This document shows positions 1-64,000 of a DNA stretch of 64,000 bases, piece by piece. The stretch is from positions 29,014 through 93,013 of the IMG/VR virus record IMGVR_UViG_3300044796_000222. One strand, given 5' to 3'. The notes below the pieces were generated by a model. The model was not told the origin of the DNA. It saw nothing but the letters and a program-made list of their open reading frames with translations, and made no database searches. The position numbers and the translations under genes were made by a program. Source of the DNA: a virus. Every line of letters begins with the position of its first letter. Position 1 is the stretch's first letter.

Positions 1-500
1 GCGTACTGGCCGGCCGCAAGAGAGCCGCCGCCGAGCAGGATCGTTTCGATCGATGCGATCGGAGTTAGACGTTGCTGCACTTGTGGAGTTGTGCCGGCAA
101 CGACGTGGGCGAACGGATCATTCAACGCGGCTCGCAGGACCGCATTCAGAACATCACGCCATGGAACGCCGGAGGCTTGCGCCTTCGCGAAGATGACCGC
201 ACGCCGCTGCGGGATCGTGGCGCCCGATGGCGGAGCGATCCCAAGGTGCTGCTCCCAAAGCGGGATCGACCAAGTTGCCAGTTGTGGGAGCGCGTTGTTC
301 ACCGCTGCCGCGTTCTGCGCCTGAGCGCGTGAGATGGCGCAAGCGATGACCTGATTCTCAATATTGAGAAGCGTCCCATCATCGTTGTTGATGAAGCCCT
401 GCCCAGCGCCATCCTTCAATGACTGATAGATCGAATTCTCTTTCGACGGACCGCCGCCCATCGCCATGGGCATCCGGCAGAGGCCGCCCATGCGAGACAT
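1..500 (-). CDS. Mu gp48/YmfQ-like tail protein (partial, runs off left edge)
   Basis: The frame opens at an ATG that shares one base with the stop of the upstream gene (TGATG) and stays open for 166 codons to the edge of the window, so the C-terminus is missing. The readable part has a Met/Gly-rich start and then a segment of the type LPQLATWSIPLWEQHLGI, followed by an Arg/Ala-rich helix (QRRAVIFAKAQA). This layout is typical of the YmfQ/Mu gp48 (DUF2313) baseplate family. In Mu this gene follows baseplate J (gp47) and links the baseplate to the fibres. Here it lies second downstream of baseplate J, which fits. The family call is moderate. Confidence 0.6.
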   Translation of the reverse strand, partial: MSRMGGLCRMPMAMGGGPSKENSIYQSLKDGAGQGFINNDDGTLLNIENQVIACAISRAQAQNAAAVNNALPQLATWSIPLWEQHLGIAPPSGATIPQRRAVIFAKAQASGVPWRDVLNAVLRAALNDPFAHVVAGTTPQVQQRLTPIASIETILLGGGSLAAGQY

Positions 501-970
501 CAGTTGTTGACGATCAGCACGAACGAGGCGTCCGCGCTCAAGTGGACCGTGATGGCCGTTGGGGATGCGCCGCCGACGTTCAGGACCGTTCGTTGAACAG
601 TCGCGGCGATGTCTGCGACACCAGGCGGCGTACATACCTGAGCGATCGCCATGACCGGGATGACGCTGTAACCGGTATTCAATGTAACGACTGGAGCGCC
701 AGCCGTCCCAAGAATGCTGACGAGCGATGACGGGATGCCGCGGCAATTCGTGATCGTGTATGTGCCGAAGGCATATTGAACCTGAATTGTGCAGGCCCAC
801 GCCGACGCTTCGATCGCCTGGATCTCAGCTCGTGCTTGGTTCCAAGCGGCTGCGTCCATCTCCACTTGCGGATTCGTGAGCGCGCGATCGTTCGCGAGGT
901 CAGGACCCATGTTGGTCGTGACCGACCTGATTTGCGGGAAGTTCGGCGTCGGCGCGACAGGTGTTGCCAT
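500..970 (-). CDS. Baseplate-region structural protein, unknown
   Basis: This is a 156-residue protein lying between the baseplate J gene (4 bases upstream) and the gp48-like gene (1-base overlap). The N-terminal half is helical with a WNQARAEIQAIEASAW segment. The C-terminal half is beta-rich and hydrophobic with no signal peptide. I recognise no family. Its position inside the baseplate module suggests a small wedge or fibre-adaptor component, but that is inferred from context only. Confidence 0.75.
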   Translation of the reverse strand: MATPVAPTPNFPQIRSVTTNMGPDLANDRALTNPQVEMDAAAWNQARAEIQAIEASAWACTIQVQYAFGTYTITNCRGIPSSLVSILGTAGAPVVTLNTGYSVIPVMAIAQVCTPPGVADIAATVQRTVLNVGGASPTAITVHLSADASFVLIVNN

Positions 971-974
971 TTGG

Positions 975-2618
975 TTAGGTGCTCGAAGGGCAGACGATCA
1001 CTGTGCTCAACGTCAACAACCAAGGTGCCTGCCCTAGCACTGGCCCGGACGGGACGGTAGGGGTGAAATACGATCCGGTAAACGGAGCGATCGAGGCGTC
1101 GTTCGCGTCCGTGGCGTCGAGGATGGCGCCGGTGAGTCGCCCGGTAACATCGGTGGGCCACGAAACCGTTCCTGTCGCTGGATCGATGTCGGTTGGGCGT
1201 GGGAAGCGTCGACGGCGAACGACGTCATCGGCCGTCAGTGCAGTCATCTCGCCCGGCCCGAGCCCGGCGAAGTAGGTCGGAATTGCGCCGGTGAGAGCGA
1301 GCGATGGCGAAAGCGGGGCGCCGGCCAATGCGTACAGTTGTGAACACCACGGAGCAACCGTTGCGCCGCCAGCCGCGATCGCGGCGGCGGGCGTTGCGTA
1401 CGTGGCTGACGGGGGGAAAGGAACTGCGGCTTCAGTCGGCGCACTACCGTCTGACGCGGACCACGCGCCGACCGTGATGGCCCAAGTCGACATGCCGCTA
1501 AATGTCGCAGTGGCCGTGTATAGGATCTGCGCGTAGCAGAAACCTTTGCTCTGGAAAAATACGCCGATTGTATTCCCGGCGACAGGAGCCGTGGGCGATC
1601 CGCCGACCGGAACGAGCACGTAGAATTGGCTCAGGCCGGTTGAGCCGACCACAGCGTACCACGTTAGCGGGTCCGATCCGCTGATCGTCGCCGGCCAAAC
1701 GTCGAACGGGTTATTGACGCTCGCCTCATAAGAGAGGACGATCGTTGTCGGCTGCGGGTTGACGGCGTTGACCGACGTGTTCTCAAACACATCGTCTGGA
1801 ATTCCTGGGATCATGACGCCAGACGATCCTTGGATGCCGGACTGAATTGCTCCCACCACGCGCGAGAGGAGCGTGGTTCCGGCTACGCGCGTTGCAGAAG
1901 ATGCGCTTGTGGTCACAACGACATCCAGCGTGCCTGGGCCACGAAGCGCTGGGTACGGGAATGATTTCTCCACGCCAACGCATGAATCGCAGAGCGCCTG
2001 GATCTGTGAGATGTTCCCGGCGGCTGGACGTGAACGGCGGACTTGCAGAATTGACTGCGCCCACTGAGCCGGCGTTTGCGGGTCAGCCCCGCCGCCAAGC
2101 GAGATTACGATCGCGTTGACGTTTACGCCGGGCGGGGGGTTCGACAGCGTAAGCGTCGTCCCGTCGTCGACATCGTAGCCGGCCCCGCTCGCCGAAGCGA
2201 CGACGTTGATCGTGGCGGTCAATGAGGGGAGCGTGATGCTGACGGCGCCAGCGGTCAGGTATGTGTTGCCCGTCGTCGGGTTCACAAGGATCGCCCCGCT
2301 CCCGATCGTCTGCGGATAGGATGCGGTAACAGTCGCTTGACCAGACGAGAACTCAGCGCCCCCCTGCGCGACGCCATCGATTGCGGCGTGGAGCGGCAAG
2401 TAGACGTTCGGATCGCAGGTGTCAGGGAAGATTTGTTTCGATAGATACGTCGCGTTCGAATACGCTGGCGCAAGCGTGTTGGCGATCACCGAATAGCGAA
2501 TCCATGCGTCCTTGCCGGCCGTAGTGTCAACGGACGGCGCCATGACTCGCTGATCGCGCAGCATCATGTCGCGGAGTTGGTCAGTTGTGAAGACAGTGAG
2601 CGAAGGTGTAGCTGCCAT
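975..2618 (-). CDS. Baseplate J-like protein (Mu gp47 family)
   Basis: This 547-residue protein is a structural wedge component of the contractile-tail baseplate. The N-terminal ~130 residues are the spacer region. Residues ~100-170 form the repeated beta-barrel of baseplate J proteins (VNPTTGNTYLTAGAV, SASGAGYDVDDGTTL). The family core follows: GGGADPQTPAQWAQSILQVR, then RPAAGNISQIQALC and PALRGPGTLDVVV, matching the usual GGxDxETDEELRxRL / GNxxDY / GPGTV pattern. The ~200 C-terminal residues extend past the common core and are Gly/Ala/Ser-rich. The gene starts directly after the stop of the gp46-like gene, as in Mu. Confidence 0.9.
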   Translation of the reverse strand: MAATPSLTVFTTDQLRDMMLRDQRVMAPSVDTTAGKDAWIRYSVIANTLAPAYSNATYLSKQIFPDTCDPNVYLPLHAAIDGVAQGGAEFSSGQATVTASYPQTIGSGAILVNPTTGNTYLTAGAVSITLPSLTATINVVASASGAGYDVDDGTTLTLSNPPPGVNVNAIVISLGGGADPQTPAQWAQSILQVRRSRPAAGNISQIQALCDSCVGVEKSFPYPALRGPGTLDVVVTTSASSATRVAGTTLLSRVVGAIQSGIQGSSGVMIPGIPDDVFENTSVNAVNPQPTTIVLSYEASVNNPFDVWPATISGSDPLTWYAVVGSTGLSQFYVLVPVGGSPTAPVAGNTIGVFFQSKGFCYAQILYTATATFSGMSTWAITVGAWSASDGSAPTEAAVPFPPSATYATPAAAIAAGGATVAPWCSQLYALAGAPLSPSLALTGAIPTYFAGLGPGEMTALTADDVVRRRRFPRPTDIDPATGTVSWPTDVTGRLTGAILDATDANDASIAPFTGSYFTPTVPSGPVLGQAPWLLTLSTVIVCPSST

Positions 2619-3077
2619 TTATTCGCTCGGGATCTGAACGACGCCGGTGGGATTGAATTGGATCGCATTCAACGAAGCGACCGTGCCGTTGATGTTGGCG
2701 AACGTCGATTGAACGGCCAGGTTCGCGATCGTGCCAGCGTCCAACATCGGTTGCAGCGCGGCCTGAATGTCGTTCTGCGCATTCGTGGCGCTGGCGGCCG
2801 TTCGGATCGTGATCGTAGTCAGGAGGTTGCCAACGGTTGCGTCGACGAAGGTGCCTTGAACCGTGGCGACACGGAAGAGCGCTTCTTCAATGATCGGATC
2901 GCCGCCCAGGTAGTCTCCGCTTGAATCAAGCGCGTAGTCTCCGTCGATGATGGCTCGGCACGTCGCAACCCCGTTCGTCGGCGCATACGTCGGCGGCCAC
3001 AGGACTTCGCCAATGCCGCCGCATGCTCCGAATCCGCACGGGAAGAAGCCGAGCGTGGAAATGGCGGGAGGGCTCAT
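2619..3077 (-). CDS. gp46/gp25-like baseplate wedge protein
   Basis: This 152-residue protein overlaps the upstream Pro-rich gene by ATGA and abuts baseplate J. The segment with DYALDSSGDYLGGDPIIEEAL, a run of helices and then AALQPMLDAGTIANLAVQST has the layout of Mu gp46 and GPW/gp25 proteins: an ALDxxGDL motif, then a helical core, then a strand after a basic or acidic turn. Its position just before baseplate J matches Mu gp46. Which of the two families is nearer is not certain without a profile search. Confidence 0.7.
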   Translation of the reverse strand: MSPPAISTLGFFPCGFGACGGIGEVLWPPTYAPTNGVATCRAIIDGDYALDSSGDYLGGDPIIEEALFRVATVQGTFVDATVGNLLTTITIRTAASATNAQNDIQAALQPMLDAGTIANLAVQSTFANINGTVASLNAIQFNPTGVVQIPSE

Positions 3078-3469
3078 GGCGTGGCTCCGGTTGCGTTGGT
3101 CGCGTCAGGGCACGGCGGGGTCGCTGGTAGCGTCGGAATCGTCGGGATGACCGGGATGTTCAGCGGGAACGGCGGCTGCGGCAGAGGGGCGACAGGGACA
3201 GCGAATGGGAGCGCGCCAGCGAAGGGTACGGGCGGCGACGGTGGGAGCGCGGGGATCGCCGGCAGCGGAGGAGCGCCAAGCGCCTGAGCAAGACCCGCTG
3301 GCGTCAGCGCGGGGATGGCTGGAACCGCGAAGGGTAGCGCGCCGGAATATGGAACCGGCGGTAGCGCTGGCAGCGTTGGGATGACGGGGAGCGGTGGGGC
3401 GCCCAAGGCTTCGGCGATTCCGGCCGGCGTGAGAAGCGGGAGCGTCGGAACCGCGAAGCCGCAACTCAT
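3074..3469 (-). CDS. Pro/Ala-rich tandem-repeat protein of the spike region
   Basis: The start is the ATG that overlaps the spike gene's stop (ATGA), giving 131 residues; a longer upstream extension in this frame only reads through the spike gene. The protein is about a quarter proline. It contains two tandem copies of a ~50-residue unit: the first begins TPAGIAEALGAPPLPVIP, the second TPAGLAQALGAPPLPAIP, and each ends GALPFAVP. No Cys or metal site is visible, so it is not an ordinary PAAR tip, although it sits where a tip or a short baseplate gene would be expected. Function unknown. Confidence 0.8.
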   Translation of the reverse strand: MSCGFAVPTLPLLTPAGIAEALGAPPLPVIPTLPALPPVPYSGALPFAVPAIPALTPAGLAQALGAPPLPAIPALPPSPPVPFAGALPFAVPVAPLPQPPFPLNIPVIPTIPTLPATPPCPDATNATGATP

Positions 3470-4254
3470 GGCGTTGCCTTGATCGTTGAGCTGCCAGCGG
3501 GCGTGAGTGCGAGCGGAATCGTTGGGGGAGTCGTAGGCGAACCTGCGGCGGCCGACGTATGGAAATGCAGATTGAACTGCTGCGTCAACGAGGCAACAAG
3601 CGCCGCCAGATACGACAGTGTGATCACCGGATCGGACGCGTTCGCTCCGATATTGACGGCCTGCGCGTTCAACTGGACCATCGAGCCAGTGATCGTCGCC
3701 GTGCCGCCTTCGAAGTTCGCCGAGCATCCGCCGGTCGAGGATGACCAACCGATTCCGGTCGGCGTCATGGTCAGCCACGGGGCCGCGGCACCAGCGCTCG
3801 CTGGAATCCCGGTGAGCGAAAGCGTCGGCGTCGATGCGGACGTGTCGAAGAGAAACGAGCCGCCGAACGCCGCGATCCCGACCTGCTTTTGCTTGAAGAA
3901 GGCGCGCGAACCGAACGCGTTGAAAAGCGCGGACTCGCCAGCAAGAAGGTCGGCCGCGTATTTCGCGAACCGCGTGTCGCGCATCGCAACGGAAATATTC
4001 TCGTCACCCATCTGCGCGACAAGCGCTTCAGCGGATGCTTGGATATTCCCCTGCGCGTCGGTGGTGGGGACGGCAGGGACCGCAACCAGGCACCAAGGCC
4101 CAAGAGCATCATCCATCGGCGACTCGGAAGTCCCTGGGATGCCAGGAATTGTGTCAGCCGTAGCCTGGATTTGGAGCGTCTTCGTCGTCGGTGTGAATTG
4201 AGACCCGACAACGGTTGCCCATCGCATAATCCCGGCGTCGTCAGACTTGCGCAT
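3466..4254 (-). CDS. Baseplate spike (Mu gp45/gpV-like)
   Basis: This 262-residue protein is the likely membrane-piercing spike at the baseplate centre. The N-terminal half looks like an OB-fold. A repetitive beta region follows (GGTATITGSMVQLNAQAVNIGA), typical of the trimeric beta-helix. The C-terminal part has FNLHFHTSAAAGSPTTPP, matching the HxH motif near the end of P2 gpV/Mu gp45 spikes that binds the apical iron ion. The gene follows the hub gene and precedes gp46/gp47 homologues, as in Mu. Confidence 0.85.
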   Translation of the reverse strand: MRKSDDAGIMRWATVVGSQFTPTTKTLQIQATADTIPGIPGTSESPMDDALGPWCLVAVPAVPTTDAQGNIQASAEALVAQMGDENISVAMRDTRFAKYAADLLAGESALFNAFGSRAFFKQKQVGIAAFGGSFLFDTSASTPTLSLTGIPASAGAAAPWLTMTPTGIGWSSSTGGCSANFEGGTATITGSMVQLNAQAVNIGANASDPVITLSYLAALVASLTQQFNLHFHTSAAAGSPTTPPTIPLALTPAGSSTIKATP

Positions 4255-4256
4255 CG

Positions 4257-5864
4257 CTACGCCTCATTGACGGACGCGTCGGTTGGGGGGCCAAGCACGA
4301 TGGAGTTCAGCGGGATCAGGTCGAGAATCGTGTGTGTGCCGCTTTCTTTCGATCGCGTGAACGTGCGGCTGATGATATACATCGGCCCCTCAATTTCGCC
4401 AGCGGGCCACACGACGTTCGCGGTGGTGTCGATCGCGTAGACGTATCCGTTCTGTGCGTGACCGCTCACCATCACGCGAACCACGTCCGCCGTCTGCCTT
4501 CGGATGCAGAGTTCGTAGTTGGCGCGCTGATCGGCGTCCGCCTTCGTTTTGCATGAGTTGTCATGTATCGTGATCGGACGATAGAGGCCCATCGATTGAA
4601 TGAACGGGTCGAACACGACGGAATGGATCGGCGACCTCGCGAAGTCGCCGCCGACGCTGTGCCCATAGACGTGGATCTCTGACGGCCTATGCTCGATATT
4701 CTGAACCCTGCCGATCGACTCGCAGTTGTTGCCGTATGCCGCATCGCCCTGCTGGCAGATGAAACTGAACAGTGGGTCTTGCGTGAAGTTCGGCTTGCCG
4801 AACACGATCTTGCCGTCGGCGGTGCCCCAGATGAGCAGGTTGTAGCGGATCGCATGCCGGTGCAGGAAATCGTAGACCGATTCACCAGCGTGCGGCTTGG
4901 CCTTCTTGACGTCGATCGTGTTCAGCGCAGTAGTGGAAATGTATCGAGGTTTCTCTGCCGGGATGCGCGTAAAGCCAACCGGGACGTCAACGCCAGCTTG
5001 TGAAGCTGGAATGTATGCTCCGCTCGTCACATCGAGTATGTAGCTTGATTCTACGTCGACTACGATTTCGCCGCTGACGGCATCGAAATGCGTAGCGCTC
5101 GCTTTCGTGCCAGCGTGGCCTGGTGTGGCCGGCGTGTCCGTCGACTGAAGCACGCCGGCCGCAAATGGCGTCACCTGATAGCCTGGAAACGCTAGCGGCG
5201 TCGGGATGTCGGCCCCAAGCATGCGAAGCCGAGCCTTCGCTTGCGCATTCTTGAGGAGGTCTGGTCCAACGATCGGGATCGCGGCGATCGGGGCCGTAAC
5301 GGACGCATCACCATCGATCAGCGCTTGTGCCCGCGCTTGGGACGGGTCACGCACCGTTGTCGTTGTCGACCCGCGCCCAAGTAGGAAGTTCCGGTTTGCC
5401 GCGTTATCGATCAAGATGTCGGATTCAGCGAATCCGAATGGCGCAAGAACCTTCAGGATGACGTCACGGAATGTGACGTTGTTGAAGACGAGTCCCGGCA
5501 TCACGTCAGAATCGACCAACGGGCGCATGTGGTCGTAGCCGACGATGTGATATTCTGTGCCGTGATCCTTGCTTGACTCGATGGAACTTCGGTAGATACG
5601 CCCGCGCAACTGCAACGCTTGTCCATTTTGCGTTTCTACCTGCAAATAGATCGGCATCGCCATCGTAAGACTGCGATGCGAAATCGTGTCGCGCAGGCCG
5701 CCCGCTGCGCTTGGTGCCGGCTTCCTGAACTCGAACGAATCGGACGGATCGAGAAGATCGGACTTGATTGTATATGTTTCGTAGTCGGTAAACGTGTCGT
5801 CAGGGTCTTTCGACCGCAGGACGGCAATGCAGTCGTTCGGGCCGAACTGCCAGTTGTCGCTCAT
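4257..5864 (-). CDS. Baseplate hub protein (Mu gp44/gpP-like)
   Basis: The ATG at 5864 overlaps the stop of the gpN-like gene (ATGA). It was preferred over an upstream in-frame start, which would add 30 residues read from the neighbouring gene. The product has 535 residues. It begins with a hub-like beta domain (NWQFGPNDCIAVLRSKDPDD, followed by FRKPAPSAAGGLRD). The middle carries AGESVYDFLHRHAIRYNLLI, the feature of gp27/gpD/gpP hubs in which a SVWDFL-like helix enters the second barrel. It forms the trimeric collar that carries the spike. The family assignment rests on this motif and gene order. Confidence 0.8.
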   Translation of the reverse strand: MSDNWQFGPNDCIAVLRSKDPDDTFTDYETYTIKSDLLDPSDSFEFRKPAPSAAGGLRDTISHRSLTMAMPIYLQVETQNGQALQLRGRIYRSSIESSKDHGTEYHIVGYDHMRPLVDSDVMPGLVFNNVTFRDVILKVLAPFGFAESDILIDNAANRNFLLGRGSTTTTVRDPSQARAQALIDGDASVTAPIAAIPIVGPDLLKNAQAKARLRMLGADIPTPLAFPGYQVTPFAAGVLQSTDTPATPGHAGTKASATHFDAVSGEIVVDVESSYILDVTSGAYIPASQAGVDVPVGFTRIPAEKPRYISTTALNTIDVKKAKPHAGESVYDFLHRHAIRYNLLIWGTADGKIVFGKPNFTQDPLFSFICQQGDAAYGNNCESIGRVQNIEHRPSEIHVYGHSVGGDFARSPIHSVVFDPFIQSMGLYRPITIHDNSCKTKADADQRANYELCIRRQTADVVRVMVSGHAQNGYVYAIDTTANVVWPAGEIEGPMYIISRTFTRSKESGTHTILDLIPLNSIVLGPPTDASVNEA

Positions 5865-6850
5865 GACGGCAAGTAGTAGTTGATGTCCGAACCCTGCGGA
5901 ACTACGTTCCAGTCTGGGACATTGTTTAGTTTGATCAGGTCTGCCGGCGAGCACTTGGTCGCGGTGGCGATGGCGACGATGTTGGTGTCAACCTTTGTCG
6001 AATAAATGCCGATCTGGCGCGCGTTCAGTATCTGGAAGATCGCGTTCGACAGATTGTCGTGGACGATAACCAACTGCTGATAGATCGGCCATTCCGAAGT
6101 TGACTTCAATGAGCCGGGCTGCTGCAATATCGTCGAGATCGCGCCGAGCGTCAGGTTGGCTTGCTGGACCGGCAGCGATAGGTTGTCTTCGATGACTTGC
6201 AGGTTCGCCAGGATCGTATTGATCGCCCCGAACCAACTCGCGATCACGTTGCCGCCGGAGTCCGTGAACAGTTGCGGCGTTGGGATTGGCGCAAGCTTGA
6301 ACATGTTGTCCAACGTCTGCGCTTGCTGAGGCAGCGAACCGACGGCGCTTGGCAGCGGGAGAACCGACAGCGCTGTTGAGTTGTCTTCCCAGAACTGAAT
6401 TGTGACCATCGCGCCATCACGCGCCGTCGCGATATAACTTTCATTGACCTTGATGACGGCCTTCGGGATGGTGCCGAGCCCAGCCGGCAGAACAAGCGCT
6501 TGGCTCTTCTGCGTCTGGGCGGCATCCCTCAACTTCGCAACGTTGCCAGGCCAGAGTACGTTTTGCGACTGAACGCCGTGCGTGATCATTCCTACATAGA
6601 ACGGTGCGACGATTTGTCCGGTCGTCTGCTCGCGGCCAGTGTATTCAGCGTCGGCGCCGGGTCGATACGGGTACTTGTGCCATGCGACCTGAGAACCGCT
6701 GTAAATCTGGAACGAATGAACCGGGATTGTGATCCCGGCGTACGAACAGATCGCCGCATTCGAGAACAGGTCATTCTGCTTGCCGCTGGACGCTTTTGCT
6801 GTACCGGCGCCGCCGCTGCCGTTGGACAGCCCAGACGAAGTGTCTGCCAT
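5861..6850 (-). CDS. DNA circularization/tail protein (Mu gpN-like)
   Basis: This 329-residue protein carries HSFQIYSGSQVAWHKYPYRP, then a YTGREQTTGQIVAPFYVG segment. These match the DNA_circ_N domain, where an EYP motif is followed by a GR and a FVxGFV strand. The C-terminus (TKCSPADLIKLNNV ... QGSDINYYLP) resembles a LysM-type or tail-attachment segment. In Mu, gpN lies between the tape measure and gpP and is a distal tail/baseplate component, and it has the same position here. Confidence 0.8.
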   Translation of the reverse strand: MADTSSGLSNGSGGAGTAKASSGKQNDLFSNAAICSYAGITIPVHSFQIYSGSQVAWHKYPYRPGADAEYTGREQTTGQIVAPFYVGMITHGVQSQNVLWPGNVAKLRDAAQTQKSQALVLPAGLGTIPKAVIKVNESYIATARDGAMVTIQFWEDNSTALSVLPLPSAVGSLPQQAQTLDNMFKLAPIPTPQLFTDSGGNVIASWFGAINTILANLQVIEDNLSLPVQQANLTLGAISTILQQPGSLKSTSEWPIYQQLVIVHDNLSNAIFQILNARQIGIYSTKVDTNIVAIATATKCSPADLIKLNNVPDWNVVPQGSDINYYLPS

Positions 6851-6852
6851 GG

Positions 6853-8067
6853 CTACGATCCCAGCGGAGCCGAATAAATGTTCGCCGAATAATGGCCGTC
6901 TGGTTCAAGTTGCGCGAAGCCTTGCCAGATGAGCCCTTCGCCGACCAACTCTGGCGCAAGCGGTTGAGGATAGGCTTGCGACTGCGCGATCGACGTGACA
7001 GGAGCGATTGACGCGAACCCGTTGACGGATGGGCTTACGATGATGTTTTGACCGGCACCGAAGCCTGCCGGGTTGCCGTAAAACGTCGCGATGAAAGGGA
7101 CTGTGAGCGACCCAGTATCATCGGACGTGAGCGATTCCGTTGTTGTGAATGTGTAAGATGGGAATCCGTTCCAATACAGCGCAGTGCCGATCGGCAGTGC
7201 GGTGCGATTGAGCGCGGCAACGGTTACGGTAGGAGCGATGGCGTTCGTCGACGGGCTCGTGCTTATGACATTCAACGTTTTTCCGACCGAAATCGAAGAC
7301 GCGTTGTCGCTAGTGACCCACACGATCGGCACCGTATCGGTGACGGCTCCTGTCACGCCGACCACCGTGCCATCGATGATGAAGTTGGCGACAGTGTATT
7401 GTGCGCCTGTGGCCGGGTCTTCGAGCAACGCGGTAGTGACGCCGCTTGTGCCAACAAGTTGTTGCACTGTTGCTGTCGTCGATAGGCCCGACACGGGCGA
7501 AGTGAACGTCAATTTCGAACCAAGCGTCACGTTGCCGGCGACGCTGGAGGAAGCCTCGCCGACGGCGACGGTTTGAAGGCCAGCCGTCGTGAGCGACGCT
7601 GTTGCCGTCGTGAGATACGCCTTCCCGCTGAACGGGTCCTCCAACTGTGTCCCGATCGGCAGGTTGCCGCCTGGCGCGACATATATTTGGAACTGCACCG
7701 TCTTCGCGAGTCGGCCGGTGAATGTCACGGTTGGCTGCGCGCCGCCAGCGGAAGCCGCCAGTTGGAAGAAGCCGGACAACTTCGGCAGCGGCGGCACGTC
7801 CGTCGCGGCAACCTGCATCTGCGTGATGCCTTGGCGACCGTCAGGCGCCTGCGAAAGCACGCGCGCCTTCACCATGCCGTTCGCAGCAGCGCTGACGCTC
7901 AGCACTTTGATGTTCGTTGTTGGGGCGCCTGTGGCGATCGCGTTCGCGTCAGTCGGGAGCGCCGCCGCTGCTGCTGCAAGATACGTTGCCTGGATCGAGG
8001 CCACGCCGGTCGCTACCGCCGCGCTCGCATCATCGTACGTTGCGTAGAACGATCGATAGAACGGCAT
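6853..8067 (-). CDS. Tail/baseplate protein with baseplate J-type barrel repeats
   Basis: This is a 404-residue structural protein between tape measure and gpN homologues, with no direct Mu counterpart. Two segments resemble the small beta-barrel found in baseplate J proteins: one around LPIGTQLEDPFSGKAYLTT followed by AVGEASSSVAGNVTLGSKL, and one around LPIGTALYWNGFPSYTFTT followed by ATFYGNPAGFGAGQNIIV. The pattern is an initiating LPIGT, a strand, then a GNxxxG turn. The N-terminus is an Ala-rich helix. It is probably a baseplate or tail-tip scaffold; that role is inferred from position and fold resemblance. Confidence 0.75.
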   Translation of the reverse strand: MPFYRSFYATYDDASAAVATGVASIQATYLAAAAAALPTDANAIATGAPTTNIKVLSVSAAANGMVKARVLSQAPDGRQGITQMQVAATDVPPLPKLSGFFQLAASAGGAQPTVTFTGRLAKTVQFQIYVAPGGNLPIGTQLEDPFSGKAYLTTATASLTTAGLQTVAVGEASSSVAGNVTLGSKLTFTSPVSGLSTTATVQQLVGTSGVTTALLEDPATGAQYTVANFIIDGTVVGVTGAVTDTVPIVWVTSDNASSISVGKTLNVISTSPSTNAIAPTVTVAALNRTALPIGTALYWNGFPSYTFTTTESLTSDDTGSLTVPFIATFYGNPAGFGAGQNIIVSPSVNGFASIAPVTSIAQSQAYPQPLAPELVGEGLIWQGFAQLEPDGHYSANIYSAPLGS

Positions 8068-8068
8068 C

Positions 8069-10612
8069 TTACCTACTGAATCCAGGCTTTAGGAATGTCG
8101 CAGAACTTGCGGCATCTTTCGCTGCGGCCGTGAAGATCGCAAGGGCGTCAGATGCCTTTTTGAGCGCGACGACCTGATCGGCGATCCCTTTCTTCAAGGC
8201 CGCCTCGTCCTCGCCTTTGCCTGACGTGTCAACAAGATGAGGGCGCGCGATGCCGTCAGCGGGCGCAGAATCTCCGAGCAGCGTCTTCTGAATGTCGGAA
8301 AGAGGCTTACCTTTGCCACTGTTGATTTCGCCCATCACGCTATCGCGTAGCCACTCGTCTTTTTTCGCGCGCTGTTCTGGCGTGGACGAATCCAGAACAT
8401 CCAGCATGCCGCTTTCTCGGCTGCTGCGATCGTTTGCAAGGAATCCAAGATTCGCAGTGTCACGACTGTCGGCATCGCGACCGTGTACGCCGCTATCGAC
8501 ATAGGAGCGGAACTCCTTGTTGTGCGTCATGGCGTAATAGAACGCGCCGATGCCGCCAACCGCAAGAGCGCCGCCAGCCAAAGTGAGCGCCCCAGCACCA
8601 GCACCACCGACCGCACCAGCCAACCCAGCACCACCAAGCGCTCCGCCCCCACCGCCGCCAAGGCCGAGCGCTGCGCCCACGGCGCTCCCTGCGCTCCCGC
8701 CAAGACCGAGGGTCGCGATGCCGCGGATTGTTCCGCCGACGATTGCTGGCAACGCCGACATGAAGCCTGAGAACGCAAGCCCAGCCGCGATGAACGCCCT
8801 CGGCGATTCGGCGAAGTCTTTCACGAGGTCCGTCAACGAATTGGCGAGTTTGTCCCAATCAACACTGTTGATGAGTTTTTCGAATGCCGCTTCCAGTTTC
8901 GGGAGATTGTCGGCCAACTTGTCGATGAGCGGGCCGGCGACATCCTCGATCGAGTTCTGGAACTTCGCGATCGCTTGGTGATATTGCTGCTTCTTGCTTT
9001 TCGCGAGTTCGGTATCTTGGGTGTTGATATCAGCGATGCCGCCTTCGGTTGTTGATATTTGGTTGCCGAAGTATTGCTGGATCGCCTGCATGCGTGCGGC
9101 GCGATCCGTCTTGGACGCGCGATCGGCGACGTCTTCAAGAGATAGCGCGACCTTGCCTCCGCGCGATGGCGAGTAGACAGTATGTAGTTCTCTGCGTTTG
9201 CTTGGATCTGTTGCTGCGGCAACTGACTCCATCATCACACTGATTGCGTTGCTGCCTTCTGTTTCGACGCCAAGGTGAGCGAAGTGCTTTGCGTTTGCGG
9301 CGCCGCCAGGACCAGACATCGCGGCCATCATTGCCGTAATGGTCTGTGGGCCGCCACCGGACGTCGTCTTCGCCATCTGCAAAATGGCTTGGTATGCTCG
9401 CGCGCCAGCAAGCGGATCGATGCCGCCACGAAGTTGGCCGGCGAAGATCAGTTCTGATCTGCGAGCCATGTCTGACACTTCAAATGCGCCGCTTTGGCCA
9501 GCGAGCGTGTATGTCGACATCAACTGGTCTAGGTCTGCGCTGGAATACTCTTTCCCGCTTGAGCGGCCGGCTTGACGTGCGGCTGCGCGCATTTTCGCGA
9601 TGTCAGACATCGAGGCGCCGGAGACGCGCGAGAACTTTGCGATCGTGTCAAGATCGTTCGCCGTCTCCATGCCCTGACCCATCGTGCGGCCAGTTTTGAT
9701 GGCCGCGCCAACGTCGCCCATGTCAAGGCCGTACTTGGTCGCTGTCGCGCGGGCGCTCTTGTAGACTTGCCCTTCATCGAATCGCTGCCCGAGCCGACGA
9801 GCTTCAATGGCTGCGCGCGTGATCTCCTCTTGCGCATCAAGTCGCTGGGAGATGACTGAACCGATATCCATCGCGCGATCGAGGCCGGTGCCGGCCATCA
9901 TGCCGCCAGCAGCACCGCCGAGAACCCCGCGAACGACACGCTCGCCAGATCGAATGACTCCGCGAGCAAACGATGACCCGATAGGGCTGACGATCCTGGC
10001 CATGCTCATGCGACGACGGATGCCGGCAGCCTCAGCGCGATCGTTCGCGCGCTGCTGGGCCGTATCAAGATCCTTTTGCTTCTTGTCGGCAGCGCGCTGG
10101 TCGGCTTTATCCTTGCGATCGGCAATGGCGGCAGACTTGTCGGCCGCACGCTGCTCATTCTTGATCTTTTCGTCGGAAAGGCGCTTGTTCATCTCAAGCA
10201 GTTTTTCGTAGTGCGCCTTCGCCTTGTCGAACGTCTTTTGCTCTGCGTGAGCCTTCTTGTCTTCCGCCTTCACGGCATCGTCTGCCGCCTTTTTCTGCGC
10301 GTTGCTGGCCTTCTCGGCAGACTTTTCCGCTGCCCGGTCGGCGCGCTCCTTCGCCTTTGCGGCACGCTCTGCTGCGCGCTCGGCATCTTTCGCGATCTTC
10401 TCTGGGGAAGGCCCGCGTGGTGGGCGTGGAGTGAAGGAAGGCGGCGCACCAGGGGTGCCAGGCGTCGGCTGAGCGCCAGCGCGCAACGTCGCCATCATCT
10501 CGCGGATCTTCGCGGCCGTTCCCTCGATCTGCCCCCGCACCCAATCCATGTCAGTAGCGAATGATCCGCGATCGACGCGAATCTTGAACGCCGCTTCACG
10601 ATCGGGCACCAT
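8069..10612 (-). CDS. Tape measure protein
   Basis: This 847-residue protein is the longest gene of the tail module, as expected for the ruler that sets tail length. After a short N-terminus, residues ~60-210 are a highly charged Ala/Lys/Glu/Asp coiled coil. Then comes a globular part with SGASMSDIAKMRAAARQAG of the TP901/phage_min_tail type. The segment around residues 640-720 is strongly hydrophobic and Gly/Ala-rich, the usual membrane-active stretch of tape measures. The gene follows tube and chaperone genes and precedes the hub genes. If typical ratios apply, the tail would be about 120 nm long, which is only an estimate. Confidence 0.88.
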   Translation of the reverse strand: MVPDREAAFKIRVDRGSFATDMDWVRGQIEGTAAKIREMMATLRAGAQPTPGTPGAPPSFTPRPPRGPSPEKIAKDAERAAERAAKAKERADRAAEKSAEKASNAQKKAADDAVKAEDKKAHAEQKTFDKAKAHYEKLLEMNKRLSDEKIKNEQRAADKSAAIADRKDKADQRAADKKQKDLDTAQQRANDRAEAAGIRRRMSMARIVSPIGSSFARGVIRSGERVVRGVLGGAAGGMMAGTGLDRAMDIGSVISQRLDAQEEITRAAIEARRLGQRFDEGQVYKSARATATKYGLDMGDVGAAIKTGRTMGQGMETANDLDTIAKFSRVSGASMSDIAKMRAAARQAGRSSGKEYSSADLDQLMSTYTLAGQSGAFEVSDMARRSELIFAGQLRGGIDPLAGARAYQAILQMAKTTSGGGPQTITAMMAAMSGPGGAANAKHFAHLGVETEGSNAISVMMESVAAATDPSKRRELHTVYSPSRGGKVALSLEDVADRASKTDRAARMQAIQQYFGNQISTTEGGIADINTQDTELAKSKKQQYHQAIAKFQNSIEDVAGPLIDKLADNLPKLEAAFEKLINSVDWDKLANSLTDLVKDFAESPRAFIAAGLAFSGFMSALPAIVGGTIRGIATLGLGGSAGSAVGAALGLGGGGGGALGGAGLAGAVGGAGAGALTLAGGALAVGGIGAFYYAMTHNKEFRSYVDSGVHGRDADSRDTANLGFLANDRSSRESGMLDVLDSSTPEQRAKKDEWLRDSVMGEINSGKGKPLSDIQKTLLGDSAPADGIARPHLVDTSGKGEDEAALKKGIADQVVALKKASDALAIFTAAAKDAASSATFLKPGFSR

Positions 10613-10626
10613 TGGCTACTTGCTCG

Positions 10627-11286
10627 CTATTCCGAAACGGGCTCGGAGGGCGGCGTCACCGGCGCTTCCGCCGCCAGATCGCTTTTCGAGAACCCTTCGA
10701 CGAGCCATGTGGGCAATGACTTGCCCATCGCTGCATCGACAAGCAGGTTTGCCAAAGTATGTTGAAAGGTCACTCGAAAACTTCTGGCGGTATAGACTAA
10801 AGGGTCGCTGTTGGCCTCCTCTGCCAACTTCTTGAGGAGGTCGTTGAACGAACCTGGGTCTTGAATGCCGTATGTGATCGGCGACATCTCGCGCTCGAAG
10901 TCGTCGTATGCGCGCCAAAGCCAACTCATGTCCTCGGCAGGGAGACTGCGCAACTTCGCGCTGCCGGCGAACGGGGCCGGATCGCCGTTCGGCAACTTCG
11001 CCCTCGGGTCGGCGTCCTTCAGCGCACGAACGAGCAGTTCCACCTGCGTTGCGCTTTCGAGCATCTCGCTGCGCGCCTCTCGCAGCGGAGACTCCTTCTC
11101 GCGACGGTCGACGTGGGCGATTGCGCTCATGCGCGCATCCTCGATCTGCTGCTGGCTGAGAAGCGACAGCATGACCTGATCGCCGCGAATGGTGAACTGG
11201 CCTGTCTTCGGGTCTTTGACGCGCCTCGGCCAAAGCACGATTTTCGTCGCGTCTGTCCCCTCGGAGAGTTGGTCTAGTGTCGCCAT
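10627..11286 (-). CDS. Tail assembly chaperone-like protein
   Basis: This 219-residue protein lies between the tail tube (gap of 4) and the tape measure (gap of 14). That is the slot of the tail assembly chaperone, which coats the tape measure before tube polymerisation. The sequence is mainly helical, with a central WLWRAYDDFEREMSP segment and a Pro/Glu-rich tail. I see no heptameric slippery site and the overlapping frame adds almost nothing, so there is no sign of the frameshifted longer form known in lambda and P2. The role is inferred from position. Confidence 0.7.
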   Translation of the reverse strand: MATLDQLSEGTDATKIVLWPRRVKDPKTGQFTIRGDQVMLSLLSQQQIEDARMSAIAHVDRREKESPLREARSEMLESATQVELLVRALKDADPRAKLPNGDPAPFAGSAKLRSLPAEDMSWLWRAYDDFEREMSPITYGIQDPGSFNDLLKKLAEEANSDPLVYTARSFRVTFQHTLANLLVDAAMGKSLPTWLVEGFSKSDLAAEAPVTPPSEPVSE

Positions 11287-11290
11287 CGGA

Positions 11291-11686
11291 TCAACTGAAC
11301 GTGGTCGGTGTCGCGTCGATCGCGCCAGAGACGGTGATCGGCTCGTCTGCGGTCTTCGCTTCGCCGAACGAACGGGAGAGCGTCTTGGCGATGCCTGTGA
11401 CGGTGAAAGTCCAAGCGCCGCAGATTGCGACGATTTGAATCGGAGTCGTGTTGGTCACAGCGTCGACAAGATCCTGGCCGAACGAAGCGAAACCGATCTT
11501 CGGCACCGACCGCGTGACGGTGATGTCGCCCATCAGCGCGCCCTTACTGAAGCCAGCCCACCCGGCATCGATCGTGAGCACGTCGCGCGCGTTGTTGTGG
11601 ATAGCGACAGAGCCTTCCGTGACTTCTCGGCTGGGACTGCCGTTGATCCAGATGTCTCCGCGATCGAATTCGAGAATGATGGCCAT
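11291..11686 (-). CDS. Tail tube protein
   Basis: This is a 131-residue beta-rich protein directly downstream of the sheath gene, the place and approximate size of the tube subunit. The start has a good Shine-Dalgarno (GGAG, 6 bases). The sequence alternates strands and turns (GDIWINGSPSREVTEGSVA, GALMGDITVTRSVPKIGFA), consistent with the tube beta-sandwich. In Mu the tube gene (M) similarly follows the sheath. The assignment relies on position and predicted fold rather than a sharp motif. Confidence 0.75.
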   Translation of the reverse strand: MAIILEFDRGDIWINGSPSREVTEGSVAIHNNARDVLTIDAGWAGFSKGALMGDITVTRSVPKIGFASFGQDLVDAVTNTTPIQIVAICGAWTFTVTGIAKTLSRSFGEAKTADEPITVSGAIDATPTTFS

Positions 11687-11772
11687 GCTGCGCTCCGTCT
11701 GCGTGAAAATGGAAAGCGGCGCGACCGTCGGCTATTACGCCAACTGCCGCGCCGATTCCGTGTGCTGAGTTG

Positions 11773-13356
11773 TTAGAGCAGGGTGAGTTGCTGGATCGCC
11801 GCGCTGAACTGCACCACCCACTGAACCGGCGTGATCGGCATCGTGGCATCCACGCGGCCTGGAACGGTCGGATCGAGGTTGAATACCCAGTTCGCGTAGT
11901 CCGCGTCCACGTTCGTGATCCACGGCCGCGCCTGCTTCGCGAGACCATTCGCTATGACGTGATAGTGGACCTGGATGAACTGCGGGTAGACGGTGCCGGG
12001 CGGCAATTTGTCTGCGCCGGGAGCCGGGTTGTCAACCAGCGTCGATTTGCCGAACGACTGCGGGAAGTCGGACTGGATCAACTTCGCGAAAGCGAACGGC
12101 ACCGACACTTGGATCGTGTCAAGCGTGCGCGCATCTGGGTTGCTGCTCGCGTCTTGATAGTGCGACGTGATCGAGCGGACAATGAGGTTGTCGCCAGCGC
12201 TCGTCGTCATGATCGGCGTGAGGCCGGTATTCAAGCAGGTGATGATCTGCGTGGTTGTCAAGTAGAGCGACGATGCCGACGGAGCCGCCGAAATCGCAGA
12301 CAGATCGGTCGCGGCCGGGTTGAACAGCGTCTCCACCGTCGTCGGGTCGGCGCCTTCGAGAACGGAGCGTTGCGCGGCCCAGCCAGCGCCGAGCGTGAAT
12401 GCGGTCGTCGGTAGGTTGCTGAAGACCACCTGAACGACCGGATCGTTGATCGCTGACATGAGCGCGACAGCAGACGAAAGGTTCGTCGCCGTATTCGATG
12501 CGGCCGATCCGTTGAAGCAAACGATGCCTTGGCCTGGCAATCCGACGGTCGCAGTGTATTGCGTGTCGAGATACGTTTTGAGCAAGCCAAGGTTCGTTGA
12601 ATCCTGCGAGCACGCGAACACGATGTCGTATTCAGATGCGGCGGCCACACCAAGGATGGCGCTCAGGCTTTCAACGCCAGAGCCGCCCGTAAGGGCTGCC
12701 GTGCCGGAAAGTGCGATCGTGAGGCCGAGCGTTGTCGCGGCGACCACGGAGACTGGCACTTGGTTGCCAAGCGAGCCGTTGTGGTTGAACGTGATGGTGA
12801 CGATCGGTTGCGTGCTCGACAAGCCGGCGGCTGCGGTGACGCAGAGGTTGTTGACCGACGAGTTGATCGCGTTGGCGATCGCGGTCGCAATCGACGGGTT
12901 GCCTGCGACTGCGGTGCCGGCCTGTTGGCCTGACGCGATGCCGACAGTAACAGGAACGCCACCGATCGTGACGGTGACATTGCCGCTTGCGGTTGCAGGC
13001 GTTGATGCGACCGTTCCGACGTTGATGATGCAGGTGGCCTTGGCGCCGCTCAGAATCGGCTCAGCCGGGAAGCCGAGATAGAGATCGACGGCCGGCGCCA
13101 TCGTATAGGCCGCTTGGGCCATCAGGTACGCCATCGAGTCGAGGCCGGCGAACGTCTGCGCGTCGGACAGGCCATTGACGCAGTGATAGATCGTTGTATC
13201 GGCGATGCCGCTGCCCGTGCTCATCTTGAAGCCGAGCAGGAGACATTTGAGCGGTCCGCCGCCAGCGCCATTCTGGCTCGCGCCGAATGCGATGGAGAGG
13301 AAGACTGCCGGGATACGATTGTTGGCGGCGACGCCGGTTGCTCCGCTGCTTGCCAT
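11773..13356 (-). CDS. Tail sheath protein (Mu gpL-like)
   Basis: This 527-residue protein is the contractile sheath subunit, whose presence shows a myovirus-type tail. The N-terminus begins with a RIPAVFLSIAFGASQNGAG segment, like the RVPGVY start of Mu gpL. A variable insertion (~residues 110-240) is Gly/Thr/Val-rich. The conserved C-terminal half includes SEYDIVFACSQDSTNLGLLK, DARTLDTIQVSVPFAFAKLI and a terminal region with MPITPVQWVVQFSAAIQQL. An 86-base gap separates it from the tube gene. Confidence 0.88.
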   Translation of the reverse strand: MASSGATGVAANNRIPAVFLSIAFGASQNGAGGGPLKCLLLGFKMSTGSGIADTTIYHCVNGLSDAQTFAGLDSMAYLMAQAAYTMAPAVDLYLGFPAEPILSGAKATCIINVGTVASTPATASGNVTVTIGGVPVTVGIASGQQAGTAVAGNPSIATAIANAINSSVNNLCVTAAAGLSSTQPIVTITFNHNGSLGNQVPVSVVAATTLGLTIALSGTAALTGGSGVESLSAILGVAAASEYDIVFACSQDSTNLGLLKTYLDTQYTATVGLPGQGIVCFNGSAASNTATNLSSAVALMSAINDPVVQVVFSNLPTTAFTLGAGWAAQRSVLEGADPTTVETLFNPAATDLSAISAAPSASSLYLTTTQIITCLNTGLTPIMTTSAGDNLIVRSITSHYQDASSNPDARTLDTIQVSVPFAFAKLIQSDFPQSFGKSTLVDNPAPGADKLPPGTVYPQFIQVHYHVIANGLAKQARPWITNVDADYANWVFNLDPTVPGRVDATMPITPVQWVVQFSAAIQQLTLL

Positions 13357-13358
13357 GA

Positions 13359-13907
13359 TCAGCCTTCCGAGGTGGAATCAGCCACCGGAATCGAGGGGTC
13401 GGCTTCGGGAGCCGGTGGGACGACAGGGATCGGAGCGGGAGCCGGAGCCCCAGACATTGCAGCGATCGCTGCTTCGGCCTTCGTGCGGTCGGCGTCAGCA
13501 GCGGCAAGACGAGCCTTGTCGGAGGCGTCCAGCGCGGCGGCGGAAGCGGCGTGCGCAGCGGCGGCCTTGGCGCGCTTCAACATGTTCGCTGTCGTGGCTG
13601 CAACAAGCGCAGGATCGCGATGCGTCTTTGCATTGGCGCCGGTACCGACGACCGTTTCGACATAATCGAGTGCGCCGCCAAGAATGTTCTCGCGGATGTG
13701 AGCGTCGCGCGTTTCGGCAACGAGGTCGGCTTCCGGCGAAACCGTAAACGAATAGACCGGCTGCTTGTCTTTCTTTCCGAAGACCTGCGTCTCGCCAGTT
13801 TTGGTCTTGGTGTGGCCGACAATGCGATGAGTGACGTTCAGATTGACGGCATCGACGACGTGATAGCCAGCGACGGCCTTCACTCGGAAGAAAACGGGGT
13901 TTGCCAT
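13359..13907 (-). CDS. Unknown protein of the neck/tail-completion region
   Basis: This 182-residue protein lies between the sheath and a 286-residue unknown. The N-terminal ~75 residues form a beta-rich domain (YHVVDAVNLNVTHRIVGHTK, KKDKQPVYSFTVSPEADLV). The centre is an Ala/Lys coiled coil and the C-terminal ~45 residues are Pro/Ala-rich and probably disordered. I do not recognise a family. Mu has two short genes here (gp37, gp38). A neck or tail-terminator role is possible but unsupported by motif. Confidence 0.7.
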   Translation of the reverse strand: MANPVFFRVKAVAGYHVVDAVNLNVTHRIVGHTKTKTGETQVFGKKDKQPVYSFTVSPEADLVAETRDAHIRENILGGALDYVETVVGTGANAKTHRDPALVAATTANMLKRAKAAAAHAASAAALDASDKARLAAADADRTKAEAAIAAMSGAPAPAPIPVVPPAPEADPSIPVADSTSEG

Positions 13908-13911
13908 TCTG

Positions 13912-14772
13912 TTATGCCTTCGCGTCGATGGGGACCTGGAAGGACGGCGTTTGCGTTCCGTCGCCAGGCAGGAGGATGGTTGCGTACAGGTCTTCCAACG
14001 CTTGATTCGGGCCGATGGCCGCGATCGTTGGGATTCGGCCGGGCGTCCACGTGATCGTCGAGAACTTGATCTCGTGGCACCACGCCTGAATTTTCGTCTG
14101 CACTTCGCGAGACGATTCTGGATAGATGATGTCTGACATCACCGACGCATCGAACATGTAGGAGGTGCATGCATCGACAGTGTTTCCGAGGTCGATCGGT
14201 CGCGTGCGCTGCCCTTGGTTGTTCGACATCCACAGACGCAGCGCCCATTGATACTTCAACTTGTTGCTGCGAATGCCGCCGCCCGGCGCCCATTGATAGC
14301 CAAGGAAGTGGAGCGTTGCGACAATCGTCCCCTGCGTCAGCATCTCTTTGAGTGAGGCTTCCGTGTTCGGAAGCGACGTACCCCAAGCGGCGGTGCTGAT
14401 GAGATTGCCTGGGCCAGCCGCGAACATGGTTGCGACTGTGCCCGTTGCGGCCATGCCGGTCGGCGGCGACTGCCACGTCACAATCATTCCTGGCGTGACG
14501 GGAGCGAAGTTGTTGACGCCGAACGTGGCGCCAAGCAAGTCGAGGCGAGCGAGGGACGGCGCGGAACTGGACCCGGTACTATAAACCCAGTTCGGCTTGC
14601 GAACTCGAATCACGCGACCGTCAGGCAATGTCCCGAGAAGACCCTTGGGAACTGCGAGGGGCGCCGATTGCGTGCTGACGATAGTGACGGTGCCCTGCGT
14701 GGGCGTGTTCATCGCGTCCGAGAGGTTGTCGAGGATTTGCCCCGCGCACTCGGAGATGAAACTGGTCGACAT
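13912..14772 (-). CDS. Unknown structural protein, possible tail terminator/connector
   Basis: This 286-residue protein sits between the gpG-like and sheath-side genes. It starts with a short helix (SECAGQILDNLSDAMNT) and continues as a beta-rich protein with many Gly/Pro turns. A WALRLWMSNNQGQR segment and a helix around SREVQTKIQAWCHEIKF stand out. Mu places its tail terminator gp37 in this interval. The size is larger than gp37, so the equivalence is only a suggestion from gene order. Confidence 0.7.
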   Translation of the reverse strand: MSTSFISECAGQILDNLSDAMNTPTQGTVTIVSTQSAPLAVPKGLLGTLPDGRVIRVRKPNWVYSTGSSSAPSLARLDLLGATFGVNNFAPVTPGMIVTWQSPPTGMAATGTVATMFAAGPGNLISTAAWGTSLPNTEASLKEMLTQGTIVATLHFLGYQWAPGGGIRSNKLKYQWALRLWMSNNQGQRTRPIDLGNTVDACTSYMFDASVMSDIIYPESSREVQTKIQAWCHEIKFSTITWTPGRIPTIAAIGPNQALEDLYATILLPGDGTQTPSFQVPIDAKA

Positions 14773-14774
14773 CG

Positions 14775-15233
14775 CTAAACGCCTTCGATGTAATCGATGA
14801 TGTCTTTCTCGATATCGTCGAGAATGTCGTCGCCAACATCGATGAACGTGCGCGCTGGAAGCGTTCGGTTGTTGTATGAATAGCCGCGATCCAGCGCGTT
14901 CGCTGACGGGTGGCCGTCAGGCGCACCGACTTGGGCGCTCTCGTTGTCGTGTTCACGAAGCGATGTCGCCGCACGCCGTAGGGCGCCATCGCGTTCTAGG
15001 ATCGGATTGGTCGCGCCGTATCCTAGCCGGGCGCGATCTCTCATCGTTGAGTCGGCCAGCGCTTGCCAGCCGCCGCCGCGCGCGTCAGATTCCGAAGCGA
15101 AGTTGCCGTCGATTGCGCTGGCAATCTTCTCTTCCGCGCGCTCCATGACAGGCGTCAAGTCTTCGGCGCGATCGGCCATCGCTTTGAATTCAGAGACAGG
15201 GCCAGTGACGTCCAATTCGAACTCGAACGACAC
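14775..15233 (-). CDS. Virion morphogenesis protein (Mu gpG-like)
   Basis: This 152-residue product starts at a GTG two bases after the upstream stop. It fits the phage virion morphogenesis (gpG/gpS) family: an N-terminal helix, then GGGWQALADSTMRDRARLG, which matches the family W-x-x-L-x-x-x-T-x-x-x-R pattern. NPILERDGALRRAATSL matches the IL..GxLxxS pattern, and LPARTFIDVGDDILDDIEKD matches the closing IPARPFLGLS-like motif. In Mu and P2 this protein acts in tail completion and head-tail joining. Confidence 0.82.
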   Translation of the reverse strand: MSFEFELDVTGPVSEFKAMADRAEDLTPVMERAEEKIASAIDGNFASESDARGGGWQALADSTMRDRARLGYGATNPILERDGALRRAATSLREHDNESAQVGAPDGHPSANALDRGYSYNNRTLPARTFIDVGDDILDDIEKDIIDYIEGV

Positions 15234-15235
15234 GC

Positions 15236-15760
15236 CTAGAAACTCCCGCGATTGAAGCCGCCATCACCAGCGCTCGTCGACGAGAAGTACATGCCCGAAT
15301 CGTCTTGAATGCGATCTGGCGCGCTGTTGGTAAACTGGCCGCCAACGTTTGCTGGCGTGATCTGAACCTGGTTTTGGAGGCGGCGCTTGTCGAGGCGGAT
15401 CTCTTCACACCGCTTCAACGCGCGCGTGTACGCGACTTCGTAGAGCCCAGGCGCGTCCTTCGCGGACGGTTGGTACTCCACGCGCCGAATGGCAGCGCGA
15501 TACATCGTGAAGACGCTGGCGATCTCCACGATTGCGCCATCGTAACCACCGCTCGGAAGCGGCAGGAACGGCGTGACATACACAACGCCGAGGAGTTCGT
15601 CGAGTTCCGCACACCCGTCTGCGATGCCAGCGGCCACCGCGGTCGGGTCTGCGGAACTGCTATACGAACCGCCTGGCTGAATGACGGAGAAAACCTGCGC
15701 CACGCGCTCCACGCCGAAGCGAGCTTCGAGGTCGGATTGCGCAATGTAGGCGGTCGCCAT
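15236..15760 (-). CDS. DUF1320-like head-tail connector (Mu gp36-like)
   Basis: This 174-residue protein begins with AYIAQSDLEARFGVERVAQV, which matches the DUF1320/gp36 start (Y-x-x-x-x-DL-x-x-RFG-x-x-x-x). A helix containing IADGCAELDELLGVVYVTPF follows, matching the segment with ID-x-Y-L-x-x-x-Y-x-x-P. The helical end carries an Arg/Lys-rich stretch (ALKRCEEIRLDKRRLQNQ). The C-terminal ~35 residues are a Gly/Ser-rich tail. It is a likely connector or adaptor at the head-tail junction, with the same neighbours as in Mu-like phages. Confidence 0.8.
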   Translation of the reverse strand: MATAYIAQSDLEARFGVERVAQVFSVIQPGGSYSSSADPTAVAAGIADGCAELDELLGVVYVTPFLPLPSGGYDGAIVEIASVFTMYRAAIRRVEYQPSAKDAPGLYEVAYTRALKRCEEIRLDKRRLQNQVQITPANVGGQFTNSAPDRIQDDSGMYFSSTSAGDGGFNRGSF

Positions 15761-15767
15761 CGCTTAC

Positions 15768-16415
15768 TCAGGCGTAATGCGAGCCGTACTGAAGTTCTTT
15801 CAGAACTCGCGCCGGCAACTTGTCGCCGACCTTGAATTCCAACCGCTTCGGCCGCCTGTTGCTGTCGAGGACAACGTTGCCTTCCTCGTCGCGCTCGGTC
15901 GTTGAGATGAGAGTCAACGCAACGCCCTTCGCGCCCGGAGGCGTGACGCCGTGCTTGACGCCCTTCCCGTCGATTGCAGCAATCGCTCGCGGCCCGCGTC
16001 GGTAGTGAACGCTGGCGGTAAGGCCGACGAGGTCGGCTTCATCGACGACCTCCTCGATCTTGTACTCGTGGCGCACACGCTGGCCGGAGGCATCCGCCTT
16101 CATCCCCATGATGCGGGTGAGCGCGTACGCCTTGGTGTCGACGCCTTCGGCCGCAGGCGCCGTCGGTGCGACAGGGATGCCATCGGCGCCGATGACGGGC
16201 GCCAGATTCGTTTCCGGCTCCGTCTGCTTGGCAGCGTAGATGACGTTCTTGGCCGCATCGGGCGCGATGTGCTGGAATCCGGCGTCCGTCGCGTCCCTGT
16301 CGAGCGCGCTTCGCCCATCCGAGACGATGGGCGCCGTGCGCGCGGCGAGATCACTGCGATCTCGCTGCGTGTTCGGATTCGCCATCGGGGGCGGTTGTTT
16401 TTGAGGGTTCGCCAT
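15768..16415 (-). CDS. Unknown protein after major capsid gene (gp35 position)
   Basis: The ATG at 16415 has GAGAGG a few bases upstream. The longer in-frame extension only reads through the capsid gene, so I took this start (215 residues). The first ~60 residues are Pro/Asn/Asp-rich and likely disordered. The rest is a compact alpha/beta domain (VGLTASVHYRRGPRAIAAID, RPKRLEFKVGDKLPARVLKE). The position matches Mu gp35, a short gene between capsid and gp36. No family was recognised. Confidence 0.75.
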   Translation of the reverse strand: MANPQKQPPPMANPNTQRDRSDLAARTAPIVSDGRSALDRDATDAGFQHIAPDAAKNVIYAAKQTEPETNLAPVIGADGIPVAPTAPAAEGVDTKAYALTRIMGMKADASGQRVRHEYKIEEVVDEADLVGLTASVHYRRGPRAIAAIDGKGVKHGVTPPGAKGVALTLISTTERDEEGNVVLDSNRRPKRLEFKVGDKLPARVLKELQYGSHYA

Positions 16416-16423
16416 CTTGCCTC

Positions 16424-17557
16424 TCAGGTGATCGTGGTCGACACGCACTGGTCGATGAGCGCGCCGGCATCGTTCGCCGTAACCTGCTCGATGTCCGAGT
16501 GCGCGACCTTGAGGTGCGTCGCGCCGCTCATCCCGACGCGCGGATCGAAGACGCTGCTGAACGTGAGCGGGTAGTGGCGGAACGTCTTGCCGTACGCCAA
16601 CTCGTTCACCGAAGCGCCGGGGCGCTGCTTCCAGAGGCCGAAGCCCTTGCCCCAGACGTAGTCGTAACTCGCCGTCGAAGCGTTCGGCGTCGTGTCGTAC
16701 TTCGCTTCGCCGACGTGGATGGCGCCGATTTCGAGCAACGCAGCGAGTTGCGCCGGGCGAACGATGCGCTGGTCGGTGAACATCGTCGGCGAAACCGCCG
16801 CGACCGAGCTGACCACGTTGCGGTTCTTGCTGAGCGCGTCGAAGACGGGCCGCGAGCAACCCGCCATGTCCGGCTGCATCGCCATGAAGCGCTTCGCGCG
16901 GAGGATGTCGTTGATCGGGTCCGACGAGCCGCCGCCAGCCGCGTCCCACTGGTTGAGGCCAGTGAGCGTGATGGTGTTGCCTGACGCGTAGTTGCCCGTG
17001 CCCATGAGCACGGCGGCCACGCGGTACTCGCGTGACAACTCGATGTTCATGCGGAGCACGTTCGAAGCGCGCTGAAGGACGTTCAGGACGGCGTCTTCGT
17101 TGATGAGGACGTCCTGCGGGATCGGCATGCGCAGCGCATACGGCTTGACCGTGTATTGCGTGTCGCTGAAGTCCTGCGGGACTTCCGCCGGCATCGCGAG
17201 AGGCGAGACGCCTGCATCGACGACGCGGTTGATGTCACGACGCGACCAGACCACGAAGAGGTCTTGCGCATGCTGGACCTTGACCCACGGCAGTACCTTG
17301 TCGGCGATGAGATACTTCGAGAGGTCGGCCTCGAAGTAGTCGACGCTGAACGTATCCATGAGATACGGGACGTGGACGTCAGACGGCGACAGCGCCATCT
17401 TGTGAACGGCCGCCGGGTCTGCGCCGCGAAGGCGCATGAACTCGGAGACCTTGAGATCGCCGCCGTGGACGGACGAAAGCGCGTCGATCGGGTCCGAGAT
17501 GATCTCGACGCCGGAGGCGCGAGCGTTCTTGTCGAGCACCATGCTGGGGGCTGCCAT
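16424..17557 (-). CDS. Major capsid protein
   Basis: The ATG at 17557 is preceded by AAAGGAA; an upstream in-frame start 12 codons earlier has no ribosome site. The 377-residue product lies after protease and decoration genes and before connector genes, the usual capsid position. Features typical of an HK97-fold capsid include an acidic strand (YFEADLSKYLIADKVLP), a PIPQDVLINEDAVLNVLQRA long helix, a central Gly loop and a late PLTFSSVFDPRVG strand. No delta-domain scaffold is fused, consistent with the separate protease/scaffold gene. Confidence 0.85.
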   Translation of the reverse strand: MAAPSMVLDKNARASGVEIISDPIDALSSVHGGDLKVSEFMRLRGADPAAVHKMALSPSDVHVPYLMDTFSVDYFEADLSKYLIADKVLPWVKVQHAQDLFVVWSRRDINRVVDAGVSPLAMPAEVPQDFSDTQYTVKPYALRMPIPQDVLINEDAVLNVLQRASNVLRMNIELSREYRVAAVLMGTGNYASGNTITLTGLNQWDAAGGGSSDPINDILRAKRFMAMQPDMAGCSRPVFDALSKNRNVVSSVAAVSPTMFTDQRIVRPAQLAALLEIGAIHVGEAKYDTTPNASTASYDYVWGKGFGLWKQRPGASVNELAYGKTFRHYPLTFSSVFDPRVGMSGATHLKVAHSDIEQVTANDAGALIDQCVSTTIT

Positions 17558-17589
17558 GTTCGTGTTCCTTTGATTGGGTTGCGCCGCGA

Positions 17590-18036
17590 TCACGGCAGGC
17601 TGTTGGTGATGGAGAGGCGGACGACCATCGTCTGACTGTCGACGCCTGCGGTCATCGCGTAACCGACGAGCACGAGGCCGGCCGAAGCGCCAAGTGCAGT
17701 GGCCCAGCCGAGTTTGCCAGAGGCGACGCTGACGGTAACGGGGCCGTCGATCGCGATCGTGCCGTTCGACATCACGACGACGGTATCGCCATCGCTGTTG
17801 AGCGTATCGAAGACGTCGCCGGGATTTGCGTCAGTGTACGAGAAACCGGCGTACGTCTTCAACGCGGTGTCAGCCGTCGTCGGAGCGCGAACCGCCGGCT
17901 GCGAGCGCTGGAGGCCGGTCGTCGAATCGTAGACGAGGAAGATGCCCGCCGGGATGACGAGCGTCGACGTGTTGCACGCACTGATCTTGTGCGTGTTGGT
18001 CATCGGGGTGAGCAGAGCTGCGCTGGGAGCGGCCAT
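17590..18036 (-). CDS. Capsid decoration/cement protein (DUF2190-like)
   Basis: This 148-residue beta-rich protein is next to the major capsid gene. It has the repeated turn pattern of capsid decoration proteins: STLVIPAGIFLVYDSTTGL, later GDVFDTLNSDGDTVVVMSNG, then DGPVTVSVASGKLGWATA. DUF2190-type proteins have the same IPAGxxV / GDxV / Gv order and bind to capsid surfaces or three-fold sites. The N-terminus MAAPSAALLTPM resembles that of the neighbouring capsid protein (MAAPSMVL), but the rest is unrelated. Confidence 0.7.
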   Translation of the reverse strand: MAAPSAALLTPMTNTHKISACNTSTLVIPAGIFLVYDSTTGLQRSQPAVRAPTTADTALKTYAGFSYTDANPGDVFDTLNSDGDTVVVMSNGTIAIDGPVTVSVASGKLGWATALGASAGLVLVGYAMTAGVDSQTMVVRLSITNSLP

Positions 18037-18072
18037 GGTGTTGTTCTCGCTTTGAAGTGGTGGTGAGTGGGA

Positions 18073-19800
18073 TCAGGCCCGCGCGGCGGAACCGTTCATG
18101 ACGGCGAAGAGCGCCTGAGACCGCGAAACCGTCTGGTTCTTCGCCGACATCTTCGCGATGTACGCGTTGATCTTCTGGTCGACGGTCGCTTCCTTGCCGC
18201 CTTCGCCACCAAGCGTGGTCTCGCGGATGCTCGTCGGGTCCGGCGCGACCTGCGTGAAGTCGGTCGGGCGATCGCCGGCTGCTACGCCGTCAAAGATGGC
18301 TTTGAAATTCGCATCGAACGCCTTCGGCGCGTGCTTCAGCATCGTCAAGAGGCCCTCGCGAGACTCCGGCGTGTCGCTGAACTTGAAGCCGTAGGTCTCG
18401 CCGCACTTGATCACGACGTTGACCTTCGCGTTGAGGGCGATGTCGTCGCGCTTGGTGATCTCTGCCTTCGCGGCATCGAGATCCGTGCGGAGAGTCGTGA
18501 TCTGCGACTCCGCAGCTTTCAACTCGACGACCTTTGCAATGACGTCCTCATCGGTCGCGGTGGCAGGCAAGCCCATCGCCGACTTCGCGGTGAGGAGCGC
18601 CTTCTGAGCCGCAGCGCCAACGGCAGCGGTAGCAGCGGACGCCTTGAGCGCCGTGACGGCAGCCACAGCAGCGGTTTCGTTGGCAGACTCGTTGAGTTCG
18701 AGTGCGGTCAAAAGCAGTTTCATCTCAGCACCACCTTCCATGGGCACGTAGTCACGTTCGACTTGTGTAGCCGTCGCATCCAATTCAACGTCGCCACCAT
18801 CGACGACCTTGAATCCGATCTTGAACAGCCGATCCTTGTGGTTGACGATCGCGTAGTCATCGAAGATTTCGACGACCCGCGCGTTCCAACCGAGCGCGTC
18901 ATAGACGTGCTCACAAACTTCTTGGCAGATGTCACTGAGCGAGATATCGCGCAGTTTGATGAGCGCGCGCTTATCTGAGCACGCGAGGCTCTTCTTCACG
19001 GCGTCATCGACGAACACGCGGCGCATCGCGACGTTTCGCGCGCTCATCATCCCGGCTTGCTCGTCGCCACCCTCATCGTCGCCGAGGTCGCCGTCGCACT
19101 TGACGCACTTGGTAGCGTCCTTCGTGTTGACGGTGCCGCACATCTTGCACATCTTGTAGACGTTGCTGGCCGCAACCGGCGCGACGTCATCCGTCGCGGC
19201 CACAGCCGCAGCATCGTTCTTTTTCGCCATCGCGATCGCCGCCTCCGCTTGCTTCGCTGTCACCCGATCCATTCCATCGAGGAACGGTCGGTTGGTGAGG
19301 GCGACGCTGGTGAGCATCGCTCCAATCTTTTTGCCAGTCACTCGATCGCGCGCAGCGAACTGGACGGCCGGCGAGATGTAGCGATACTCGCCGCCGCGCA
19401 CGTATTGGCAGCCTTCGCTGTTCTGGTTCCACTCGACCAGAGCCTCCATGCGAAACTCGTCGTATCGGAGTTCGATGATGAAGCCGCTGGCGGGCGCACC
19501 GTGCTGATAGACGCCACCGTCAATCGCTTCGCTCGCGTGCTCGAAGTCGAGCGGTGGTTTGCTTTGCTGAGAGGCGAAGTTGTCCGCCATCTCTTTGTAT
19601 TGCTTGAGGCCGAACTCAAACTCGCCAGCCGGGTGCCCCTTGTAGACGCCCGTCTTCGCGACCTGAATCCACGTCTTCGGCTTGCCGACGAGCGCCTTGT
19701 CCGCGCACTGCACGATCAAGTCGTCGCGGACGCTATCGCCGATCTCTTGATTCAGTTCCGGCGCCAGATGCCCGGTGATGAATTGCGCCTTAGCTGCCAT
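18073..19800 (-). CDS. Mu gpI-like capsid protease/scaffold with zinc ribbon insert
   Basis: The ATG at 19800 has GGGGA eight bases upstream; a second ATG lies 21 bases earlier. The 575-residue product overlaps the portal stop. Residues ~40-175 match the Mu gpI protease domain: a VYKGHPAGEFEFG segment, DFEHAS, then YRYISPAVQF and LTSVALTNRPFLDGM. A four-cysteine zinc ribbon follows (C218, C221, C232, C235), then a small beta module around DDYAIVNHKDRLFKIGF. The C-terminal ~200 residues are Ala/Lys helical and probably act as the scaffold. The protease would cleave the scaffold and mature the capsid. Confidence 0.82.
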   Translation of the reverse strand: MAAKAQFITGHLAPELNQEIGDSVRDDLIVQCADKALVGKPKTWIQVAKTGVYKGHPAGEFEFGLKQYKEMADNFASQQSKPPLDFEHASEAIDGGVYQHGAPASGFIIELRYDEFRMEALVEWNQNSEGCQYVRGGEYRYISPAVQFAARDRVTGKKIGAMLTSVALTNRPFLDGMDRVTAKQAEAAIAMAKKNDAAAVAATDDVAPVAASNVYKMCKMCGTVNTKDATKCVKCDGDLGDDEGGDEQAGMMSARNVAMRRVFVDDAVKKSLACSDKRALIKLRDISLSDICQEVCEHVYDALGWNARVVEIFDDYAIVNHKDRLFKIGFKVVDGGDVELDATATQVERDYVPMEGGAEMKLLLTALELNESANETAAVAAVTALKASAATAAVGAAAQKALLTAKSAMGLPATATDEDVIAKVVELKAAESQITTLRTDLDAAKAEITKRDDIALNAKVNVVIKCGETYGFKFSDTPESREGLLTMLKHAPKAFDANFKAIFDGVAAGDRPTDFTQVAPDPTSIRETTLGGEGGKEATVDQKINAYIAKMSAKNQTVSRSQALFAVMNGSAARA

Positions 19801-21370
19801 CGTCGATATCCCCAGCGCCATCGCGGTTGTCGTCCTTGCCGTTGTCGCTACCTTCGCCGCCCTCAGCCGGACTCTTCGGGCGCGTTTCGCCTTCGGCCAG
19901 CGCAGGCGGCCCGCCGTTCGTGCCCTGAGCCATTGGATACAAGTAGAGTTGCGTCTGCTTGCCAGCGGGGCGCGGCGCCATCGTGAAGTGGCTTCGCATC
20001 CAATCGCACTCGATCTGAAGCCCGCGATCGATTAGACCAACAGTGCGCGTGTACTCGCCCTGAAGGTCGTCGCTCGACGCCGGATACAACTCGAACGTCG
20101 GGCAGTAGAGGTCGCAGAGTTCCTTGCCGAACTGCTTGCGAATGAGCGGCTGAAGGATGTAGCGGTGGAACGTCTCCGACATCGCAACGCGGTCGTCGCG
20201 CGCAATGTCGTCACGAACCCTGTCCTGCACCTTGCCGAGCGCGTGCGTGCCGTGACCAGGCGCTTCAGTCGTGAGCGTCTGCCCCAAGACCGCCTTCGAC
20301 ATCGCGGCGTCGAGATAGGTTGTGAGCGTGTGGTGGACGGTGTTGTGGCCGTCAGGCTGCACCAACTCGAACTTCGCCGTCGCCGGGAGTACCGCCGTCG
20401 TCATCGACGACATACGGTCCAACATCTTCTTCGCGAGTTGAATGTCCGCCGCGTCCGCGTTCTTTTCGAAGTACGCAATGCGCCACGGCTGGCCGAACAA
20501 CTCGCTGAACTTCATCCAGTCGCGGACGGTCCAGATGCTAAACATCGAATAGAACGTCAGCACACGACCAAGACCCTGACGCGTCGGGATCTCAGGACCC
20601 ATCGGCTTCGGGGTATGCACCGCGAAACGGTCAGGCCACGTGGCGAAGATGTCTACGCCGGGGAAGATGCCGAGCTGCGGATCGTACTCGTTACCTTGCT
20701 CGTCCCAGAGGTGAACGCGCCAACTGACGGTATAGGAGAGGCGCTTCGGCTGAATGCCGTACAACTCCTCGACGCCGATACCGAAACGGTCGCGCTTCCA
20801 CTTGATTTCGACAGCGCTGGCCGGGTAGTAAATACCGCCGGCAAGATGTCGAAGCGCCATGCCGAGTTGCGGGATCTCCGCAATTCGCATCTGCGCATAC
20901 TCGTTGATCTTGTTCGCGACCTTGACCGAACGCTTCGAGCCGCCCGGATACTTCGGGATCGTGCGCCACTTGCATCCGCTGATCGCAAGCTCGCGCGTCG
21001 AGAGAACCGCGTGGAGGTGAGGGACCTTCTCGCGCTGCTCAGTGAGCAAGTCGCAGAACTGAGCCATGTAGCCCAGGTTCGCGCGGTAGAGCGCCTGCGA
21101 TACGCTTGCAGGGTCCATCGACGGACCCTGGATGTACGGCATCCGGGCGATGTACGGCGAGTCCGCCGCAACGGTGCCAGGCGTCGACCGAATCGGCTCA
21201 CTCGGCCACTGCGGTCCAATCGTGCGGGACAACGCAACGATCGTGTCGTGGATTTCCTGCTTCGTCAGGACCGGGCGATCGGCCGCCTCTACTTCGGCTC
21301 GGCCGCTCTCACGCCACGCTTGCGCGACCGCATTGAAGGTTGCGGACGCACGCTCGCGGAACGACGCCAC
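19790..21370 (-). CDS. Portal protein (DUF935, Mu gp29-like)
   Basis: This 526-residue protein starts at GTG immediately after the TerL stop codon. It forms the dodecameric portal through which DNA is packaged. The C-terminal half has the family signature GQTLTTEAPGHGTHALGKVQ followed by a VRDDIARDDRVAMSETFHR helix, matching DUF935 (GQTLTTxxGxxGSxAxGxxH). Upstream there is a CDLLTEQREKVPHLHAVLST segment and GLGRVLTFYSMFSIW. The tail end (last ~40 residues) is Gly/Asp/Glu-rich and probably disordered. The order TerL-portal-protease is as in Mu. Confidence 0.9.
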   Translation of the reverse strand: MASFRERASATFNAVAQAWRESGRAEVEAADRPVLTKQEIHDTIVALSRTIGPQWPSEPIRSTPGTVAADSPYIARMPYIQGPSMDPASVSQALYRANLGYMAQFCDLLTEQREKVPHLHAVLSTRELAISGCKWRTIPKYPGGSKRSVKVANKINEYAQMRIAEIPQLGMALRHLAGGIYYPASAVEIKWKRDRFGIGVEELYGIQPKRLSYTVSWRVHLWDEQGNEYDPQLGIFPGVDIFATWPDRFAVHTPKPMGPEIPTRQGLGRVLTFYSMFSIWTVRDWMKFSELFGQPWRIAYFEKNADAADIQLAKKMLDRMSSMTTAVLPATAKFELVQPDGHNTVHHTLTTYLDAAMSKAVLGQTLTTEAPGHGTHALGKVQDRVRDDIARDDRVAMSETFHRYILQPLIRKQFGKELCDLYCPTFELYPASSDDLQGEYTRTVGLIDRGLQIECDWMRSHFTMAPRPAGKQTQLYLYPMAQGTNGGPPALAEGETRPKSPAEGGEGSDNGKDDNRDGAGDIDDGS

Positions 21371-23047
21371 TTAGAATCCGCGACCCTTGCGCTCGTACAT
21401 GGAGAGAACACCTTCGGGAGCCCAGCCATCCGGCGCGGTCGGCTTGAACGCTTCTGGAACTTCGTCGCCCACACGCTCGACGCCACCCTTGGTCATCGAT
21501 CCTGCGGCGTACTGGTCGTAACTGGTGCGGGCGCCGGAGACCTCGATCGTGAAGTCGGCGCCGCCGAGCGCGTCGTAGGCCCAAGCCATCGCGTCGACTT
21601 GATCATCGTGAGGATCGCTAACGCCAGTGAAGGCGAGAACCTCGGATTGGAACTTGTCGATCCACTCGTACTGCGCAGACGCTGACTCATCCTCGATCCC
21701 ATACCGATCGCCTTCTGGCGACACGCACGGGTTGGGAAGCAGAATCAGCCCAGCATTCCAGGCCGCCGCAACCGGCTGGGCGCGGACGAACTTATCAGAG
21801 CGCGTGATGTCGATCTGAAAGTTCAGCGATGGACCGGAGTATGACTTGGCTTCGCCGCGACCGCGATTGCCGTCGACGCCACCGAACTCAGAGTCGTCGT
21901 CCTTCGCGTTCATCAGGTCGAGCGAGCCGGCCTCGACGCTGGCGACGTAGCCGCCGATGCGAGCGCTGGGATACTCTCGACGAAGGCCGCGAAGCACGGC
22001 CCTGAACTGCGGAGTCGCCGCGTGCATCCTGATAACCTTCAGGACGTAGTAGATGCCTTTGTGGAGCATCATCACGACTGCGGCGGCGTAGTCGGATGAC
22101 GTCTTCGCCGAGTAGGCCAGGTCGCACCCGATGGCGATCCTGAAACTGTCTACAGGTAATTCGTTGGCGGCGTATAGAGCGACGCCGTTGAAAACGGAAC
22201 CACCCTTTCGACGCGGGCGACAGTCGTATAAGCACGCCCACTCGTATTCTCCGATTTTAGATCGGATTGTGGTAAGCGCTTTGACTGGCCATCGTTCGGG
22301 CCAGAGCGATGTCCCTGCCTCTCGCCCTGTCGGGTCGTCCTCGCCAGCGATTGCTGGCAAGCAGATCGTTTCCCAATCTCCGTCGCCGCTCTTTATCTGC
22401 CTTCCCTGGAGATCGTCGTCATGCCATCTCGTGTGGCACACTATAACGGAGCCGTTTGGCTCTCGACGCGTCAAAGCCGTCGACTGGAACCATTCGCTAA
22501 CTGCTTCGCGCTTGATCGCGGACTCTGCGGCGGCTCTGTCTTTGTGGGGGTCGTCGACAAATATGCATTGTGCGCCGAAGCCTGTCAGGCTCCCACCTAC
22601 ACCCACAGCAATCACCCCCCCACGATTCGAGGTGCGCCACTCGCTTTTGGAGTTCGTCTCTTTCGAGAATTCGACCCCGGCGAGCCTGGCGTACTCCCGC
22701 GCCTTCGATGACTGGAATAGCGCGAGTTTCGATGAGTAGGACGCGTATGCGATCGTCCAGTCCGAATGGCTGACGAGCAGCCACGCGATTGAATGAAGCA
22801 ACGTCTCGGATTTTGAAAAACGAGGCGGCACGCTGAGCAGGGCGAATACTTGCTCGCCGGATCGAATGCGCTCCAACACGGAAAGTAGCGGGGCCAGGTG
22901 GAGTGGTTTGCTAAACTTCGGCGAAATCCTAGGAATGAAGTCCGCCAGCGACTCCGAAGATCCACGCGTCGTCTGAAGTTGCGTCTCGATCTGCCTCTTG
23001 TGAGGTTCGAGAACCTCATCGAGAATGCTGCGCTTGCCACCAGCCAT
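21371..23047 (-). CDS. terL: Terminase large subunit (packaging ATPase/nuclease)
   Basis: This 558-residue protein is the motor that packages phage DNA. The N-terminal ATPase shows a deviant Walker A (PPRFSKSETLL, Lys79), a coupling/Walker B region (CIFVDDPHKD, Asp165-Asp166) and an RW motif in VIVCHTRWHDDD. The C-terminal RNase H-like nuclease has IAIGCDLAYS (Asp309), VEAGS (Glu372) and PHDDQVDAMAWA near 479-490 with the last acidic residues. It starts one base inside the TerS stop (TGATG). A shortened, degenerate copy of its ATPase half is encoded at 37223-37912. Confidence 0.92.
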   Translation of the reverse strand: MAGGKRSILDEVLEPHKRQIETQLQTTRGSSESLADFIPRISPKFSKPLHLAPLLSVLERIRSGEQVFALLSVPPRFSKSETLLHSIAWLLVSHSDWTIAYASYSSKLALFQSSKAREYARLAGVEFSKETNSKSEWRTSNRGGVIAVGVGGSLTGFGAQCIFVDDPHKDRAAAESAIKREAVSEWFQSTALTRREPNGSVIVCHTRWHDDDLQGRQIKSGDGDWETICLPAIAGEDDPTGREAGTSLWPERWPVKALTTIRSKIGEYEWACLYDCRPRRKGGSVFNGVALYAANELPVDSFRIAIGCDLAYSAKTSSDYAAAVVMMLHKGIYYVLKVIRMHAATPQFRAVLRGLRREYPSARIGGYVASVEAGSLDLMNAKDDDSEFGGVDGNRGRGEAKSYSGPSLNFQIDITRSDKFVRAQPVAAAWNAGLILLPNPCVSPEGDRYGIEDESASAQYEWIDKFQSEVLAFTGVSDPHDDQVDAMAWAYDALGGADFTIEVSGARTSYDQYAAGSMTKGGVERVGDEVPEAFKPTAPDGWAPEGVLSMYERKGRGF

Positions 23048-23580
23048 CAGTGCGTAGTGGCCGCGTCGATGTCCGCGAGAACGCTGTCCTGCGTGATCGT
23101 CTCGGACTCGTCGGCGTCAATCTCTTGCGCGCGGGTCATCGCGGTCATGATCCGCTGCATCAACTGCGGCTCGTTGGCGAACTCACTGCGGAGTGCCACG
23201 ACAAGCCCGTTGAGCGTGGCCTTCAGGACGGCGCGCGTGTTCGGGTGGAACTCTTGCGGCATCTGCCGTTCGATGACCCAGCACGCCAACTTCGTGTCGA
23301 GCCCCGCCGGGTTGTCAACGTCGAGGCCCGCTTCGATCACATCGAGCGCCTTGTCAACGAGAATTGACTCGGCCCTCTGCGCCCTCTCGAAGAACTGCGC
23401 GAACGGGCTATCGCCTTGGTCGGCGAGTCGGCGCCACGTCACCCATCGAGCGGGCGTGACGCCGAGTGACCGAGCGGCGCGAGCAAGCGGGACGCCCTTG
23501 GATGACTTCTCGATGATCTGGCGCGCAAGCTCCTGCGTCAGACCGCATCGAGTCACCCACTGAGCATCGCCGCCGGCCAT
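23047..23580 (-). CDS. Terminase small subunit-like protein
   Basis: This 177-residue protein directly precedes the large terminase and overlaps it by one base. The N-terminus has a helix-turn-helix (QIIEKSSKGVPLARAARSLG), fitting the DNA-recognition domain of small terminases. An amphipathic helical region follows (RAESILVDKALDVIEAGLDV), the usual oligomerisation part, then a helical C-terminus for contact with TerL. The assignment comes from the domain plan and gene order; sequence similarity among small terminases is generally low. Confidence 0.75.
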   Translation of the reverse strand: MAGGDAQWVTRCGLTQELARQIIEKSSKGVPLARAARSLGVTPARWVTWRRLADQGDSPFAQFFERAQRAESILVDKALDVIEAGLDVDNPAGLDTKLACWVIERQMPQEFHPNTRAVLKATLNGLVVALRSEFANEPQLMQRIMTAMTRAQEIDADESETITQDSVLADIDAATTH

Positions 23581-23583
23581 CGC

Positions 23584-24666
23584 TTACCAGTTCGCGAGAA
23601 CGTACGAGAGCGTCGAGGTTTCCGTCGCCGACGAGTCAGCGAAGACGAGCGAGCCCGTGCCGGCGCCAGTCGTCACCGTGCAAGACAGGTTGCCCATCGT
23701 TCCAACCGCCGCGAGACGCCCGTAGCCAAGGCCGTCGCCAGTGCGAACGAAGAGGTTCGCGACGGTAACCGCGCCGCTCGACAGCGCCGCCGTGGTGCCC
23801 TTCTCGACACGCGGGTACCAAGCCGTCGACGTCGTGTCGATCACCACCGCGCCGGTCGTGGTCATCTTCCATTCGGACGACGAGTAGCGCGTGCCTTCGC
23901 TGACCTGGACGAGCATGCCGTTCAGGGCCGTGGCGCCAGTAGCATAGCCGGCAGGACGCGTGAGAGGCGCTGTGCCGGTCGTCACTGTGCCGACGACGTA
24001 GAGGCCGTTCTGAGACGCCGTCGTCTGCATCGGCAGAAGGACGATGTCGCCAGCCACGTTCGTAACGTCGTCGTTTCCGGCGACCGTAAAGGAACTCAGG
24101 GACGCGACGTTCGCGGGGACGATGTTGCGAGCCTGGTTCGTGAGGGAGACGGCTGCGGGGCTCGCGCCAGTGGCGGCTGGGATTGAGAACTCGACCCAGA
24201 CGCCGAACGTCGTGTCGACGCTTTTGATCTTGCCGGCGATGGGGCGCGTGCCGCCGGCACTTGTGAGAGCCACGGTTTGGTCATCAACCACGTAGCAGTA
24301 GGCGCCGATGTTAGCGCTTGTAATCGCGTCGGCCCCGGCACTGTTGGCCATGGGGAAGGCAGAGGCGCCCCCTACGACGGGGCACTGGATTGCGCCTGCG
24401 CCACCCGCCGTGTTGTCGGCAGTGATTGCGGCGCAACCGATGATGGTTAGCGTGTTGAGCGCGGTTGCCCGGTTGAGGTTGCCGCTCGCGTCCAAGCCAA
24501 CCATTCCGGTGGCGATGATTTTTGTGCTCGCAGCGACGGGGAAGCCCTTCACCTGAGACGCCGATCCGCTAACCACGACCGTGGTTGGGTTGACGTACTG
24601 TGCAGCCTGAAACGGCGGCCAAGCGTAGAAGGTCGTTGAACTACGGGGCGATACGATTGCGCTCAT
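23584..24666 (-). CDS. Capsid-fibre/decoration-like structural protein
   Basis: This is the first gene of the virion operon, 360 residues, with GAGAGG seven bases before its ATG. The sequence is almost wholly beta-rich Gly/Ala/Thr/Val with few charged residues, like head fibre or decoration proteins. The first ~170 residues contain a GAYCYVVDDQTVALTSAGGT ... IAGKIKSVDTTFGVWVEF pattern that resembles decoration domains. The second half (LTNQARNIVPANVASLSSF, VLLPMQTTASQNGLYVVG) resembles repeat units of phage surface proteins. The exact role is not certain. Confidence 0.75.
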   Translation of the reverse strand: MSAIVSPRSSTTFYAWPPFQAAQYVNPTTVVVSGSASQVKGFPVAASTKIIATGMVGLDASGNLNRATALNTLTIIGCAAITADNTAGGAGAIQCPVVGGASAFPMANSAGADAITSANIGAYCYVVDDQTVALTSAGGTRPIAGKIKSVDTTFGVWVEFSIPAATGASPAAVSLTNQARNIVPANVASLSSFTVAGNDDVTNVAGDIVLLPMQTTASQNGLYVVGTVTTGTAPLTRPAGYATGATALNGMLVQVSEGTRYSSSEWKMTTTGAVVIDTTSTAWYPRVEKGTTAALSSGAVTVANLFVRTGDGLGYGRLAAVGTMGNLSCTVTTGAGTGSLVFADSSATETSTLSYVLANW

Positions 24667-24898
24667 GGTCGTGCCTCTCGTTCATGGAGAACGCGGTCTG
24701 GTGAGACGTGGTGCGGATAGACCCGCGAGATGTTGGCGAGCGCCTGCGGTCCTGGACGCGCGGAGCTGCGAGCGTACCTATCTTGAACGTTCTACCTCGC
24801 GAGGCAATCAAGATGTCTCAAGAGAAATCCATTGAAATTCTTCTGATTCAAGTTTTCTCACTTGCGATCTACGCTGTGGCCGTCTAAAACCGCGCTTC
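24667..24898. promoter_or_regulatory. Divergent control region between virion and accessory blocks
   Basis: This 232-base gap separates the start of the virion operon (minus) from the first plus-strand gene. It holds a perfect 10-base palindrome CCTCGCGAGG (24795-24804) flanked by the inverted pair ATCTTGA (24780-24786) and TCAAGAT (24808-24814), then an AT-richer stretch to 24890. A TTGCGA / TAAAAC pair spaced by 17 bases near 24868-24896 could be a plus promoter. No strong promoter was found for the virion operon, so a phage activator or late sigma-type control is possible. Confidence 0.5.
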
Positions 24899-25144
24899 AT
24901 GGAGCGACTGCCAGATCCGAAGGGGCCATACGTCGAACGCGTGAAGGAGAAGTTGCGAAAGGGGGAGCGACCTGACGTTGTGCGGTGGAAGGGCGTCGCC
25001 GCAGCGCTGAACATGTCGGAAGACGCACTGCTGCGGATGCGCCGGTCCGGTCGCGCGAAAGAGATTCCAGTATTCCGCCAGCGCAACGGGGTGCTTGTCT
25101 CCTTCGTGGAGATCATCCTCGTTTGGGCCTCAGAGGAGCCATGA
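24899..25144 (+). CDS. Small helical, possibly DNA-binding protein
   Basis: This 81-residue protein is the first gene of the plus block. A KGVAAALNMSEDALLRMRRS segment looks like the helix-turn-helix of MerR/excisionase-type proteins, followed by a short beta wing (KEIPVFRQRNGVLVSFVEII). It could be a small regulator or excisionase-like factor. Its place next to the divergent control region supports a regulatory job, but this is inference. Confidence 0.65.
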   Translation: MERLPDPKGPYVERVKEKLRKGERPDVVRWKGVAAALNMSEDALLRMRRSGRAKEIPVFRQRNGVLVSFVEIILVWASEEP

Positions 25145-25208
25145 TCTACTTCATCCAGGCTGGGCACGTGCCGCTCAGAAGGCTCAGCCGTCGTTCGCTG
25201 AGAGCGAC

Positions 25209-25427
25209 GTGGAGGGCGCCCGTGCCGCCGAGCGCCTGAAGGCCGCTGGCGAGCGCGACAAGTTGCGCGCCAAGCACTACGAAGAAACACGGAATCACTC
25301 GAACGTCTTGTGGGAAGAACGAGAAGTGCTGCGCGAAGCGAAGGCTGAGATCGAGCGCCTCCGCGCTTCCCTCGCGCTCTTGACGCCGCCGAAGTCGTTC
25401 TTACCATCCGAGCATGACCGTCGCTGA
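25209..25427 (+). CDS. Coiled-coil small protein, start uncertain
   Basis: A GTG at 25209 gives a 72-residue protein, nearly all charged helix (AAERLKAAGERDKLRAKHYE, EREVLREAKAEIERLRASLA) and ending by overlapping the next gene. An ATG at 25141 in another frame overlaps the previous stop (ATGA) and would start MIYFIQAGHVPLR. That frame closes at 25239, after which only this frame is good. So either this gene starts at GTG or the two frames were one gene joined by a -1 shift or a mutation. Function unknown. Confidence 0.5.
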   Translation: MEGARAAERLKAAGERDKLRAKHYEETRNHSNVLWEEREVLREAKAEIERLRASLALLTPPKSFLPSEHDRR

Positions 25428-25779
25428 ATCCAACGTCGTCTGGTGCTACTCCGATCAGAAGAACCCCGACTCGTGGCCGAACCACGCCGACACGCGCGAG
25501 CAGGCTATCGAGATGGGTCGAGAGACCTACGGGCACGACGTCACGTTCTGGATCGCGATGGGGCATCGGCAGGGCGCTTCCGGTATCGCGCTCGACGCTG
25601 ACGGCTACATCGAAAACATGCGCGACCACGCCGCCGAGGAGTGCGAGGACGGCGCGGAGTTCGTCGAAGTGAAGCCGGGCGGCAAGGAAGCGCTCGACGC
25701 TCTACTCGCGACGTGGCTCGCTCAATACGTCGAGGTGACCTACTGGATCGTCGACGGCGAGCAGGTGCAAATTGACTGA
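25414..25779 (+). CDS. Hypothetical acidic protein
   Basis: This 121-residue protein has an N-terminal alpha/beta part (NVVWCYSDQKNPDSWPNHAD, YGHDVTFWIAMGHRQ) and an acidic helical segment (DHAAEECEDGAEFVEVKPGG). It overlaps both neighbours in the usual tight packing, which supports expression. I recognise no domain. Confidence 0.75.
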   Translation: MTVAESNVVWCYSDQKNPDSWPNHADTREQAIEMGRETYGHDVTFWIAMGHRQGASGIALDADGYIENMRDHAAEECEDGAEFVEVKPGGKEALDALLATWLAQYVEVTYWIVDGEQVQID

Positions 25780-26134
25780 CCGCCGCCTCACCATCGTCGT
25801 GGACGCCGACCAGAATCCTCCCATCGATCCGATCGCATGCGCCCTCATCGCGCTCTGGCGATCGAATGGCGCCGTGACCGCCGACGGTGCCGAGTGGTTG
25901 CTGAAGTCCAGCACTGGCATGCGCCATGAGTGGCTCGCTCGTGATGCCGAGCATGTTGCCCCGCTGGTTGCGTGGATCGAAACGGTCGTCCGCGCGAAAA
26001 TCGAGGCGGAGAACGCTGCCCGTGTCGCCTCCGACAAGGCCGCACTTCGCGCCGTATTCCACGAACATCGCATGGCGTCACCGGCTGTCGGCGGCATGCT
26101 CGGTACCGCTTCCGAAGTGCGAGGGCCGCGATGA
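25772..26134 (+). CDS. Hypothetical protein, TTG start
   Basis: This 120-residue product starts at TTG (25772) overlapping the previous stop. It begins with an MTDRRLTIVVDADQNPPIDP strand-loop. Mid-sequence there is a helical VAPLVAWIETVVRAKIEAEN region. The end overlaps the next gene by ATGA. No family recognised. Confidence 0.7.
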   Translation: MTDRRLTIVVDADQNPPIDPIACALIALWRSNGAVTADGAEWLLKSSTGMRHEWLARDAEHVAPLVAWIETVVRAKIEAENAARVASDKAALRAVFHEHRMASPAVGGMLGTASEVRGPR

Positions 26135-27144
26135 GGGTCGGCCTGAGCCCAGAACTCGATGAGGCCGCATTGGCCTACTGGCGAGCCAACAGGCGGCCAG
26201 GACGCGTTACCGTCGCACCGAAACTCGACCTAAGAAGTCAGATGATGGCGATTGGGCCAACATTGGCCAAGGGCGTGTCTGGAGATGATCTGGAAACGTT
26301 CGTTGCCGGTGTATGGTCTGTCGACAAAATTAAAGACCCTATCGTCGGGCCGATGCTCTCGATGCCTGGCTTCAGGTCGTTCGCTGGATTCGCTGCGAGG
26401 TGGGCAATGTGTGGATTCCCAGCAGTGTCCGTTGGCCACAGGCTGACTGCGTCGCTGATGTCTACAACCGTGTCACCTGACATCATCGGCGAGATCGTGT
26501 TCCCATGGCCAGCGTTCTCCGTGAACATCCCTCATGGGCTGATCTCGACCATCAGCCCGCAAAGCGGGTTGGCTGAAAGCATCAGCAACGCCTGCATTCA
26601 CAGGTACGTCGACGCTGCCGGCGATGTTTGGTTCGACCTGATCTGTGCCGCCGACACGTGTGAACTTCAGAGCGTGAACGTAAGAGCGGACGTGTTTTTT
26701 CGAGATGATTCGCGAGAGTCGCTGGCCGACGGAGAGTTCTGTGTTGGAGTGGACGAATCAGACGAGCGCGCGCTACTGCTCGTGCGTAGACTGCTTGTCG
26801 GTGTGTGTATCGAAATGAGCGACCGTGCGAATTCGAAGCCTCAAAACAAGAAGGCGCGCATGGGATGCCATGGCGTCATCGATAGAAATGCGCCGGGCAT
26901 GTCGCTCTGGCTTCTGACGCGAGACGTGAAGATCGATGCTCGTGAGGCATGCCGAGAATTCGTGAGCCATGGAGGAAGGTCGCCGGCCGTTCAATCGATG
27001 GTGCGTGGACACCACAAGCGTCAAGCGCATGGTCGGAACGGTTCACTTCGGAAGTGGATTCACGTTGAACCTTACTGGCGCGGACCAGAGGATGCGCCGA
27101 TCGCGGTGCGCTCTCACCGACTGGACGACGGTGCTGCGTCATGA
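26131..27144 (+). CDS. Phage protein with conserved GHxRxQ...WRGPE C-terminus
   Basis: The ATG at 26131 overlaps the previous stop (ATGA) and has GAGGG upstream; a longer reading is out of context. The 337-residue protein is mixed alpha/beta with a Cys/Asp-containing centre (DLICAADTCELQSVNVRAD). It ends with VRGHHKRQAHGRNGSLRKWI, then HVEPYWRGPEDAP. That ending is a recurrent feature of an uncharacterised family of phage and mobile-element proteins I recall, in which a GHxRxQxxGxxxSxRKxxxIxPYWRGPE motif closes the protein. No catalytic motif is evident. Confidence 0.8.
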   Translation: MRVGLSPELDEAALAYWRANRRPGRVTVAPKLDLRSQMMAIGPTLAKGVSGDDLETFVAGVWSVDKIKDPIVGPMLSMPGFRSFAGFAARWAMCGFPAVSVGHRLTASLMSTTVSPDIIGEIVFPWPAFSVNIPHGLISTISPQSGLAESISNACIHRYVDAAGDVWFDLICAADTCELQSVNVRADVFFRDDSRESLADGEFCVGVDESDERALLLVRRLLVGVCIEMSDRANSKPQNKKARMGCHGVIDRNAPGMSLWLLTRDVKIDAREACREFVSHGGRSPAVQSMVRGHHKRQAHGRNGSLRKWIHVEPYWRGPEDAPIAVRSHRLDDGAAS

Positions 27145-27455
27145 CCGCCAACCCCACCAGAGGCGCCTGGCTAGTCCGCCGCGCCACCCTAGACGAAGAG
27201 ATCGCGCGCCTGACGAAGCGCCTCGCGGAGCCGTCGGATCGCAGTAGCCCGCACAATCGCCTCCTAGACTTCGAATCGCGCCGACGTGCCCAAGAGCGCC
27301 TCACAGTCGCGCTGGCTGAACGCCTCGCCCACGGCAGCGATCCCGGCCCCAACGCCGTCGAGTTCGGCTTCGACTGGCTCGCTGGGCACACGCGAAGGAT
27401 CGCGAAAGAGCGTGATGTCGCGCTGGCGAAGTTGAAACGAATGGGGGCGGCCTGA
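27141..27455 (+). CDS. Hypothetical helical protein
   Basis: This 104-residue protein is rich in Arg/Ala/Leu helices (LVRRATLDEEIARLTKRLAE, RIAKERDVALAKLKRM) and is coupled by ATGA to the gene before and by TGATG to the gene after. It is probably a small coiled-coil protein; no family is recognised. Confidence 0.7.
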   Translation: MTANPTRGAWLVRRATLDEEIARLTKRLAEPSDRSSPHNRLLDFESRRRAQERLTVALAERLAHGSDPGPNAVEFGFDWLAGHTRRIAKERDVALAKLKRMGAA

Positions 27456-27886
27456 TGTTCATTTGCGACGACTGCCGAAAGAAGAACTGCGCCAACGAAC
27501 GCGAATTTATGACGTCGTGGGGCACGTGCGAGTTCTGCAAGGCGCAGGCGTCGTGCTCTGACATCCATCACTCGCGGCTGCGTCTGAGGCTACCCGCGAT
27601 CGACCCGATCATGCGCGAGTTGCTGGCCATCGTGGCGACGATGGAGGACGCGTGCGCCGACAGCCACCTGAACGCCAACACGCTCGCAGCCGGCGCGCGA
27701 CGCGTTGATACGCACCGCGATCGCTACGTCGGCGACATCGCGGCACTGGAGTCCGTAGCCGCGCATATCGAAACGATCGTTCGTGAGAAGGTCTTTCGCG
27801 AAATGCTTGCCCGCAAACTGAAAGAACTGGCGCCAGCGTTCGAGGCGGACTTGGCTGAAGCGAAGAAGGGTGGAAGCGATGTCTGA
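27455..27886 (+). CDS. Zinc-finger-like small protein
   Basis: This 143-residue protein begins with a four-cysteine knuckle: CDDCRKKNC, then a spacer and CEFCKAQASC. This is a probable zinc site and resembles the start of many phage mini-proteins. The remainder is helical (LLAIVATMEDACADSHLNAN, SVAAHIETIVREKVF). The spacing of the Cys pairs suggests binding of nucleic acid or protein, but nothing more specific can be read. Confidence 0.75.
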   Translation: MFICDDCRKKNCANEREFMTSWGTCEFCKAQASCSDIHHSRLRLRLPAIDPIMRELLAIVATMEDACADSHLNANTLAAGARRVDTHRDRYVGDIAALESVAAHIETIVREKVFREMLARKLKELAPAFEADLAEAKKGGSDV

Positions 27887-28244
27887 CACAACGATCAAGA
27901 TCGAACCATCGACAGCGGACTTGCGCGAAGCCGTCTCCGAGTGGGCGACCAAGCGCTTCGGCGCGACGTTCGGCCAGGACAGTGGCGGCGCTTGCCGAGC
28001 ACTTCCCAAGTCGGCTCGCGGCTTCTTCGACGCCATCAAGAAACTCGTTTCGCACCTTCCGACTATGACGCTCGACGTGACGCACACGCTGCCCGCTCGT
28101 TGGGTCGCCGTCGCTTACGTCCATCAAGGTCGCGTCAAGCGCTACCAACTGAGGCATGAACGGAACCGCAAGGTCCGCACGCGAGTCCATGACGTCACGT
28201 TTCGGCGAGACGGGCAGTCGATCGTCGGCGACGGGTGGGCGTGA
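27879..28244 (+). CDS. Hypothetical protein
   Basis: The ATG at 27879 (MSDTTIKIEPS) is preferred over a GTG nine bases upstream. The 121-residue product has a helical start (LREAVSEWATKRFGATF) and a beta region rich in basic residues (VHQGRVKRYQLRHERNRKVR). The basic surface might contact nucleic acid. No family is recognised. Confidence 0.7.
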   Translation: MSDTTIKIEPSTADLREAVSEWATKRFGATFGQDSGGACRALPKSARGFFDAIKKLVSHLPTMTLDVTHTLPARWVAVAYVHQGRVKRYQLRHERNRKVRTRVHDVTFRRDGQSIVGDGWA

Positions 28245-28495
28245 TGACTTGCGCCACCATATGTCGAGCATGCCACCAAATGACGCCGGCCGTTTCGCCG
28301 GTCATCCTGGCATTCGCGCCCGTCTACACCAAAACGTGCGCCAAGTGCCAGGGCATCAACGCGACGAATCGGATGCCGGAAGGCTCAGTCGTCGATTGGG
28401 GATACGAGGCAGAGGCTAAGCCGACGCCCGGAACCGTCAATCACACGACCGTCGACGGCAAAGGCGCTGTCGCGAGGCTGCGGAGGAAGCGATGA
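28244..28495 (+). CDS. Zinc-ribbon mini-protein
   Basis: This is an 83-residue protein starting at the ATG that overlaps the previous stop (TGATG). The N-terminal C-A-T-I-C-R-A-C-H knuckle and the later TCAKCQGINATNRMPEGSVV form a probable zinc ribbon. The C-terminus is basic (GAVARLRRKR). It is typical of phage small zinc proteins of unknown function. Confidence 0.7.
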   Translation: MTCATICRACHQMTPAVSPVILAFAPVYTKTCAKCQGINATNRMPEGSVVDWGYEAEAKPTPGTVNHTTVDGKGAVARLRRKR

Positions 28496-28713
28496 CCGAC
28501 ATCGAGAAACTCATCGAACTCATCATGGCGCGCACAACCACCGTCGCGTGGGTCGGTTTCGCGCGAGACTTCAACTACTTCGTCATCCTCTACGGGCGAG
28601 CCGTCAGCGACGACGACGTTGCCGTAGCGAAGCGCTGCGTCTGCGACGTCTATCCGAAAGCCATCAACCTGGACGTGATTCGCGCTCGCGTGAGGTTGGA
28701 GGACCTGTCATGA
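28492..28713 (+). CDS. Hypothetical small protein
   Basis: This is a 73-residue protein with a hydrophobic start (MTDIEKLIELIMARTTTVAW) and a helix with two Cys (VAKRCVCDVYPKAINLD). It is coupled by ATGA overlap on both sides. No domain is recognised. Confidence 0.65.
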   Translation: MTDIEKLIELIMARTTTVAWVGFARDFNYFVILYGRAVSDDDVAVAKRCVCDVYPKAINLDVIRARVRLEDLS

Positions 28714-28919
28714 CCGACGAAGAAATCAAGACGCACAACGACGCAGTAGAAGCCGAATACGCAACGATGCTCACAACGCTGCCTGCCGAGGAGCGGCGCT
28801 TTGCGTTCGATCTTGCGCGCGAACTCTTACTCAAGAGCGAATACGCCTCGCCGGTTGACTCGTTGCGCAAAGCGACGTGGTTCCACTCCGAGGCGAAAAG
28901 GCGCGGGCTACTGATATGA
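28710..28919 (+). CDS. Hypothetical small helical protein
   Basis: The ATG at 28710 overlaps the previous stop (ATGA), so the longer upstream extension is not used. The 69-residue product is helical (AVEAEYATMLTTLPAEERRF, ARELLLKSEYASPVDSLRKA). It overlaps the truncated DUF2493-like gene by four bases. No family is recognised. Confidence 0.65.
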   Translation: MTDEEIKTHNDAVEAEYATMLTTLPAEERRFAFDLARELLLKSEYASPVDSLRKATWFHSEAKRRGLLI

Positions 28920-29026
28920 TCGCCGTCGTATGCGGCTCCCGCGACTCCCGAGATCGCGACGGCGTCTTCGCTGTGCTCGATCGCATCCACGCCGAGACGC
29001 CGATTACGCCTTGCCTATCCGGTTGA
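28916..29026 (+). pseudogene. DUF2493-like gene truncated by TnpB element
   Basis: This frame encodes only 36 residues: MIAVVCGSRDSRDRDGVFAV, then LDRIHAETPITPCLSG and a stop inside the insertion. The pattern VxVCGxRD....RVxxxLDxIHxxxPIT is the start of DUF2493/SLOG-type (YspA-like) proteins, which normally continue with GGARGAD and run for over 100 residues. The continuation is missing and the TnpB element starts within the last codons (29012 onward). The right flank after 30437 does not contain the lost half, so part of the gene may also have been deleted. The ATGA overlap with the previous gene shows it was part of the operon. Confidence 0.7.
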
Positions 29027-29072
29027 CTCCCTCCCCTTGACACCTTCCCTACTTCTGGTGTACGCATTCAAC

Positions 29073-30434
29073 ATGTCCGCTGAGAAGACCCACCAGCGAA
29101 TTGTTCGGGAATTAGACCCAAACAACGAGGTGCTGACGTCTTTTCGCAAATACGCGGGAACCAAAAGGCTTGTCTACAACTTGTACTTGGAGGCCGCCCA
29201 GACGCTCTTTCACTCGTGCCAAGACAAGGTACGCTTCCTCAAGAAGAACGACTTCAAGCGGGAGTTCACTGCGCGTAGGCACTCAGACTTCCCTTGGATG
29301 GACGAAATCCCATCCAATCTCATCGAACTTGCTATCGATGACGCCGATCGTGCCTATCAAAACTTCTACGCCGCTCGCAAGAAGGCTAGGAAGGTGGGAC
29401 TCCCTCGTCGAAAGAAGAAAGGCAACGCACGAGACTCCTTCCGCTTCCGAAACGAGCTAGTCAAACTTCTAGACCGTCGGCATATACACGTCTCCAAGAT
29501 CGGCCGGGTCAGACTCAAAGAGCCCCTTCGCTTCATCAAAGACCAACGGGTCGTAAGCCTCACAGTCTATCGCGAAGCCGATCGCTGGTTCGGATCGTTT
29601 CTGGTCGAAGAACCCTTGGCCACACCTGTTCCGCCTACTAATCCGATCGTGGGAGTAGACCTCGGGGTCCTCACGTTCGCGACCGTTTCGGACGGTTTCA
29701 GCTACCAAAGAGTCGCTCACACCAACGCTCTCAAGTCCTCATTGAAGCGTCTCCAACGTCTTAGTCGTCAACAGTCACGAAAGGAAAGGGGCTCAAACAG
29801 CAAGAAGAAAGCCACCATGAAGCTCGCCCGACAGCATAGGCGAGTGAAGAATATCCGAGAGACGCAGATCCACAAGCTCACCACGAAGCTGGCGAAAACC
29901 AAGTCAGTCGTCGTGATCGAGGACCTCAACGTCTCTGGGATGGTGAAGAACAAGAACCTAGCGCGATCCGTCATGGATCAAGGGTTCGGGATGGTCCGAC
30001 GCCAGTTGGAGTACAAGACCAAGAAGTTCGGGTCTCGCCTCCTCGTGGTCGATCGGTTTTTCCCGTCCTCGAAGCTGTGCTCTGTGTGCGGGTTCAAGTG
30101 CGAGAAGATGCCTCTTAGTGTGAGGCGTTGGAGTTGCGTCAAGTGCGGCGCAACCCACGATAGGGACGAGAACGCCTCGGAGAACCTGAGGCAAGAAGGC
30201 CAACGCATGTTGGCTAACGATTTAGTACCCCAAATGCTGGGGGAATTTACGCCTGAGGAGATCCCTCTGGGGGTGGACGGCACGATGATGGGGTGCACTG
30301 GAAGCACCCCAGAGGCGTCTACTGCCCATGGGTCGTTGAACCAGGAAGCGGGCTCAACGTGTGGGAAGTCCTCACGTACGGTAAGTCCCGTCAATGCCGG
30401 AGGCTCCCCACTCGTGGGGGAGCCTACCGGATAG
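29073..30434 (+). CDS. tnpB: TnpB RNA-guided nuclease
   Basis: This encodes 453 residues from the ATG at 29073; GTG 29058 and TTG 29037 are alternative starts. The nuclease uses an omega RNA to cut DNA. The N-terminal part is the OrfB helix-turn-helix/REC region. RuvC motif I is IVGVDLGVLTFATV (Asp196), motif II is VVVIEDLNVSGM (Glu283), and the zinc finger C-S-V-C-G ... C-V-K-C-G lies before RuvC III HDRDENASENL (Asp365). All catalytic positions are present, so it is probably active. The C-terminal ~65 residues extend beyond the usual end over the putative guide RNA region. Confidence 0.9.
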   Translation: MSAEKTHQRIVRELDPNNEVLTSFRKYAGTKRLVYNLYLEAAQTLFHSCQDKVRFLKKNDFKREFTARRHSDFPWMDEIPSNLIELAIDDADRAYQNFYAARKKARKVGLPRRKKKGNARDSFRFRNELVKLLDRRHIHVSKIGRVRLKEPLRFIKDQRVVSLTVYREADRWFGSFLVEEPLATPVPPTNPIVGVDLGVLTFATVSDGFSYQRVAHTNALKSSLKRLQRLSRQQSRKERGSNSKKKATMKLARQHRRVKNIRETQIHKLTTKLAKTKSVVVIEDLNVSGMVKNKNLARSVMDQGFGMVRRQLEYKTKKFGSRLLVVDRFFPSSKLCSVCGFKCEKMPLSVRRWSCVKCGATHDRDENASENLRQEGQRMLANDLVPQMLGEFTPEEIPLGVDGTMMGCTGSTPEASTAHGSLNQEAGSTCGKSSRTVSPVNAGGSPLVGEPTG

Positions 30435-30437
30435 GCA
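30300..30437 (+). ncRNA. Putative omega RNA (reRNA) at tnpB right end
   Basis: In TnpB elements the guide RNA derives from the 3' end of tnpB through the right end, with the guide read from flanking DNA. This stretch has the expected hairpin just before the end (stem 30402-30409/30417-30424, loop of 7) and lies inside the unusually long C-terminal coding region. The 5' boundary is arbitrary. The guide would begin at or near 30430-30440. This is inferred from element anatomy. Confidence 0.35.
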
Positions 30438-30574
30438 TGGAAGACGCGTGCCGCTACATCGTCGCCTGTCGTCGAGACGGCGCCGCCCAGCAGGCCGAGT
30501 GCGTCCACGGCCGCTCCGACGGCGCGCTCGCTCTCGTCGCGAAGGCGCTGGCGGCGCTGGGTATTAGGGCTTGA
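30437..30574 (+). CDS. Small ORF flanking the TnpB element
   Basis: A 45-residue ORF starts at the ATG embedded in the element's last base (MEDACRYIVACRRDGAAQQA) and ends with a helical DGALALVAKALAALGIR. Its composition looks protein-like. It may be an intact small gene or the tail of a gene damaged by the insertion. The upstream reading in the same frame lies within the element. No family is recognised. Confidence 0.35.
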   Translation: MEDACRYIVACRRDGAAQQAECVHGRSDGALALVAKALAALGIRA

Positions 30575-30598
30575 CGGGCGCCGCATCATGCTCATGTT
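30571..30598 (+). promoter_or_regulatory. Promoter of the RNA ligase operon
   Basis: TTGACG (30571-30576), a 16-base spacer and CATGTT (30593-30598) match the promoter pattern seen before other gene blocks here. About 30 bases separate it from the ligase ATG at 30629, with a GGAG Shine-Dalgarno between. It places the two ligases and the HNH gene in a separate transcription unit from the TnpB region. Confidence 0.5.
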
Positions 30599-30628
30599 GA
30601 CGCCTTCCATCGAAGGAGAGCCGAGAAG

Positions 30629-31753
30629 ATGATCGACAGGCTGTGCATCCAAAAGTTGCTCGACGAGCGCGGTTTCGACGAAGCGTTCCTCGTCTCCAAC
30701 TACGGCATCAAGGCGCGCGTCGATCGCACGCACCCGAACCTCGTCCTGTTCAAATACGACCAGATCGCGTCGCCGATGGGCGAGAGAATCGTACAGGAGT
30801 GTCGCGGTGTCATCCTCGACAAGTCCGACGGTTGGTCGGTCGTCTCGCGCGCCTTCGACAAATTTTTCAATCACGGTGAAGGCCATGCCGCACCGATCGA
30901 TTGGTCCACGGCGGCGGTGCAAGAGAAGCTCGACGGGTCGCTCTGCGTGCTCTACGCCTACGACGGCAAGTGGCGCGTCGCGACCACTGGCACGCCTGAC
31001 GGCTTCGGCGACGTGAACGGATTCGGCATCACGTTCGCCGACTACTTTTGGAAGACGTTCAACGCGTGCGGAGGCCGTCTTCCGACGATCGACTCGACCG
31101 GACGTCATCCATCGCAGTTCTTCTTCGAACTGTGCGGCAAGTTCAACCGCGTCGTCGTGAGGCATGAAACGGATCGCGTCGTCGCTCTCGGCGCCCGTCA
31201 CGAAGGCAAAGAAGTCGGACCGCACTTCGCCGCTGACGCCACCGGCATCGCGCCCGTCCAATGCTTCTCACTCCAGTCGTTCGACGACATCGCCGCGACC
31301 TTCGGCGCGCTCAGTCCGCTCGCACAAGAGGGCTACGTGGTCGTTGACGCCGACTTCCGACGCGTGAAGGTCAAGCATCCCGGTTACGTCGCGCTTCATC
31401 ACGCGAAGGACGGACTTGGTCCGAAGGCGTTTCTTCAGATCGCCCGCTCCGGCGAGACATCCGAAGTCCTGTCCGCCTTCCCAGAGTTCCGAGAGCACAT
31501 GGAGCAGGTGAAGGCGAAACTCGACGCACTCATCGCCGAGACGGATGCCACCTACGCGGCGCATCGCCACCACGAAGTTCAGAAAGACTTCGCGATCGCG
31601 ATCAAGGATTCGCCTGGACGTGCAGCGATGTTCTCGATCCGATCTGGACGGCATCGCGACGCTCGGCACTACTACGCCGAGACGCAGATCGATCCGTTGA
31701 TGCGACTGCTTGGCCTGAAGGCCGAACAGCAGGCCGAAGGAGACGCGACATGA
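30629..31753 (+). CDS. RNA ligase, T4 Rnl1 family
   Basis: This 374-residue protein seals RNA ends (ATP-dependent 3'-OH/5'-phosphate joining), in T4 used to repair tRNA cleaved by host defence nucleases. The nucleotidyl-transferase motif I is QEKLDGSL, with Lys100 as the AMP-accepting residue; T4 Rnl1 uses Lys99. Upstream QECRGVILD and FDKFFNHGEG match the Rnl1 segment KFFNYGE. Downstream FFFELCGKF and EGYVVVD plus RVKVKHPGYV fit motifs III, IV and V. The gene has GGAG before its ATG and overlaps the second ligase by ATGA. Confidence 0.9.
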   Translation: MIDRLCIQKLLDERGFDEAFLVSNYGIKARVDRTHPNLVLFKYDQIASPMGERIVQECRGVILDKSDGWSVVSRAFDKFFNHGEGHAAPIDWSTAAVQEKLDGSLCVLYAYDGKWRVATTGTPDGFGDVNGFGITFADYFWKTFNACGGRLPTIDSTGRHPSQFFFELCGKFNRVVVRHETDRVVALGARHEGKEVGPHFAADATGIAPVQCFSLQSFDDIAATFGALSPLAQEGYVVVDADFRRVKVKHPGYVALHHAKDGLGPKAFLQIARSGETSEVLSAFPEFREHMEQVKAKLDALIAETDATYAAHRHHEVQKDFAIAIKDSPGRAAMFSIRSGRHRDARHYYAETQIDPLMRLLGLKAEQQAEGDAT

Positions 31754-32712
31754 GCGAGTTCCACGTTGAGGTCGTGCGCCTCGGACCAATCACTAAACAT
31801 CCGAACGCGGACACGCTGTCGATTACGATGGTCCATGGGGGCTATCCGGCGATCGTGCGAACGGGCGACTTCAAAGAGGGCGATCTCGCCGTCTACGTTC
31901 CGGTCGACGCGATCGTGCCAGAGACGCCGCGCTTCTCGTTTCTTGGCGTCCACCGTCGAATCAAGGCGAAGCGTCTGCGCGACGTCTTCTCGATGGGCCT
32001 TCTCATCGCCGCCGATCCCGGCATGGTCGAAGGCCAAAATGTCGCGGAAGCGCTCGGCATCACGAAATGGGAACCCGACAACCCGACGGAGGGAAGCGCT
32101 GACGAGCCTGATCGCGGCGCGATGCCTTGCTACACCGACATCGAAGGTCTGCGCCGTTGGAAATACGCGCTCATCGAAGGTGAGGAGGTCGTCATCACCG
32201 AGAAGATCCACGGCGAGAACTTCCGCGCCGTCCATGACGGTGAGCGCCTCTGGGTTGGCTCACGAACACGCTTGAAGTTGCCAGTTGAGAACGACGGCAA
32301 GTGGTGGTCGGCGGCACGGCGCGCTGGCGTTCCAGAGGCGTTGGCGAAGATGCCAAACGTCATCATCTTCGGCGAGTCTCACGGCTACACCGGAGGCTTC
32401 CCGTACGGTACCGGGCGGCAACCGACGCTGCGTCTATTCGACGCGATGGACGCGAAGACGCGGAAGTACCTCGATTGGGACGACTTCGTTCGCGTGACAG
32501 ACGAACTGTCGTTGCCGCGCGTTCCGGTCCTCTATCGCGGTCCGTGGAATGCAGAGCTGGTCGCGTTGGCGGAAGGATCGTCGACCATTGACTCCTCGCA
32601 TGTCCGCGAGGGCATCGTTGTGAAGCCCACGCGCGAACGATCCGGCGAGCAGATCGGGCGCACGATCCTGAAGATCCACGGCGAAGGATTTCTCACCAGA
32701 AAAGGCGCGTAA
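31750..32712 (+). CDS. RNA ligase, DraRnl (Rnl5)-like family
   Basis: This 320-residue ligase is of a different family from its neighbour. The N-terminal ~100 residues form an OB-like module (KHPNADTLSITMVHGGYPAI, GDLAVYVPVDAIVP) as in Deinococcus DraRnl. Motif I is TEKIHGENFRA (Lys152). Then follow IFGESHGYTGGFPYG (motif III region), HVREGIVVKP (IV) and RTILKIHGEGF (V). DraRnl seals nicked RNA or RNA-containing duplexes. It is coupled by ATGA to the Rnl1-type gene. A ligase pair of two families suggests complementary substrates, which is an inference. Confidence 0.85.
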   Translation: MSEFHVEVVRLGPITKHPNADTLSITMVHGGYPAIVRTGDFKEGDLAVYVPVDAIVPETPRFSFLGVHRRIKAKRLRDVFSMGLLIAADPGMVEGQNVAEALGITKWEPDNPTEGSADEPDRGAMPCYTDIEGLRRWKYALIEGEEVVITEKIHGENFRAVHDGERLWVGSRTRLKLPVENDGKWWSAARRAGVPEALAKMPNVIIFGESHGYTGGFPYGTGRQPTLRLFDAMDAKTRKYLDWDDFVRVTDELSLPRVPVLYRGPWNAELVALAEGSSTIDSSHVREGIVVKPTRERSGEQIGRTILKIHGEGFLTRKGA

Positions 32713-32729
32713 GCGAACGGGAACCACAA

Positions 32730-33275
32730 ATGCCAAGACGATGGGCGCAAGAGTTGACGGCGGAGATGATCGGTCTGAATCCGACGATCGTGAAGCGTTT
32801 CTGGGCGCAGGTCGCGGAGCCAAATGAGCGCGGGTGCCGGCTGTGGACCGGAGCGCTACGAGGCAAGACCGGCTACGGCTGCATGAAGGTCAACAAGAAG
32901 GTCTACGACACGCACCGCCTCGGCTTCGTAATCCGATTCGGAACAGTCAGCGCCGGCAGAGTGGTGCGCCACTCGTGCGACATCCGCCGCTGCGTAGAAC
33001 ATCTTCTGATCGGCTCTTCGGCCGACAACCATCGCGATATGGTAGTCCGTGGGCGCGCCGTAACGCCAGCGCAGATGAGCGCGAAAATGAAGGCGCTTGG
33101 CCATCGTCCGCCACCGCCGAAGCGAACACTCAACCCAGAGCAGGTTCGGCTGGTTCGGATGCGGGTCAAGGCTGGCGATACGCACCAATCGATTGCTGAC
33201 GATTTCGGCATTTGTCGGCAATCGATCACGATGATTGTCGGCGGGAGAACCTATACGGATATCGCGAGCGCGTGA
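32730..33275 (+). CDS. HNH endonuclease with C-terminal HTH
   Basis: This 181-residue free-standing HNH nuclease, likely a homing enzyme, lies at the end of the plus block. The HNH region runs CRLWTGALRGKTGYGCMKVN, KKVYDTHRLGFVIRFG, then VVRHSCDIRRCVEHLLIGSS with ADNHRDMVVRG. This is the common phage pattern GYG, AHR, VCHxCDxPxCxNPxHL, xxDNxxDM. The C-terminus has LNPEQVRLVRMRVKAGDTHQ ... ADDFGICRQSITMI, a resolvase-type HTH for target recognition. The domain plan equals that of the HNH gene at 57073-57603. Confidence 0.85.
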   Translation: MPRRWAQELTAEMIGLNPTIVKRFWAQVAEPNERGCRLWTGALRGKTGYGCMKVNKKVYDTHRLGFVIRFGTVSAGRVVRHSCDIRRCVEHLLIGSSADNHRDMVVRGRAVTPAQMSAKMKALGHRPPPPKRTLNPEQVRLVRMRVKAGDTHQSIADDFGICRQSITMIVGGRTYTDIASA

Positions 33276-33287
33276 ATCAACTAACCG

Positions 33288-34475
33288 TCACGCAACCTTC
33301 GGACACTTGCAGTACCCGCACAAGGCCGTAGCGCTCGGGATTCGCCCCTGTCGAATCTCGCAAGCGCCGCGCAGCCCTCGATCTACGACCGCGCCATAGC
33401 AGACGTCACCGATCTCGTCGCCCTTCCCGCCCTGCACTTGGTCATCCTTGAAGCGCGAGATGAGGTAGCGCGGCTTGATGAATAGGTCGGCGTCGGGCCT
33501 ATCGCCGTCAGGCTTCTTCTTCGCGAGCCGCGAGTCGTCTGGATTCAGGTCGACCGCCATCAACAGGTCGCGCAACTTCCGCCGAGCCGCCGCAACTTCC
33601 TTCGCGACTTCGCCGGCCACGAAGCGGAGGTGAGCGTGGAGTGCCTTCTTCCGCCATTCCTGCTTGACAGCGTCGTCCTCTTTCACCTGCTCTTCGATCT
33701 CGTCGCGCTCGTCGAGCGTGAGCGCCGATGCGCGGAGTTGATCGCGTAGATCATCTCGCACGCGCCCATCGGCGTTCGACACGATTTCAGGCCACTTCAC
33801 GGCGTCGACGTCGGCTACCACCATTCCTGTTGGCAGGTCAATCCTCACGTCAGCGTCGCCCCTGACGCCACGCGCGAGCGTCTGCGCGCTCATCAACGTC
33901 TTGCCTGCGAGCGTGCCCGTGTAGTCGACGTAACACAAAATGAGCACACGAATCTCGACGTCTGTCAAGCGCTTCAGCACTCGTGCAAGCGCTGTGAGGT
34001 GCGGGTCGGGTGTCGGCAATCGGTGGACGCCTTCGCCACGCGTTGTGCGCTCGCCGACCATGTGAGGTACGCGCGGGACGAGCTTGTCGCAGTCGGGTCG
34101 CCATGCTCGGAGTGCCTCGATCTCATCGCGCCATCGCGAGTCTGGGTCGCGAGCTGCGCGCTTGGCCCATCGCTGGCGCATTCGGACGAGCGGCGACGTC
34201 TCGTCTTCATCCTTCCCCTTGCGATCGTTGGCGCGGACGGCGTCGGCCTCGACCGCCATCGAGAGGAGCGGGACTGCGATGCCTTCGACTAGGAACGAGT
34301 CGAGTTCTGCGACGGCGCCAGCGATCTTGTGGACCTTCGCCATCGCCTCGGTGTCGGCCTTCGCACGGGCGGCAAGCGCGTCGAACGCCTCCTCATTCGC
34401 CTTGGCGAGCGAGTGTGGGCGCCCCTCGATCTGAGCGCGCTCGATCGTCTCGGCGGATGTCTTGCGGCGGCCCAT
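33288..34475 (-). CDS. Unknown phage protein, 395 residues
   Basis: The ATG at 34475 overlaps the previous gene's stop (TGATG), while the longer reading frame runs into neighbouring genes. The protein is largely helical and charged. A LTALARVLKRLTDVEIRVLI segment and a DERDEIEEQVKEDDAVKQEW coiled segment stand out. The C-terminus has a Cys cluster (CGYCKCPK), possibly metal-binding. It is the last gene of the minus block. No family can be named. Confidence 0.8.
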   Translation of the reverse strand: MGRRKTSAETIERAQIEGRPHSLAKANEEAFDALAARAKADTEAMAKVHKIAGAVAELDSFLVEGIAVPLLSMAVEADAVRANDRKGKDEDETSPLVRMRQRWAKRAARDPDSRWRDEIEALRAWRPDCDKLVPRVPHMVGERTTRGEGVHRLPTPDPHLTALARVLKRLTDVEIRVLILCYVDYTGTLAGKTLMSAQTLARGVRGDADVRIDLPTGMVVADVDAVKWPEIVSNADGRVRDDLRDQLRASALTLDERDEIEEQVKEDDAVKQEWRKKALHAHLRFVAGEVAKEVAAARRKLRDLLMAVDLNPDDSRLAKKKPDGDRPDADLFIKPRYLISRFKDDQVQGGKGDEIGDVCYGAVVDRGLRGACEIRQGRIPSATALCGYCKCPKVA

Positions 34476-34663
34476 CACGCGCTCCGCTTCTGCTTCACGT
34501 CGGCGTGCCGCTTCATCGCTTCGAGGCAGCCGATGCACGCGTCCATGCGATTCGCAACGATCGTCGCAGGCCCGTGGACCGTCACCGACGCCAGCGCGCG
34601 ACCGCAGTAGGTCCGGTTCAACATGCTCGGTTCGACGGCGTGGACAACGTGATACTTGCTCAC
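34475..34663 (-). CDS. Zinc mini-protein (CGR...CxxC type)
   Basis: This 62-residue protein reads KYHVVHAVEPSMLNRTYCGR, then a valine-rich middle and DACIGCLEAMKRHA. A His-containing start, T-x-CGR and a distal C-x-x-C form a probable single zinc site. The same plan is seen at 47612-47815 and 58960-59154. It is coupled by overlaps to genes on both sides. Confidence 0.75.
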   Translation of the reverse strand: MSKYHVVHAVEPSMLNRTYCGRALASVTVHGPATIVANRMDACIGCLEAMKRHADVKQKRSA

Positions 34664-34848
34664 AAACGAGAGCCCTTGACAGACAGCATCGTCCGAGACG
34701 GCGTCCCGATGGCGATGATTGCCCGCATCTGGTGGCAGCCATCGCAGATCGAAACGAGTCCGTCAGCGCTCGCGACACCACCTAGTTTGTGAGACGCGTT
34801 CGGCAGGCAGTCAGCGCACAGTTGGACCTGAGTTTTCGGTTCGTTCAT
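34660..34848 (-). CDS. Zinc-ribbon mini-protein
   Basis: This 62-residue protein has two Cys pairs: QLCADCLPNASHKLGG and SICDGCHQMRAIIA. The spacing suggests one zinc ribbon. ATGA overlaps link it to both neighbours. Function unknown. Confidence 0.7.
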   Translation of the reverse strand: MNEPKTQVQLCADCLPNASHKLGGVASADGLVSICDGCHQMRAIIAIGTPSRTMLSVKGSRL

Positions 34849-34991
34849 CGCATTCGCTCCCGGCCCTTATAGGACATCCACTGCCACCCGAGCATCGAGC
34901 AGACGCCGGCCATCGCGATTGCCTGCCTCACGCCGTCGGGCAGAAAGTAGCAGACGATTGATGCGACGAGGCACCCAATTCCAGCTTGCAT
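34845..34991 (-). CDS. 48-residue membrane protein
   Basis: This short gene starts at the ATG at 34991 and ends overlapping the next gene by ATGA. The product has two hydrophobic segments, AGIGCLVASIVCYFLPDG and AIAMAGVCSMLGWQWM, followed by a basic end (KGRERMR). Two short membrane spans with a charged tail is the plan of some small holins, but no lysis neighbour is present. It is packed correctly into the operon, which supports translation. Confidence 0.6.
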   Translation of the reverse strand: MQAGIGCLVASIVCYFLPDGVRQAIAMAGVCSMLGWQWMSYKGRERMR

Positions 34992-34995
34992 GACT

Positions 34996-35439
34996 TCAAC
35001 CAGCTTTCTCTCGCCCCCGCGCCAACACCTCTCGCATGAACGCGAGTTGCGCAGGACGCATCGGTAGGCGAGCCACGAATCGTGACAACTTTTCCCTGTT
35101 CGTTCCGATCAGTTTTGCATATTCCGACAGGCGACCAGTTCCGATCTGCGCCCTGAACCACGCAGCCTCTTGGGCAGTTGCCGCTTTGCTCGCATCCAAA
35201 ACCATAGCGGGATAGCGCTGGTCTTGATTCTCGGCGGCGATCGAGCGGTAGAGGTCGACGGTGTTCTTTCGTTGCGGGATGCGCGCGATGAAGGTAAGGA
35301 GCGCGTGAACGCCGACGCCGAATCTGGACGCTACATCGCGCACCGAGGCGTGGAGCGCGGCGTTGCGAAACCAGGCCACCTCTTCAGGTGTCCCGACGTC
35401 GGTAGGGCCAACGGAGTCCTTACGTGTTCGGTTCGGCAT
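34996..35439 (-). CDS. Protein with two tandem HTH-like units
   Basis: The ATG at 35439 has GAAGGAG six bases upstream. The 147-residue product contains two related units: EEVAWFRNAALHASVRDVAS ... VGVHALLTFIARIPQRKN and QEAAWFRAQIGTGRLSEYAK ... REKLSRFVARLPMRPAQ. Each shows an AAWFR start, a helix-turn-helix-like middle and an F(I/V)AR(I/L)P end. This duplication suggests a DNA-binding protein with two half-sites. No named family is recognised. Confidence 0.75.
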   Translation of the reverse strand: MPNRTRKDSVGPTDVGTPEEVAWFRNAALHASVRDVASRFGVGVHALLTFIARIPQRKNTVDLYRSIAAENQDQRYPAMVLDASKAATAQEAAWFRAQIGTGRLSEYAKLIGTNREKLSRFVARLPMRPAQLAFMREVLARGREKAG

Positions 35440-35647
35440 CCGGCGCTCCTTCGGCCGCGAGCAGACGCGCCTTCTCCCTTCGGAACGCTTTGATCGTGGC
35501 GAGTTGAACGTTGCGGCCCACCTCAATATCTCTAAGCACGGACTGCGACACGTGCATGACGTTCGACGCCTGCTTCCGCGAGCCGCACTTCTTCGAGAGC
35601 CTGAGCGCGAATGCGACGTCATCTTCGTTGGGCTTGACGAGGCTCAT
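35420..35647 (-). CDS. HTH-like small protein
   Basis: This 75-residue protein has a helical CGSRKQASNVMHVSQSVLRD segment that could be a helix-turn-helix, followed by a basic helix (TIKAFRREKARLLAAE). It overlaps the next gene by 20 bases and the GroES-like gene by ATGA. It is a possible small regulator of the operon. Confidence 0.65.
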   Translation of the reverse strand: MSLVKPNEDDVAFALRLSKKCGSRKQASNVMHVSQSVLRDIEVGRNVQLATIKAFRREKARLLAAEGAPDAEPNT

Positions 35648-35967
35648 TCGTCGGACTCCACGACCGCCATGACGGCGTCCTCTTGCACGATGGCAAGTCG
35701 GTCGCTGTCGCCGGACGCTTCGTGCAGCCGCTTGTCCATGCAGACGACGCGATCGCCGACAGCGAGCGGGATAGGCAGGCGCGAGCCGTCTTCAAGCATC
35801 TTGCCGGGACCGAGCGCCTTCACCCGCCCGACCGAATATCGGAAGTCCGCCGACGCGGTGCGCGGGATGAAGATGAGGCCGCTCTTTTCAGCCGCCGGCT
35901 CGTATTCGACGAGTACGCGATCGCGAAGGAGGCGCGTGGCGAGGACGGTTTCGTCGGTGGCGGTCAT
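35644..35967 (-). CDS. GroES-like co-chaperonin
   Basis: This 107-residue protein matches the Cpn10/GroES fold: LLRDRVLVEYEPAAEKSGLI with a mobile loop (residues ~24-37), IPRTASADFRYSVGRVKALG, PGKMLEDGSRLPIPLAVGDR, then LAIVQEDAVMAVVE. These follow the GroES order PLxDRVLVK, xxGGIxxP, GxVxAVGPG, VKVGDxVLF and the final EDxLAVVE. Phages such as T4 (gp31) encode a co-chaperonin that replaces GroES with host GroEL to fold the capsid protein. No GroEL gene is in the window, so the host supplies it. The ATG overlaps the previous gene (ATGA). Confidence 0.85.
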   Translation of the reverse strand: MTATDETVLATRLLRDRVLVEYEPAAEKSGLIFIPRTASADFRYSVGRVKALGPGKMLEDGSRLPIPLAVGDRVVCMDKRLHEASGDSDRLAIVQEDAVMAVVESDE

Positions 35968-36260
35968 GCTGCACTCGCTTCGATGGGTTTTCGCCTCAAG
36001 GTGAAAGTGCCGTCCGTGTGTTCCCACACCGGAATGACACGCAGGCGAAGGCCGCGCTTGCGCGCCCACTCGCGCATCCGATCTGCGTGATGCTGCGCCT
36101 GTTCCTGGTCGATTTGTGCGACCAATTCCTTCGCGCTCCACTCGGTCATGTCGCAAGCCTCATCGCCGCCGTGGCCGTCATCGGTCAACCAGTAGGTATG
36201 GCCGTTGCCCTTCGCTCGAATAGCGAAGCGACGCCACGGCGGATCGAGGAAGCGCGGCAT
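35964..36260 (-). CDS. Hypothetical protein
   Basis: The ATG at 36260 lies just after the upstream stop; a start 30 bases earlier is possible. The 98-residue product has KGNGHTYWLTDDGHGGDEAC and a helical AKELVAQIDQEQAQHHADRM, then a basic beta strand. It overlaps the GroES-like gene by ATGA. No family is recognised. Confidence 0.7.
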   Translation of the reverse strand: MPRFLDPPWRRFAIRAKGNGHTYWLTDDGHGGDEACDMTEWSAKELVAQIDQEQAQHHADRMREWARKRGLRLRVIPVWEHTDGTFTLRRKPIEASAA

Positions 36261-36261
36261 T

Positions 36262-36513
36262 TTAGGCGTCCGCCGCGCTCGGCGCCGCATGAGCGTCGGG
36301 CTTCGGCGCTTGCGCGGCGTCCCACTTGTCGACGTACTTCTGGCCGTCGCTCACGTCATCGGCGCCGCCGTGCGTGAACGTCGCCGACGTGATCGTGTGC
36401 CCCGCGTCGCGGAGTTTTTGCACGAACTCGGCGGCCATCTTGTTGGCGTCGTAAGCGAGGCTCGGGTTGTGGTGGCAGCCCGTGCCTTGAACCGTGATGT
36501 TCCAGTTGCCCAT
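36262..36513 (-). CDS. Small phage protein with GxHHN motif
   Basis: This 83-residue protein begins MGNWNITVQGTGCHHNPSLA and continues as a helix (ANKMAAEFVQKLRDAGHTI) and strand (SATFTHGGADDV). This compact pattern recurs in small proteins from many phages and prophages that I recall as uncharacterised. The His/Cys pair could bind metal. GAGGAG is a clear ribosome site. Confidence 0.75.
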   Translation of the reverse strand: MGNWNITVQGTGCHHNPSLAYDANKMAAEFVQKLRDAGHTITSATFTHGGADDVSDGQKYVDKWDAAQAPKPDAHAAPSAADA

Positions 36514-36532
36514 GGTCGTTCTCCTCGTTGGT

Positions 36533-36847
36533 TCAACAGCGGTAGAGAGTCTGCTCGTCGGGGCTCACGCCGCCGATGATCGGTTGGCTCGCCTTCGAGC
36601 CCTTCAGCGTTTCGATGGGATGCTTCTTCTTCGTCGGCTTCGCCTCTTCTGGCGACGTCGGCAGCGGCGGCGCATGCGCCTCGCTCAACGCCTCTTGCTG
36701 CGCGGCTGGAAACGACGGGTCGATCTCGTGGATGAAGACAAGCGCAAGGTGACGTCGAATCATGTCGGCTTGCGCAGACGAGATGGGGCCGCCCTCGCGC
36801 AGTTCCATGAAGCCCTGCAACCAGTAGCAAAAGTCGCGCGACGTCAT
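36533..36847 (-). CDS. Small phage protein (FCYWLQGFMEL family)
   Basis: The ATG at 36847 overlaps the previous stop (TGATG). The 104-residue product begins MTSRDFCYWLQGFMELREGG and has MIRRHLALVFIHEIDPSF. This FCYWLQGxxEL / HLxLVFxHxIDP pair is typical of a widespread uncharacterised phage family. The second half is Pro/Lys-rich and likely disordered. Confidence 0.75.
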   Translation of the reverse strand: MTSRDFCYWLQGFMELREGGPISSAQADMIRRHLALVFIHEIDPSFPAAQQEALSEAHAPPLPTSPEEAKPTKKKHPIETLKGSKASQPIIGGVSPDEQTLYRC

Positions 36848-37212
36848 CACGACTTCGCCTTCATCCGCTTTTCGACAACGAGAAGCGCGCGAACGACGGC
36901 GCGATTGCGAGCGCCGCCAGCAACGGTGCGCTCTGCGGCACGAGCCGCGCGCTTGACGCTGCGACGCTGGTCGGCCTTCGCGTAAGCGATGGCGCGCACG
37001 GCGTTGTAGGCTGACATCGGCTTGTAGTTGACGTGAGTGCCGGTCGCTTCACCGCCGCACTTCTCGCCGCGACCGAGGCCGCCCTTGGAGCCGCCGCCAC
37101 GGAACTCGCCGCGCACCTTGCGCTCCTGTTCCTTCATGCCAGGCATCGCGGACATCGCCGCGACGGAGGCCATGATGCCGAGCAATGCCGACCGATTCAT
37201 TCCCTTACTCAT
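36847..37212 (-). CDS. Unknown protein with possible signal/anchor
   Basis: The ATG at 37212 has AAGGAG five bases upstream. The 121-residue product has a hydrophobic N-terminal segment (ALLGIMASVAAMSAMPGM), then a Gly-rich region (GEFRGGGSKGGLGRGEKCGG) and an Arg/Lys-rich C-terminus. It could be a membrane-anchored or exported small basic protein. No family is recognised. Confidence 0.7.
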   Translation of the reverse strand: MSKGMNRSALLGIMASVAAMSAMPGMKEQERKVRGEFRGGGSKGGLGRGEKCGGEATGTHVNYKPMSAYNAVRAIAYAKADQRRSVKRAARAAERTVAGGARNRAVVRALLVVEKRMKAKS

Positions 37213-37222
37213 CTCGTCTCCT

Positions 37223-37912
37223 TCACGGCTCCTGCATGTACATCGTTGCCCAATCATACGGATCGATCTTGCGGCGGATGCCTTCGAGTGCGAACGTTGG
37301 CCATCGCGACGGCCACACCGATTCGCCACTGCTATCAAGCGCCGGAATCTTGATCTGCTCCCACGGCACTCCACGCGCCTTCGCCTTGTAGAGTTCTCCG
37401 AGCACGTCATCCTCCATCCAACGATTGTCGCAGACCACGATCGAGCAGTCCGGCATCGCGCGGGTGAAGAGTGTCTGGTCGATCCATTCCAAAATCGCCC
37501 CACGCTTCACCCGGTTGTCGGCGACCACTCGATCTTTGATCGGCGAATCGAGCACGATCAGATCGGCTCCGACGCCGGTCAACGAACCGCCAACGCCGCA
37601 CGGAACGATTCCGTGTTTCCACGCTCCGACGCCGACGCTCGAATCGCCGGCCTGGAGTTGCGAGACCTTGGCGCCGGCCAACTTGTCCGAATAGGTGGCG
37701 TAGATGAACGAGCCCGACTTCCGCGCCTCCGACATCCACGCAAGCGCGTGCAGCAAGGTCGACGATCTCGCGAATCGTGGAGGTGCAGCGATGGTCGCGA
37801 AGACGCGTTCACCGGAACGGATGCGCTCGAAAGCATCGAACACTGGCGCCATGTGCATCGGCGCCTCAAGCGCTGGCGACCTGTGCGTGATGTAGTCGGC
37901 GAGAGAGGTCAC
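37223..37912 (-). CDS. TerL-like ATPase-domain paralogue without nuclease
   Basis: This 229-residue protein starts at GTG 37912, overlapping the previous stop (GTGA). It aligns by eye with residues ~35-275 of the large terminase at 21371-23047: LADYITHRSPALEAPMHMAP, IRSGERVFATIAAPPRFARS, GVGGSLTGVGADLIVLDSPI and CSIVVCDNRWMEDDVLGELY. It ends with YDWATMYMQEP just where the terminase nuclease would begin. At the Walker A position the terminase Lys79 is Arg49 here, and the second Walker B acid (Asp166) is Ser123. It is therefore likely a nuclease-less, probably ATPase-deficient derivative, perhaps a regulator of packaging or a DNA- or portal-binding decoy. Confidence 0.85.
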   Translation of the reverse strand: MTSLADYITHRSPALEAPMHMAPVFDAFERIRSGERVFATIAAPPRFARSSTLLHALAWMSEARKSGSFIYATYSDKLAGAKVSQLQAGDSSVGVGAWKHGIVPCGVGGSLTGVGADLIVLDSPIKDRVVADNRVKRGAILEWIDQTLFTRAMPDCSIVVCDNRWMEDDVLGELYKAKARGVPWEQIKIPALDSSGESVWPSRWPTFALEGIRRKIDPYDWATMYMQEP

Positions 37913-38076
37913 GCTTGCCCCGCAACCATCTCGACACGCCCGCGCAAGATGTGGCCGAGCAAGAAGATCGCGTCGTAAAACGGGTCCAGTTGCGCCGCCG
38001 TGCCGTCCCAGATCGAAGGGAAGCCTTTCGATTTCGATCGTGTAGCCGGGATCTCTGTCTGCGTTTCGTTGGTCAT
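37909..38076 (-). CDS. Small protein upstream of TerL paralogue
   Basis: This 55-residue ORF (ATG at 38076, GAAGAGG upstream) ends by overlapping the paralogue start (GTGA). It has a basic N-terminal region (ATRSKSKGFPSIWDG) and a hydrophobic helix (FYDAIFLLGHILRGRVEMV). It is the first gene after the minus promoter at 38141-38168. Function unknown. Confidence 0.65.
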   Translation of the reverse strand: MTNETQTEIPATRSKSKGFPSIWDGTAAQLDPFYDAIFLLGHILRGRVEMVAGQA

Positions 38077-38140
38077 GTTCCGTGCCTCTTCCGTGAAGAT
38101 TCTGCCACCGACGACGCTGATTCGCGTATCGGACCGTCAG

Positions 38141-38168
38141 AACCTAGCGATCGCGCTCAGTCTGTCAA
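38141..38168 (-). promoter_or_regulatory. Promoter of minus block 38076-33288
   Basis: On the minus strand, TTGACA (38168-38163), a 16-base spacer and TAGGTT (38146-38141) lie 65 bases before the ATG of the first gene. It matches the phage-wide promoter pattern listed for other blocks and would drive the operon with GroES and the TerL paralogue. The -35 overlaps the stop region of the preceding minus gene. Confidence 0.6.
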
Positions 38169-38488
38169 CTGGCGCTGGCAGCGATGCGTCCGTAGCTCAC
38201 GCGCCGTCGTGGCGCCTCGTCGTCTTCGCTGTCGACAGCCAGGAACGAATCGAAGCCGTTTCTGCTCTCGCCGAAAAGGTCGACGCGAGTTTGCTCTTCG
38301 CACGGTCGACAGACGGCGAACGGCATCGATGTGGCGATGGTGACTGTCGCTGGAGCCTTGCAGCAACGGAGGCAGATGCGGTTGGGCGGACCCGTGTTGT
38401 GCTTTTCCATGGGCCGAAGCATAATGTCGTTCTGCGATTCACGCAAGTGGTCGATTTGCCAGTTGACAGGATTCTTTGGGGTGACCAT
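38165..38488 (-). CDS. Zinc-ribbon protein
   Basis: The likely start is the ATG at 38488 (GAGAG about 12 bases upstream). The 107-residue product has C-L-R-C-C-K-A and a second pair, CRPCEEQTRVDLFG, forming a probable zinc ribbon, and an acidic middle. It is transcribed away from the AT-hook gene, and a plus promoter overlaps its start. Low-level or regulated expression is likely. No family is recognised. Confidence 0.6.
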   Translation of the reverse strand: MVTPKNPVNWQIDHLRESQNDIMLRPMEKHNTGPPNRICLRCCKAPATVTIATSMPFAVCRPCEEQTRVDLFGESRNGFDSFLAVDSEDDEAPRRRVSYGRIAASAS

Positions 38489-38491
38489 GTT
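38463..38491 (+). promoter_or_regulatory. Promoter of AT-hook protein gene
   Basis: TTGACA (38463-38468), a 17-base spacer and CATGTT (38486-38491), with predicted start near 38498 and the gene's ATG at 38536. It overlaps the start of the divergent minus gene, so the two could interfere with one another. Confidence 0.55.
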
Positions 38492-38535
38492 GGCGAAGTC
38501 TCTCGATACGGAACCAAGGAACAAGAGGAACGAAC

Positions 38536-39084
38536 ATGAATCTCGCTCAGATCCGCACGCAAATCGCAAACGTCGTTCAGTCGTCGAAGGACGCACTCGC
38601 GAGTTTCGATGCGATTTTCAGCGGCGTCGGCAACGCGCCCAAGACGTCCGCCACGGTCACGCCGGCAAAGAAGCGCGGTCGCCCCGAGAAGGCGAAGGCC
38701 GTCGCGAAGACCAGCGCCAAGGCGTCGAAGGCTCCCAAGGCGAAGGCAAAGAAGGTCGCGAAGGCGAAGTCGGCGACTCCGCATCCCGCGTCGCGCGCGC
38801 TCGGCAACGCGTCCGAGATTGACGCCGCGCTCGTCGGCGCGCTTCGAAACGCAGGCGAGCCGCTCGGAAAGGCCGCTTTGCTCGTCGCCGCCGGCCTCGC
38901 AAAGACGCACGAGGCTCGCGCCTCGGTCGCCCTGGCTCGCCTGAAGAACGACGGCGCGATCTCGATGAACGGCTCGCGACGCGGCGCGACTTATGAGTTG
39001 TCGACCCGCTCGAAGTCGAACGGCGCCTCCACGCATCCGGTCGTCGAGACCACCGCCAACACGAGCGCTTCCGCCGAAGCGTGA
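38536..39084 (+). CDS. AT-hook basic DNA-binding protein
   Basis: This 182-residue protein, with GAGGA upstream of its ATG, is likely a nucleoid-associated or histone-like protein. Residues ~1-40 are a helix. A KKRGRPEKAKAV segment contains the AT-hook core (RGRP), followed by a Lys/Ala-rich tail (KAPKAKAKKVAKAKS) like histone H1. The C-terminal ~90 residues form a winged-helix-like region (EIDAALVGALRNAGEPLGKA, HEARASVALARLKNDGAISM). It is flanked by its own promoter and terminator, so it is a single-gene unit. Confidence 0.8.
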   Translation: MNLAQIRTQIANVVQSSKDALASFDAIFSGVGNAPKTSATVTPAKKRGRPEKAKAVAKTSAKASKAPKAKAKKVAKAKSATPHPASRALGNASEIDAALVGALRNAGEPLGKAALLVAAGLAKTHEARASVALARLKNDGAISMNGSRRGATYELSTRSKSNGASTHPVVETTANTSASAEA

Positions 39085-39097
39085 GCCTGATACGACG

Positions 39098-39136
39098 ACG
39101 GCGACCGGGTTGAGCCTGGTCGCCGTTTTCGTTTTG
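39098..39136 (+). terminator. Rho-independent terminator of AT-hook gene
   Basis: A perfect 9-base stem, ACGGCGACC (39098-39106) with GGTCGCCGT (39118-39126), has an 11-base loop and is followed by TTTCGTTTT. It lies 13 bases after the stop codon, giving a clear monocistronic unit. In the opposite direction there is no T-run, so it does not obviously stop the minus operon, whose last gene ends at 39137. Confidence 0.85.
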
Positions 39137-39400
39137 TCAGACCACCTCCACCGTCAAGTCGTTGCCGGCCACCAGTCGCAGAACATCAACGAGCCGCTTC
39201 CTCTCTCCGATCAGCGCCCCGGCGGCGACACGGATCGCGCGCCAGTAGTGAACGCCGCACGCGCCACTCTCGCTCTGCCAGGTCTTCGACGCTTCGATCA
39301 TGTAGCGCCCGCAGGTCGTGAAGTAGACCCATGCGCCCTTCGCAGCGCGCTTCACTTTGGCGCGACCGACGTTAGGCAGAGGGAAGAGCGGCTCGGTCAT
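39137..39400 (-). CDS. Hypothetical protein
   Basis: This 87-residue protein has a basic centre (VGRAKVKRAAKGAWVYFTTC) with two Cys and a helical end (GERKRLVDVLRLVAGNDL). It is the last gene of the minus block, coupled by ATGA. No family is recognised. Confidence 0.7.
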   Translation of the reverse strand: MTEPLFPLPNVGRAKVKRAAKGAWVYFTTCGRYMIEASKTWQSESGACGVHYWRAIRVAAGALIGERKRLVDVLRLVAGNDLTVEVV

Positions 39401-39702
39401 GACGATTCCCGTGGATCATACCCCAACGCCTCGCGACAGAACTCAGCGATCGCCACCCACAGATCGCCGAACACGTACGGCGGGTAGTCGGCGTCGAAAT
39501 CGAAGCGTGCGATGCGTGCGGCGTCGATGTAGGCGGTCGACCAGTCATCGCAGCCGACGCATACCTTATAAACGGCCATCCTGCCGTCGTACGATCCAGC
39601 GTGTCTCGCATACGCCTCGCCAACCGAGATCACGCATTGGCATTCCCAGCATCGGTGCGACTTACGCGCCTTCAGGCGAGCAACTGTCGAGAAGTCGGTC
39701 AT
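39397..39702 (-). CDS. Zinc-binding small protein
   Basis: The ATG at 39702 has GGAGAGG upstream and overlaps its neighbour (ATGA). The 101-residue product has KSHRCWECQCVISVGEAYAR, then YDGRMAVYKVCVGCDDWS. Two Cys pairs are set like those of phage zinc-knuckle proteins that bind cofactors or RNA. The acidic, aromatic C-terminus (FDADYPPYVFGDLWVAIAEF) could be a protein-binding part. No function is known. Confidence 0.72.
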   Translation of the reverse strand: MTDFSTVARLKARKSHRCWECQCVISVGEAYARHAGSYDGRMAVYKVCVGCDDWSTAYIDAARIARFDFDADYPPYVFGDLWVAIAEFCREALGYDPRESS

Positions 39703-39968
39703 CGCCTCTCCATCTCGTAATTGGCAATCCAGCACACGCGGGGGTCCGGAGGCGCCAACTCCGCCTCCCGCATCGCCGCCCGTCTCAGCACGCGCAGATA
39801 CGTCACGATCTCCACGAACGCCTGCGCCGCATCGTTCCCGCGCGCCGCATCCGATTCGAGCATCGCTACGTTCGCAGCATCGGCCGCCAGCGCGTTCATG
39901 TCCTCGAACCTCTCCCGCGACGTCTCCCGGTTCAACGCGTTGTGGATCTTGTGGCTCCACACGATCAT
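39699..39968 (-). CDS. Hypothetical helical protein
   Basis: The ATG at 39968 overlaps the upstream stop (ATGA). The 89-residue product is helical (AADAANVAMLESDAARGNDA, FVEIVTYLRVLRRAAMREAE) with a WIANYEMERR end. No family is recognised. Confidence 0.68.
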   Translation of the reverse strand: MIVWSHKIHNALNRETSRERFEDMNALAADAANVAMLESDAARGNDAAQAFVEIVTYLRVLRRAAMREAELAPPDPRVCWIANYEMERR

Positions 39969-40126
39969 CGCGGCACCGGCGCGATTGGCGAAGGCGAGCG
40001 GCAGTCGATGCGCAGGCACCCGTTGCAGCCCGGTGGCGCGAAGATGCCGACGAGCGCGAACGTCGACAGCATGACGATGAACACGACGTCGGACCAGCGC
40101 TGGTAGAGTTGCTCGCGGAAGGTCAT
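39965..40126 (-). CDS. 53-residue single-span membrane protein
   Basis: This short gene has an ATG at 40126 overlapping the upstream stop (ATGA) and a stop overlapping the next gene. The product has a short charged start (MTFREQLYQRWSD), one transmembrane segment (VVFIVMLSTFALVGIFA) and a Cys-rich, Pro-rich tail (PPGCNGCLRIDCRSPSPI). It is perhaps an inner-membrane or holin/antiholin-like protein; this is speculative. Confidence 0.6.
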   Translation of the reverse strand: MTFREQLYQRWSDVVFIVMLSTFALVGIFAPPGCNGCLRIDCRSPSPIAPVPR

Positions 40127-40350
40127 TCATGGCCTCCGATACAACAACACCAGCCCTTTTCGTCCGGCGTAGAGCAGACCGGCAGCACACTGTAGCCTTT
40201 CAGCCGCGCGTTGTGGCAGGCGATCTTCACTTCCTCAACGGTCATCGGCACTCCGTTTTTCAGAAGGAACGGCGCGATGTGGCGCCGAATATAAGCATCG
40301 CCGAAGCGGTCGCAGGTCGCGTCCATTTGCATGCCGTTCGGGGTCGTCAT
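40123..40350 (-). CDS. Cys-rich small protein downstream of radical SAM gene
   Basis: The ATG at 40350 overlaps the radical SAM stop (ATGA). The 75-residue product has a helical N-terminus (RRHIAPFLLKNGVPMTVEEV) and a C-terminal GYSVLPVCSTPDEKGWCCCI segment. The Cys cluster at the end could bind metal or be a modification substrate, but similar endings occur in ordinary small phage proteins, so the relation to the enzyme is only positional. Confidence 0.72.
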   Translation of the reverse strand: MTTPNGMQMDATCDRFGDAYIRRHIAPFLLKNGVPMTVEEVKIACHNARLKGYSVLPVCSTPDEKGWCCCIGGHE

Positions 40351-41765
40351 GCCGCCTGCCACTTCTCGAATTGAGAGAGCAGAGGCTTCGTGTCGTAGCC
40401 GACACGCATCGGGATCATCTCGACGCTGGATACGTATGACGAGCGCGCCACACGACCTGACACCGCGTCGATATACATCGAGAACGTGCCGTCATCGGTG
40501 TGGAAGCACCACGCTGGGATACCGGCGTCAACGATCTGCTTCTGGTATTGCGCAGCCAGCGCCGTGTCGATTCCGATCTTCGGGCACGCGTGCTTGTTGC
40601 CCAGCGCTTTGACGATATCGAGCCAGCCGGAGTAGTCGTGCGGCGTAACATCGCATCCACGCCCCGTCGTCTTGTAGCCAAGCAGCGTGAGCCGCAGGGA
40701 CGCCTTATGCGCCGCTGCCAGAACGCCCTCGAAATCACTCATTGGGCGACAACCCATCACGAACTGCACTGCGGCTCGGCGAGAACCGTGACACATATCG
40801 TTCGTCTCCACCTTCTTCGCTTTCAATGCTGCGGCGAACCTCCGAACATCGTCGCCAGTTTCAACCGAGAACGCGAAGGAGCCGATGACTGCGTTCAATC
40901 GACGAAACGTGTCGGCATCCTTGATCCACGCCAGCGAACGCGTCGTGAAGTTCGGCACGACGCCTTCCCTTCTGAGCAACTCGCAGAACTCGACGAACTT
41001 CGGGTGCAGCGTTGGCTCTCCACCGCCAATCGCCGCCTCGAACACCCGTAGATCACCAAGCGCATACGCGATCGAACTCATCGCGTCCCACTCCGCGTGA
41101 GCGCCAGTCGGCGTCGACCCCTGGTAGCAGTACGTGCAGCCGAAGTGGCACTGATCGGTGATTTTGATGTCGATCAGTTCAGGCGCGAATGCCTTTGTCG
41201 GAGCGGGCGCCTTCTCGTCGAACGACATGCGGATCTTGGCGCCGCTCCCACGAGAGAAAAGCGACCAGTAGTTCCCCTTGGCATCGAATCGCGCCACCGG
41301 GCTTTCCGTCTCTCGACCGAGACCGAGCCCAGCGTTGGCGCCGCTGCCGGCCATCGGGTGTCCATCGCTGTTGTCGTTGCCGCCGAGTACTACGACATCG
41401 TCGCGCAGCACGTGATCGCGCCACGACTGCGCGAAGTCGATATCCAATTCCGCGCCATCCCACGCGCGAGGCAACGCGATGTGGCTCTGGTGATCGACGC
41501 CGATTTCGTCGCTCCCCACGACGCCACTTATCGCCTCCGCAATCAGTTTCGCATTGCCTGCGTCGCACCCGATATTGCGGAGCGCCGTCGACATCTGCGC
41601 GTTGATGTAGAGCCGCTTAGACTCGGCCGACGAGAGCGTGAAGTCCTCCCATCCGAACATGTCGTCGTCGAAGTTGTCCCTCGGACGCGACTTGTTGACG
41701 AAAATCATCGAGTGAGACGACGACGAATTGGTTGCGTGCCCAAGCCTAACGTTATGGATCTTCAT
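40347..41765 (-). CDS. Radical SAM protein with N-terminal HATNSSSSHS domain
   Basis: This 472-residue protein starts at the ATG at 41765, with AAGGAG six bases before. The first ~190 residues form a domain starting MKIHNVRLGHATNSSSSHSM, a motif known to me only as a recurrent uncharacterised N-terminus in phages and some bacteria. Residues ~198-215 hold the radical SAM cluster motif, DQCHFGCTYCYQG (Cys206, Cys210, Cys213, which bind the 4Fe-4S cluster), and GGGEPTLHP (247-255) is the SAM-binding GGE motif. The C-terminal region carries further Cys residues (MCHG, GCRP, GCDVTP, ACPK, WCFH), which might hold an auxiliary cluster. Substrate unknown. Confidence 0.88.
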   Translation of the reverse strand: MKIHNVRLGHATNSSSSHSMIFVNKSRPRDNFDDDMFGWEDFTLSSAESKRLYINAQMSTALRNIGCDAGNAKLIAEAISGVVGSDEIGVDHQSHIALPRAWDGAELDIDFAQSWRDHVLRDDVVVLGGNDNSDGHPMAGSGANAGLGLGRETESPVARFDAKGNYWSLFSRGSGAKIRMSFDEKAPAPTKAFAPELIDIKITDQCHFGCTYCYQGSTPTGAHAEWDAMSSIAYALGDLRVFEAAIGGGEPTLHPKFVEFCELLRREGVVPNFTTRSLAWIKDADTFRRLNAVIGSFAFSVETGDDVRRFAAALKAKKVETNDMCHGSRRAAVQFVMGCRPMSDFEGVLAAAHKASLRLTLLGYKTTGRGCDVTPHDYSGWLDIVKALGNKHACPKIGIDTALAAQYQKQIVDAGIPAWCFHTDDGTFSMYIDAVSGRVARSSYVSSVEMIPMRVGYDTKPLLSQFEKWQAA

Positions 41766-42052
41766 GTCGCTCTCCTTGGCGGCGGACTCATCGGCATGCC
41801 GCCTGAAATCTTCATCGGCCCCAGCTCGGCCGCACGCTTCACTTGCGCTGGCGTCAGCGGTGTCGGCTCGTCGAAGTCCGCGCCGAGCCCGAAGCGTTCG
41901 ATCATCTCGTTGACGACGCCACGCTGCCGTTCGGTCAGGCATGGGTACCGGTCAAGGCTCTGGCGCATGTCCTCCAGCATCACCGTCTGCGCGTCGGAGA
42001 GATTCTGGTCGAGTAGCGCATTCAACACGCGGACGTCGCGAGCGCGGTTCAC
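41762..42052 (-). CDS. Hypothetical helical protein
   Basis: A GTG at 42052 overlaps the previous stop (GTGA) with AGAGGG nearby; a TTG 27 bases upstream is an alternative. The 96-residue product is helical (VRVLNALLDQNLSDAQTVML, ERQRGVVNEMIERFGLGADF) and ends with a basic PPPRRAT. It overlaps the radical SAM gene by ATGA. No family is recognised. Confidence 0.68.
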   Translation of the reverse strand: MNRARDVRVLNALLDQNLSDAQTVMLEDMRQSLDRYPCLTERQRGVVNEMIERFGLGADFDEPTPLTPAQVKRAAELGPMKISGGMPMSPPPRRAT

Positions 42053-42234
42053 TTGGCCCTCTTCATGGAGCGCATGCAAGCAAAACAGCGTCTCGGCGAC
42101 GAGTCAAAAATGTTCCGCTCGCTCGTCGACTCCGCATTCGGCGCGCGCGTTCCGCAGATGCGCAGGTATACGCCGCTCTTCAGGACGCTGAAGTGCAGGA
42201 CGCCGTAGTGGAGTTTCTTCGCTGCCACTCTCAC
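42049..42234 (-). CDS. Zinc mini-protein
   Basis: The likely start is the GTG at 42234 (GTGA overlap). The 61-residue product has LRICGTRAPNAESTSERNIF, then RRCFACMRSMKR. This is the same kind of single zinc site (CGT/CGR plus a distal CxxC) as at 34475 and 47612. The start is uncertain by a few codons. Confidence 0.62.
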   Translation of the reverse strand: MRVAAKKLHYGVLHFSVLKSGVYLRICGTRAPNAESTSERNIFDSSPRRCFACMRSMKRAK

Positions 42235-42773
42235 ACCCTCTGCTGGCCAAGCGGGAGTTGCGTCGGGCGCGTCCACGCCTTTGCGGTAAGCATCGCGCGG
42301 GTGAGCAGGATGCGCGCGACCTCGGAGACACCAGCATCGCGCCCCGGCTCGGCCGCGTTCATCCGGTCAGCCTCCGAGGAAAGCCAGTCGCGCAACTCGT
42401 TCGGCAGTCGGATCGCCAACGCGGTCGTCTTCGTCTTGGAATCCAACTCGGCGACGTAGGCGTCCGCCTCTGGCTCGACAGTTACTTCGATCACTGGCTG
42501 GCGGACCTTCAGTTCGTAGTCCTTGATGAGCGACTCGACAAGGACAGATCCTCGGATCACGCGTTTGCCGTGCGTGATCGAGCGCACGCGTGGACGACCA
42601 TCGCTCAACACGTCATCCGCGCATTCAACGATTGTCGTGCGCGTGGTCGGCGGTTCTCCGTCCCTGGCCCTGCCGTGGATCGGCTCGCCGTAGGTGACTT
42701 CATAAATCACAGATCCAACGTTGGCGCTGAATCCGGTCGCTGACCAGTCCACGCTCAGTGATCCCCTTGACAT
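42231..42773 (-). CDS. Ribbon-helix-helix-like regulator
   Basis: The ATG at 42773 has AAGGAG five bases upstream. The 180-residue product has a beta-rich N-terminal half (SVIYEVTYGEPIHGRARDGE, RGSVLVESLIKDYELK). The C-terminal ~55 residues, LAIRLPNELRDWLSSEADRM ... VSEVARILLTRAM, match the ribbon-helix-helix fold used for DNA binding by Arc/MetJ-like proteins and antitoxins. It is the first gene after the divergent promoter region at 42774-42912, so it may regulate that operon. Confidence 0.7.
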   Translation of the reverse strand: MSRGSLSVDWSATGFSANVGSVIYEVTYGEPIHGRARDGEPPTTRTTIVECADDVLSDGRPRVRSITHGKRVIRGSVLVESLIKDYELKVRQPVIEVTVEPEADAYVAELDSKTKTTALAIRLPNELRDWLSSEADRMNAAEPGRDAGVSEVARILLTRAMLTAKAWTRPTQLPLGQQRV

Positions 42774-42811
42774 CGTGGCTCCTTTTCGTTCACGAACTAC
42801 GCAGCAGTCAC

Positions 42812-42839
42812 ACCGTAAGCATCGTCGCCGCTCCGTCAA
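42812..42839 (-). promoter_or_regulatory. Promoter of minus block 42773-39137
   Basis: On the minus strand, TTGACG (42839-42834), a 16-base spacer and TACGGT (42817-42812). The predicted start is near 42805 and the ATG is at 42773. It faces the plus promoter at 42868-42895 in the same 139-base gap, making a divergent pair. Confidence 0.5.
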
Positions 42840-42867
42840 GTCCAGCGAGAAGGTCGGCAGCGCGCGC

Positions 42868-42895
42868 TTGACGACCGGCGCGACGTGCTTAGGTT
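42868..42895 (+). promoter_or_regulatory. Promoter of plus block starting at 42913
   Basis: TTGACG (42868-42873), a 16-base spacer and TAGGTT (42890-42895), then GGAGG at 42903-42907 and the ATG at 42913. The -10 equals that of the minus promoter at 38141. It would drive the long run of small genes to 47815. Confidence 0.58.
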
Positions 42896-42912
42896 CTCGC
42901 TCGGAGGCAACG

Positions 42913-43209
42913 ATGGTCACGCAAGACAAGGACGGCAACGCTCACTGGATCTGCGACGCCTGCGAAGGCGCCGGAGAGGTGACGGCCGAGATCGACCACT
43001 GGTCGTACAAGTACGACTGCCACTATCAGACGACGCGCGCCGGCGAGTGCGACGCCTGCAATGGTCGCGGCGAGACCGACGATACGATGGCGCACGACTG
43101 GTCGGAGCTGGAAGCCGTATGCAACTGCCTCAAGTGCGTTCAAGCGGCTGAAGAGGACGACGGCGCATTCGATGGGTTGCCGGTTTTCGCACCGATGATG
43201 GAGGCATGA
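42913..43209 (+). CDS. DnaJ-type zinc-repeat protein
   Basis: The ATG at 42913 follows GGAGG. The 98-residue product has C-D-A-C-E-G-A-G-E-V and a second C-D-A-C-N-G-R-G-E-T. These CxxCxGxG units are the repeats of the DnaJ Cys-rich domain, here two instead of four. A further VCNCLKC pair follows. It could be a small zinc protein that binds unfolded chains or cofactors; the function is not known. Confidence 0.75.
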   Translation: MVTQDKDGNAHWICDACEGAGEVTAEIDHWSYKYDCHYQTTRAGECDACNGRGETDDTMAHDWSELEAVCNCLKCVQAAEEDDGAFDGLPVFAPMMEA

Positions 43210-43371
43210 ATGGACCCCGCAGAACGAGAGATCGCGCTACTCGAAGAGCAACTGGACGACGCGACGCCTTCGCAACGCATCGAGATCCACCGCGCCATTC
43301 GCGACATCGAGCGCGAGTGCGCAGAGCAAGAGCGCTGGCGCGAGCAAGGTCGCGATAGGGGTTGGCGATGA
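43210..43371 (+). CDS. Small helical protein
   Basis: This 53-residue ORF starts immediately after the previous stop and overlaps the next gene by ATGA. It is one long charged amphipathic helix (AEREIALLEEQLDDATPSQR, RAIRDIERECAEQERWREQG). A probable coiled-coil mini-protein; function unknown. Confidence 0.6.
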   Translation: MDPAEREIALLEEQLDDATPSQRIEIHRAIRDIERECAEQERWREQGRDRGWR

Positions 43372-43643
43372 GCGCCCATCCTTACACACCGGCTGTCGAC
43401 CTGATCGAGAAGGCGCTAGCCGCCGCTCGTGAGGCGTCGCGCGAGGCCGACTCGCTCCGAGAGAAGGCTGCGAAGTGGGACAAACTCTCGCCGACCGCTC
43501 GCCGACTGATCGAAGACGTCCAAGATATGCTGGTCGATCGTGAGACCAACACGACCACGCTCGAAGAGGACGTCATCAAAACGATCAACACGATCGAAGC
43601 GGTTTTTCTGGCCGAACTGCACGCGAATACGAGGAAGCGATGA
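43368..43643 (+). CDS. Helical protein, possibly coiled coil
   Basis: The ATG at 43368 overlaps the previous stop (ATGA). The 91-residue product is heptad-like (EKALAAAREASREADSLREK, DVQDMLVDRETNTTTLEEDV). No family is recognised. Confidence 0.65.
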   Translation: MSAHPYTPAVDLIEKALAAAREASREADSLREKAAKWDKLSPTARRLIEDVQDMLVDRETNTTTLEEDVIKTINTIEAVFLAELHANTRKR

Positions 43644-43903
43644 AGAAGCAAGACGACGACGAGATGCCGGAAGATGAAATGCCTGGATTCCTTTTGGGCG
43701 AACTCGACGAGATGGAAAGTCAAATGAACGACTTGGCGAAGTACGCCGCGAACTTCGAGGCGCTCTCCGCCGACTCGAAAGCGGCGATCGACAAGATCGT
43801 GAGTTGCACCGCAGCGGGCGACCAGGACGGCTTCTATGACGCGCTCAACACGTTCAAGGCCAGCGCGCGCAGTTCGTACTTCGACGCGCGGAGTCGGCGA
43901 TGA
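43640..43903 (+). CDS. Hypothetical acidic protein
   Basis: This 87-residue, strongly acidic N-terminus (KKQDDDEMPEDEMPGFLLGE) is followed by helices. It is coupled by ATGA to both neighbours. No family is recognised. Confidence 0.65.
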   Translation: MKKQDDDEMPEDEMPGFLLGELDEMESQMNDLAKYAANFEALSADSKAAIDKIVSCTAAGDQDGFYDALNTFKASARSSYFDARSRR

Positions 43904-44244
43904 GGCAGGCAGGCGACATGAAGCGATGCTCGACGTCGGGATGCAACGACTACCCGGTGCGCAACGGCGTCTGCCTCGAACATCTCATCGGCGCCGCGCG
44001 ACTCAATGCGCGCACGGGCGTCGCCGCGATGGAGGCCGGCGTCATGTCGGCGATGGTGACGATCAACGCACTTGCCGGTCAACTTCACCTCGAAGAGATC
44101 GAGCATGAACGCACCCAGGCCGCGCTCGTTGAGGCGCAGGACGAGGTTGAGGCGTTGAAGGCGAGGCTGGCCGGGTATGAAGAACTGGACCGGATCGCTC
44201 GTGAGTGTGACAACAATCCCATGCGCGAGCCGGGTGAGCCATGA
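43900..44244 (+). CDS. Zinc/coiled-coil small protein
   Basis: This 114-residue protein has an N-terminal CSTSGCNDYPVRNGVCLEH, a cysteine/histidine knuckle (C-x4-C-x8-C-x2-H). The rest is a long coiled coil (ERTQAALVEAQDEVEALKAR). The start could also be the ATG 18 bases downstream. No family is recognised. Confidence 0.68.
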   Translation: MRQAGDMKRCSTSGCNDYPVRNGVCLEHLIGAARLNARTGVAAMEAGVMSAMVTINALAGQLHLEEIEHERTQAALVEAQDEVEALKARLAGYEELDRIARECDNNPMREPGEP

Positions 44245-44450
44245 CCCCCGAAACCGAACTTGCCGTCCTGAAGGAGCGGCAGCGCTGTGCGGCGATTCTA
44301 CGGCGATACGCGGTTCTTATCGTTGGGCGCGCGAATCGCAGAGACAAGATGGAGATGGCGGTCGCCAACGGAATGGCTGACGCGTTCAACAATCTGGCGA
44401 CGAAGGTGATCGATGACGGCGACGTTACTGCGGAGATGCTGAAGCCGTGA
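44241..44450 (+). CDS. Hypothetical small protein
   Basis: This is a 69-residue helical protein (ELAVLKERQRCAAILRRYAV, MEMAVANGMADAFNNLATKV). Overlaps of ATGA and GTGA with both neighbours support translation. Confidence 0.65.
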   Translation: MTPETELAVLKERQRCAAILRRYAVLIVGRANRRDKMEMAVANGMADAFNNLATKVIDDGDVTAEMLKP

Positions 44451-44674
44451 CCGACGCCGAAGATACGCTCGACGACGAAGACGTCTGTGGCCTCTGCGGA
44501 GAGCCGGGCGCCGACAAGTTTCCGCATCAGAATTACTGGCCTACGGAGCGCCGTCCCGACGCTCGATTCGTTCACGCCGACTGCGAGCAAGAGGAGTGCG
44601 GGCGAGCGTTCGTGGAGTACCGCCAGCGCGTCGGCGAGGAGGGCGTCAGCGCTTTTCTGAGGAGCATCCGATGA
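44447..44674 (+). CDS. Zinc-site small protein
   Basis: This 75-residue protein starts at GTG. It has DVCGLCGEPGADKFPHQNYW and a later FVHADCEQEECGRAF, a probable HNH-like or zinc-binding knuckle (C-x2-C ... H-x-x-C-x4-C). No nuclease motif is complete. No family is recognised. Confidence 0.66.
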   Translation: MTDAEDTLDDEDVCGLCGEPGADKFPHQNYWPTERRPDARFVHADCEQEECGRAFVEYRQRVGEEGVSAFLRSIR

Positions 44675-45036
44675 CCGACCTCACCGTCTCCGAAGCGCTA
44701 GACTTCTTCGGTGTCGTCTTTCGAGGCAAGCATCACATCGACGCGGCGCTCAATAGCGAAGGTGGCGTCCACTGGATCAACCGCTACACCGGCGACATGG
44801 GTCTCTGCACGTTCGACGGCAACGAGTTGACGCGCTTGGTCTTGCTGGCGCATGAGCGCTGCATCCGCGTCTCCGTCGGACCGAGCGGCCCGCGCATGAT
44901 CAAGATCACGATCACCGGACGCGATCCGTCGAGCGAAACGATCATGTGCGGCCATCCGACGATCGAGCAAGCGATTGGCTCGTTCAGGGAGAACCGCTTC
45001 GGGCAACTCAGTCACGTACTTGGGAGGAAACGATGA
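44671..45036 (+). CDS. Hypothetical protein
   Basis: The ATG at 44671 overlaps the previous stop (ATGA). The 121-residue product has a helical start (TVSEALDFFGVVFRGKHHID) and a beta-rich core (VHWINRYTGDMGLCTFDGNE, RCIRVSVGPSGPRMIKITIT). No family is recognised. Confidence 0.7.
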   Translation: MTDLTVSEALDFFGVVFRGKHHIDAALNSEGGVHWINRYTGDMGLCTFDGNELTRLVLLAHERCIRVSVGPSGPRMIKITITGRDPSSETIMCGHPTIEQAIGSFRENRFGQLSHVLGRKR

Positions 45037-45275
45037 GCGAAGGGTGGCGACGGTTCACGACGGTGGGGCAACTGCGGAAGGATCTCGAAGGCGTCGAGGA
45101 CGGCCTGATCGTGAGAGTCCGCGTTCTCAACCAAGCAACGCAGGAAGAGGCGTTCGGTCCCGTTCGGATGGCGGAACGAGTCGCCGTGGACGACGAGGAC
45201 GAGCAGTTCTCCGACGGGCCGGTCTTTCTCATCACGGCTGAAGACGAGTCGTATGGCGATGAGGACGAACTGTGA
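45033..45275 (+). CDS. Hypothetical protein
   Basis: The ATG at 45033 overlaps the previous stop (ATGA). The 80-residue product has a helix (FTTVGQLRKDLEGVEDGLIV) then beta strands and an acidic end (EDESYGDEDEL). No domain is recognised. Confidence 0.65.
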   Translation: MSEGWRRFTTVGQLRKDLEGVEDGLIVRVRVLNQATQEEAFGPVRMAERVAVDDEDEQFSDGPVFLITAEDESYGDEDEL

Positions 45276-45790
45276 CCGGCGAAGAGCGCAACACGCACTC
45301 CGTCATCGAGGTGGCGACGATACTCCACGGCACGTCGACCGGCTCCTACGGCAACGTCATGCGCGACGAGTTGGACGCTAAGGCTGCGTGGCTGAAGTCA
45401 CGAATCGAAGAAGGCTGGAACGAGCCGTCGACTCACTACGATCATGCTGTGCGTTGGATGGCGCGCGAATCACTCGCCGCCCATCAGAGAGCGTCGGATG
45501 TCGAGAACGGGCAGCCGACGCGTGATTGGCTCGTGCTCGCCGTAAAGAGCAGTCTTCAGCACTTCATGCTGTGCTGGTGGCGCGAAAAATCGCAGGGCTA
45601 CACCTACAACTTCGACGAAGCAGGCCGCTACTCGTTCAAGGAAGCGGTCGACTGCACGCGCGGCTCACGCGGCGAACATGTCATCGTCGCGCTCGCTGAC
45701 ATTCCGACGGACCGTGTGATCCGCATCGTTCACGACGGCGCCCTTCGTCGGCTTCAGAAACTTGCCATCGACCGTGGAGATCCGACATGA
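45272..45790 (+). CDS. Hypothetical protein
   Basis: This 172-residue protein starts at GTG. It has a helical first half (YGNVMRDELDAKAAWLKSRI, HYDHAVRWMARESLAAHQRA) and a mixed second half (CWWREKSQGYTYNFDEAGRY). It is the largest unknown in this small-gene run. Overlaps with neighbours (GTGA, ATGA) support it. No family is recognised. Confidence 0.7.
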   Translation: MTGEERNTHSVIEVATILHGTSTGSYGNVMRDELDAKAAWLKSRIEEGWNEPSTHYDHAVRWMARESLAAHQRASDVENGQPTRDWLVLAVKSSLQHFMLCWWREKSQGYTYNFDEAGRYSFKEAVDCTRGSRGEHVIVALADIPTDRVIRIVHDGALRRLQKLAIDRGDPT

Positions 45791-46146
45791 CGATCCACTA
45801 CATGACGAGATGGGCGCTGACGGAAGGTGTCTACGAGATATATTTCGACCCCGACACTGCCGAGAAGGATGGTCGTGTGATGCTGGTCGATACGGTCGAC
45901 TATGATGGCGAAAGCAGCAGTGGATATTCGCAGCCGTTCTACCTGTATCCGCACGACTATCGAACTACCGAAGAAGCGGCGATGGCTGACGCTCGTGCGC
46001 GCGCCGCCAAACGCATCGCGTTGTTGGAGAACCGGATCAAGCGGTTGCGTCCCATCGCGAATGGCGAGAAGAAGCCGAAGATCAAGCCTTGGTCCAAGCG
46101 ACGCAACTGGCTCGGAAAATATTTTGATGACCTGGAGGCAGAGTGA
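45787..46146 (+). CDS. Hypothetical protein with basic C-terminus
   Basis: The 119-residue product has a beta-rich half (HYMTRWALTEGVYEIYFDPD, GRVMLVDTVDYDGESSSGYS) and a Lys/Arg-rich helical end (KRIALLENRIKRLRPIANGE, WSKRRNWLGKYF). The C-terminus might bind nucleic acid. No family is recognised. Confidence 0.66.
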   Translation: MTIHYMTRWALTEGVYEIYFDPDTAEKDGRVMLVDTVDYDGESSSGYSQPFYLYPHDYRTTEEAAMADARARAAKRIALLENRIKRLRPIANGEKKPKIKPWSKRRNWLGKYFDDLEAE

Positions 46147-46241
46147 TTCCGACAGAAGAAATCGAAGCGGCGAGCGCGTGGGCGAAGAAGGCGCGCGCTT
46201 TCACCGTTAAGGCGTGCGGCGGAACGGGGAAGGCGAAGTGA
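46143..46241 (+). CDS. 32-residue mini-protein
   Basis: A very short ORF starts at GTG overlapping the previous stop (GTGA) and ends overlapping the next start (GTGA). Its content is helical and basic (MIPTEEIEAASAWAKKARAF). The double overlap is the only support, so it is tentative. Confidence 0.45.
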   Translation: MIPTEEIEAASAWAKKARAFTVKACGGTGKAK

Positions 46242-46483
46242 CCGCCCGCTCCGAAGTCGTGCAAGCGCTGAATTGGGCAGCCGATGAGAAAACGTCAGCG
46301 TGGACGATTACGCGCTGTCTGCTTATTGCCCTCGCGACCGGCAAGTTGAAGTCGCGTCGCCAACTCTGGCTCGGCAACGACGCGCGTATCGCACTGAAGC
46401 GGGACGCGATCCTCACCATCGAGCAAGAGGAGATCATGGTCGTCGCGTGGAAGGTGTCGAGAGAGGAAGGACGGAAGCGATGA
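46238..46483 (+). CDS. Small helical protein
   Basis: The GTG at 46238 overlaps the previous stop. The 81-residue product is alpha-helical (SEVVQALNWAADEKTSAWTI, LLIALATGKLKSRRQLWLG) with a basic/acidic end. No family is recognised. Confidence 0.62.
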   Translation: MTARSEVVQALNWAADEKTSAWTITRCLLIALATGKLKSRRQLWLGNDARIALKRDAILTIEQEEIMVVAWKVSREEGRKR

Positions 46484-46734
46484 GTTACGCTCGATTTTCG
46501 TACGCGTCCGTCTACGTGTTTCACAACAGCAACAACCAGTTGGAGTGCTGTTCGTGCAGCATCGAGCCGACGCGGCTGTTCCTGACGACGTTCCGATCGC
46601 AGATGATCGCTCACCTTCGGAAGCACGAGGAAGAAGGCGGCGACGTGGCGGGCGTGCCGGAGCGACTCGAAGACGAAATCGCTGGAATCGGCGACGATGT
46701 CACTGACGAAATCGGGAGGCACGCGGTTCGATGA
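46480..46734 (+). CDS. Cys-rich small protein
   Basis: The ATG at 46480 overlaps the previous stop. The 84-residue product has YASVYVFHNSNNQLECCSCS, a close Cys cluster, and later FRSQMIAHLRKHEEEGGDV; a distant His-x4-His resembles a C2H2 zinc finger (C-x-C, H-x3-H). Function unknown. Confidence 0.65.
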   Translation: MSYARFSYASVYVFHNSNNQLECCSCSIEPTRLFLTTFRSQMIAHLRKHEEEGGDVAGVPERLEDEIAGIGDDVTDEIGRHAVR

Positions 46735-46943
46735 GTCTCGGACCGTGGACGCTACTCGTCGGCACCGGCGGACGCATGGAGCGGCGCAATCGAAGCCGGA
46801 TGGTTATGCGCGTCTGGTGGGATAAGGCCGATACGACGTGGCGGTGGCTGGTCGACGTTACGATGCGCCACTCGATTAGCGGGAGCACGGGGACGCAGCA
46901 GCGAGCTTGTGAAGCGGCGGACGCCGCGTGGGAGAAGCGATGA
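46731..46943 (+). CDS. Hypothetical small basic protein
   Basis: The 70-residue product has many Arg/Trp residues (MERRNRSRMVMRVWWDKADT, TTWRWLVDVTMRHSISGSTG). Overlaps with the genes on both sides support it. No family is recognised. Confidence 0.62.
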   Translation: MSLGPWTLLVGTGGRMERRNRSRMVMRVWWDKADTTWRWLVDVTMRHSISGSTGTQQRACEAADAAWEKR

Positions 46944-47347
46944 GCTACGACATATATCTGCGCGGCGAGAAATGCGACAAGTGCGGGCATGCGCCAGAAG
47001 AGCCGGACTTGCCCAATCCGACGTACAACCTGACGCCCATCTTCGACCTCGCGCTCACCGGCGAGCCGCTGCCGAATGCGGACGTCCCAGAGGGCCATGT
47101 TGTTCTCCTCGGCGCCAAGACGGACCGGCCGCGCGGACTGCGACTGCTGTCAGGCCGCAAGGCGTCTGACACGAAGGCGATGTTGGCGAATGCGCTGGCG
47201 CGACTACGCGACCCGGCGTGGCACGACCGTTTCGTAGCTTTGGAGCCGTCGAACAAGTGGGGCGACTTGAAAGGCGCGGTGCGGGTTCTCGAAAAACTCG
47301 CCATCGCGGCTGACGAGTATCCGGGCAACGTGTGGGAGATTCATTGA
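46940..47347 (+). CDS. Conserved phage protein (YDIYL...WEIH family)
   Basis: The ATG at 46940 overlaps the previous stop (ATGA). The 135-residue product has MSYDIYLRGEKCDKCGHAPE, PNPTYNLTPIFDLALTGEPL, DRPRGLRLLSGRKASDTKAM and a C-terminal WGDLKGAVRVLEKLAIAADE ... NVWEIH. The combination of the CxxCGH start, PTYNLTPIF centre and WEIH end is a widespread family of uncharacterised phage and bacterial proteins that I recall, whose function is unknown. Confidence 0.78.
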   Translation: MSYDIYLRGEKCDKCGHAPEEPDLPNPTYNLTPIFDLALTGEPLPNADVPEGHVVLLGAKTDRPRGLRLLSGRKASDTKAMLANALARLRDPAWHDRFVALEPSNKWGDLKGAVRVLEKLAIAADEYPGNVWEIH

Positions 47348-47348
47348 G

Positions 47349-47615
47349 ATGAGCGGCTGCGCCATCTGCACGTTCCCGCTCTTCAGGACGGAGCACTACG
47401 TCTGCCGGCCGTGCGTGAAGCGCGTGGGGTGGGAGCATATCGATGAATCGTCTGCGCCCATCGACCGCGAGACCGCCGTGAAGGTCGCCAAGCGCATGCG
47501 GCGCGACGGGCGGACCATGAGAGACATCTCCAACGTGCTCGCGGCGCTGAGGTATTTCAGGCCGTCTGGGTTCAGGCTGACGACGCTGGACGTGATGAAG
47601 TTGTTGGACTCATGA
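47349..47615 (+). CDS. Zinc-knuckle protein
   Basis: The 88-residue product starts MSGCAICTFPLFRTEHYVCR, followed by P-C-V-K; two Cys pairs (C-x2-C, C-x2-C) form a zinc knuckle. The rest is helical (TAVKVAKRMRRDGRTMRDIS) with a resolvase-type HTH look. Function unknown. Confidence 0.7.
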   Translation: MSGCAICTFPLFRTEHYVCRPCVKRVGWEHIDESSAPIDRETAVKVAKRMRRDGRTMRDISNVLAALRYFRPSGFRLTTLDVMKLLDS

Positions 47616-47815
47616 ACGGCATGCGGCTGCACCTCATTTCGCAAACCGCCACGACGGCCGGCAATTTGTGTCATGCCGTGCTCGGTGATGATAGGTACAC
47701 GCTCTGCGGCAAGCCGTGTACGAAATGGTGCCGATGGGGTGCCGGAGTCGGCACAATGGCCAACGTCAACTGTAAGCGATGCCGGAAGATGATGGCGAAA
47801 AGCGGTGAACTGTAG
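47612..47815 (+). CDS. Zinc mini-protein (CGK...CxxC type)
   Basis: The 67-residue product has MRLHLISQTATTAGNLCHAV, YTLCGKPCTKWCRW, then VNCKRCRKMMAK. It matches the plan of the proteins at 34475 and 58960 (R/V-HL start, T-x-CG[RK], then a CxxC in the last third). It is the last gene before the SMC-type ATPase. Function unknown. Confidence 0.72.
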   Translation: MNGMRLHLISQTATTAGNLCHAVLGDDRYTLCGKPCTKWCRWGAGVGTMANVNCKRCRKMMAKSGEL

Positions 47816-47842
47816 TTGACATCCGCGCAGGATGGTTATGTT
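47816..47842 (+). promoter_or_regulatory. Promoter of recombination block
   Basis: TTGACA (47816-47821), a 15-base spacer and TATGTT (47837-47842). The gene's ATG is at 47849, so the transcript would start at or very near the first codon, which suggests leaderless translation. The -35 overlaps the stop of the preceding gene by none to one base. Confidence 0.6.
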
Positions 47843-47848
47843 GCGGAG

Positions 47849-49600
47849 ATGGCGACACGAAAGAAGACGGATGCGATGGGGCAGGCGGAGTTGGGCGGCG
47901 GGGAGGGCTCATCGCATGGACTCATCCTGTCGACGCTCGAAATTCAGAACGTCAGGTCGATCACGAGGGCATCATTCGAGTTCGGTCCGATGGGCGCTGT
48001 TTTTTCGGGGGCCAGCGGGGCTGGGAAGAGTTCCGTGTTGAAAGCGGTTCTCGCGGTCCTTGGTCGCGCCGGTTTGGACGGGAAAATCGTGCGCAATGGC
48101 GAAGACGAGGCTCGCATCGAGATCGGCTTCAGCAACGGCGCGACCGTCGTCCAGAAGCAGAAGAAGGGCGGCGGCGCGGAGCCACCGAAGTTACTGCGCG
48201 ATGGCGTCAAAGGCGGCGTGAGCGATCTGCAATCGATGCTCGGCATCGGAGCGCCGGTCTTCGACGTTATATCGTACGCGAGCCTCGACAAAAAAGGCAT
48301 TCGCGCGCACGTCTTGGGGTGCATGCCTATGGCGCTCACGCCGGCATTCGCGGCGAAGTTTGCGCCTGACCTGCCGACGCACTTCACCTTCGAGGGTCAC
48401 GGGTTGGAGGCGTTGGCTCGTCTCGAAAAGGTCTACTACGACCGCCGATACGACGCGAACCGTGAAGCGGACAGGGCGAAGTCGGACGCCACGCGCGCCA
48501 TCGACGCTGCCGAGTTGGCATCACGCGGAGTCGCGGATGATGCGCCTTCGGTCGCCGACGCCGACGCGAAAGAGCGTGAGGCCGTCACCGCGCTCGCCGT
48601 GCTCCGCGCCGAAGCGTCGTCCGCCGACAAGGCGCGCGTCCAGCGTGATGTCACGTGGTCATCGATTCAGCGCAAACGTTCTGACGCAGAGAAGGCGATC
48701 GACGGCATCGAGCCTGTCGACCCGTCGCGATTCGCTGACGGTGAAGCGGCGCTCTCCGCCGCGAAGAAGAAGTTGGTCGAGTCAGAAGCGCTCGTCGTCG
48801 CCACGACCGCTCGCCAGAAGACCGTCATCGATCGCCACGCCGAAGAGCGTGCGGAGATGGAGCGACGCCACGCCGTCGAACGCAACGAGCAAGATGGCGA
48901 TGTCGACGAGGCGCGACTGCTCGACGCCGCGAATCGACAGGCGGAGCACAAGATCCTCGCCGGCATCGCGACGCTTCGTGAACGAGACGAGGCGTACAAG
49001 CGCGCCATCGCCCGCGCTGCGGAGTTGACCGCAGATGCCGACGAGGCGGAGCGCGCACTTGGAGCCACCGATGCGGCCAGCGTGTCACCGGAAGCAATCT
49101 CCGACGCGGAGGCGCGCATCGAGGCCGCACGAGTGGCGTGCGCCGCAGCTCGTCGTGCGGAGGCGGCGATGCTGGCGAAGAAGACGGCGGCCGACGCTCG
49201 CGCGAAAGCCAAGGCGTCGGTCGAGGCAGCCGAAGCACTCGACAAGATCGTGGTCGCGCTTCAGAAAGACGCGCCGGCCGCGCTCGCGATGGAAGCCGGC
49301 GGTATCCCCGGCATCCGCGTCACCGCCGACGACATCACCCTCGACGGCGTGAGCCTTATGGAGCGTAGTAGCGGAGAGCAGTTGCGAGATGGCGTCACTT
49401 TCGCGAAGCGTCTCGGCGCGCAGTCCAACTGGCGCGTGCTGTTCATAAATGACCTTAACAGGTTGGGGCCATCGGCCCAGCTTGATCTGCTCCGCGATGT
49501 CTGCGGCGACGGCTGGCAGGTGCTCGCCACGATCACCACTGACGACAAGACGCTGACGGTTCACGCGATCGATGAGAAGTATCTGTCAAAGCAGGAGTAA
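47849..49600 (+). CDS. SMC/RecF-like coiled-coil ATPase
   Basis: This 583-residue protein starts at ATG 47849; a TTG at 47816 lies inside the promoter. The N-terminal head has LEIQNVRSITRASFEFGPMG and Walker A GASGAGKSS (residues 54-62, Lys60). Residues ~180-470 are a long Ala/Glu/Arg coiled coil. The C-terminal head has a signature-like SSGEQLRDGVTFA and Walker B VLFINDLNRL, ending with a H-loop-like ATITTDDKTL. This is the layout of SbcC/RecF-type enzymes that help recombination nucleases or processing of DNA ends. Adjacent exonuclease and annealing genes fit this. Confidence 0.85.
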   Translation: MATRKKTDAMGQAELGGGEGSSHGLILSTLEIQNVRSITRASFEFGPMGAVFSGASGAGKSSVLKAVLAVLGRAGLDGKIVRNGEDEARIEIGFSNGATVVQKQKKGGGAEPPKLLRDGVKGGVSDLQSMLGIGAPVFDVISYASLDKKGIRAHVLGCMPMALTPAFAAKFAPDLPTHFTFEGHGLEALARLEKVYYDRRYDANREADRAKSDATRAIDAAELASRGVADDAPSVADADAKEREAVTALAVLRAEASSADKARVQRDVTWSSIQRKRSDAEKAIDGIEPVDPSRFADGEAALSAAKKKLVESEALVVATTARQKTVIDRHAEERAEMERRHAVERNEQDGDVDEARLLDAANRQAEHKILAGIATLRERDEAYKRAIARAAELTADADEAERALGATDAASVSPEAISDAEARIEAARVACAAARRAEAAMLAKKTAADARAKAKASVEAAEALDKIVVALQKDAPAALAMEAGGIPGIRVTADDITLDGVSLMERSSGEQLRDGVTFAKRLGAQSNWRVLFINDLNRLGPSAQLDLLRDVCGDGWQVLATITTDDKTLTVHAIDEKYLSKQE

Positions 49601-49603
49601 GCC

Positions 49604-50278
49604 TTGAGGACTGGCCGCCCAAGAATTGACGTGTCTGGTAAAAAGTTTGGGATGCTGACGATCTTGTCGCCTGACGGCAACATCGGGAAGTCCCCAGCGT
49701 GGTCATGTATATGCGATTGCGGGAATGTTGTCACCAGGTCAATCTGGTCGATCCAATCCCTCAGCGCTTATTCTTGTGGATGTACAAGGCGTCCGAGAAA
49801 AACGGACGCGATGCCTCAGTTGGGCATGTCCGGCACGCTCAGGGAGAGCAACGAATACTATATCTGGCACGACATGAAACGCAGATGCGAAGACCGGCGC
49901 CGCAAGGAGTATCACCGGTACGGCGGAAGGGGCGTACGTGTTTGCGATAGGTGGCGACTGTCTTTCAGGGACTTTCTGCAAGACGTTGGGCCTAGGCCGA
50001 CGCCCGGCCATAGTCTAGACAGGTTCCCAAACCAGAACGGAGATTACGAACCGGGGAACGTTCGTTGGGCGACGCAGAAGGAGCAAACAAGGAACAGAAA
50101 AAGCAACACGTACCTGACGTGTGGCGGCGAGACGATGTTGATGATGGACTGGACCAAGAGAACAAGTTTCGGCCACGGGATGATCAGAACCAGACTGCGT
50201 CTTGGATGGACTGAGGAGGAAACTCTTTCGATCCCTCGTGGCGTATCCAGAAAGGCGTACTACCGTGGCACTCACTGA
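49604..50278 (+). CDS. HNH homing endonuclease
   Basis: A TTG start with GGAG six bases upstream. The 224-residue product has a zinc-like N-terminus (CICDCGNVVTRSIWS) and the phage HNH core: YYIWHDMKRRCEDRRRKEYH, RYGGRGVRVCDRWRLSFRDF, then GPRPTPGHSLDRFPNQNGDY and EPGNVRWATQKEQTRNRKSN. This is the YGGRGI / W..F..F / ..DRID..GxYxPxNCRW family, typical of mobile phage homing endonucleases. The gene separates the ATPase from the exonuclease and its 3' end overlaps the exonuclease start. Confidence 0.88.
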   Translation: MRTGRPRIDVSGKKFGMLTILSPDGNIGKSPAWSCICDCGNVVTRSIWSIQSLSAYSCGCTRRPRKTDAMPQLGMSGTLRESNEYYIWHDMKRRCEDRRRKEYHRYGGRGVRVCDRWRLSFRDFLQDVGPRPTPGHSLDRFPNQNGDYEPGNVRWATQKEQTRNRKSNTYLTCGGETMLMMDWTKRTSFGHGMIRTRLRLGWTEEETLSIPRGVSRKAYYRGTH

Positions 50279-51179
50279 AGAAGACAAGGCTCTCCGCAGG
50301 ACCGGAATCGGCGGAACGGACGCGAGGGCGCTAATTTGCCCGTCTCGCTACGAATCTCCGATGACGGTATATTTGAGCAAAGTCCACCCGGAACGCCTCG
50401 TTGACGATGCTGGTTGGCCGGCGGAACTCGGCAACGCGATGGAGGAGCCGATCGCGCGCTTCTACGCCAAGATGACGAGATCGAAGGTGGAGCGCGTGCC
50501 GATCGTGCGCGGAGCCGAGCCGTGGATGCTCGGCTCGATCGATCGAGTCGCGACCGATGAGTACGGCGCCAAGCGCATCGTCGAAATCAAGAAACCAACG
50601 AGCCGTACTCGCCACGAGTGGAACAACGGCATTCCGGTTCGCTACTGCGTACAGACGACGTTCTATATGGGCGTCACCGGCATCCACGACGCGGATGTAG
50701 TCGCTGCCATCGGGGACGATGAGCCGCAAATTTACCCGCTACCGTTTGACGCTGACCTGTTTGCGCAAATGGTAGCCATATGCCGCCACTTCTGGTACGA
50801 AAACGTGCTCGGCAAGATGCCGCCGGCAGTCGACGGCTCGAACGCCACGGTCGATGCCCTTCGTGCGCTATTCCCGCGCGTCGGCCACGCAAAACTGATC
50901 GCCCCGTCGGAAGAGGACCTTGCGCTCGGCCGAAGGATGGCTAACGTGAAGCGGCAGTTGAAAGCGCTCGAAGAAGAGCACGACGCGATGAAGGCCGAAC
51001 TGTGCGCGCGCATCGGCGATGCGAAAGGCATCGAAGGCGTCGCAACGTGGTCTGAGCGTAAAGGCAGCGTCGCGTGGGGTCAGGCCGCGAAAGCGCATGG
51101 CATCACCGAAGCGATGGCTGAAGCGTTTCGCGGTGAGACAACCAGGACTTTTTCTCTGTTGATGAAGGACGAGGAGTGA
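50265..51179 (+). CDS. YqaJ-type viral exonuclease
   Basis: This 304-residue enzyme starts at GTG 50265, overlapping the HNH gene. The N-terminus RRTGIGGTDARALICPSRYE fits YqaJ/lambda-exonuclease (IGGSDAAAILG-x-SPY). ELGNAMEEPIARFYAKM matches the EPxAxxxY motif, PWMLGSIDRVATDE supplies the active-site Asp region, and KRIVEIKKPTSRTR supplies the E-x-K pair. The C-terminal ~90 residues (RRMANVKRQLKALEEEHDAM) are helical. It makes 3' single strands from ends for annealing-type recombination. Confidence 0.85.
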   Translation: MALTEEDKALRRTGIGGTDARALICPSRYESPMTVYLSKVHPERLVDDAGWPAELGNAMEEPIARFYAKMTRSKVERVPIVRGAEPWMLGSIDRVATDEYGAKRIVEIKKPTSRTRHEWNNGIPVRYCVQTTFYMGVTGIHDADVVAAIGDDEPQIYPLPFDADLFAQMVAICRHFWYENVLGKMPPAVDGSNATVDALRALFPRVGHAKLIAPSEEDLALGRRMANVKRQLKALEEEHDAMKAELCARIGDAKGIEGVATWSERKGSVAWGQAAKAHGITEAMAEAFRGETTRTFSLLMKDEE

Positions 51180-51181
51180 AC

Positions 51182-52279
51182 ATGGCGAACGGATCAAACG
51201 ACAGCGAGTACGGTATGTCGCGCGTGGAGCCGCAGGCTGCTGGCACGATGAGCCGGCAAGACGGTAGCGGCGGCAGTGCGATCACGCGCATCGCCGAGAC
51301 GTCGGCTTCGGTGCTCGCAGAGCAGGCCCGCGCTACCATCGAAGTCCGCACGATGATGGCTTTGCGCAGGCCGCGAGATTTTGACTCAGTTCGCGCCGCT
51401 CTTTTGAAGGAATGCAAGCGCCCAGGCTTCGCTGCGGCGTCGCGATACGCAAAGCCGGTCGGCGGCGGCGAGAAAGTGCGCGGTTTCACCATTCGCTTCG
51501 CAGAAGCGGCCATTCGCTGCGCGACGAATATTGACGTGCAGACCACGGTCGTATTTGATGACGACACTAAACGAATCGTGCGCGTCGTCGTCTGCGACCT
51601 CGAATCGAACGTGCCGTACACGAGCGAGTTGAGTATCGAGAAGACCGTCGAGCGCGCCAATGGCGCGGGGCGCACGGTGCTGTTTCAGCGTCGCAACTCA
51701 AAGGGTGGCCTGACCTACGTTGTCGTCGCAACTGAAGACGAGATGGCGCAGAAGCAGGCGTCTCTCGTGTCGAAGGCGATCCGAAACTCAGCGCTGCGCC
51801 TGCTCCCCGGCGACATCCTCGACGACTGCCTGGACGTGATCGGGGAGACGCTCGACAAGGAAGACAAGACTGACCCGGAGGCGGCAAAGAAGAAGCTTCT
51901 CGATGCGTTTGCGTCGATTGGCGTTCCGCCGAGTGAGGTCAAGACATACCTCGGCACCGACGGCTCTTACTTGAGCCCAGGCGAGATGAAGGAGTTGCGC
52001 GAAATCTACGCGTCGATTCGTGATGGTGAAGCGCACTGGTCGGAGATTCTTGCTTCGCGGAAGCAAGAGCGCGCACCGATCGACGAACCCAAGTCGTCGC
52101 CGGTCGACAAGGCGCGTGAGGCCGCTGCCGCCGCCGCTGCCAAGACGAAGCAGGCGAAAGCCGATCGCCCCGCCGCGAGCGCGCAGCCAGCGAAGGGCAC
52201 GAAGGATGACCCGGCGACCGCCGACCCGGAGCCGCCGGCAGATTGGAAGCCCGCGCGGGAGCCTGGCTCCGATGGCTGA
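51182..52279 (+). CDS. Likely single-strand annealing protein (phage recombinase)
   Basis: The ATG at 51182 has GAGGAG five bases upstream; a GTG six bases earlier is possible. The 365-residue product has RRPRDFDSVRAALLKECKRP, FTIRFAEAAIRCATNIDVQT, DLESNVPYTSELSIEKTVER and DEMAQKQASLVSKAIRNSAL, LRLLPGDILDDCLDVIGETL. This order (RFxE core, then KTVER, then SKAxRNxxLRLxPGD) resembles phage recombinase/annealing proteins that I recall next to YqaJ exonucleases. The C-terminal ~80 residues are Ala/Lys/Pro-rich and disordered. Function is inferred from context. Confidence 0.7.
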   Translation: MANGSNDSEYGMSRVEPQAAGTMSRQDGSGGSAITRIAETSASVLAEQARATIEVRTMMALRRPRDFDSVRAALLKECKRPGFAAASRYAKPVGGGEKVRGFTIRFAEAAIRCATNIDVQTTVVFDDDTKRIVRVVVCDLESNVPYTSELSIEKTVERANGAGRTVLFQRRNSKGGLTYVVVATEDEMAQKQASLVSKAIRNSALRLLPGDILDDCLDVIGETLDKEDKTDPEAAKKKLLDAFASIGVPPSEVKTYLGTDGSYLSPGEMKELREIYASIRDGEAHWSEILASRKQERAPIDEPKSSPVDKAREAAAAAAAKTKQAKADRPAASAQPAKGTKDDPATADPEPPADWKPAREPGSDG

Positions 52280-52457
52280 CATCGACTTCCACTGCGAGAT
52301 GGCAATCCTCCGCATCGAAGACTACCGCGACCTAAAGAAACTCGACGCCTACTGGACGGAACTGGCGGTCCCGATCCTCGCCGACTCCACACCCGAAGAC
52401 CGCGCCACGGTCGAGAACGTTTACGCTGCGCGTCGCGCGGCGTTGGGGGCCAAATGA
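52272..52457 (+). CDS. Small protein
   Basis: This 61-residue product (ATG 52272, overlapping the annealing gene by 8 bases) has a helical acidic fold (EMAILRIEDYRDLKKLDAYW, TPEDRATVENVYAARRAALG). Overlap with the next gene (ATGA) supports it. No family is recognised. Confidence 0.65.
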   Translation: MADIDFHCEMAILRIEDYRDLKKLDAYWTELAVPILADSTPEDRATVENVYAARRAALGAK

Positions 52458-52756
52458 AACCGACTTCCACCATCCCCTCCATCACGCTCCTGAAGCGCCT
52501 GGACTGCCTGTCTTTGAACCAAGCCGACCGCCAGTTCGTGACTGGCTGCCTTCTGCTCACGGACGACGCTCGTGGCTTCTCGCGCGTGCAACGCGGAATT
52601 ATCGAGAAGATCGCGAAGGCTTATGGCATCGACATGAGCGAGAGCGCGTCGCCCCTTGGAGTCATCGACTTCGGCCCGATGGTGAAAATACCTCCGCCTC
52701 ACAAGCCTGCGTTCGTGGCGCGCGCAGAGGCGGCGGAACTGCGAGGCGGAGCGTGA
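52454..52756 (+). CDS. Hypothetical helical protein
   Basis: This 100-residue protein begins KPTSTIPSITLLKRLDCLSL and has ARGFSRVQRGIIEKIAKAYG, a helical region with Arg/Lys. It is coupled by overlaps on both sides. No family is recognised. Confidence 0.65.
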   Translation: MKPTSTIPSITLLKRLDCLSLNQADRQFVTGCLLLTDDARGFSRVQRGIIEKIAKAYGIDMSESASPLGVIDFGPMVKIPPPHKPAFVARAEAAELRGGA

Positions 52757-53076
52757 ATGACAACGATTCCGACATGGTGCGCGTGGTGCGCGGGCTGTCG
52801 AATCTTCTCGTCGCAGAGGCGATGGGGCGCGGCAAGCAAACTCAGCGCGCCGACAACGCGCAGTATGAACTTGACGAGTTGCGCGAGCGGATCAAAGAGT
52901 CGGATGACGCCAACGACTACATGTGGCATGAGGTGAACGAGCTGCGCTCCATGCGCTCCCATGCCATAGAACTGCTAGACGCCTGCTCGAAATCGAAGCA
53001 CACAACGCCTCGCATGGCCGCAGCAATCGACTCGCTGAAGAAGGCGTTGGGGCGGACTGAGGAGACGCCGTTTTAG
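52753..53076 (+). CDS. Hypothetical coiled-coil protein
   Basis: A GTG start overlaps the previous stop. The 107-residue product is helical with a heptad-like stretch (YELDELRERIKESDDANDYM, HEVNELRSMRSHAIELLDAC). No family is recognised. Confidence 0.62.
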   Translation: MNDNDSDMVRVVRGLSNLLVAEAMGRGKQTQRADNAQYELDELRERIKESDDANDYMWHEVNELRSMRSHAIELLDACSKSKHTTPRMAAAIDSLKKALGRTEETPF

Positions 53077-53078
53077 CC

Positions 53079-53300
53079 ATGGGCGCCCTCGCCTGCCACT
53101 TCTGCGGTGTCGCTGGCGTGCCCGGCAAGACCATCTTCTGCGTCCATCGCGGAGTGCCGAAGGGGAAGTGGGCGCATGGCGAGCCGGAGGATTGCATCGC
53201 CGCCCTGAAGGCGATTATCTGGAAACACAAGGATCGCGCCATGTCGCTCGGTCAACGGGAACGACGACTGAGAGAGCGCATTGAGCGGTACCAGCCATGA
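53079..53300 (+). CDS. Zinc-knuckle small protein
   Basis: The 73-residue product has ACHFCGVAGVPGKTIFCVHR, a C-x2-C-x10-C-x2-H-type knuckle, then a basic helix (KHKDRAMSLGQRERRLRERI). It is likely to be a nucleic-acid-binding mini-protein. No family is recognised. Confidence 0.68.
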   Translation: MGALACHFCGVAGVPGKTIFCVHRGVPKGKWAHGEPEDCIAALKAIIWKHKDRAMSLGQRERRLRERIERYQP

Positions 53301-53635
53301 CCACGAAGACACGCCTCTCGATGGAAGCGATGCGCGACATCGATCGCGTTGTCGGCGCCATCGGCCGAATCTCGATGTCGAAGGCGCGTGAGCTGACTGA
53401 GCGGATTGTTTTTGATGACCTACGCTTGGAGGAACTCGACCCAGCCGAACTCGGCCAGTCGGACACGGCGAGGATCGATTGGCTCGTCAACGCTTCGCCA
53501 TCGCCGATGACGGGGCCACAAGTCGCCGCAGCGGTTGGACGCGAAGAGACGACCGTCGCCCCTCTCCTCTGTCGTCTGGTGAAGCAACGCAGGATCGCGA
53601 AGGTGCGTGGTGGATACGCTCGGAGGTTGCTGTGA
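53297..53635 (+). CDS. Winged-helix-like regulator
   Basis: The 112-residue product has an N-terminal helical part and a C-terminal half with MTGPQVAAAVGREETTVAPL, LCRLVKQRRIAKVRGGYARR; this is helix-turn-helix then a wing. It could be a small transcription regulator. It overlaps the next mini-ORF (GTGA). Confidence 0.66.
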   Translation: MTTKTRLSMEAMRDIDRVVGAIGRISMSKARELTERIVFDDLRLEELDPAELGQSDTARIDWLVNASPSPMTGPQVAAAVGREETTVAPLLCRLVKQRRIAKVRGGYARRLL

Positions 53636-53700
53636 AGCCTCTCCTCGACTGGCTTCTGCTCATCTGGCACGTCCTACGTGGAAAGCCTGACGAGCCATGA
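53632..53700 (+). CDS. 22-residue membrane mini-peptide
   Basis: A GTG start (GTGA overlap) and an ATGA overlap with the next gene bound a tiny ORF. The peptide has one hydrophobic stretch (LLDWLLLIWHVL) and a charged tail. The double overlap suggests it may be translated, but it could also be a spacer. Confidence 0.4.
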   Translation: MKPLLDWLLLIWHVLRGKPDEP

Positions 53701-54107
53701 AACCTCCCGAGTCCCCCGAAGAGTGGACCGCCCTGTTCGCGCTCAACCACCCGCCGCTTGTCGAACCGTTCCGCGAGCCGCGCGTCGTGCGTGGTGACGA
53801 TAAGTCGAAGCGTGGGCGCCCTATCTGCATTCATCACGCGATCCTGGTCGATTCGCAGACGCGGTCGCTGGCCTGTCGTAAGTGCGACGCGAACATCGAC
53901 CCGATCGATTACCTGGCGAAGTTGGCGAACGAAGGATCATGGATCGTCCACCTCCACGAGCAGAAGTTGGCGCTCGGTGAAGAGGTGGAGCGGCTCAAGC
54001 ATGAAGTCACGCTGCTGAAAGCGCAGAAGAAGCGTGCGAGCGATGACGCTGTGGGCATCCTGAAGCGCGTTGTGAAAGAACCGAAAGGCGGCGGTATAGT
54101 CGGTTGA
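53697..54107 (+). CDS. Zinc-site protein with coiled coil
   Basis: The 136-residue product has GRPICIHHAILVDSQTRSLA, then CRKCDANIDPIDYLAKLANE, a C-x-H-H ... C-x2-C site. The C-terminal half is coiled coil (EEVERLKHEVTLLKAQKKRA). It resembles phage proteins with a CxHH/CxxC pair that I recall, with no known function. Confidence 0.72.
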   Translation: MKPPESPEEWTALFALNHPPLVEPFREPRVVRGDDKSKRGRPICIHHAILVDSQTRSLACRKCDANIDPIDYLAKLANEGSWIVHLHEQKLALGEEVERLKHEVTLLKAQKKRASDDAVGILKRVVKEPKGGGIVG

Positions 54108-54131
54108 CATTCTCCGAAGCGTGGTGATGTT
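54104..54131 (+). promoter_or_regulatory. Promoter of the 717-residue protein gene
   Basis: TTGACA (54104-54109), a 16-base spacer and GATGTT (54126-54131), with the ATG at 54138. The predicted start is at or next to the ATG, as at 47849, so translation may be leaderless. The downstream TTGC after the -10 is shared with that site. Confidence 0.6.
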
Positions 54132-54137
54132 GCCTCC

Positions 54138-56291
54138 ATGAACGTCACCAGCCCGCAGAACGCACCCGCCCCACGTACGCAGAAGTTCGGCCTTCCCGAA
54201 GATGCCAGCGCGCGACCCGTCGTCGTCGACGAGTTCCCGTCGTTCGCACGCATCGTCGCAGCGTCGTTCCAAGACATGGCGAAGGGCACGAACGTCTTCG
54301 TTGCTGACGTGGATGGCGACGAATTGTATGCGAGGTACCTCGCCGCATTCCCGCCTGGCACCGATCCGTTCTTCAGGAAGACGACCGAGCACGACTGCTC
54401 ATGCTGCAAGCACTTCATCCGTCGCGCGGGCGCTGTCATCTCCGTCGTCGACGGGAAGATCCGAACCGTGTGGGACGAGGCCGCTGAGAGCGCTCCCGAC
54501 TTCTACACCGACGTCGCGAAGGCGCTCCGAGATGCCGTTCGTGCGGCTGGCATCCGCGACCTCTTCCGCGTGGGGAAGAACGAGACGCAGTTCGGATCTC
54601 AGCAGACGCGATCGCTCGACGCAGAGACGCAGAAGACGGTCGCGTGGAGCCACTTCTTCACTGGCGAGATCCCGAGTCGCTTCCGCGCGGACTTGCCCGA
54701 CACCGATCGCGGGAACTACCGCACCACCGTCCAAGTCTTCGAGCGTGGCCTCACCGAGTTGTCGCCGAGCGCCGTGGAGACCGTTGTGTCGCTCATCGAG
54801 GCGAACAGCCTGTACCGTGGTGAGGAGCACAAGCGCGCCGTCACCGAGTTCCAGAAGATGCAGCGCGAGTTCCTGGCGAAGAGCGCATCGGAGCGGCTCG
54901 TCTACGCGTGGGCGAACGCCAGCAGTCCGGCGGCGCGCTTCCGAAACACGGTCATCGGCACGCTCGTGCAAGAGCTGTCGGAAGGCAAGGACTTGGAGCA
55001 AGCGGTCAAGGGCTTCGAGACGAAGGTCGCGCCGCAGAACTACAAACGGACGACGGCGCTCATCACGCCTGGCATGGTCAAGAAAGCGATGGAGACCATC
55101 GAGGAGCTTGGCCTCGAACCCGCGCTCGAACGCCGCTTCGCTGTCATCGGCGACGTCTCGGTCAACGACGTGAAGTGGGTCGACGGCGCGGCCCGACCCT
55201 TGATGAAGGGCGGCATCGGCGACGTGCTGATGAAGCACGCGTCCGCAGCGACCGATGCTGGCAAGGATGAGGAGCGCGCCGAAGACATCTCCATCGACGA
55301 CTTCATGTCCAAGATCCTTCCCGACGTCACCGGCATGGATGTCTTCTTCAAGGGCGCACACTCCGGCAACCTGATGTCGCTCACTGCGCCGGTCCATCCA
55401 GAGCCGAAGCAACTGTTCCGCTGGACGAACGACTTCGCGTGGTCCTACGGCGGGAACGTTGCCGACAGCATCAAGGAGCGCGTGAAGAAGGCTGGCGGTA
55501 GCGTTGTCGGCACGCTTCGCGTTTCGCTCTCGTGGTTCAACTACGACGACCTCGACCTGCACGTTCACGAGCCTCAAGGTCGCGGCATCGGCGGCGCGAT
55601 GAATGAGATTTTCTTCCGCAACAAGCGCGGCTGGACTGGCGGCACGCTCGACGTGGACATGAACGCTGGCACCGGCCAGACGCGGGAAGCCGTCGAGAAC
55701 GTCATCTGGCCGAACAAGGCGCCCGACGGCGCCTACCGGATCGTAGTCAACAACTACACATTTCGCGAGTCCGCCGACCCTGGATTCACCATCGAGATCG
55801 AGTGCGCTGGAAAGGTCTCTCACTTCTCACACAACAAGGCCGTTCGTCATGCTCAGGACATCACCGTCTGCACGATCCACATGAAGAACGGCGTCGTCGA
55901 GCGCTTCGAGCCGGGCGATGCGGGCATCACTTCGTCAGTCATCTCGCAAGACAAGTGGGGCCTGAAGACCGAGCAATACGTCAAGGTCAACGCCGTCATG
56001 CTCAGCCCGAACTTCTGGGGTGACAATGCCGTCGGGAACAAGCACACGTTCTTCGTCCTCGACGGCGCGAAGAGCGACGAGGACACGCGAGGCTTCTACA
56101 ACGAGTTCCTGCACCCGCGCCTCGAACCGCACCGGAAGGTCTTCGAGATCATCGGCGACAAGACGAAGTGCCGACCGACCGAAGGGCAACTGTCGGGGCT
56201 CGGTTTCTCGTCGACCAAGAAAGACGCGTTCCTCGTCCGGGCCAAGTTCGGCAAGAAGACCCGCCTGTTCAACATCCACGTCGGCGCGTGA
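54138..56291 (+). CDS. Large phage protein with DUF2135/YfaP-like domain
   Basis: This 717-residue protein, the largest non-virion gene here, is uncharacterised. Residues ~85-105 hold HDCSCCKHFIRRAGAVISVV, a Cys cluster like that of uncharacterised large phage proteins I recall. The centre is helical and charged. Residues ~457-570 match the DUF2135/YfaP pattern: TLRVSLSWFNYDDLDLHVHE with the D-x-D-L-H-V motif, GGTLDVDMNAGTGQTREAVE, then APDGAYRIVVNNYTFRES. This beta-sandwich domain is found in several bacterial surface or defence-linked proteins. No catalytic motif is visible. It has its own promoter. Confidence 0.82.
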   Translation: MNVTSPQNAPAPRTQKFGLPEDASARPVVVDEFPSFARIVAASFQDMAKGTNVFVADVDGDELYARYLAAFPPGTDPFFRKTTEHDCSCCKHFIRRAGAVISVVDGKIRTVWDEAAESAPDFYTDVAKALRDAVRAAGIRDLFRVGKNETQFGSQQTRSLDAETQKTVAWSHFFTGEIPSRFRADLPDTDRGNYRTTVQVFERGLTELSPSAVETVVSLIEANSLYRGEEHKRAVTEFQKMQREFLAKSASERLVYAWANASSPAARFRNTVIGTLVQELSEGKDLEQAVKGFETKVAPQNYKRTTALITPGMVKKAMETIEELGLEPALERRFAVIGDVSVNDVKWVDGAARPLMKGGIGDVLMKHASAATDAGKDEERAEDISIDDFMSKILPDVTGMDVFFKGAHSGNLMSLTAPVHPEPKQLFRWTNDFAWSYGGNVADSIKERVKKAGGSVVGTLRVSLSWFNYDDLDLHVHEPQGRGIGGAMNEIFFRNKRGWTGGTLDVDMNAGTGQTREAVENVIWPNKAPDGAYRIVVNNYTFRESADPGFTIEIECAGKVSHFSHNKAVRHAQDITVCTIHMKNGVVERFEPGDAGITSSVISQDKWGLKTEQYVKVNAVMLSPNFWGDNAVGNKHTFFVLDGAKSDEDTRGFYNEFLHPRLEPHRKVFEIIGDKTKCRPTEGQLSGLGFSSTKKDAFLVRAKFGKKTRLFNIHVGA

Positions 56292-56319
56292 GCCGACCAA
56301 CGCTACGGAGACCAAGACC

Positions 56320-56721
56320 ATGAACGAGAACATCTTCGCATTCGCGACCCGCAACAAGATCCGCTTCGACTCCGTGAAGGGGCAGATCACCGTCGAGCAG
56401 CTCTGGGACGTCCCGCTCCGCTCCACCGACGGCTTCAATCTCGACGCGGTTGCCAAGGCGGCCAACAAGACGCTCAAGGACGCGACCGAGGAGAGTTTCG
56501 TTGCGACGACCCGAACGGCAGCGCACGACCGCCTGGAGGTCACGCTGGACGTTGTGAAGCACGTCATCGAAGCCAAGCTCGCCGACGAGGCGGCGGCGAA
56601 GAAGCGCGCCGACAACAAGATCGAGAAGGAGAAACTCCTGAAGATCCTCGCCGAGAAGCAGGACGGGAAACTGTCGGACCTCTCGGAACGAGAGCTTCAG
56701 CGGCGCATCGCTGCGCTGTAG
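56320..56721 (+). CDS. Conserved phage protein (KGxxxVEDLWD family)
   Basis: The 133-residue product has FAFATRNKIRFDSVKGQITV, EQLWDVPLRSTDGFNLDAVA, EESFVATTRTAAHDRLEVTL, DVVKHVIEAKLADEAAAKKR and ELQRRIAAL. This N-to-C order of motifs is that of a very widespread uncharacterised phage protein, found in many siphophages and myophages. It has a probable coiled-coil middle. GGAG lies nine bases before the ATG. The terminator follows 20 bases after the stop. Confidence 0.82.
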   Translation: MNENIFAFATRNKIRFDSVKGQITVEQLWDVPLRSTDGFNLDAVAKAANKTLKDATEESFVATTRTAAHDRLEVTLDVVKHVIEAKLADEAAAKKRADNKIEKEKLLKILAEKQDGKLSDLSERELQRRIAAL

Positions 56722-56740
56722 GAGCGATCAGGTACACTCA

Positions 56741-56775
56741 GGCGTCGCGGGGAGACTCGCGGCGCCTTTGTTTTT
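56741..56775 (+). terminator. Rho-independent terminator after recombination block
   Basis: GGCGTCGCG (56741-56749) pairs with CGCGGCGCC (56758-56766): eight Watson-Crick pairs and one T-G wobble with an 8-base loop. It is followed by TTTGTTTTT to 56775. It closes the transcription unit starting at 47816/54104. The last small gene at 56789 begins right after it and may be read through. Confidence 0.8.
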
Positions 56776-56788
56776 GAAGGAGACCGAC

Positions 56789-57070
56789 GTGACCGACCAC
56801 CTACCGCCGCAGCGCTACGCCCTCTGGCACCTCGCGACCGAGTGGCCGAACGAGGACGGCGAGTTCGTCGGAGCGCGCCTGGTCCCGCTGTCCTGCGGGC
56901 ACAGCATCGTGGTCGGAGCAGCGTTCGTCAAGAATCGGAAGCGGGAGTGGAAGTGCCTCACCTGCCGGAACAAGGCGAGAGATGCGATCAGGGCGGAGAG
57001 TCGAGCGGCGGTGGACATGACGCCGGTGGACGTGGAAGTCGTGGTGACCAGGAAGGGCGGTCCGCCGTGA
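56789..57070 (+). CDS. Zinc-site small protein
   Basis: The GTG at 56789 has GAAGGAG nine bases upstream, so it was preferred over an earlier in-frame start inside the terminator. The 93-residue product has VPLSCGHSIVVGAAFVKNRK and REWKCLTCRNKARDAIRAES, a CGH ... CxxC zinc site. It lies just after the terminator, which may control its expression. No family is recognised. Confidence 0.72.
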   Translation: MTDHLPPQRYALWHLATEWPNEDGEFVGARLVPLSCGHSIVVGAAFVKNRKREWKCLTCRNKARDAIRAESRAAVDMTPVDVEVVVTRKGGPP

Positions 57071-57072
57071 CG

Positions 57073-57603
57073 CTACGGGAGGTGAGTCCAGGTATGACGC
57101 ATTATGACGCGCGATACGCTGCGTCTGGACATTCCAATATCTGATGCGATAACGCGCGCAATATCACCGCCCGCTGCGCGCTGTCGTATGATCGCGACCA
57201 TACTATCAGTGAGGCGAGCACGCGGATTTAGTTCACCCTTCACTGGACGACTATACGTTCGCCCCTTCCGGGCGCAGTCTTTGTTGTTGTCCGCTGCCGT
57301 ACCAGCGAACAGGTGCGCCGGATTAGCGCATGGCGGGTTATCACAGCGATGGCAGACGAACAGCCCGTCGATCGCGACGCCAGAGAGGGCCATCGCAACT
57401 CGGTGAGCGCTCAGCGCTTTGCCTGCGCACACAAATTGGCCGTACCCACATGTATCCAAATGCCCTGTCCACGGCCAACAGGCGTCGTGACCACCACTGT
57501 TGTCCACGCGCGACCAAAGCACGCACGCCATTGAGCAGTAGAATCTACTGATGGACATATCGTGGGTTGCGCCACAACACTTGCATGCATATACTTTCGA
57601 CAT
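57073..57603 (-). CDS. HNH endonuclease with C-terminal HTH
   Basis: This 176-residue homing endonuclease (ATG 57603, AAAGGA upstream) has an N-terminal zinc knuckle (CKCCGATHDMSISRFYCSMA). Then comes the HNH core: CWPWTGHLDTCGYGQFVCAG, SAHRVAMALSGVAIDG, FVCHRCDNPPCANPAHLFAG, TAADNNKDCARKGRTY. The C-terminal RLTDSMVAIIRQRAAGGDIA ... DIGMSRRSVSRVIMRHTWTH is an HTH target-reader. The same two-domain plan as 32730-33275 suggests one homing-gene type copied in this phage family. It converges on the plus block end at 57070. Confidence 0.88.
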   Translation of the reverse strand: MSKVYACKCCGATHDMSISRFYCSMACVLWSRVDNSGGHDACWPWTGHLDTCGYGQFVCAGKALSAHRVAMALSGVAIDGLFVCHRCDNPPCANPAHLFAGTAADNNKDCARKGRTYSRPVKGELNPRARLTDSMVAIIRQRAAGGDIARVIASDIGMSRRSVSRVIMRHTWTHLP

Positions 57604-57669
57604 CGGCGGTCCTTTCGCTGGTCGGGTCCCGGACGTTGACGCGTCGCGGGGCCGCTTTCGTTTGTGTGG

Positions 57670-57697
57670 ATGGTAGCAGAGCGAAAGATCGGATCAA
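57670..57697 (-). promoter_or_regulatory. Promoter of HNH gene
   Basis: On the minus strand, TTGATC (57697-57692), a 16-base spacer and TACCAT (57675-57670), about 66 bases before the HNH ATG. The spacing agrees with other sites in the window though the -10 differs from the xAxGTT type. Confidence 0.45.
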
Positions 57698-58057
57698 GTG
57701 AACCCGATGCGCTACGTCTTCTGAGGCGTGGCCGATCCTAGCCTCTCCGTCCGACCGCTTCGTCTGCTCTCGACCATCGGGAGAGTCTCGTTCTGCGGTT
57801 GGTTCTCGCCAAGGGGGCACCTGGCGTCGCCGAGACTCCCGAAGGGTCCCCCGGAAGGGCCACCGGAGGTGCGATCTCGCGCACTCAGGCTTCTTCGGGC
57901 GGAGTGGCTTTGAGAAGCGGCCACCTCTCTGCGAGGTAAGACGATTCGGTCGCCTACCGGCGGTCTTTCTACGCGCGCGATCCGGACACACCGCAGAGTT
58001 TGCGTCAAGCCGGATCAATTTCGTAGCACAAATGCGCCGCAGAGTGGCAGTTCAGCC

Positions 58058-58141
58058 TATCCCGGTTGGGATATATCCCGTTCGGGATAGTAGGTTTTCT
58101 ATCTCGGTTGGGATAACCGCAACGCTATCTCTGTCGGGATA
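58058..58141. repeat. Four-copy palindrome array TATCYC-N4-GGGATA
   Basis: Four 16-base palindromes with arms TATCCC or TATCTC and GGGATA: 58058-58073 (spacer GGTT), 58074-58089 (GTTC), 58100-58115 (GGTT), 58126-58141 (TGTC). The first two are directly adjacent; the others start 26 bases apart. Arm identity is complete except C to T at one position in copies 3 and 4. This is the form of an operator or iteron array for a dimeric protein. No other copies were noticed in the window. Confidence 0.85.
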
Positions 58142-58207
58142 GCTGAGGCCCATCGATCTGGCTCGCGAACGAAATCGTTGACAGAGAGGCGCATTTGTGC
58201 ATCGCCC

Positions 58208-58963
58208 CTACCTAACCGCTCCAGCCACGCCCCTCGCCGCCATTTTTCCAAGCGCGAACGCGTTCCCGTCCACGATCTCCGCCCCCGGCGGCGGCGTCCC
58301 CTCCTGTGGGCCGTCGAACTTCGGCTGCTCCTGCCTCTGCGCCGCCTCCTGAGCGCTCTTCGTCTCAGTGAGTCCCTCGGTCGCAGCGACCATCTCGTCG
58401 GCTCTCGCAGGTCGCGCTGGCGCCACGTACACCTCGACGGGGCGAAGGATCATCGCCCCCGGCTTCGGGCGATCGCGAGCCGTCATCTTCGCCCGCACGA
58501 TCTCCGCGATGCCAACTCCGACACCCAAAAAGAAACTGTCGCGCCAGTTCGCGTTCTCGCCGCCGCCGCTCCACACCGAGAACGACACGGGCACGCGCAG
58601 CCCGTCCACCACTTTCGCAAGTCGAGCGTACAGCGCCGTCGCCGCGTCCCGCTGGCTCTCGGTTCCTCGGAAGAAACAGTGGAGTTTGCCGTGTCGATGC
58701 TGGACCATCAGGTCGGCGCCGCAGAACATGGCGCTGGCCTCTGCGATCATCCCCTGCCAACGTTTTGGGCTCACCAGCACCGGCTCGCGGTCAACCTCGA
58801 CGTCTTGCTTGGCGGCGTTGGTGACGTCGGCGTCGTCCAGCGCGAACTCCGCCATGATGCGCTCAGCCGCCTTCGCAGCCGCCTTCGCCTCGTGGGCGCC
58901 GGCACGCTTGGCGAGACGCTTCAGATGCAGAACCTTGCGAGCCGCAGCGGACCTCGACTTCAC
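58208..58963 (-). CDS. DUF2786-like protein
   Basis: The GTG at 58963 overlaps the previous stop (GTGA). The 251-residue product has HLKRLAKRAGAHEAKAAAKA, AERIMAEFALDDADV, the DUF2786 pattern (short helical repeat with HEAxxAxxxAxxLM). Then KRWQGMIAEASAMFCGADLM, VSFSVWSGGGENANWRDSFF, LGVGVGIAEIV follow as in associated phage proteins. The C-terminal ~45 residues are Pro/Gln-rich. It is the last gene of the minus operon, next to the palindrome array. Function unknown. Confidence 0.75.
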   Translation of the reverse strand: MKSRSAAARKVLHLKRLAKRAGAHEAKAAAKAAERIMAEFALDDADVTNAAKQDVEVDREPVLVSPKRWQGMIAEASAMFCGADLMVQHRHGKLHCFFRGTESQRDAATALYARLAKVVDGLRVPVSFSVWSGGGENANWRDSFFLGVGVGIAEIVRAKMTARDRPKPGAMILRPVEVYVAPARPARADEMVAATEGLTETKSAQEAAQRQEQPKFDGPQEGTPPPGAEIVDGNAFALGKMAARGVAGAVR

Positions 58964-59154
58964 TGGTGCTCGCACTTGTGGCAGCGCCGATGCGCGCGCC
59001 TGAACGTGCCCAGCGACATCGTATAGGTGCCAACAACGTCCAGCGTCCCTTTCGCTATGGGCCGTCCGCACACCGTCAGGAACTCACCAGGCTTCGAGTG
59101 GTCGAGCAGGTGGACGACTGGATCGCTACTATCGTCGTGAACGCTGGCGCCCAT
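58960..59154 (-). CDS. Zinc mini-protein (VHLL...CGR...CxxC type)
   Basis: This 64-residue product has PVVHLLDHSKPGEFLTVCGR, a valine/threonine-rich middle and RRCHKCEHQ. The H, CGR and CxxC order matches the proteins at 34475 and 47612, a recurrent phage zinc mini-protein. It is coupled to both neighbours by overlaps. Confidence 0.75.
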   Translation of the reverse strand: MGASVHDDSSDPVVHLLDHSKPGEFLTVCGRPIAKGTLDVVGTYTMSLGTFRRAHRRCHKCEHQ

Positions 59155-59702
59155 TACCTTCGCCTCACAATCTCAATCTTCACGCCGTACTTCGGCAAGC
59201 GCACTTGCTCCACTTCGTAGTGAACCAGATGGTCGTGCCTGTCGTCCACGCCGAGCCAGCGCGCCACGCCGTCGATGACGTGTTTCGCTGCGTCGAAGCG
59301 GTTCGTCGGGTCCACCGGCATCGGAGCGTAGCGTGTGATCATCACGTCGAGCGCCGGCTTGACCGCGTGCTTTCGCGCCGCCGCCGCTTTCGCTGCGATG
59401 AGCAGTTCGCGCGGGAAGTCTTTCAGGATCTTCGTCGGCCACCCGAACTTCTGCCCGAGTGCGCGGACGATCGTGATGACCTGGCCCTTCCCTTCCTTGG
59501 CGGTATTCGTCCACGAACGATGGTCGTTGCTGACCGTGCGGAGGTAGAGACCGAACGTTGCGACAATCGGAAGCGCATCGGTTCCACGGATGGACTCTGG
59601 AAGGAACTCCTTCGGCGTCTCGGCCTTCTTCTCGGCTTTCTGCTTCTTCGGTTTCCGGCGCACCTTGACGCCGAGGGAGAGGACTTCGTCGATGCTAGGC
59701 AT
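59154..59702 (-). CDS. RusA-like Holliday junction resolvase
   Basis: The ATG at 59702 gives 182 residues; the longer frame reads through a neighbour. The C-terminal half has VMITRYAPMPVDPTNRFDAA, KHVIDGVARWLGVDDRHDHL and VHYEVEQVRLPKYGVKIEIV. RusA enzymes share the order PxxDxDNxxKxxxDAL ... DDxxI, with three Asp binding metal; here Asp at DPTN, the RFDAAKHVID helix and the VDDRHD pair fill those places. It would resolve branched DNA, fitting the recombination genes on the other strand. The N-terminal ~40 residues are Lys-rich. Confidence 0.65.
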   Translation of the reverse strand: MPSIDEVLSLGVKVRRKPKKQKAEKKAETPKEFLPESIRGTDALPIVATFGLYLRTVSNDHRSWTNTAKEGKGQVITIVRALGQKFGWPTKILKDFPRELLIAAKAAAARKHAVKPALDVMITRYAPMPVDPTNRFDAAKHVIDGVARWLGVDDRHDHLVHYEVEQVRLPKYGVKIEIVRRR

Positions 59703-60039
59703 CTGAAGCCTTGTGCATGTCGATCGCCTCGATGAGACCTTCCGTGTACCCCTGCCATCCACGACACCACTTCGACCGGCACGAGCAAAGGTCGCCGCGT
59801 GCGATGCCCCACCACGGACAGAGGCGCGTCCGTCGATGAGAGAGTGCGTAGGTGACACTGTGCGGCCGCGCGGCCTTGAGAGCGCGACGGGCCGGCCTCT
59901 TCCCATGCGCGTACGGCGGATAGGGCGACGAGCCGCCAGCTCGGCCCATCCCGCGCACCAACACCTCATCGCGGCGCCACCAGCGACGATCGCGCGCGTC
60001 GTGTCGAGCCTCGATGCGCTCGCGTTTGCTGCGTCTCAC
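59695..60039 (-). CDS. Zinc-binding basic protein
   Basis: The 114-residue product is Arg-rich (MRRSKRERIEARHDARDRRW) and ends with RTRLCPWWGIARGDLCSCRS, KWCRGWQGYTEGLIEAI. The C-terminal Cys/Trp cluster looks like a zinc site. It overlaps the resolvase gene by 8 bases and the upstream gene by ATGA. No family is recognised. Confidence 0.65.
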   Translation of the reverse strand: MRRSKRERIEARHDARDRRWWRRDEVLVRGMGRAGGSSPYPPYAHGKRPARRALKAARPHSVTYALSHRRTRLCPWWGIARGDLCSCRSKWCRGWQGYTEGLIEAIDMHKASDA

Positions 60040-60266
60040 GCCTTCACCTTACACCTTGCGCAGAAGTCCTGCCTCATGCCTGACGGACTGTCCTTTTCGT
60101 GGACCTTACGCCATCCAGGCACGGCCTTCCCGTCCAGAAACCATGACGGCGGCGGACCGTTCCGGCCGATGATGCGAGCGGTGCCGCAGTTGTCGCAAAT
60201 GATTCGCGGATCGCCATCGGCGATGCCGAGTCCACCAAGGGCAGCCGTACCAGTTCTGTACGTCAC
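60036..60266 (-). CDS. Zinc-ribbon small protein
   Basis: The 76-residue product has PRIICDNCGTARIIGRNGPP and a C-terminal MRQDFCARCKVKA; two CxxC pairs about 45 residues apart form a zinc ribbon, typical of small phage proteins. Overlaps (ATGA-type) join it to both neighbours. Confidence 0.7.
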   Translation of the reverse strand: MTYRTGTAALGGLGIADGDPRIICDNCGTARIIGRNGPPPSWFLDGKAVPGWRKVHEKDSPSGMRQDFCARCKVKA

Positions 60267-60880
60267 GACTTCGCCTCGCCTTCGGTTGCTGCGTTGGTCG
60301 GGGCGGGAGGATAGGGTGCTAGCATCGTAGACGTGCCGTTAGCCAGTTCTTGTATCCGCTCAAAATCGAGAGCGCTGTATGGCAATTCGTCCGATCGTTT
60401 GATGGCGCCAGCGCAGTACGATTCGATGCACGAGAGCAGATGATCCGACCTCGATGCTTGCTCTACCGCCGCGTCCCTGTCTGCCGCGAGTTGCGCGCTG
60501 ACCTTCTCGGCGACGACGAGTAGCGCCTCCGAAATGGATCGCAGACGCTCCGCCGCGCCCCTGTCGCGCTCGGCGGCGGCGAGCCTCGATTCAATCTCGC
60601 GCAGCTCGCGAACGCGTTGCAGATAGTTGATCGTCGACGTCGGTTGACCCTCGACGGTGCCGCCAGCCTCGTGAACGACGGCGACCTCGATAGCGTGCGC
60701 GGCTGCCGTGAACTCGGCGATCTGGCTGGTGAGGGCGTCGACCATTTCCATAATGAAACGGAGCGTCGGCACCCGAATCATGATGCCGGTGGCGCGGATA
60801 TCTAGTCCTTCGGCCAGCGTCTCGCGCACATCGTCCATAAGTTTGGCATCCGCATCCACCCCCTTCACCTCGCTCGTCAT
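60263..60880 (-). CDS. Coiled-coil protein, unknown
   Basis: The 205-residue product is nearly all helical: a VPTLRFIMEMVDALTSQIAE start, then LQRVRELREIESRLAAAERD and a SAQLAADRDAAVEQASRSDH stretch. The last ~25 residues are Pro/Ala-rich. It overlaps the next gene by ATGA. No family is recognised. Confidence 0.7.
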   Translation of the reverse strand: MTSEVKGVDADAKLMDDVRETLAEGLDIRATGIMIRVPTLRFIMEMVDALTSQIAEFTAAAHAIEVAVVHEAGGTVEGQPTSTINYLQRVRELREIESRLAAAERDRGAAERLRSISEALLVVAEKVSAQLAADRDAAVEQASRSDHLLSCIESYCAGAIKRSDELPYSALDFERIQELANGTSTMLAPYPPAPTNAATEGEAKS

Positions 60881-61221
60881 CGGGGCTCCTTTGCGGCGTT
60901 CACCTTCGCGTCGATCGCGTCGAGGATTGGTCCGATGCTGTCGATGTAGTCGACGGTGCCGACGTAGGACGCGATCTGGTCAAGCCGTCGCAGAGACAAG
61001 TCGAGCGCCTGGTCGCGCCCTATGGCATCGCGCTTCAGCGTGGCCAGTTCCTCCGCCTGCGCGTCGACGAGGGCGAGTTTTTCGGTGAGGGCATCGATGG
61101 TCGCGAGCAGTCTCCGCGCGTCTCCGACGCAGCTTCCGGGCGTAACGTAGTGGTCCGTCTCGTACCACGGGCGGAGCGTTGCAACCTCGCTCGCGGTCAG
61201 CGGCCTCGTCTCGCCTGTCAT
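60877..61221 (-). CDS. Coiled-coil protein, unknown
   Basis: The ATG at 61221 overlaps the previous stop (ATGA). The 114-residue product is helical (ATIDALTEKLALVDAQAEEL, LDQIASYVGTVDYIDSIGPI) with an ATLRPWYETDHYVTPG start. It resembles small phage coiled-coil proteins. No family is recognised. Confidence 0.68.
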   Translation of the reverse strand: MTGETRPLTASEVATLRPWYETDHYVTPGSCVGDARRLLATIDALTEKLALVDAQAEELATLKRDAIGRDQALDLSLRRLDQIASYVGTVDYIDSIGPILDAIDAKVNAAKEPR

Positions 61222-61562
61222 TGGCCCCTCGCTTTGAAGTCTGTCTTTGCCAGGAACGCGCGAGCCGCCTCGGCCGTCGCGCATGCCTCAGCGGTGCTGT
61301 AGTAATTACTGCCGCTCAATCCACCGAGGAGCGCTGAACGCAGGATCGCGCGGGCCTCGTCGGTCTCGGCAGCCGCGTTGATTTCGTGCTGCTCTGCACG
61401 TTGCAGCGCGACCCGAAGATGATTGTTCGCAGCCGCCTGCGCGTCGAGCGCATCAAGCAGCGCGATTGCTGTCGTGCCGCTCATGGTGACGTCGTGCCAT
61501 CCGGCGCCGCGTCGGTCGTTGATGCTTTTTCTCAGCGCGGCGATGTCTAGGGGCGGGGTCAT
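61218..61562 (-). CDS. Coiled-coil protein, unknown
   Basis: This 114-residue Ala-rich helical protein (LLDALDAQAAANNHLRVALQ, EINAAAETDEARAILRSALL) follows the gene above in the operon and overlaps both neighbours. No family is recognised. Confidence 0.66.
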   Translation of the reverse strand: MTPPLDIAALRKSINDRRGAGWHDVTMSGTTAIALLDALDAQAAANNHLRVALQRAEQHEINAAAETDEARAILRSALLGGLSGSNYYSTAEACATAEAARAFLAKTDFKARGQ

Positions 61563-62065
61563 GGCGACACCGCGGCTTGCTCGATCTCTTCACCGTCATC
61601 GTCATCGTCATCGTCATCGTCATAGACGGGACACTTCCGACCGTAGACGCGCAGATATCGATCGTTGGATTCCGGCACCTCCGCGAATCGAGTCTCGACG
61701 CCACCCTCGTAGGTCGCCTCGTACTCCCAGCCGCCCTCGTCGATCGACTCTACGTCGAACCGTGCGAGCGGATACATCGCGGCGAGCTTGGCGAAGATCG
61801 GACGCGGCACACCGTTCGCCGTTTGAAACGTGAACATGAACCGACGCGAATCAACGCCGCGATCGATGCGTTCCTTACGATCGTCGGGCATCAATTCGTC
61901 GAGCGATACGCGGCTCCATTCGTAGTTCCACGTTCCTCCGCGTTGAACGACGAGCATTTGGCCGTTACTATGGCGCGGACGCTCGATGACCAATAATTCT
62001 TCGCGATCGGATTTCCTAAGCACAACCATCGCTTCGACAGGCGGCCAGATGTTCGGTTGTGTCAT
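61559..62065 (-). CDS. Protein with acidic (poly-Asp) tail
   Basis: The 168-residue product has an N-terminal beta domain (VEAMVVLRKSDREELLVIER, GGTWNYEWSRVSLDEL), then a RPIFAKLAAMYPLARFDVES, GGWEYEATYEGGVETR segment like uncharacterised phage proteins with an F..L...yP...f...y.deGGw pattern. The C-terminal region has a run of nine Asp, coded by a GATGAC repeat at 61595-61624. It overlaps both neighbours. Confidence 0.72.
   Translation of the reverse strand: MTQPNIWPPVEAMVVLRKSDREELLVIERPRHSNGQMLVVQRGGTWNYEWSRVSLDELMPDDRKERIDRGVDSRRFMFTFQTANGVPRPIFAKLAAMYPLARFDVESIDEGGWEYEATYEGGVETRFAEVPESNDRYLRVYGRKCPVYDDDDDDDDDGEEIEQAAVSP
61595..61624. repeat. Hexanucleotide microsatellite GTCATC x5
   Basis: Five near-perfect copies of GTCATC on the plus strand (last copy GTCATA) run in frame with the gene on the minus strand, coding Asp-Asp pairs. 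Copy number could change by slippage without shifting the frame. Confidence 0.8.
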
Positions 62066-62249
62066 CTCTTCCTCGGTTCAACAGGCACGACGCGGGCGAA
62101 CTTTCGGTCCTGCGGAGCATAGTTGCCGTCGATTGCGTCCTGCGCAAGTTCACGCGTCAGGAAAGTCTCGCCGACGCCTGGGAACCAGACGCGTTGCCAG
62201 CCGCCTTCGCAGCCGCGCGGGGAGACGCGGAGCTCGACTGCGAAGGATG

Positions 62250-62253
<4 letters not shown>
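62062..62253 (-). CDS. Hypothetical small protein
   Basis: The 63-residue product is beta-rich (SFAVELRVSPRGCEGGWQRV, FPGVGETFLTRELAQDAIDG). ATGA overlaps link it to both neighbours. No family is recognised. Confidence 0.68.

Positions 62254-64000
<1,747 letters not shown>

Follow-up and report, generated by a model that had tools for sequence, protein, structure and literature searches.

The packaging motor is usually described as a homomeric ring of the large terminase subunit, TerL. The ATPase domain of D6E TerL forms pentamers when isolated, and ATP is hydrolysed at the subunit interfaces, with the P-loop arginine R44 and the catalytic glutamate E143 acting in cis and R158 in trans (PMC5727402). 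Subunits of this enzyme that are dead in cis (E143A or R44A) are partly rescued by a subunit that is dead in trans (R158A; PMC5727402), and T4 motors with ATPase-dead subunits still package, but at a lower speed and with additional pauses and failures (PMC8589836). The target of recognition by Avs1-Avs4 is either the large terminase or the portal (PMC12931631, PMC11249213).

The locus described here belongs to a virus record of 93,013 bp, of which bases 29014-93013 were analysed as a window of 64,000 nucleotides. The window encodes an intact TerL, which adjoins TerS and portal, and a second, stand-alone protein; sequence, trees and fold support its identification as a nuclease-less, probably ATPase-inactive TerL paralogue.

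21371..23047, minus strand: the phage's own TerL, 558 aa, with intact ATPase and nuclease domains
23047..23580, minus strand: small terminase, TerS (phrog_4102)
37223..37912, minus strand: stand-alone paralogue of the TerL ATPase domain, 229 aa, GTG start, TGA stop

The paralogue is identical to the phage's own TerL at 99 of 248 alignment columns (40%, BLASTP E-value 6e-55), which confirms the proposal of the initial annotation that the gene aligns with the N-terminal half of this TerL; the shared stretches named there (IRSGE-VFA, PPRF, and GVGGSLTG) are present in the alignment. In a PHROG scan, the protein corresponds to the terminase large subunit phrog_38 (E-value 1.7e-26) over the ATPase portion only, and a Pfam scan of the paralogue gave no match. 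Six-frame searches of the whole 93-kb record, either with the paralogue as query or with a 40-sequence profile, retrieved the paralogue and TerL loci only. The paralogue spans TerL residues 33 to Pro278 (its own Pro229). The 32-residue N-terminal extension of TerL is missing, as are the linker and the C-terminal RNase H-like nuclease domain, and the gene stops just before both, i.e., where the nuclease should begin, as had been remarked from the sequence. A search with the nuclease half of TerL, covering any frame of the 93-kb record including the neighbourhood of the gene, found no second copy or remnant.

A structure model, one of the checks suggested beforehand, was obtained with AlphaFold2 and is confident (pLDDT 91.8, pTM 0.90). 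It comprises a complete ASCE and lid ATPase domain, the only poor stretch being residues 93-97, at a deleted loop. In a structure search, the model is closest to TerL structures. Its best PDB match is PhiV-1 TerL bound to Avs3 (PDB ID: 8dgc, TM 0.75 by query length), and a short TerL model from Salmonella phage 36 is found among the fold-search matches. Direct sequence search of the paralogue against the PDB gave no match.

The regions in which catalytic residues are lost or kept are as follows:

37760..37777, minus strand: Walker A region, residues 46-51; PPRFARS against PPRFSKS in TerL, with Arg46 kept and Lys replaced by Arg49
37610..37666 (approximate), minus strand: two deletions (9 and 4 residues) relative to TerL, basic loop lost
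37541..37549, minus strand: Walker B end, residues 122-124; LDSP against VDDP in TerL, with Asp122 kept and the second acid replaced by Ser123
37460..37462, minus strand: Arg151, candidate trans-acting arginine, kept (TerL Arg194)
37415..37429, minus strand: motif III; H-T-R-W-H in TerL, D162 N163 R164 W165 M166 in the paralogue

Conservation was assessed by aligning the two proteins with 26 related TerLs. The ATPase domain contains 48 near-invariant columns, of which the phage's own TerL keeps 46 and the paralogue 31. The two replacements reported in the initial annotation, i.e., Arg49 for the Walker A lysine (TerL Lys79) and Ser123 for the second Walker B acid (TerL Asp166), are both as claimed, and the original residues are 100% conserved in the 26 related TerLs. 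Within motif III, TerL H205, T206, and H209 correspond to D162, N163, and M166, the changes of the threonine and of the second histidine being further losses of fully conserved residues; approximately 13 residues are deleted from a stretch that carries several Lys and Arg in TerL. The paralogue keeps Asp122, Lys126, Arg128, Arg137, Arg151, Arg164-Trp165, Asp168-Asp169, and Gly172, together with the C-terminal Trp and Pro landmarks of the TerL ATPase domain; the position of Arg151 is invariant in 40 aligned sequences. Hydrolysis of ATP at the protein's own site is predicted to be lost owing to the Lys-to-Arg and catalytic Asp-to-Ser replacements and the altered motif III, and DNA cutting is predicted to be lost with the nuclease domain. 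From established knowledge of P-loop ATPases, we infer that the paralogue would not hydrolyse ATP normally.

The word "degenerate", originally applied to the gene, suits the lost catalytic residues, but not the protein as a whole, which looks constrained and is modelled as an entire domain. Its frame is still open at an overall nucleotide identity to TerL of 51%; neutral simulation at equal divergence produced approximately six stops on average and an open frame in 0 of 300 runs. Nucleotide identity between the two genes is 54, 64, and 34% at the first, second, and third codon positions, respectively, and the GC3 of the paralogue (0.76) is like that of neighbouring genes. Agreement with TerL is 70% at positions that 90% or more of TerLs have in common, and drops to 21% where fewer than 20% share the residue. 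The retention test (positions conserved in at least 90% versus less than 50%, Fisher p 1e-6) mixes changes on both branches and hence supports constraint without proving it. These patterns support a paralogue that still appears constrained, and not an artefact or a product of simple decay.

In two maximum-likelihood trees, the paralogue is the sister of the phage's own TerL (support 98/89 and 97/97), a placement that needs caution because of its long branch (1.46-1.72 against 0.41-0.45 for the own TerL, about 3-4 times longer). Duplication within the own TerL lineage would be the simplest reading of this placement, and acquisition of the domain from a very closely related phage may be considered as an alternative origin. 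The initial annotation had suggested looking for the same stand-alone gene in related phages and had regarded orthologues with intact Walker motifs as evidence against its interpretation. The 74 related viral records contain one TerL match each, and the loci fetched from viral and bacterial contigs contain no stand-alone ATPase-only ORF; as many of the records are fragments, this absence of other copies is suggestive only. No orthologue with intact Walker motifs turned up in the same records and loci. Two short ORFs in Methylobacterium contigs resemble pieces of ordinary TerLs.

A pattern search of viral contigs yielded no close relatives of the paralogue, the major capsid protein and GroES used as anchors gave no confirmed sister phage, and a megablast search of phage records with the surrounding 12 kb gave no match. 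With phrog_1735 as anchor, 80 records were found and 50 searched; a TerL match of this type is present in seven and the short frame in none. The corresponding 717-aa protein (54138-56291, plus strand) is of unknown function and up to 76% identical to proteins encoded on very large phage contigs, and this phage's TerL type is missing from most very large phage contigs with the phrog_1735 protein. In the open-access literature, outside which most subscription journals lie, nothing relevant was found on TerL paralogues or on duplicated or truncated terminases.

The immediate neighbours of the paralogue are the following:

37909..38076, minus strand: 55-aa ORF, immediately upstream, with a TGA that overlaps the paralogue GTG by 4 nt
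36847..37212, minus strand: 121-aa ORF, beginning 10 nt past the paralogue stop, with an AGGAG ribosome-binding site
36533..36850, minus strand: 105-aa ORF of the same cluster (phrog_28500, unknown function)
35644..about 35970, minus strand: GroES-like co-chaperonin of the same cluster, approximately 1.3 kb downstream of the paralogue

These genes form a tight minus-strand run (the 55-aa ORF, the paralogue, the 121-aa ORF, three more small ORFs, and GroES) approximately 14 kb from TerL, and translation of the 55-aa ORF and of the paralogue is likely to be coupled. The description of the gene as lying in a different operon from TerL agrees with this separate cluster, but "next to GroES" is loose, as four ORFs lie in between. 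The same minus-strand region contains a radical SAM protein (PF04055, 40347-41942, minus strand) with a weak PADLOC match to pVip (viperin, E-value 1e-8); apart from this match, the PADLOC scan of the paralogue and its neighbours detected no defence family.

Several further features of the record are described here in their own right. A gene at 29037-30434 (plus strand) is IS605 OrfB/TnpB-like (PF01385, with a Cas12f1-like TNB domain), and adjacent RNA-ligase-like genes at 30629-31753 (phrog_562) and 31750-32712 (phrog_968), both on the plus strand, possibly constitute an RNA repair pair. The genes at 32730-33275 (plus strand) and 57073-57603 (minus strand) are paralogous (28% identity, E-value 4e-14) and represent the only other clear paralogous pair among the coding-like ORFs; they are HNH-like by eye, and the first has no Pfam match. 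An inverted repeat of approximately 400 bp (91% identical) occurs at 61852-62249 of the window and 1752-2146 of the record, i.e., near both ends of the 93-kb record.

It is about an even bet that the gene encodes a maintained, dead, ATPase-only subunit that either regulates packaging in mixed assemblies or serves as a decoy for TerL-sensing immunity. The narrower proposal, in which a TerL module, duplicated or taken from a very close lineage, is maintained as a dead pseudo-subunit that regulates motor assembly or packaging, is the leading one and is put forward tentatively, its chances falling somewhat short of even. It is favoured by the homology, the sister placement, the confident fold, the loss of K79 and D166 with retention of Arg46 and Arg151, the retention that rises with TerL conservation, and the coding pattern; the location of the gene outside the packaging operon speaks against it. 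On the D6E and T4 precedents, a role as cap, brake, or gate is ranked first; a decoy is ranked second. The roles suggested in the initial annotation (tuning of packaging, oligomer assembly, or a decoy) thus all remain candidate functions.

In such a mechanism, the ASCE and lid module would fold like the TerL ATPase domain and associate with TerL, or with its docking partners TerS or portal, via the conserved ATPase-ATPase interface. With its own site dead, its nuclease absent, and its basic loop residues lost, it might still supply Arg151 in trans to a neighbouring TerL, and would thereby act as a cap, a brake, or a gate on the assembly of the motor or on packaging; we infer the interaction with TerL, the loss of ATPase activity, and the regulatory effect. 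By analogy with D6E, the paralogue looks like a naturally cis-dead and possibly trans-competent subunit, Arg46 matching R44 and Arg151 matching R158 by position, and with both arginines retained, the ring-subunit version takes a concrete form. Like D6E R158, Arg151 lies after a long helix and before the strand that follows, so that topology and spacing suggest its role in trans, the profile match to D6E being below significance. Docking of TerL motors on the portal is considered to involve mostly the nuclease or C-terminal region. As the paralogue lacks this region, its entry into an active motor cannot be taken for granted, and capping or off-portal inhibition would be equally plausible.

Among the competing explanations, a decoy against TerL-sensing Avs systems has to be taken seriously, although it is unlikely when considered by itself: a folded but harmless look-alike of TerL, produced from a separate operon, would occupy host Avs-type (STAND/NLR-like) sensors and keep the real TerL from triggering abortive infection. 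Recognition of large terminase or portal by Avs1-Avs4 is in line with this, and a retained fold with lost catalysis is what a decoy requires. The closest solved structure being an Avs3-bound TerL makes this version worth testing; however, the top rank of 8dgc also reflects the small number of solved TerLs related in sequence and so does not count as evidence for binding. Moreover, the sensor might be switched on, and not blocked, by a folded TerL domain. Avs3 contacts both TerL domains, one of which is missing here.

Somewhat less probable is a neofunctionalised protein acting outside packaging, e.g., as a nucleotide- or nucleic-acid-binding adaptor. The long branch, the changed motif III with the loop deletions, and the locus away from the packaging genes would fit such a role, whereas the concentration of retained residues at TerL-conserved positions and the preservation of the entire ASCE and lid unit argue against it. 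A functionless leftover of TerL duplication, heading for loss, is improbable: the gene is a singleton in all collections searched, evolves on a fast branch, and has lost its catalytic residues, but its open frame at the observed divergence, strong coding signature, end exactly at a domain boundary, and operonic start/stop overlap with a ribosome-binding site all point the other way. More doubtful still is a weapon against competitors, in which a dominant-negative subunit would poison the motors of other phages or of satellites that co-infect the cell and have related TerLs; dead subunits do slow and stall T4 motors (PMC8589836), but the paralogue is most similar to the own TerL and would harm its own phage first unless interface changes discriminate, and the scanned proteins, which represent the annotated part of the record, include neither an integrase nor a lysogeny module. 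A split or frameshifted terminase, or an assembly or sequencing error, is very improbable despite the short TerL-annotated models in public data, given the intact TerL elsewhere in the phage, motif losses that are substitutions and not frame errors, and the lack of a second nuclease-like sequence in any frame; a frameshift restoring a full terminase, which the initial annotation had named as counter-evidence, was looked for downstream and rejected, as there is no nuclease fragment for it to restore.

If the preferred reading, a dead pseudo-subunit beside an active TerL, or its decoy variant is true, there is at least one phage that has adopted a heteromeric or a decoy strategy. The paralogue would then offer a ready-made reagent for studying TerL subunit coordination, with cis and trans functions apparently separated by nature; as a decoy, it would represent a phage counter to a broad sensor class recognising a protein that the phage cannot easily change.

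Compared with TerLs of the phrog_38 type, the paralogue is homologous across the ASCE and lid ATPase domain and shares the fold and the Gly/Trp/Arg framework; it differs in having neither nuclease nor N-terminal extension, in its replaced Walker A Lys and second Walker B acid, altered motif III, and loop deletions, and in being encoded in a separate operon beside an intact TerL. Its boundary is that of the isolated ATPase constructs of D6E, P74-26, and T4 gp17 (the D6E module ends before the linker at 230-241, PMC5727402; the paralogue has 229 aa), and its model matches them structurally, but those are laboratory truncations, whereas the paralogue occurs naturally and its catalytic residues are lost. 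The ATPase-defective subunits doped into T4 gp17 motors also combine dead with live TerL subunits, although they are laboratory point mutants of full length with the nuclease (PMC8589836). Phi29-type gp16, with its vestigial nuclease, is likewise a packaging ATPase that has naturally lost nuclease function (PMC7672431); unlike this active motor, the paralogue has lost its ATPase site and is encoded alongside a full TerL.
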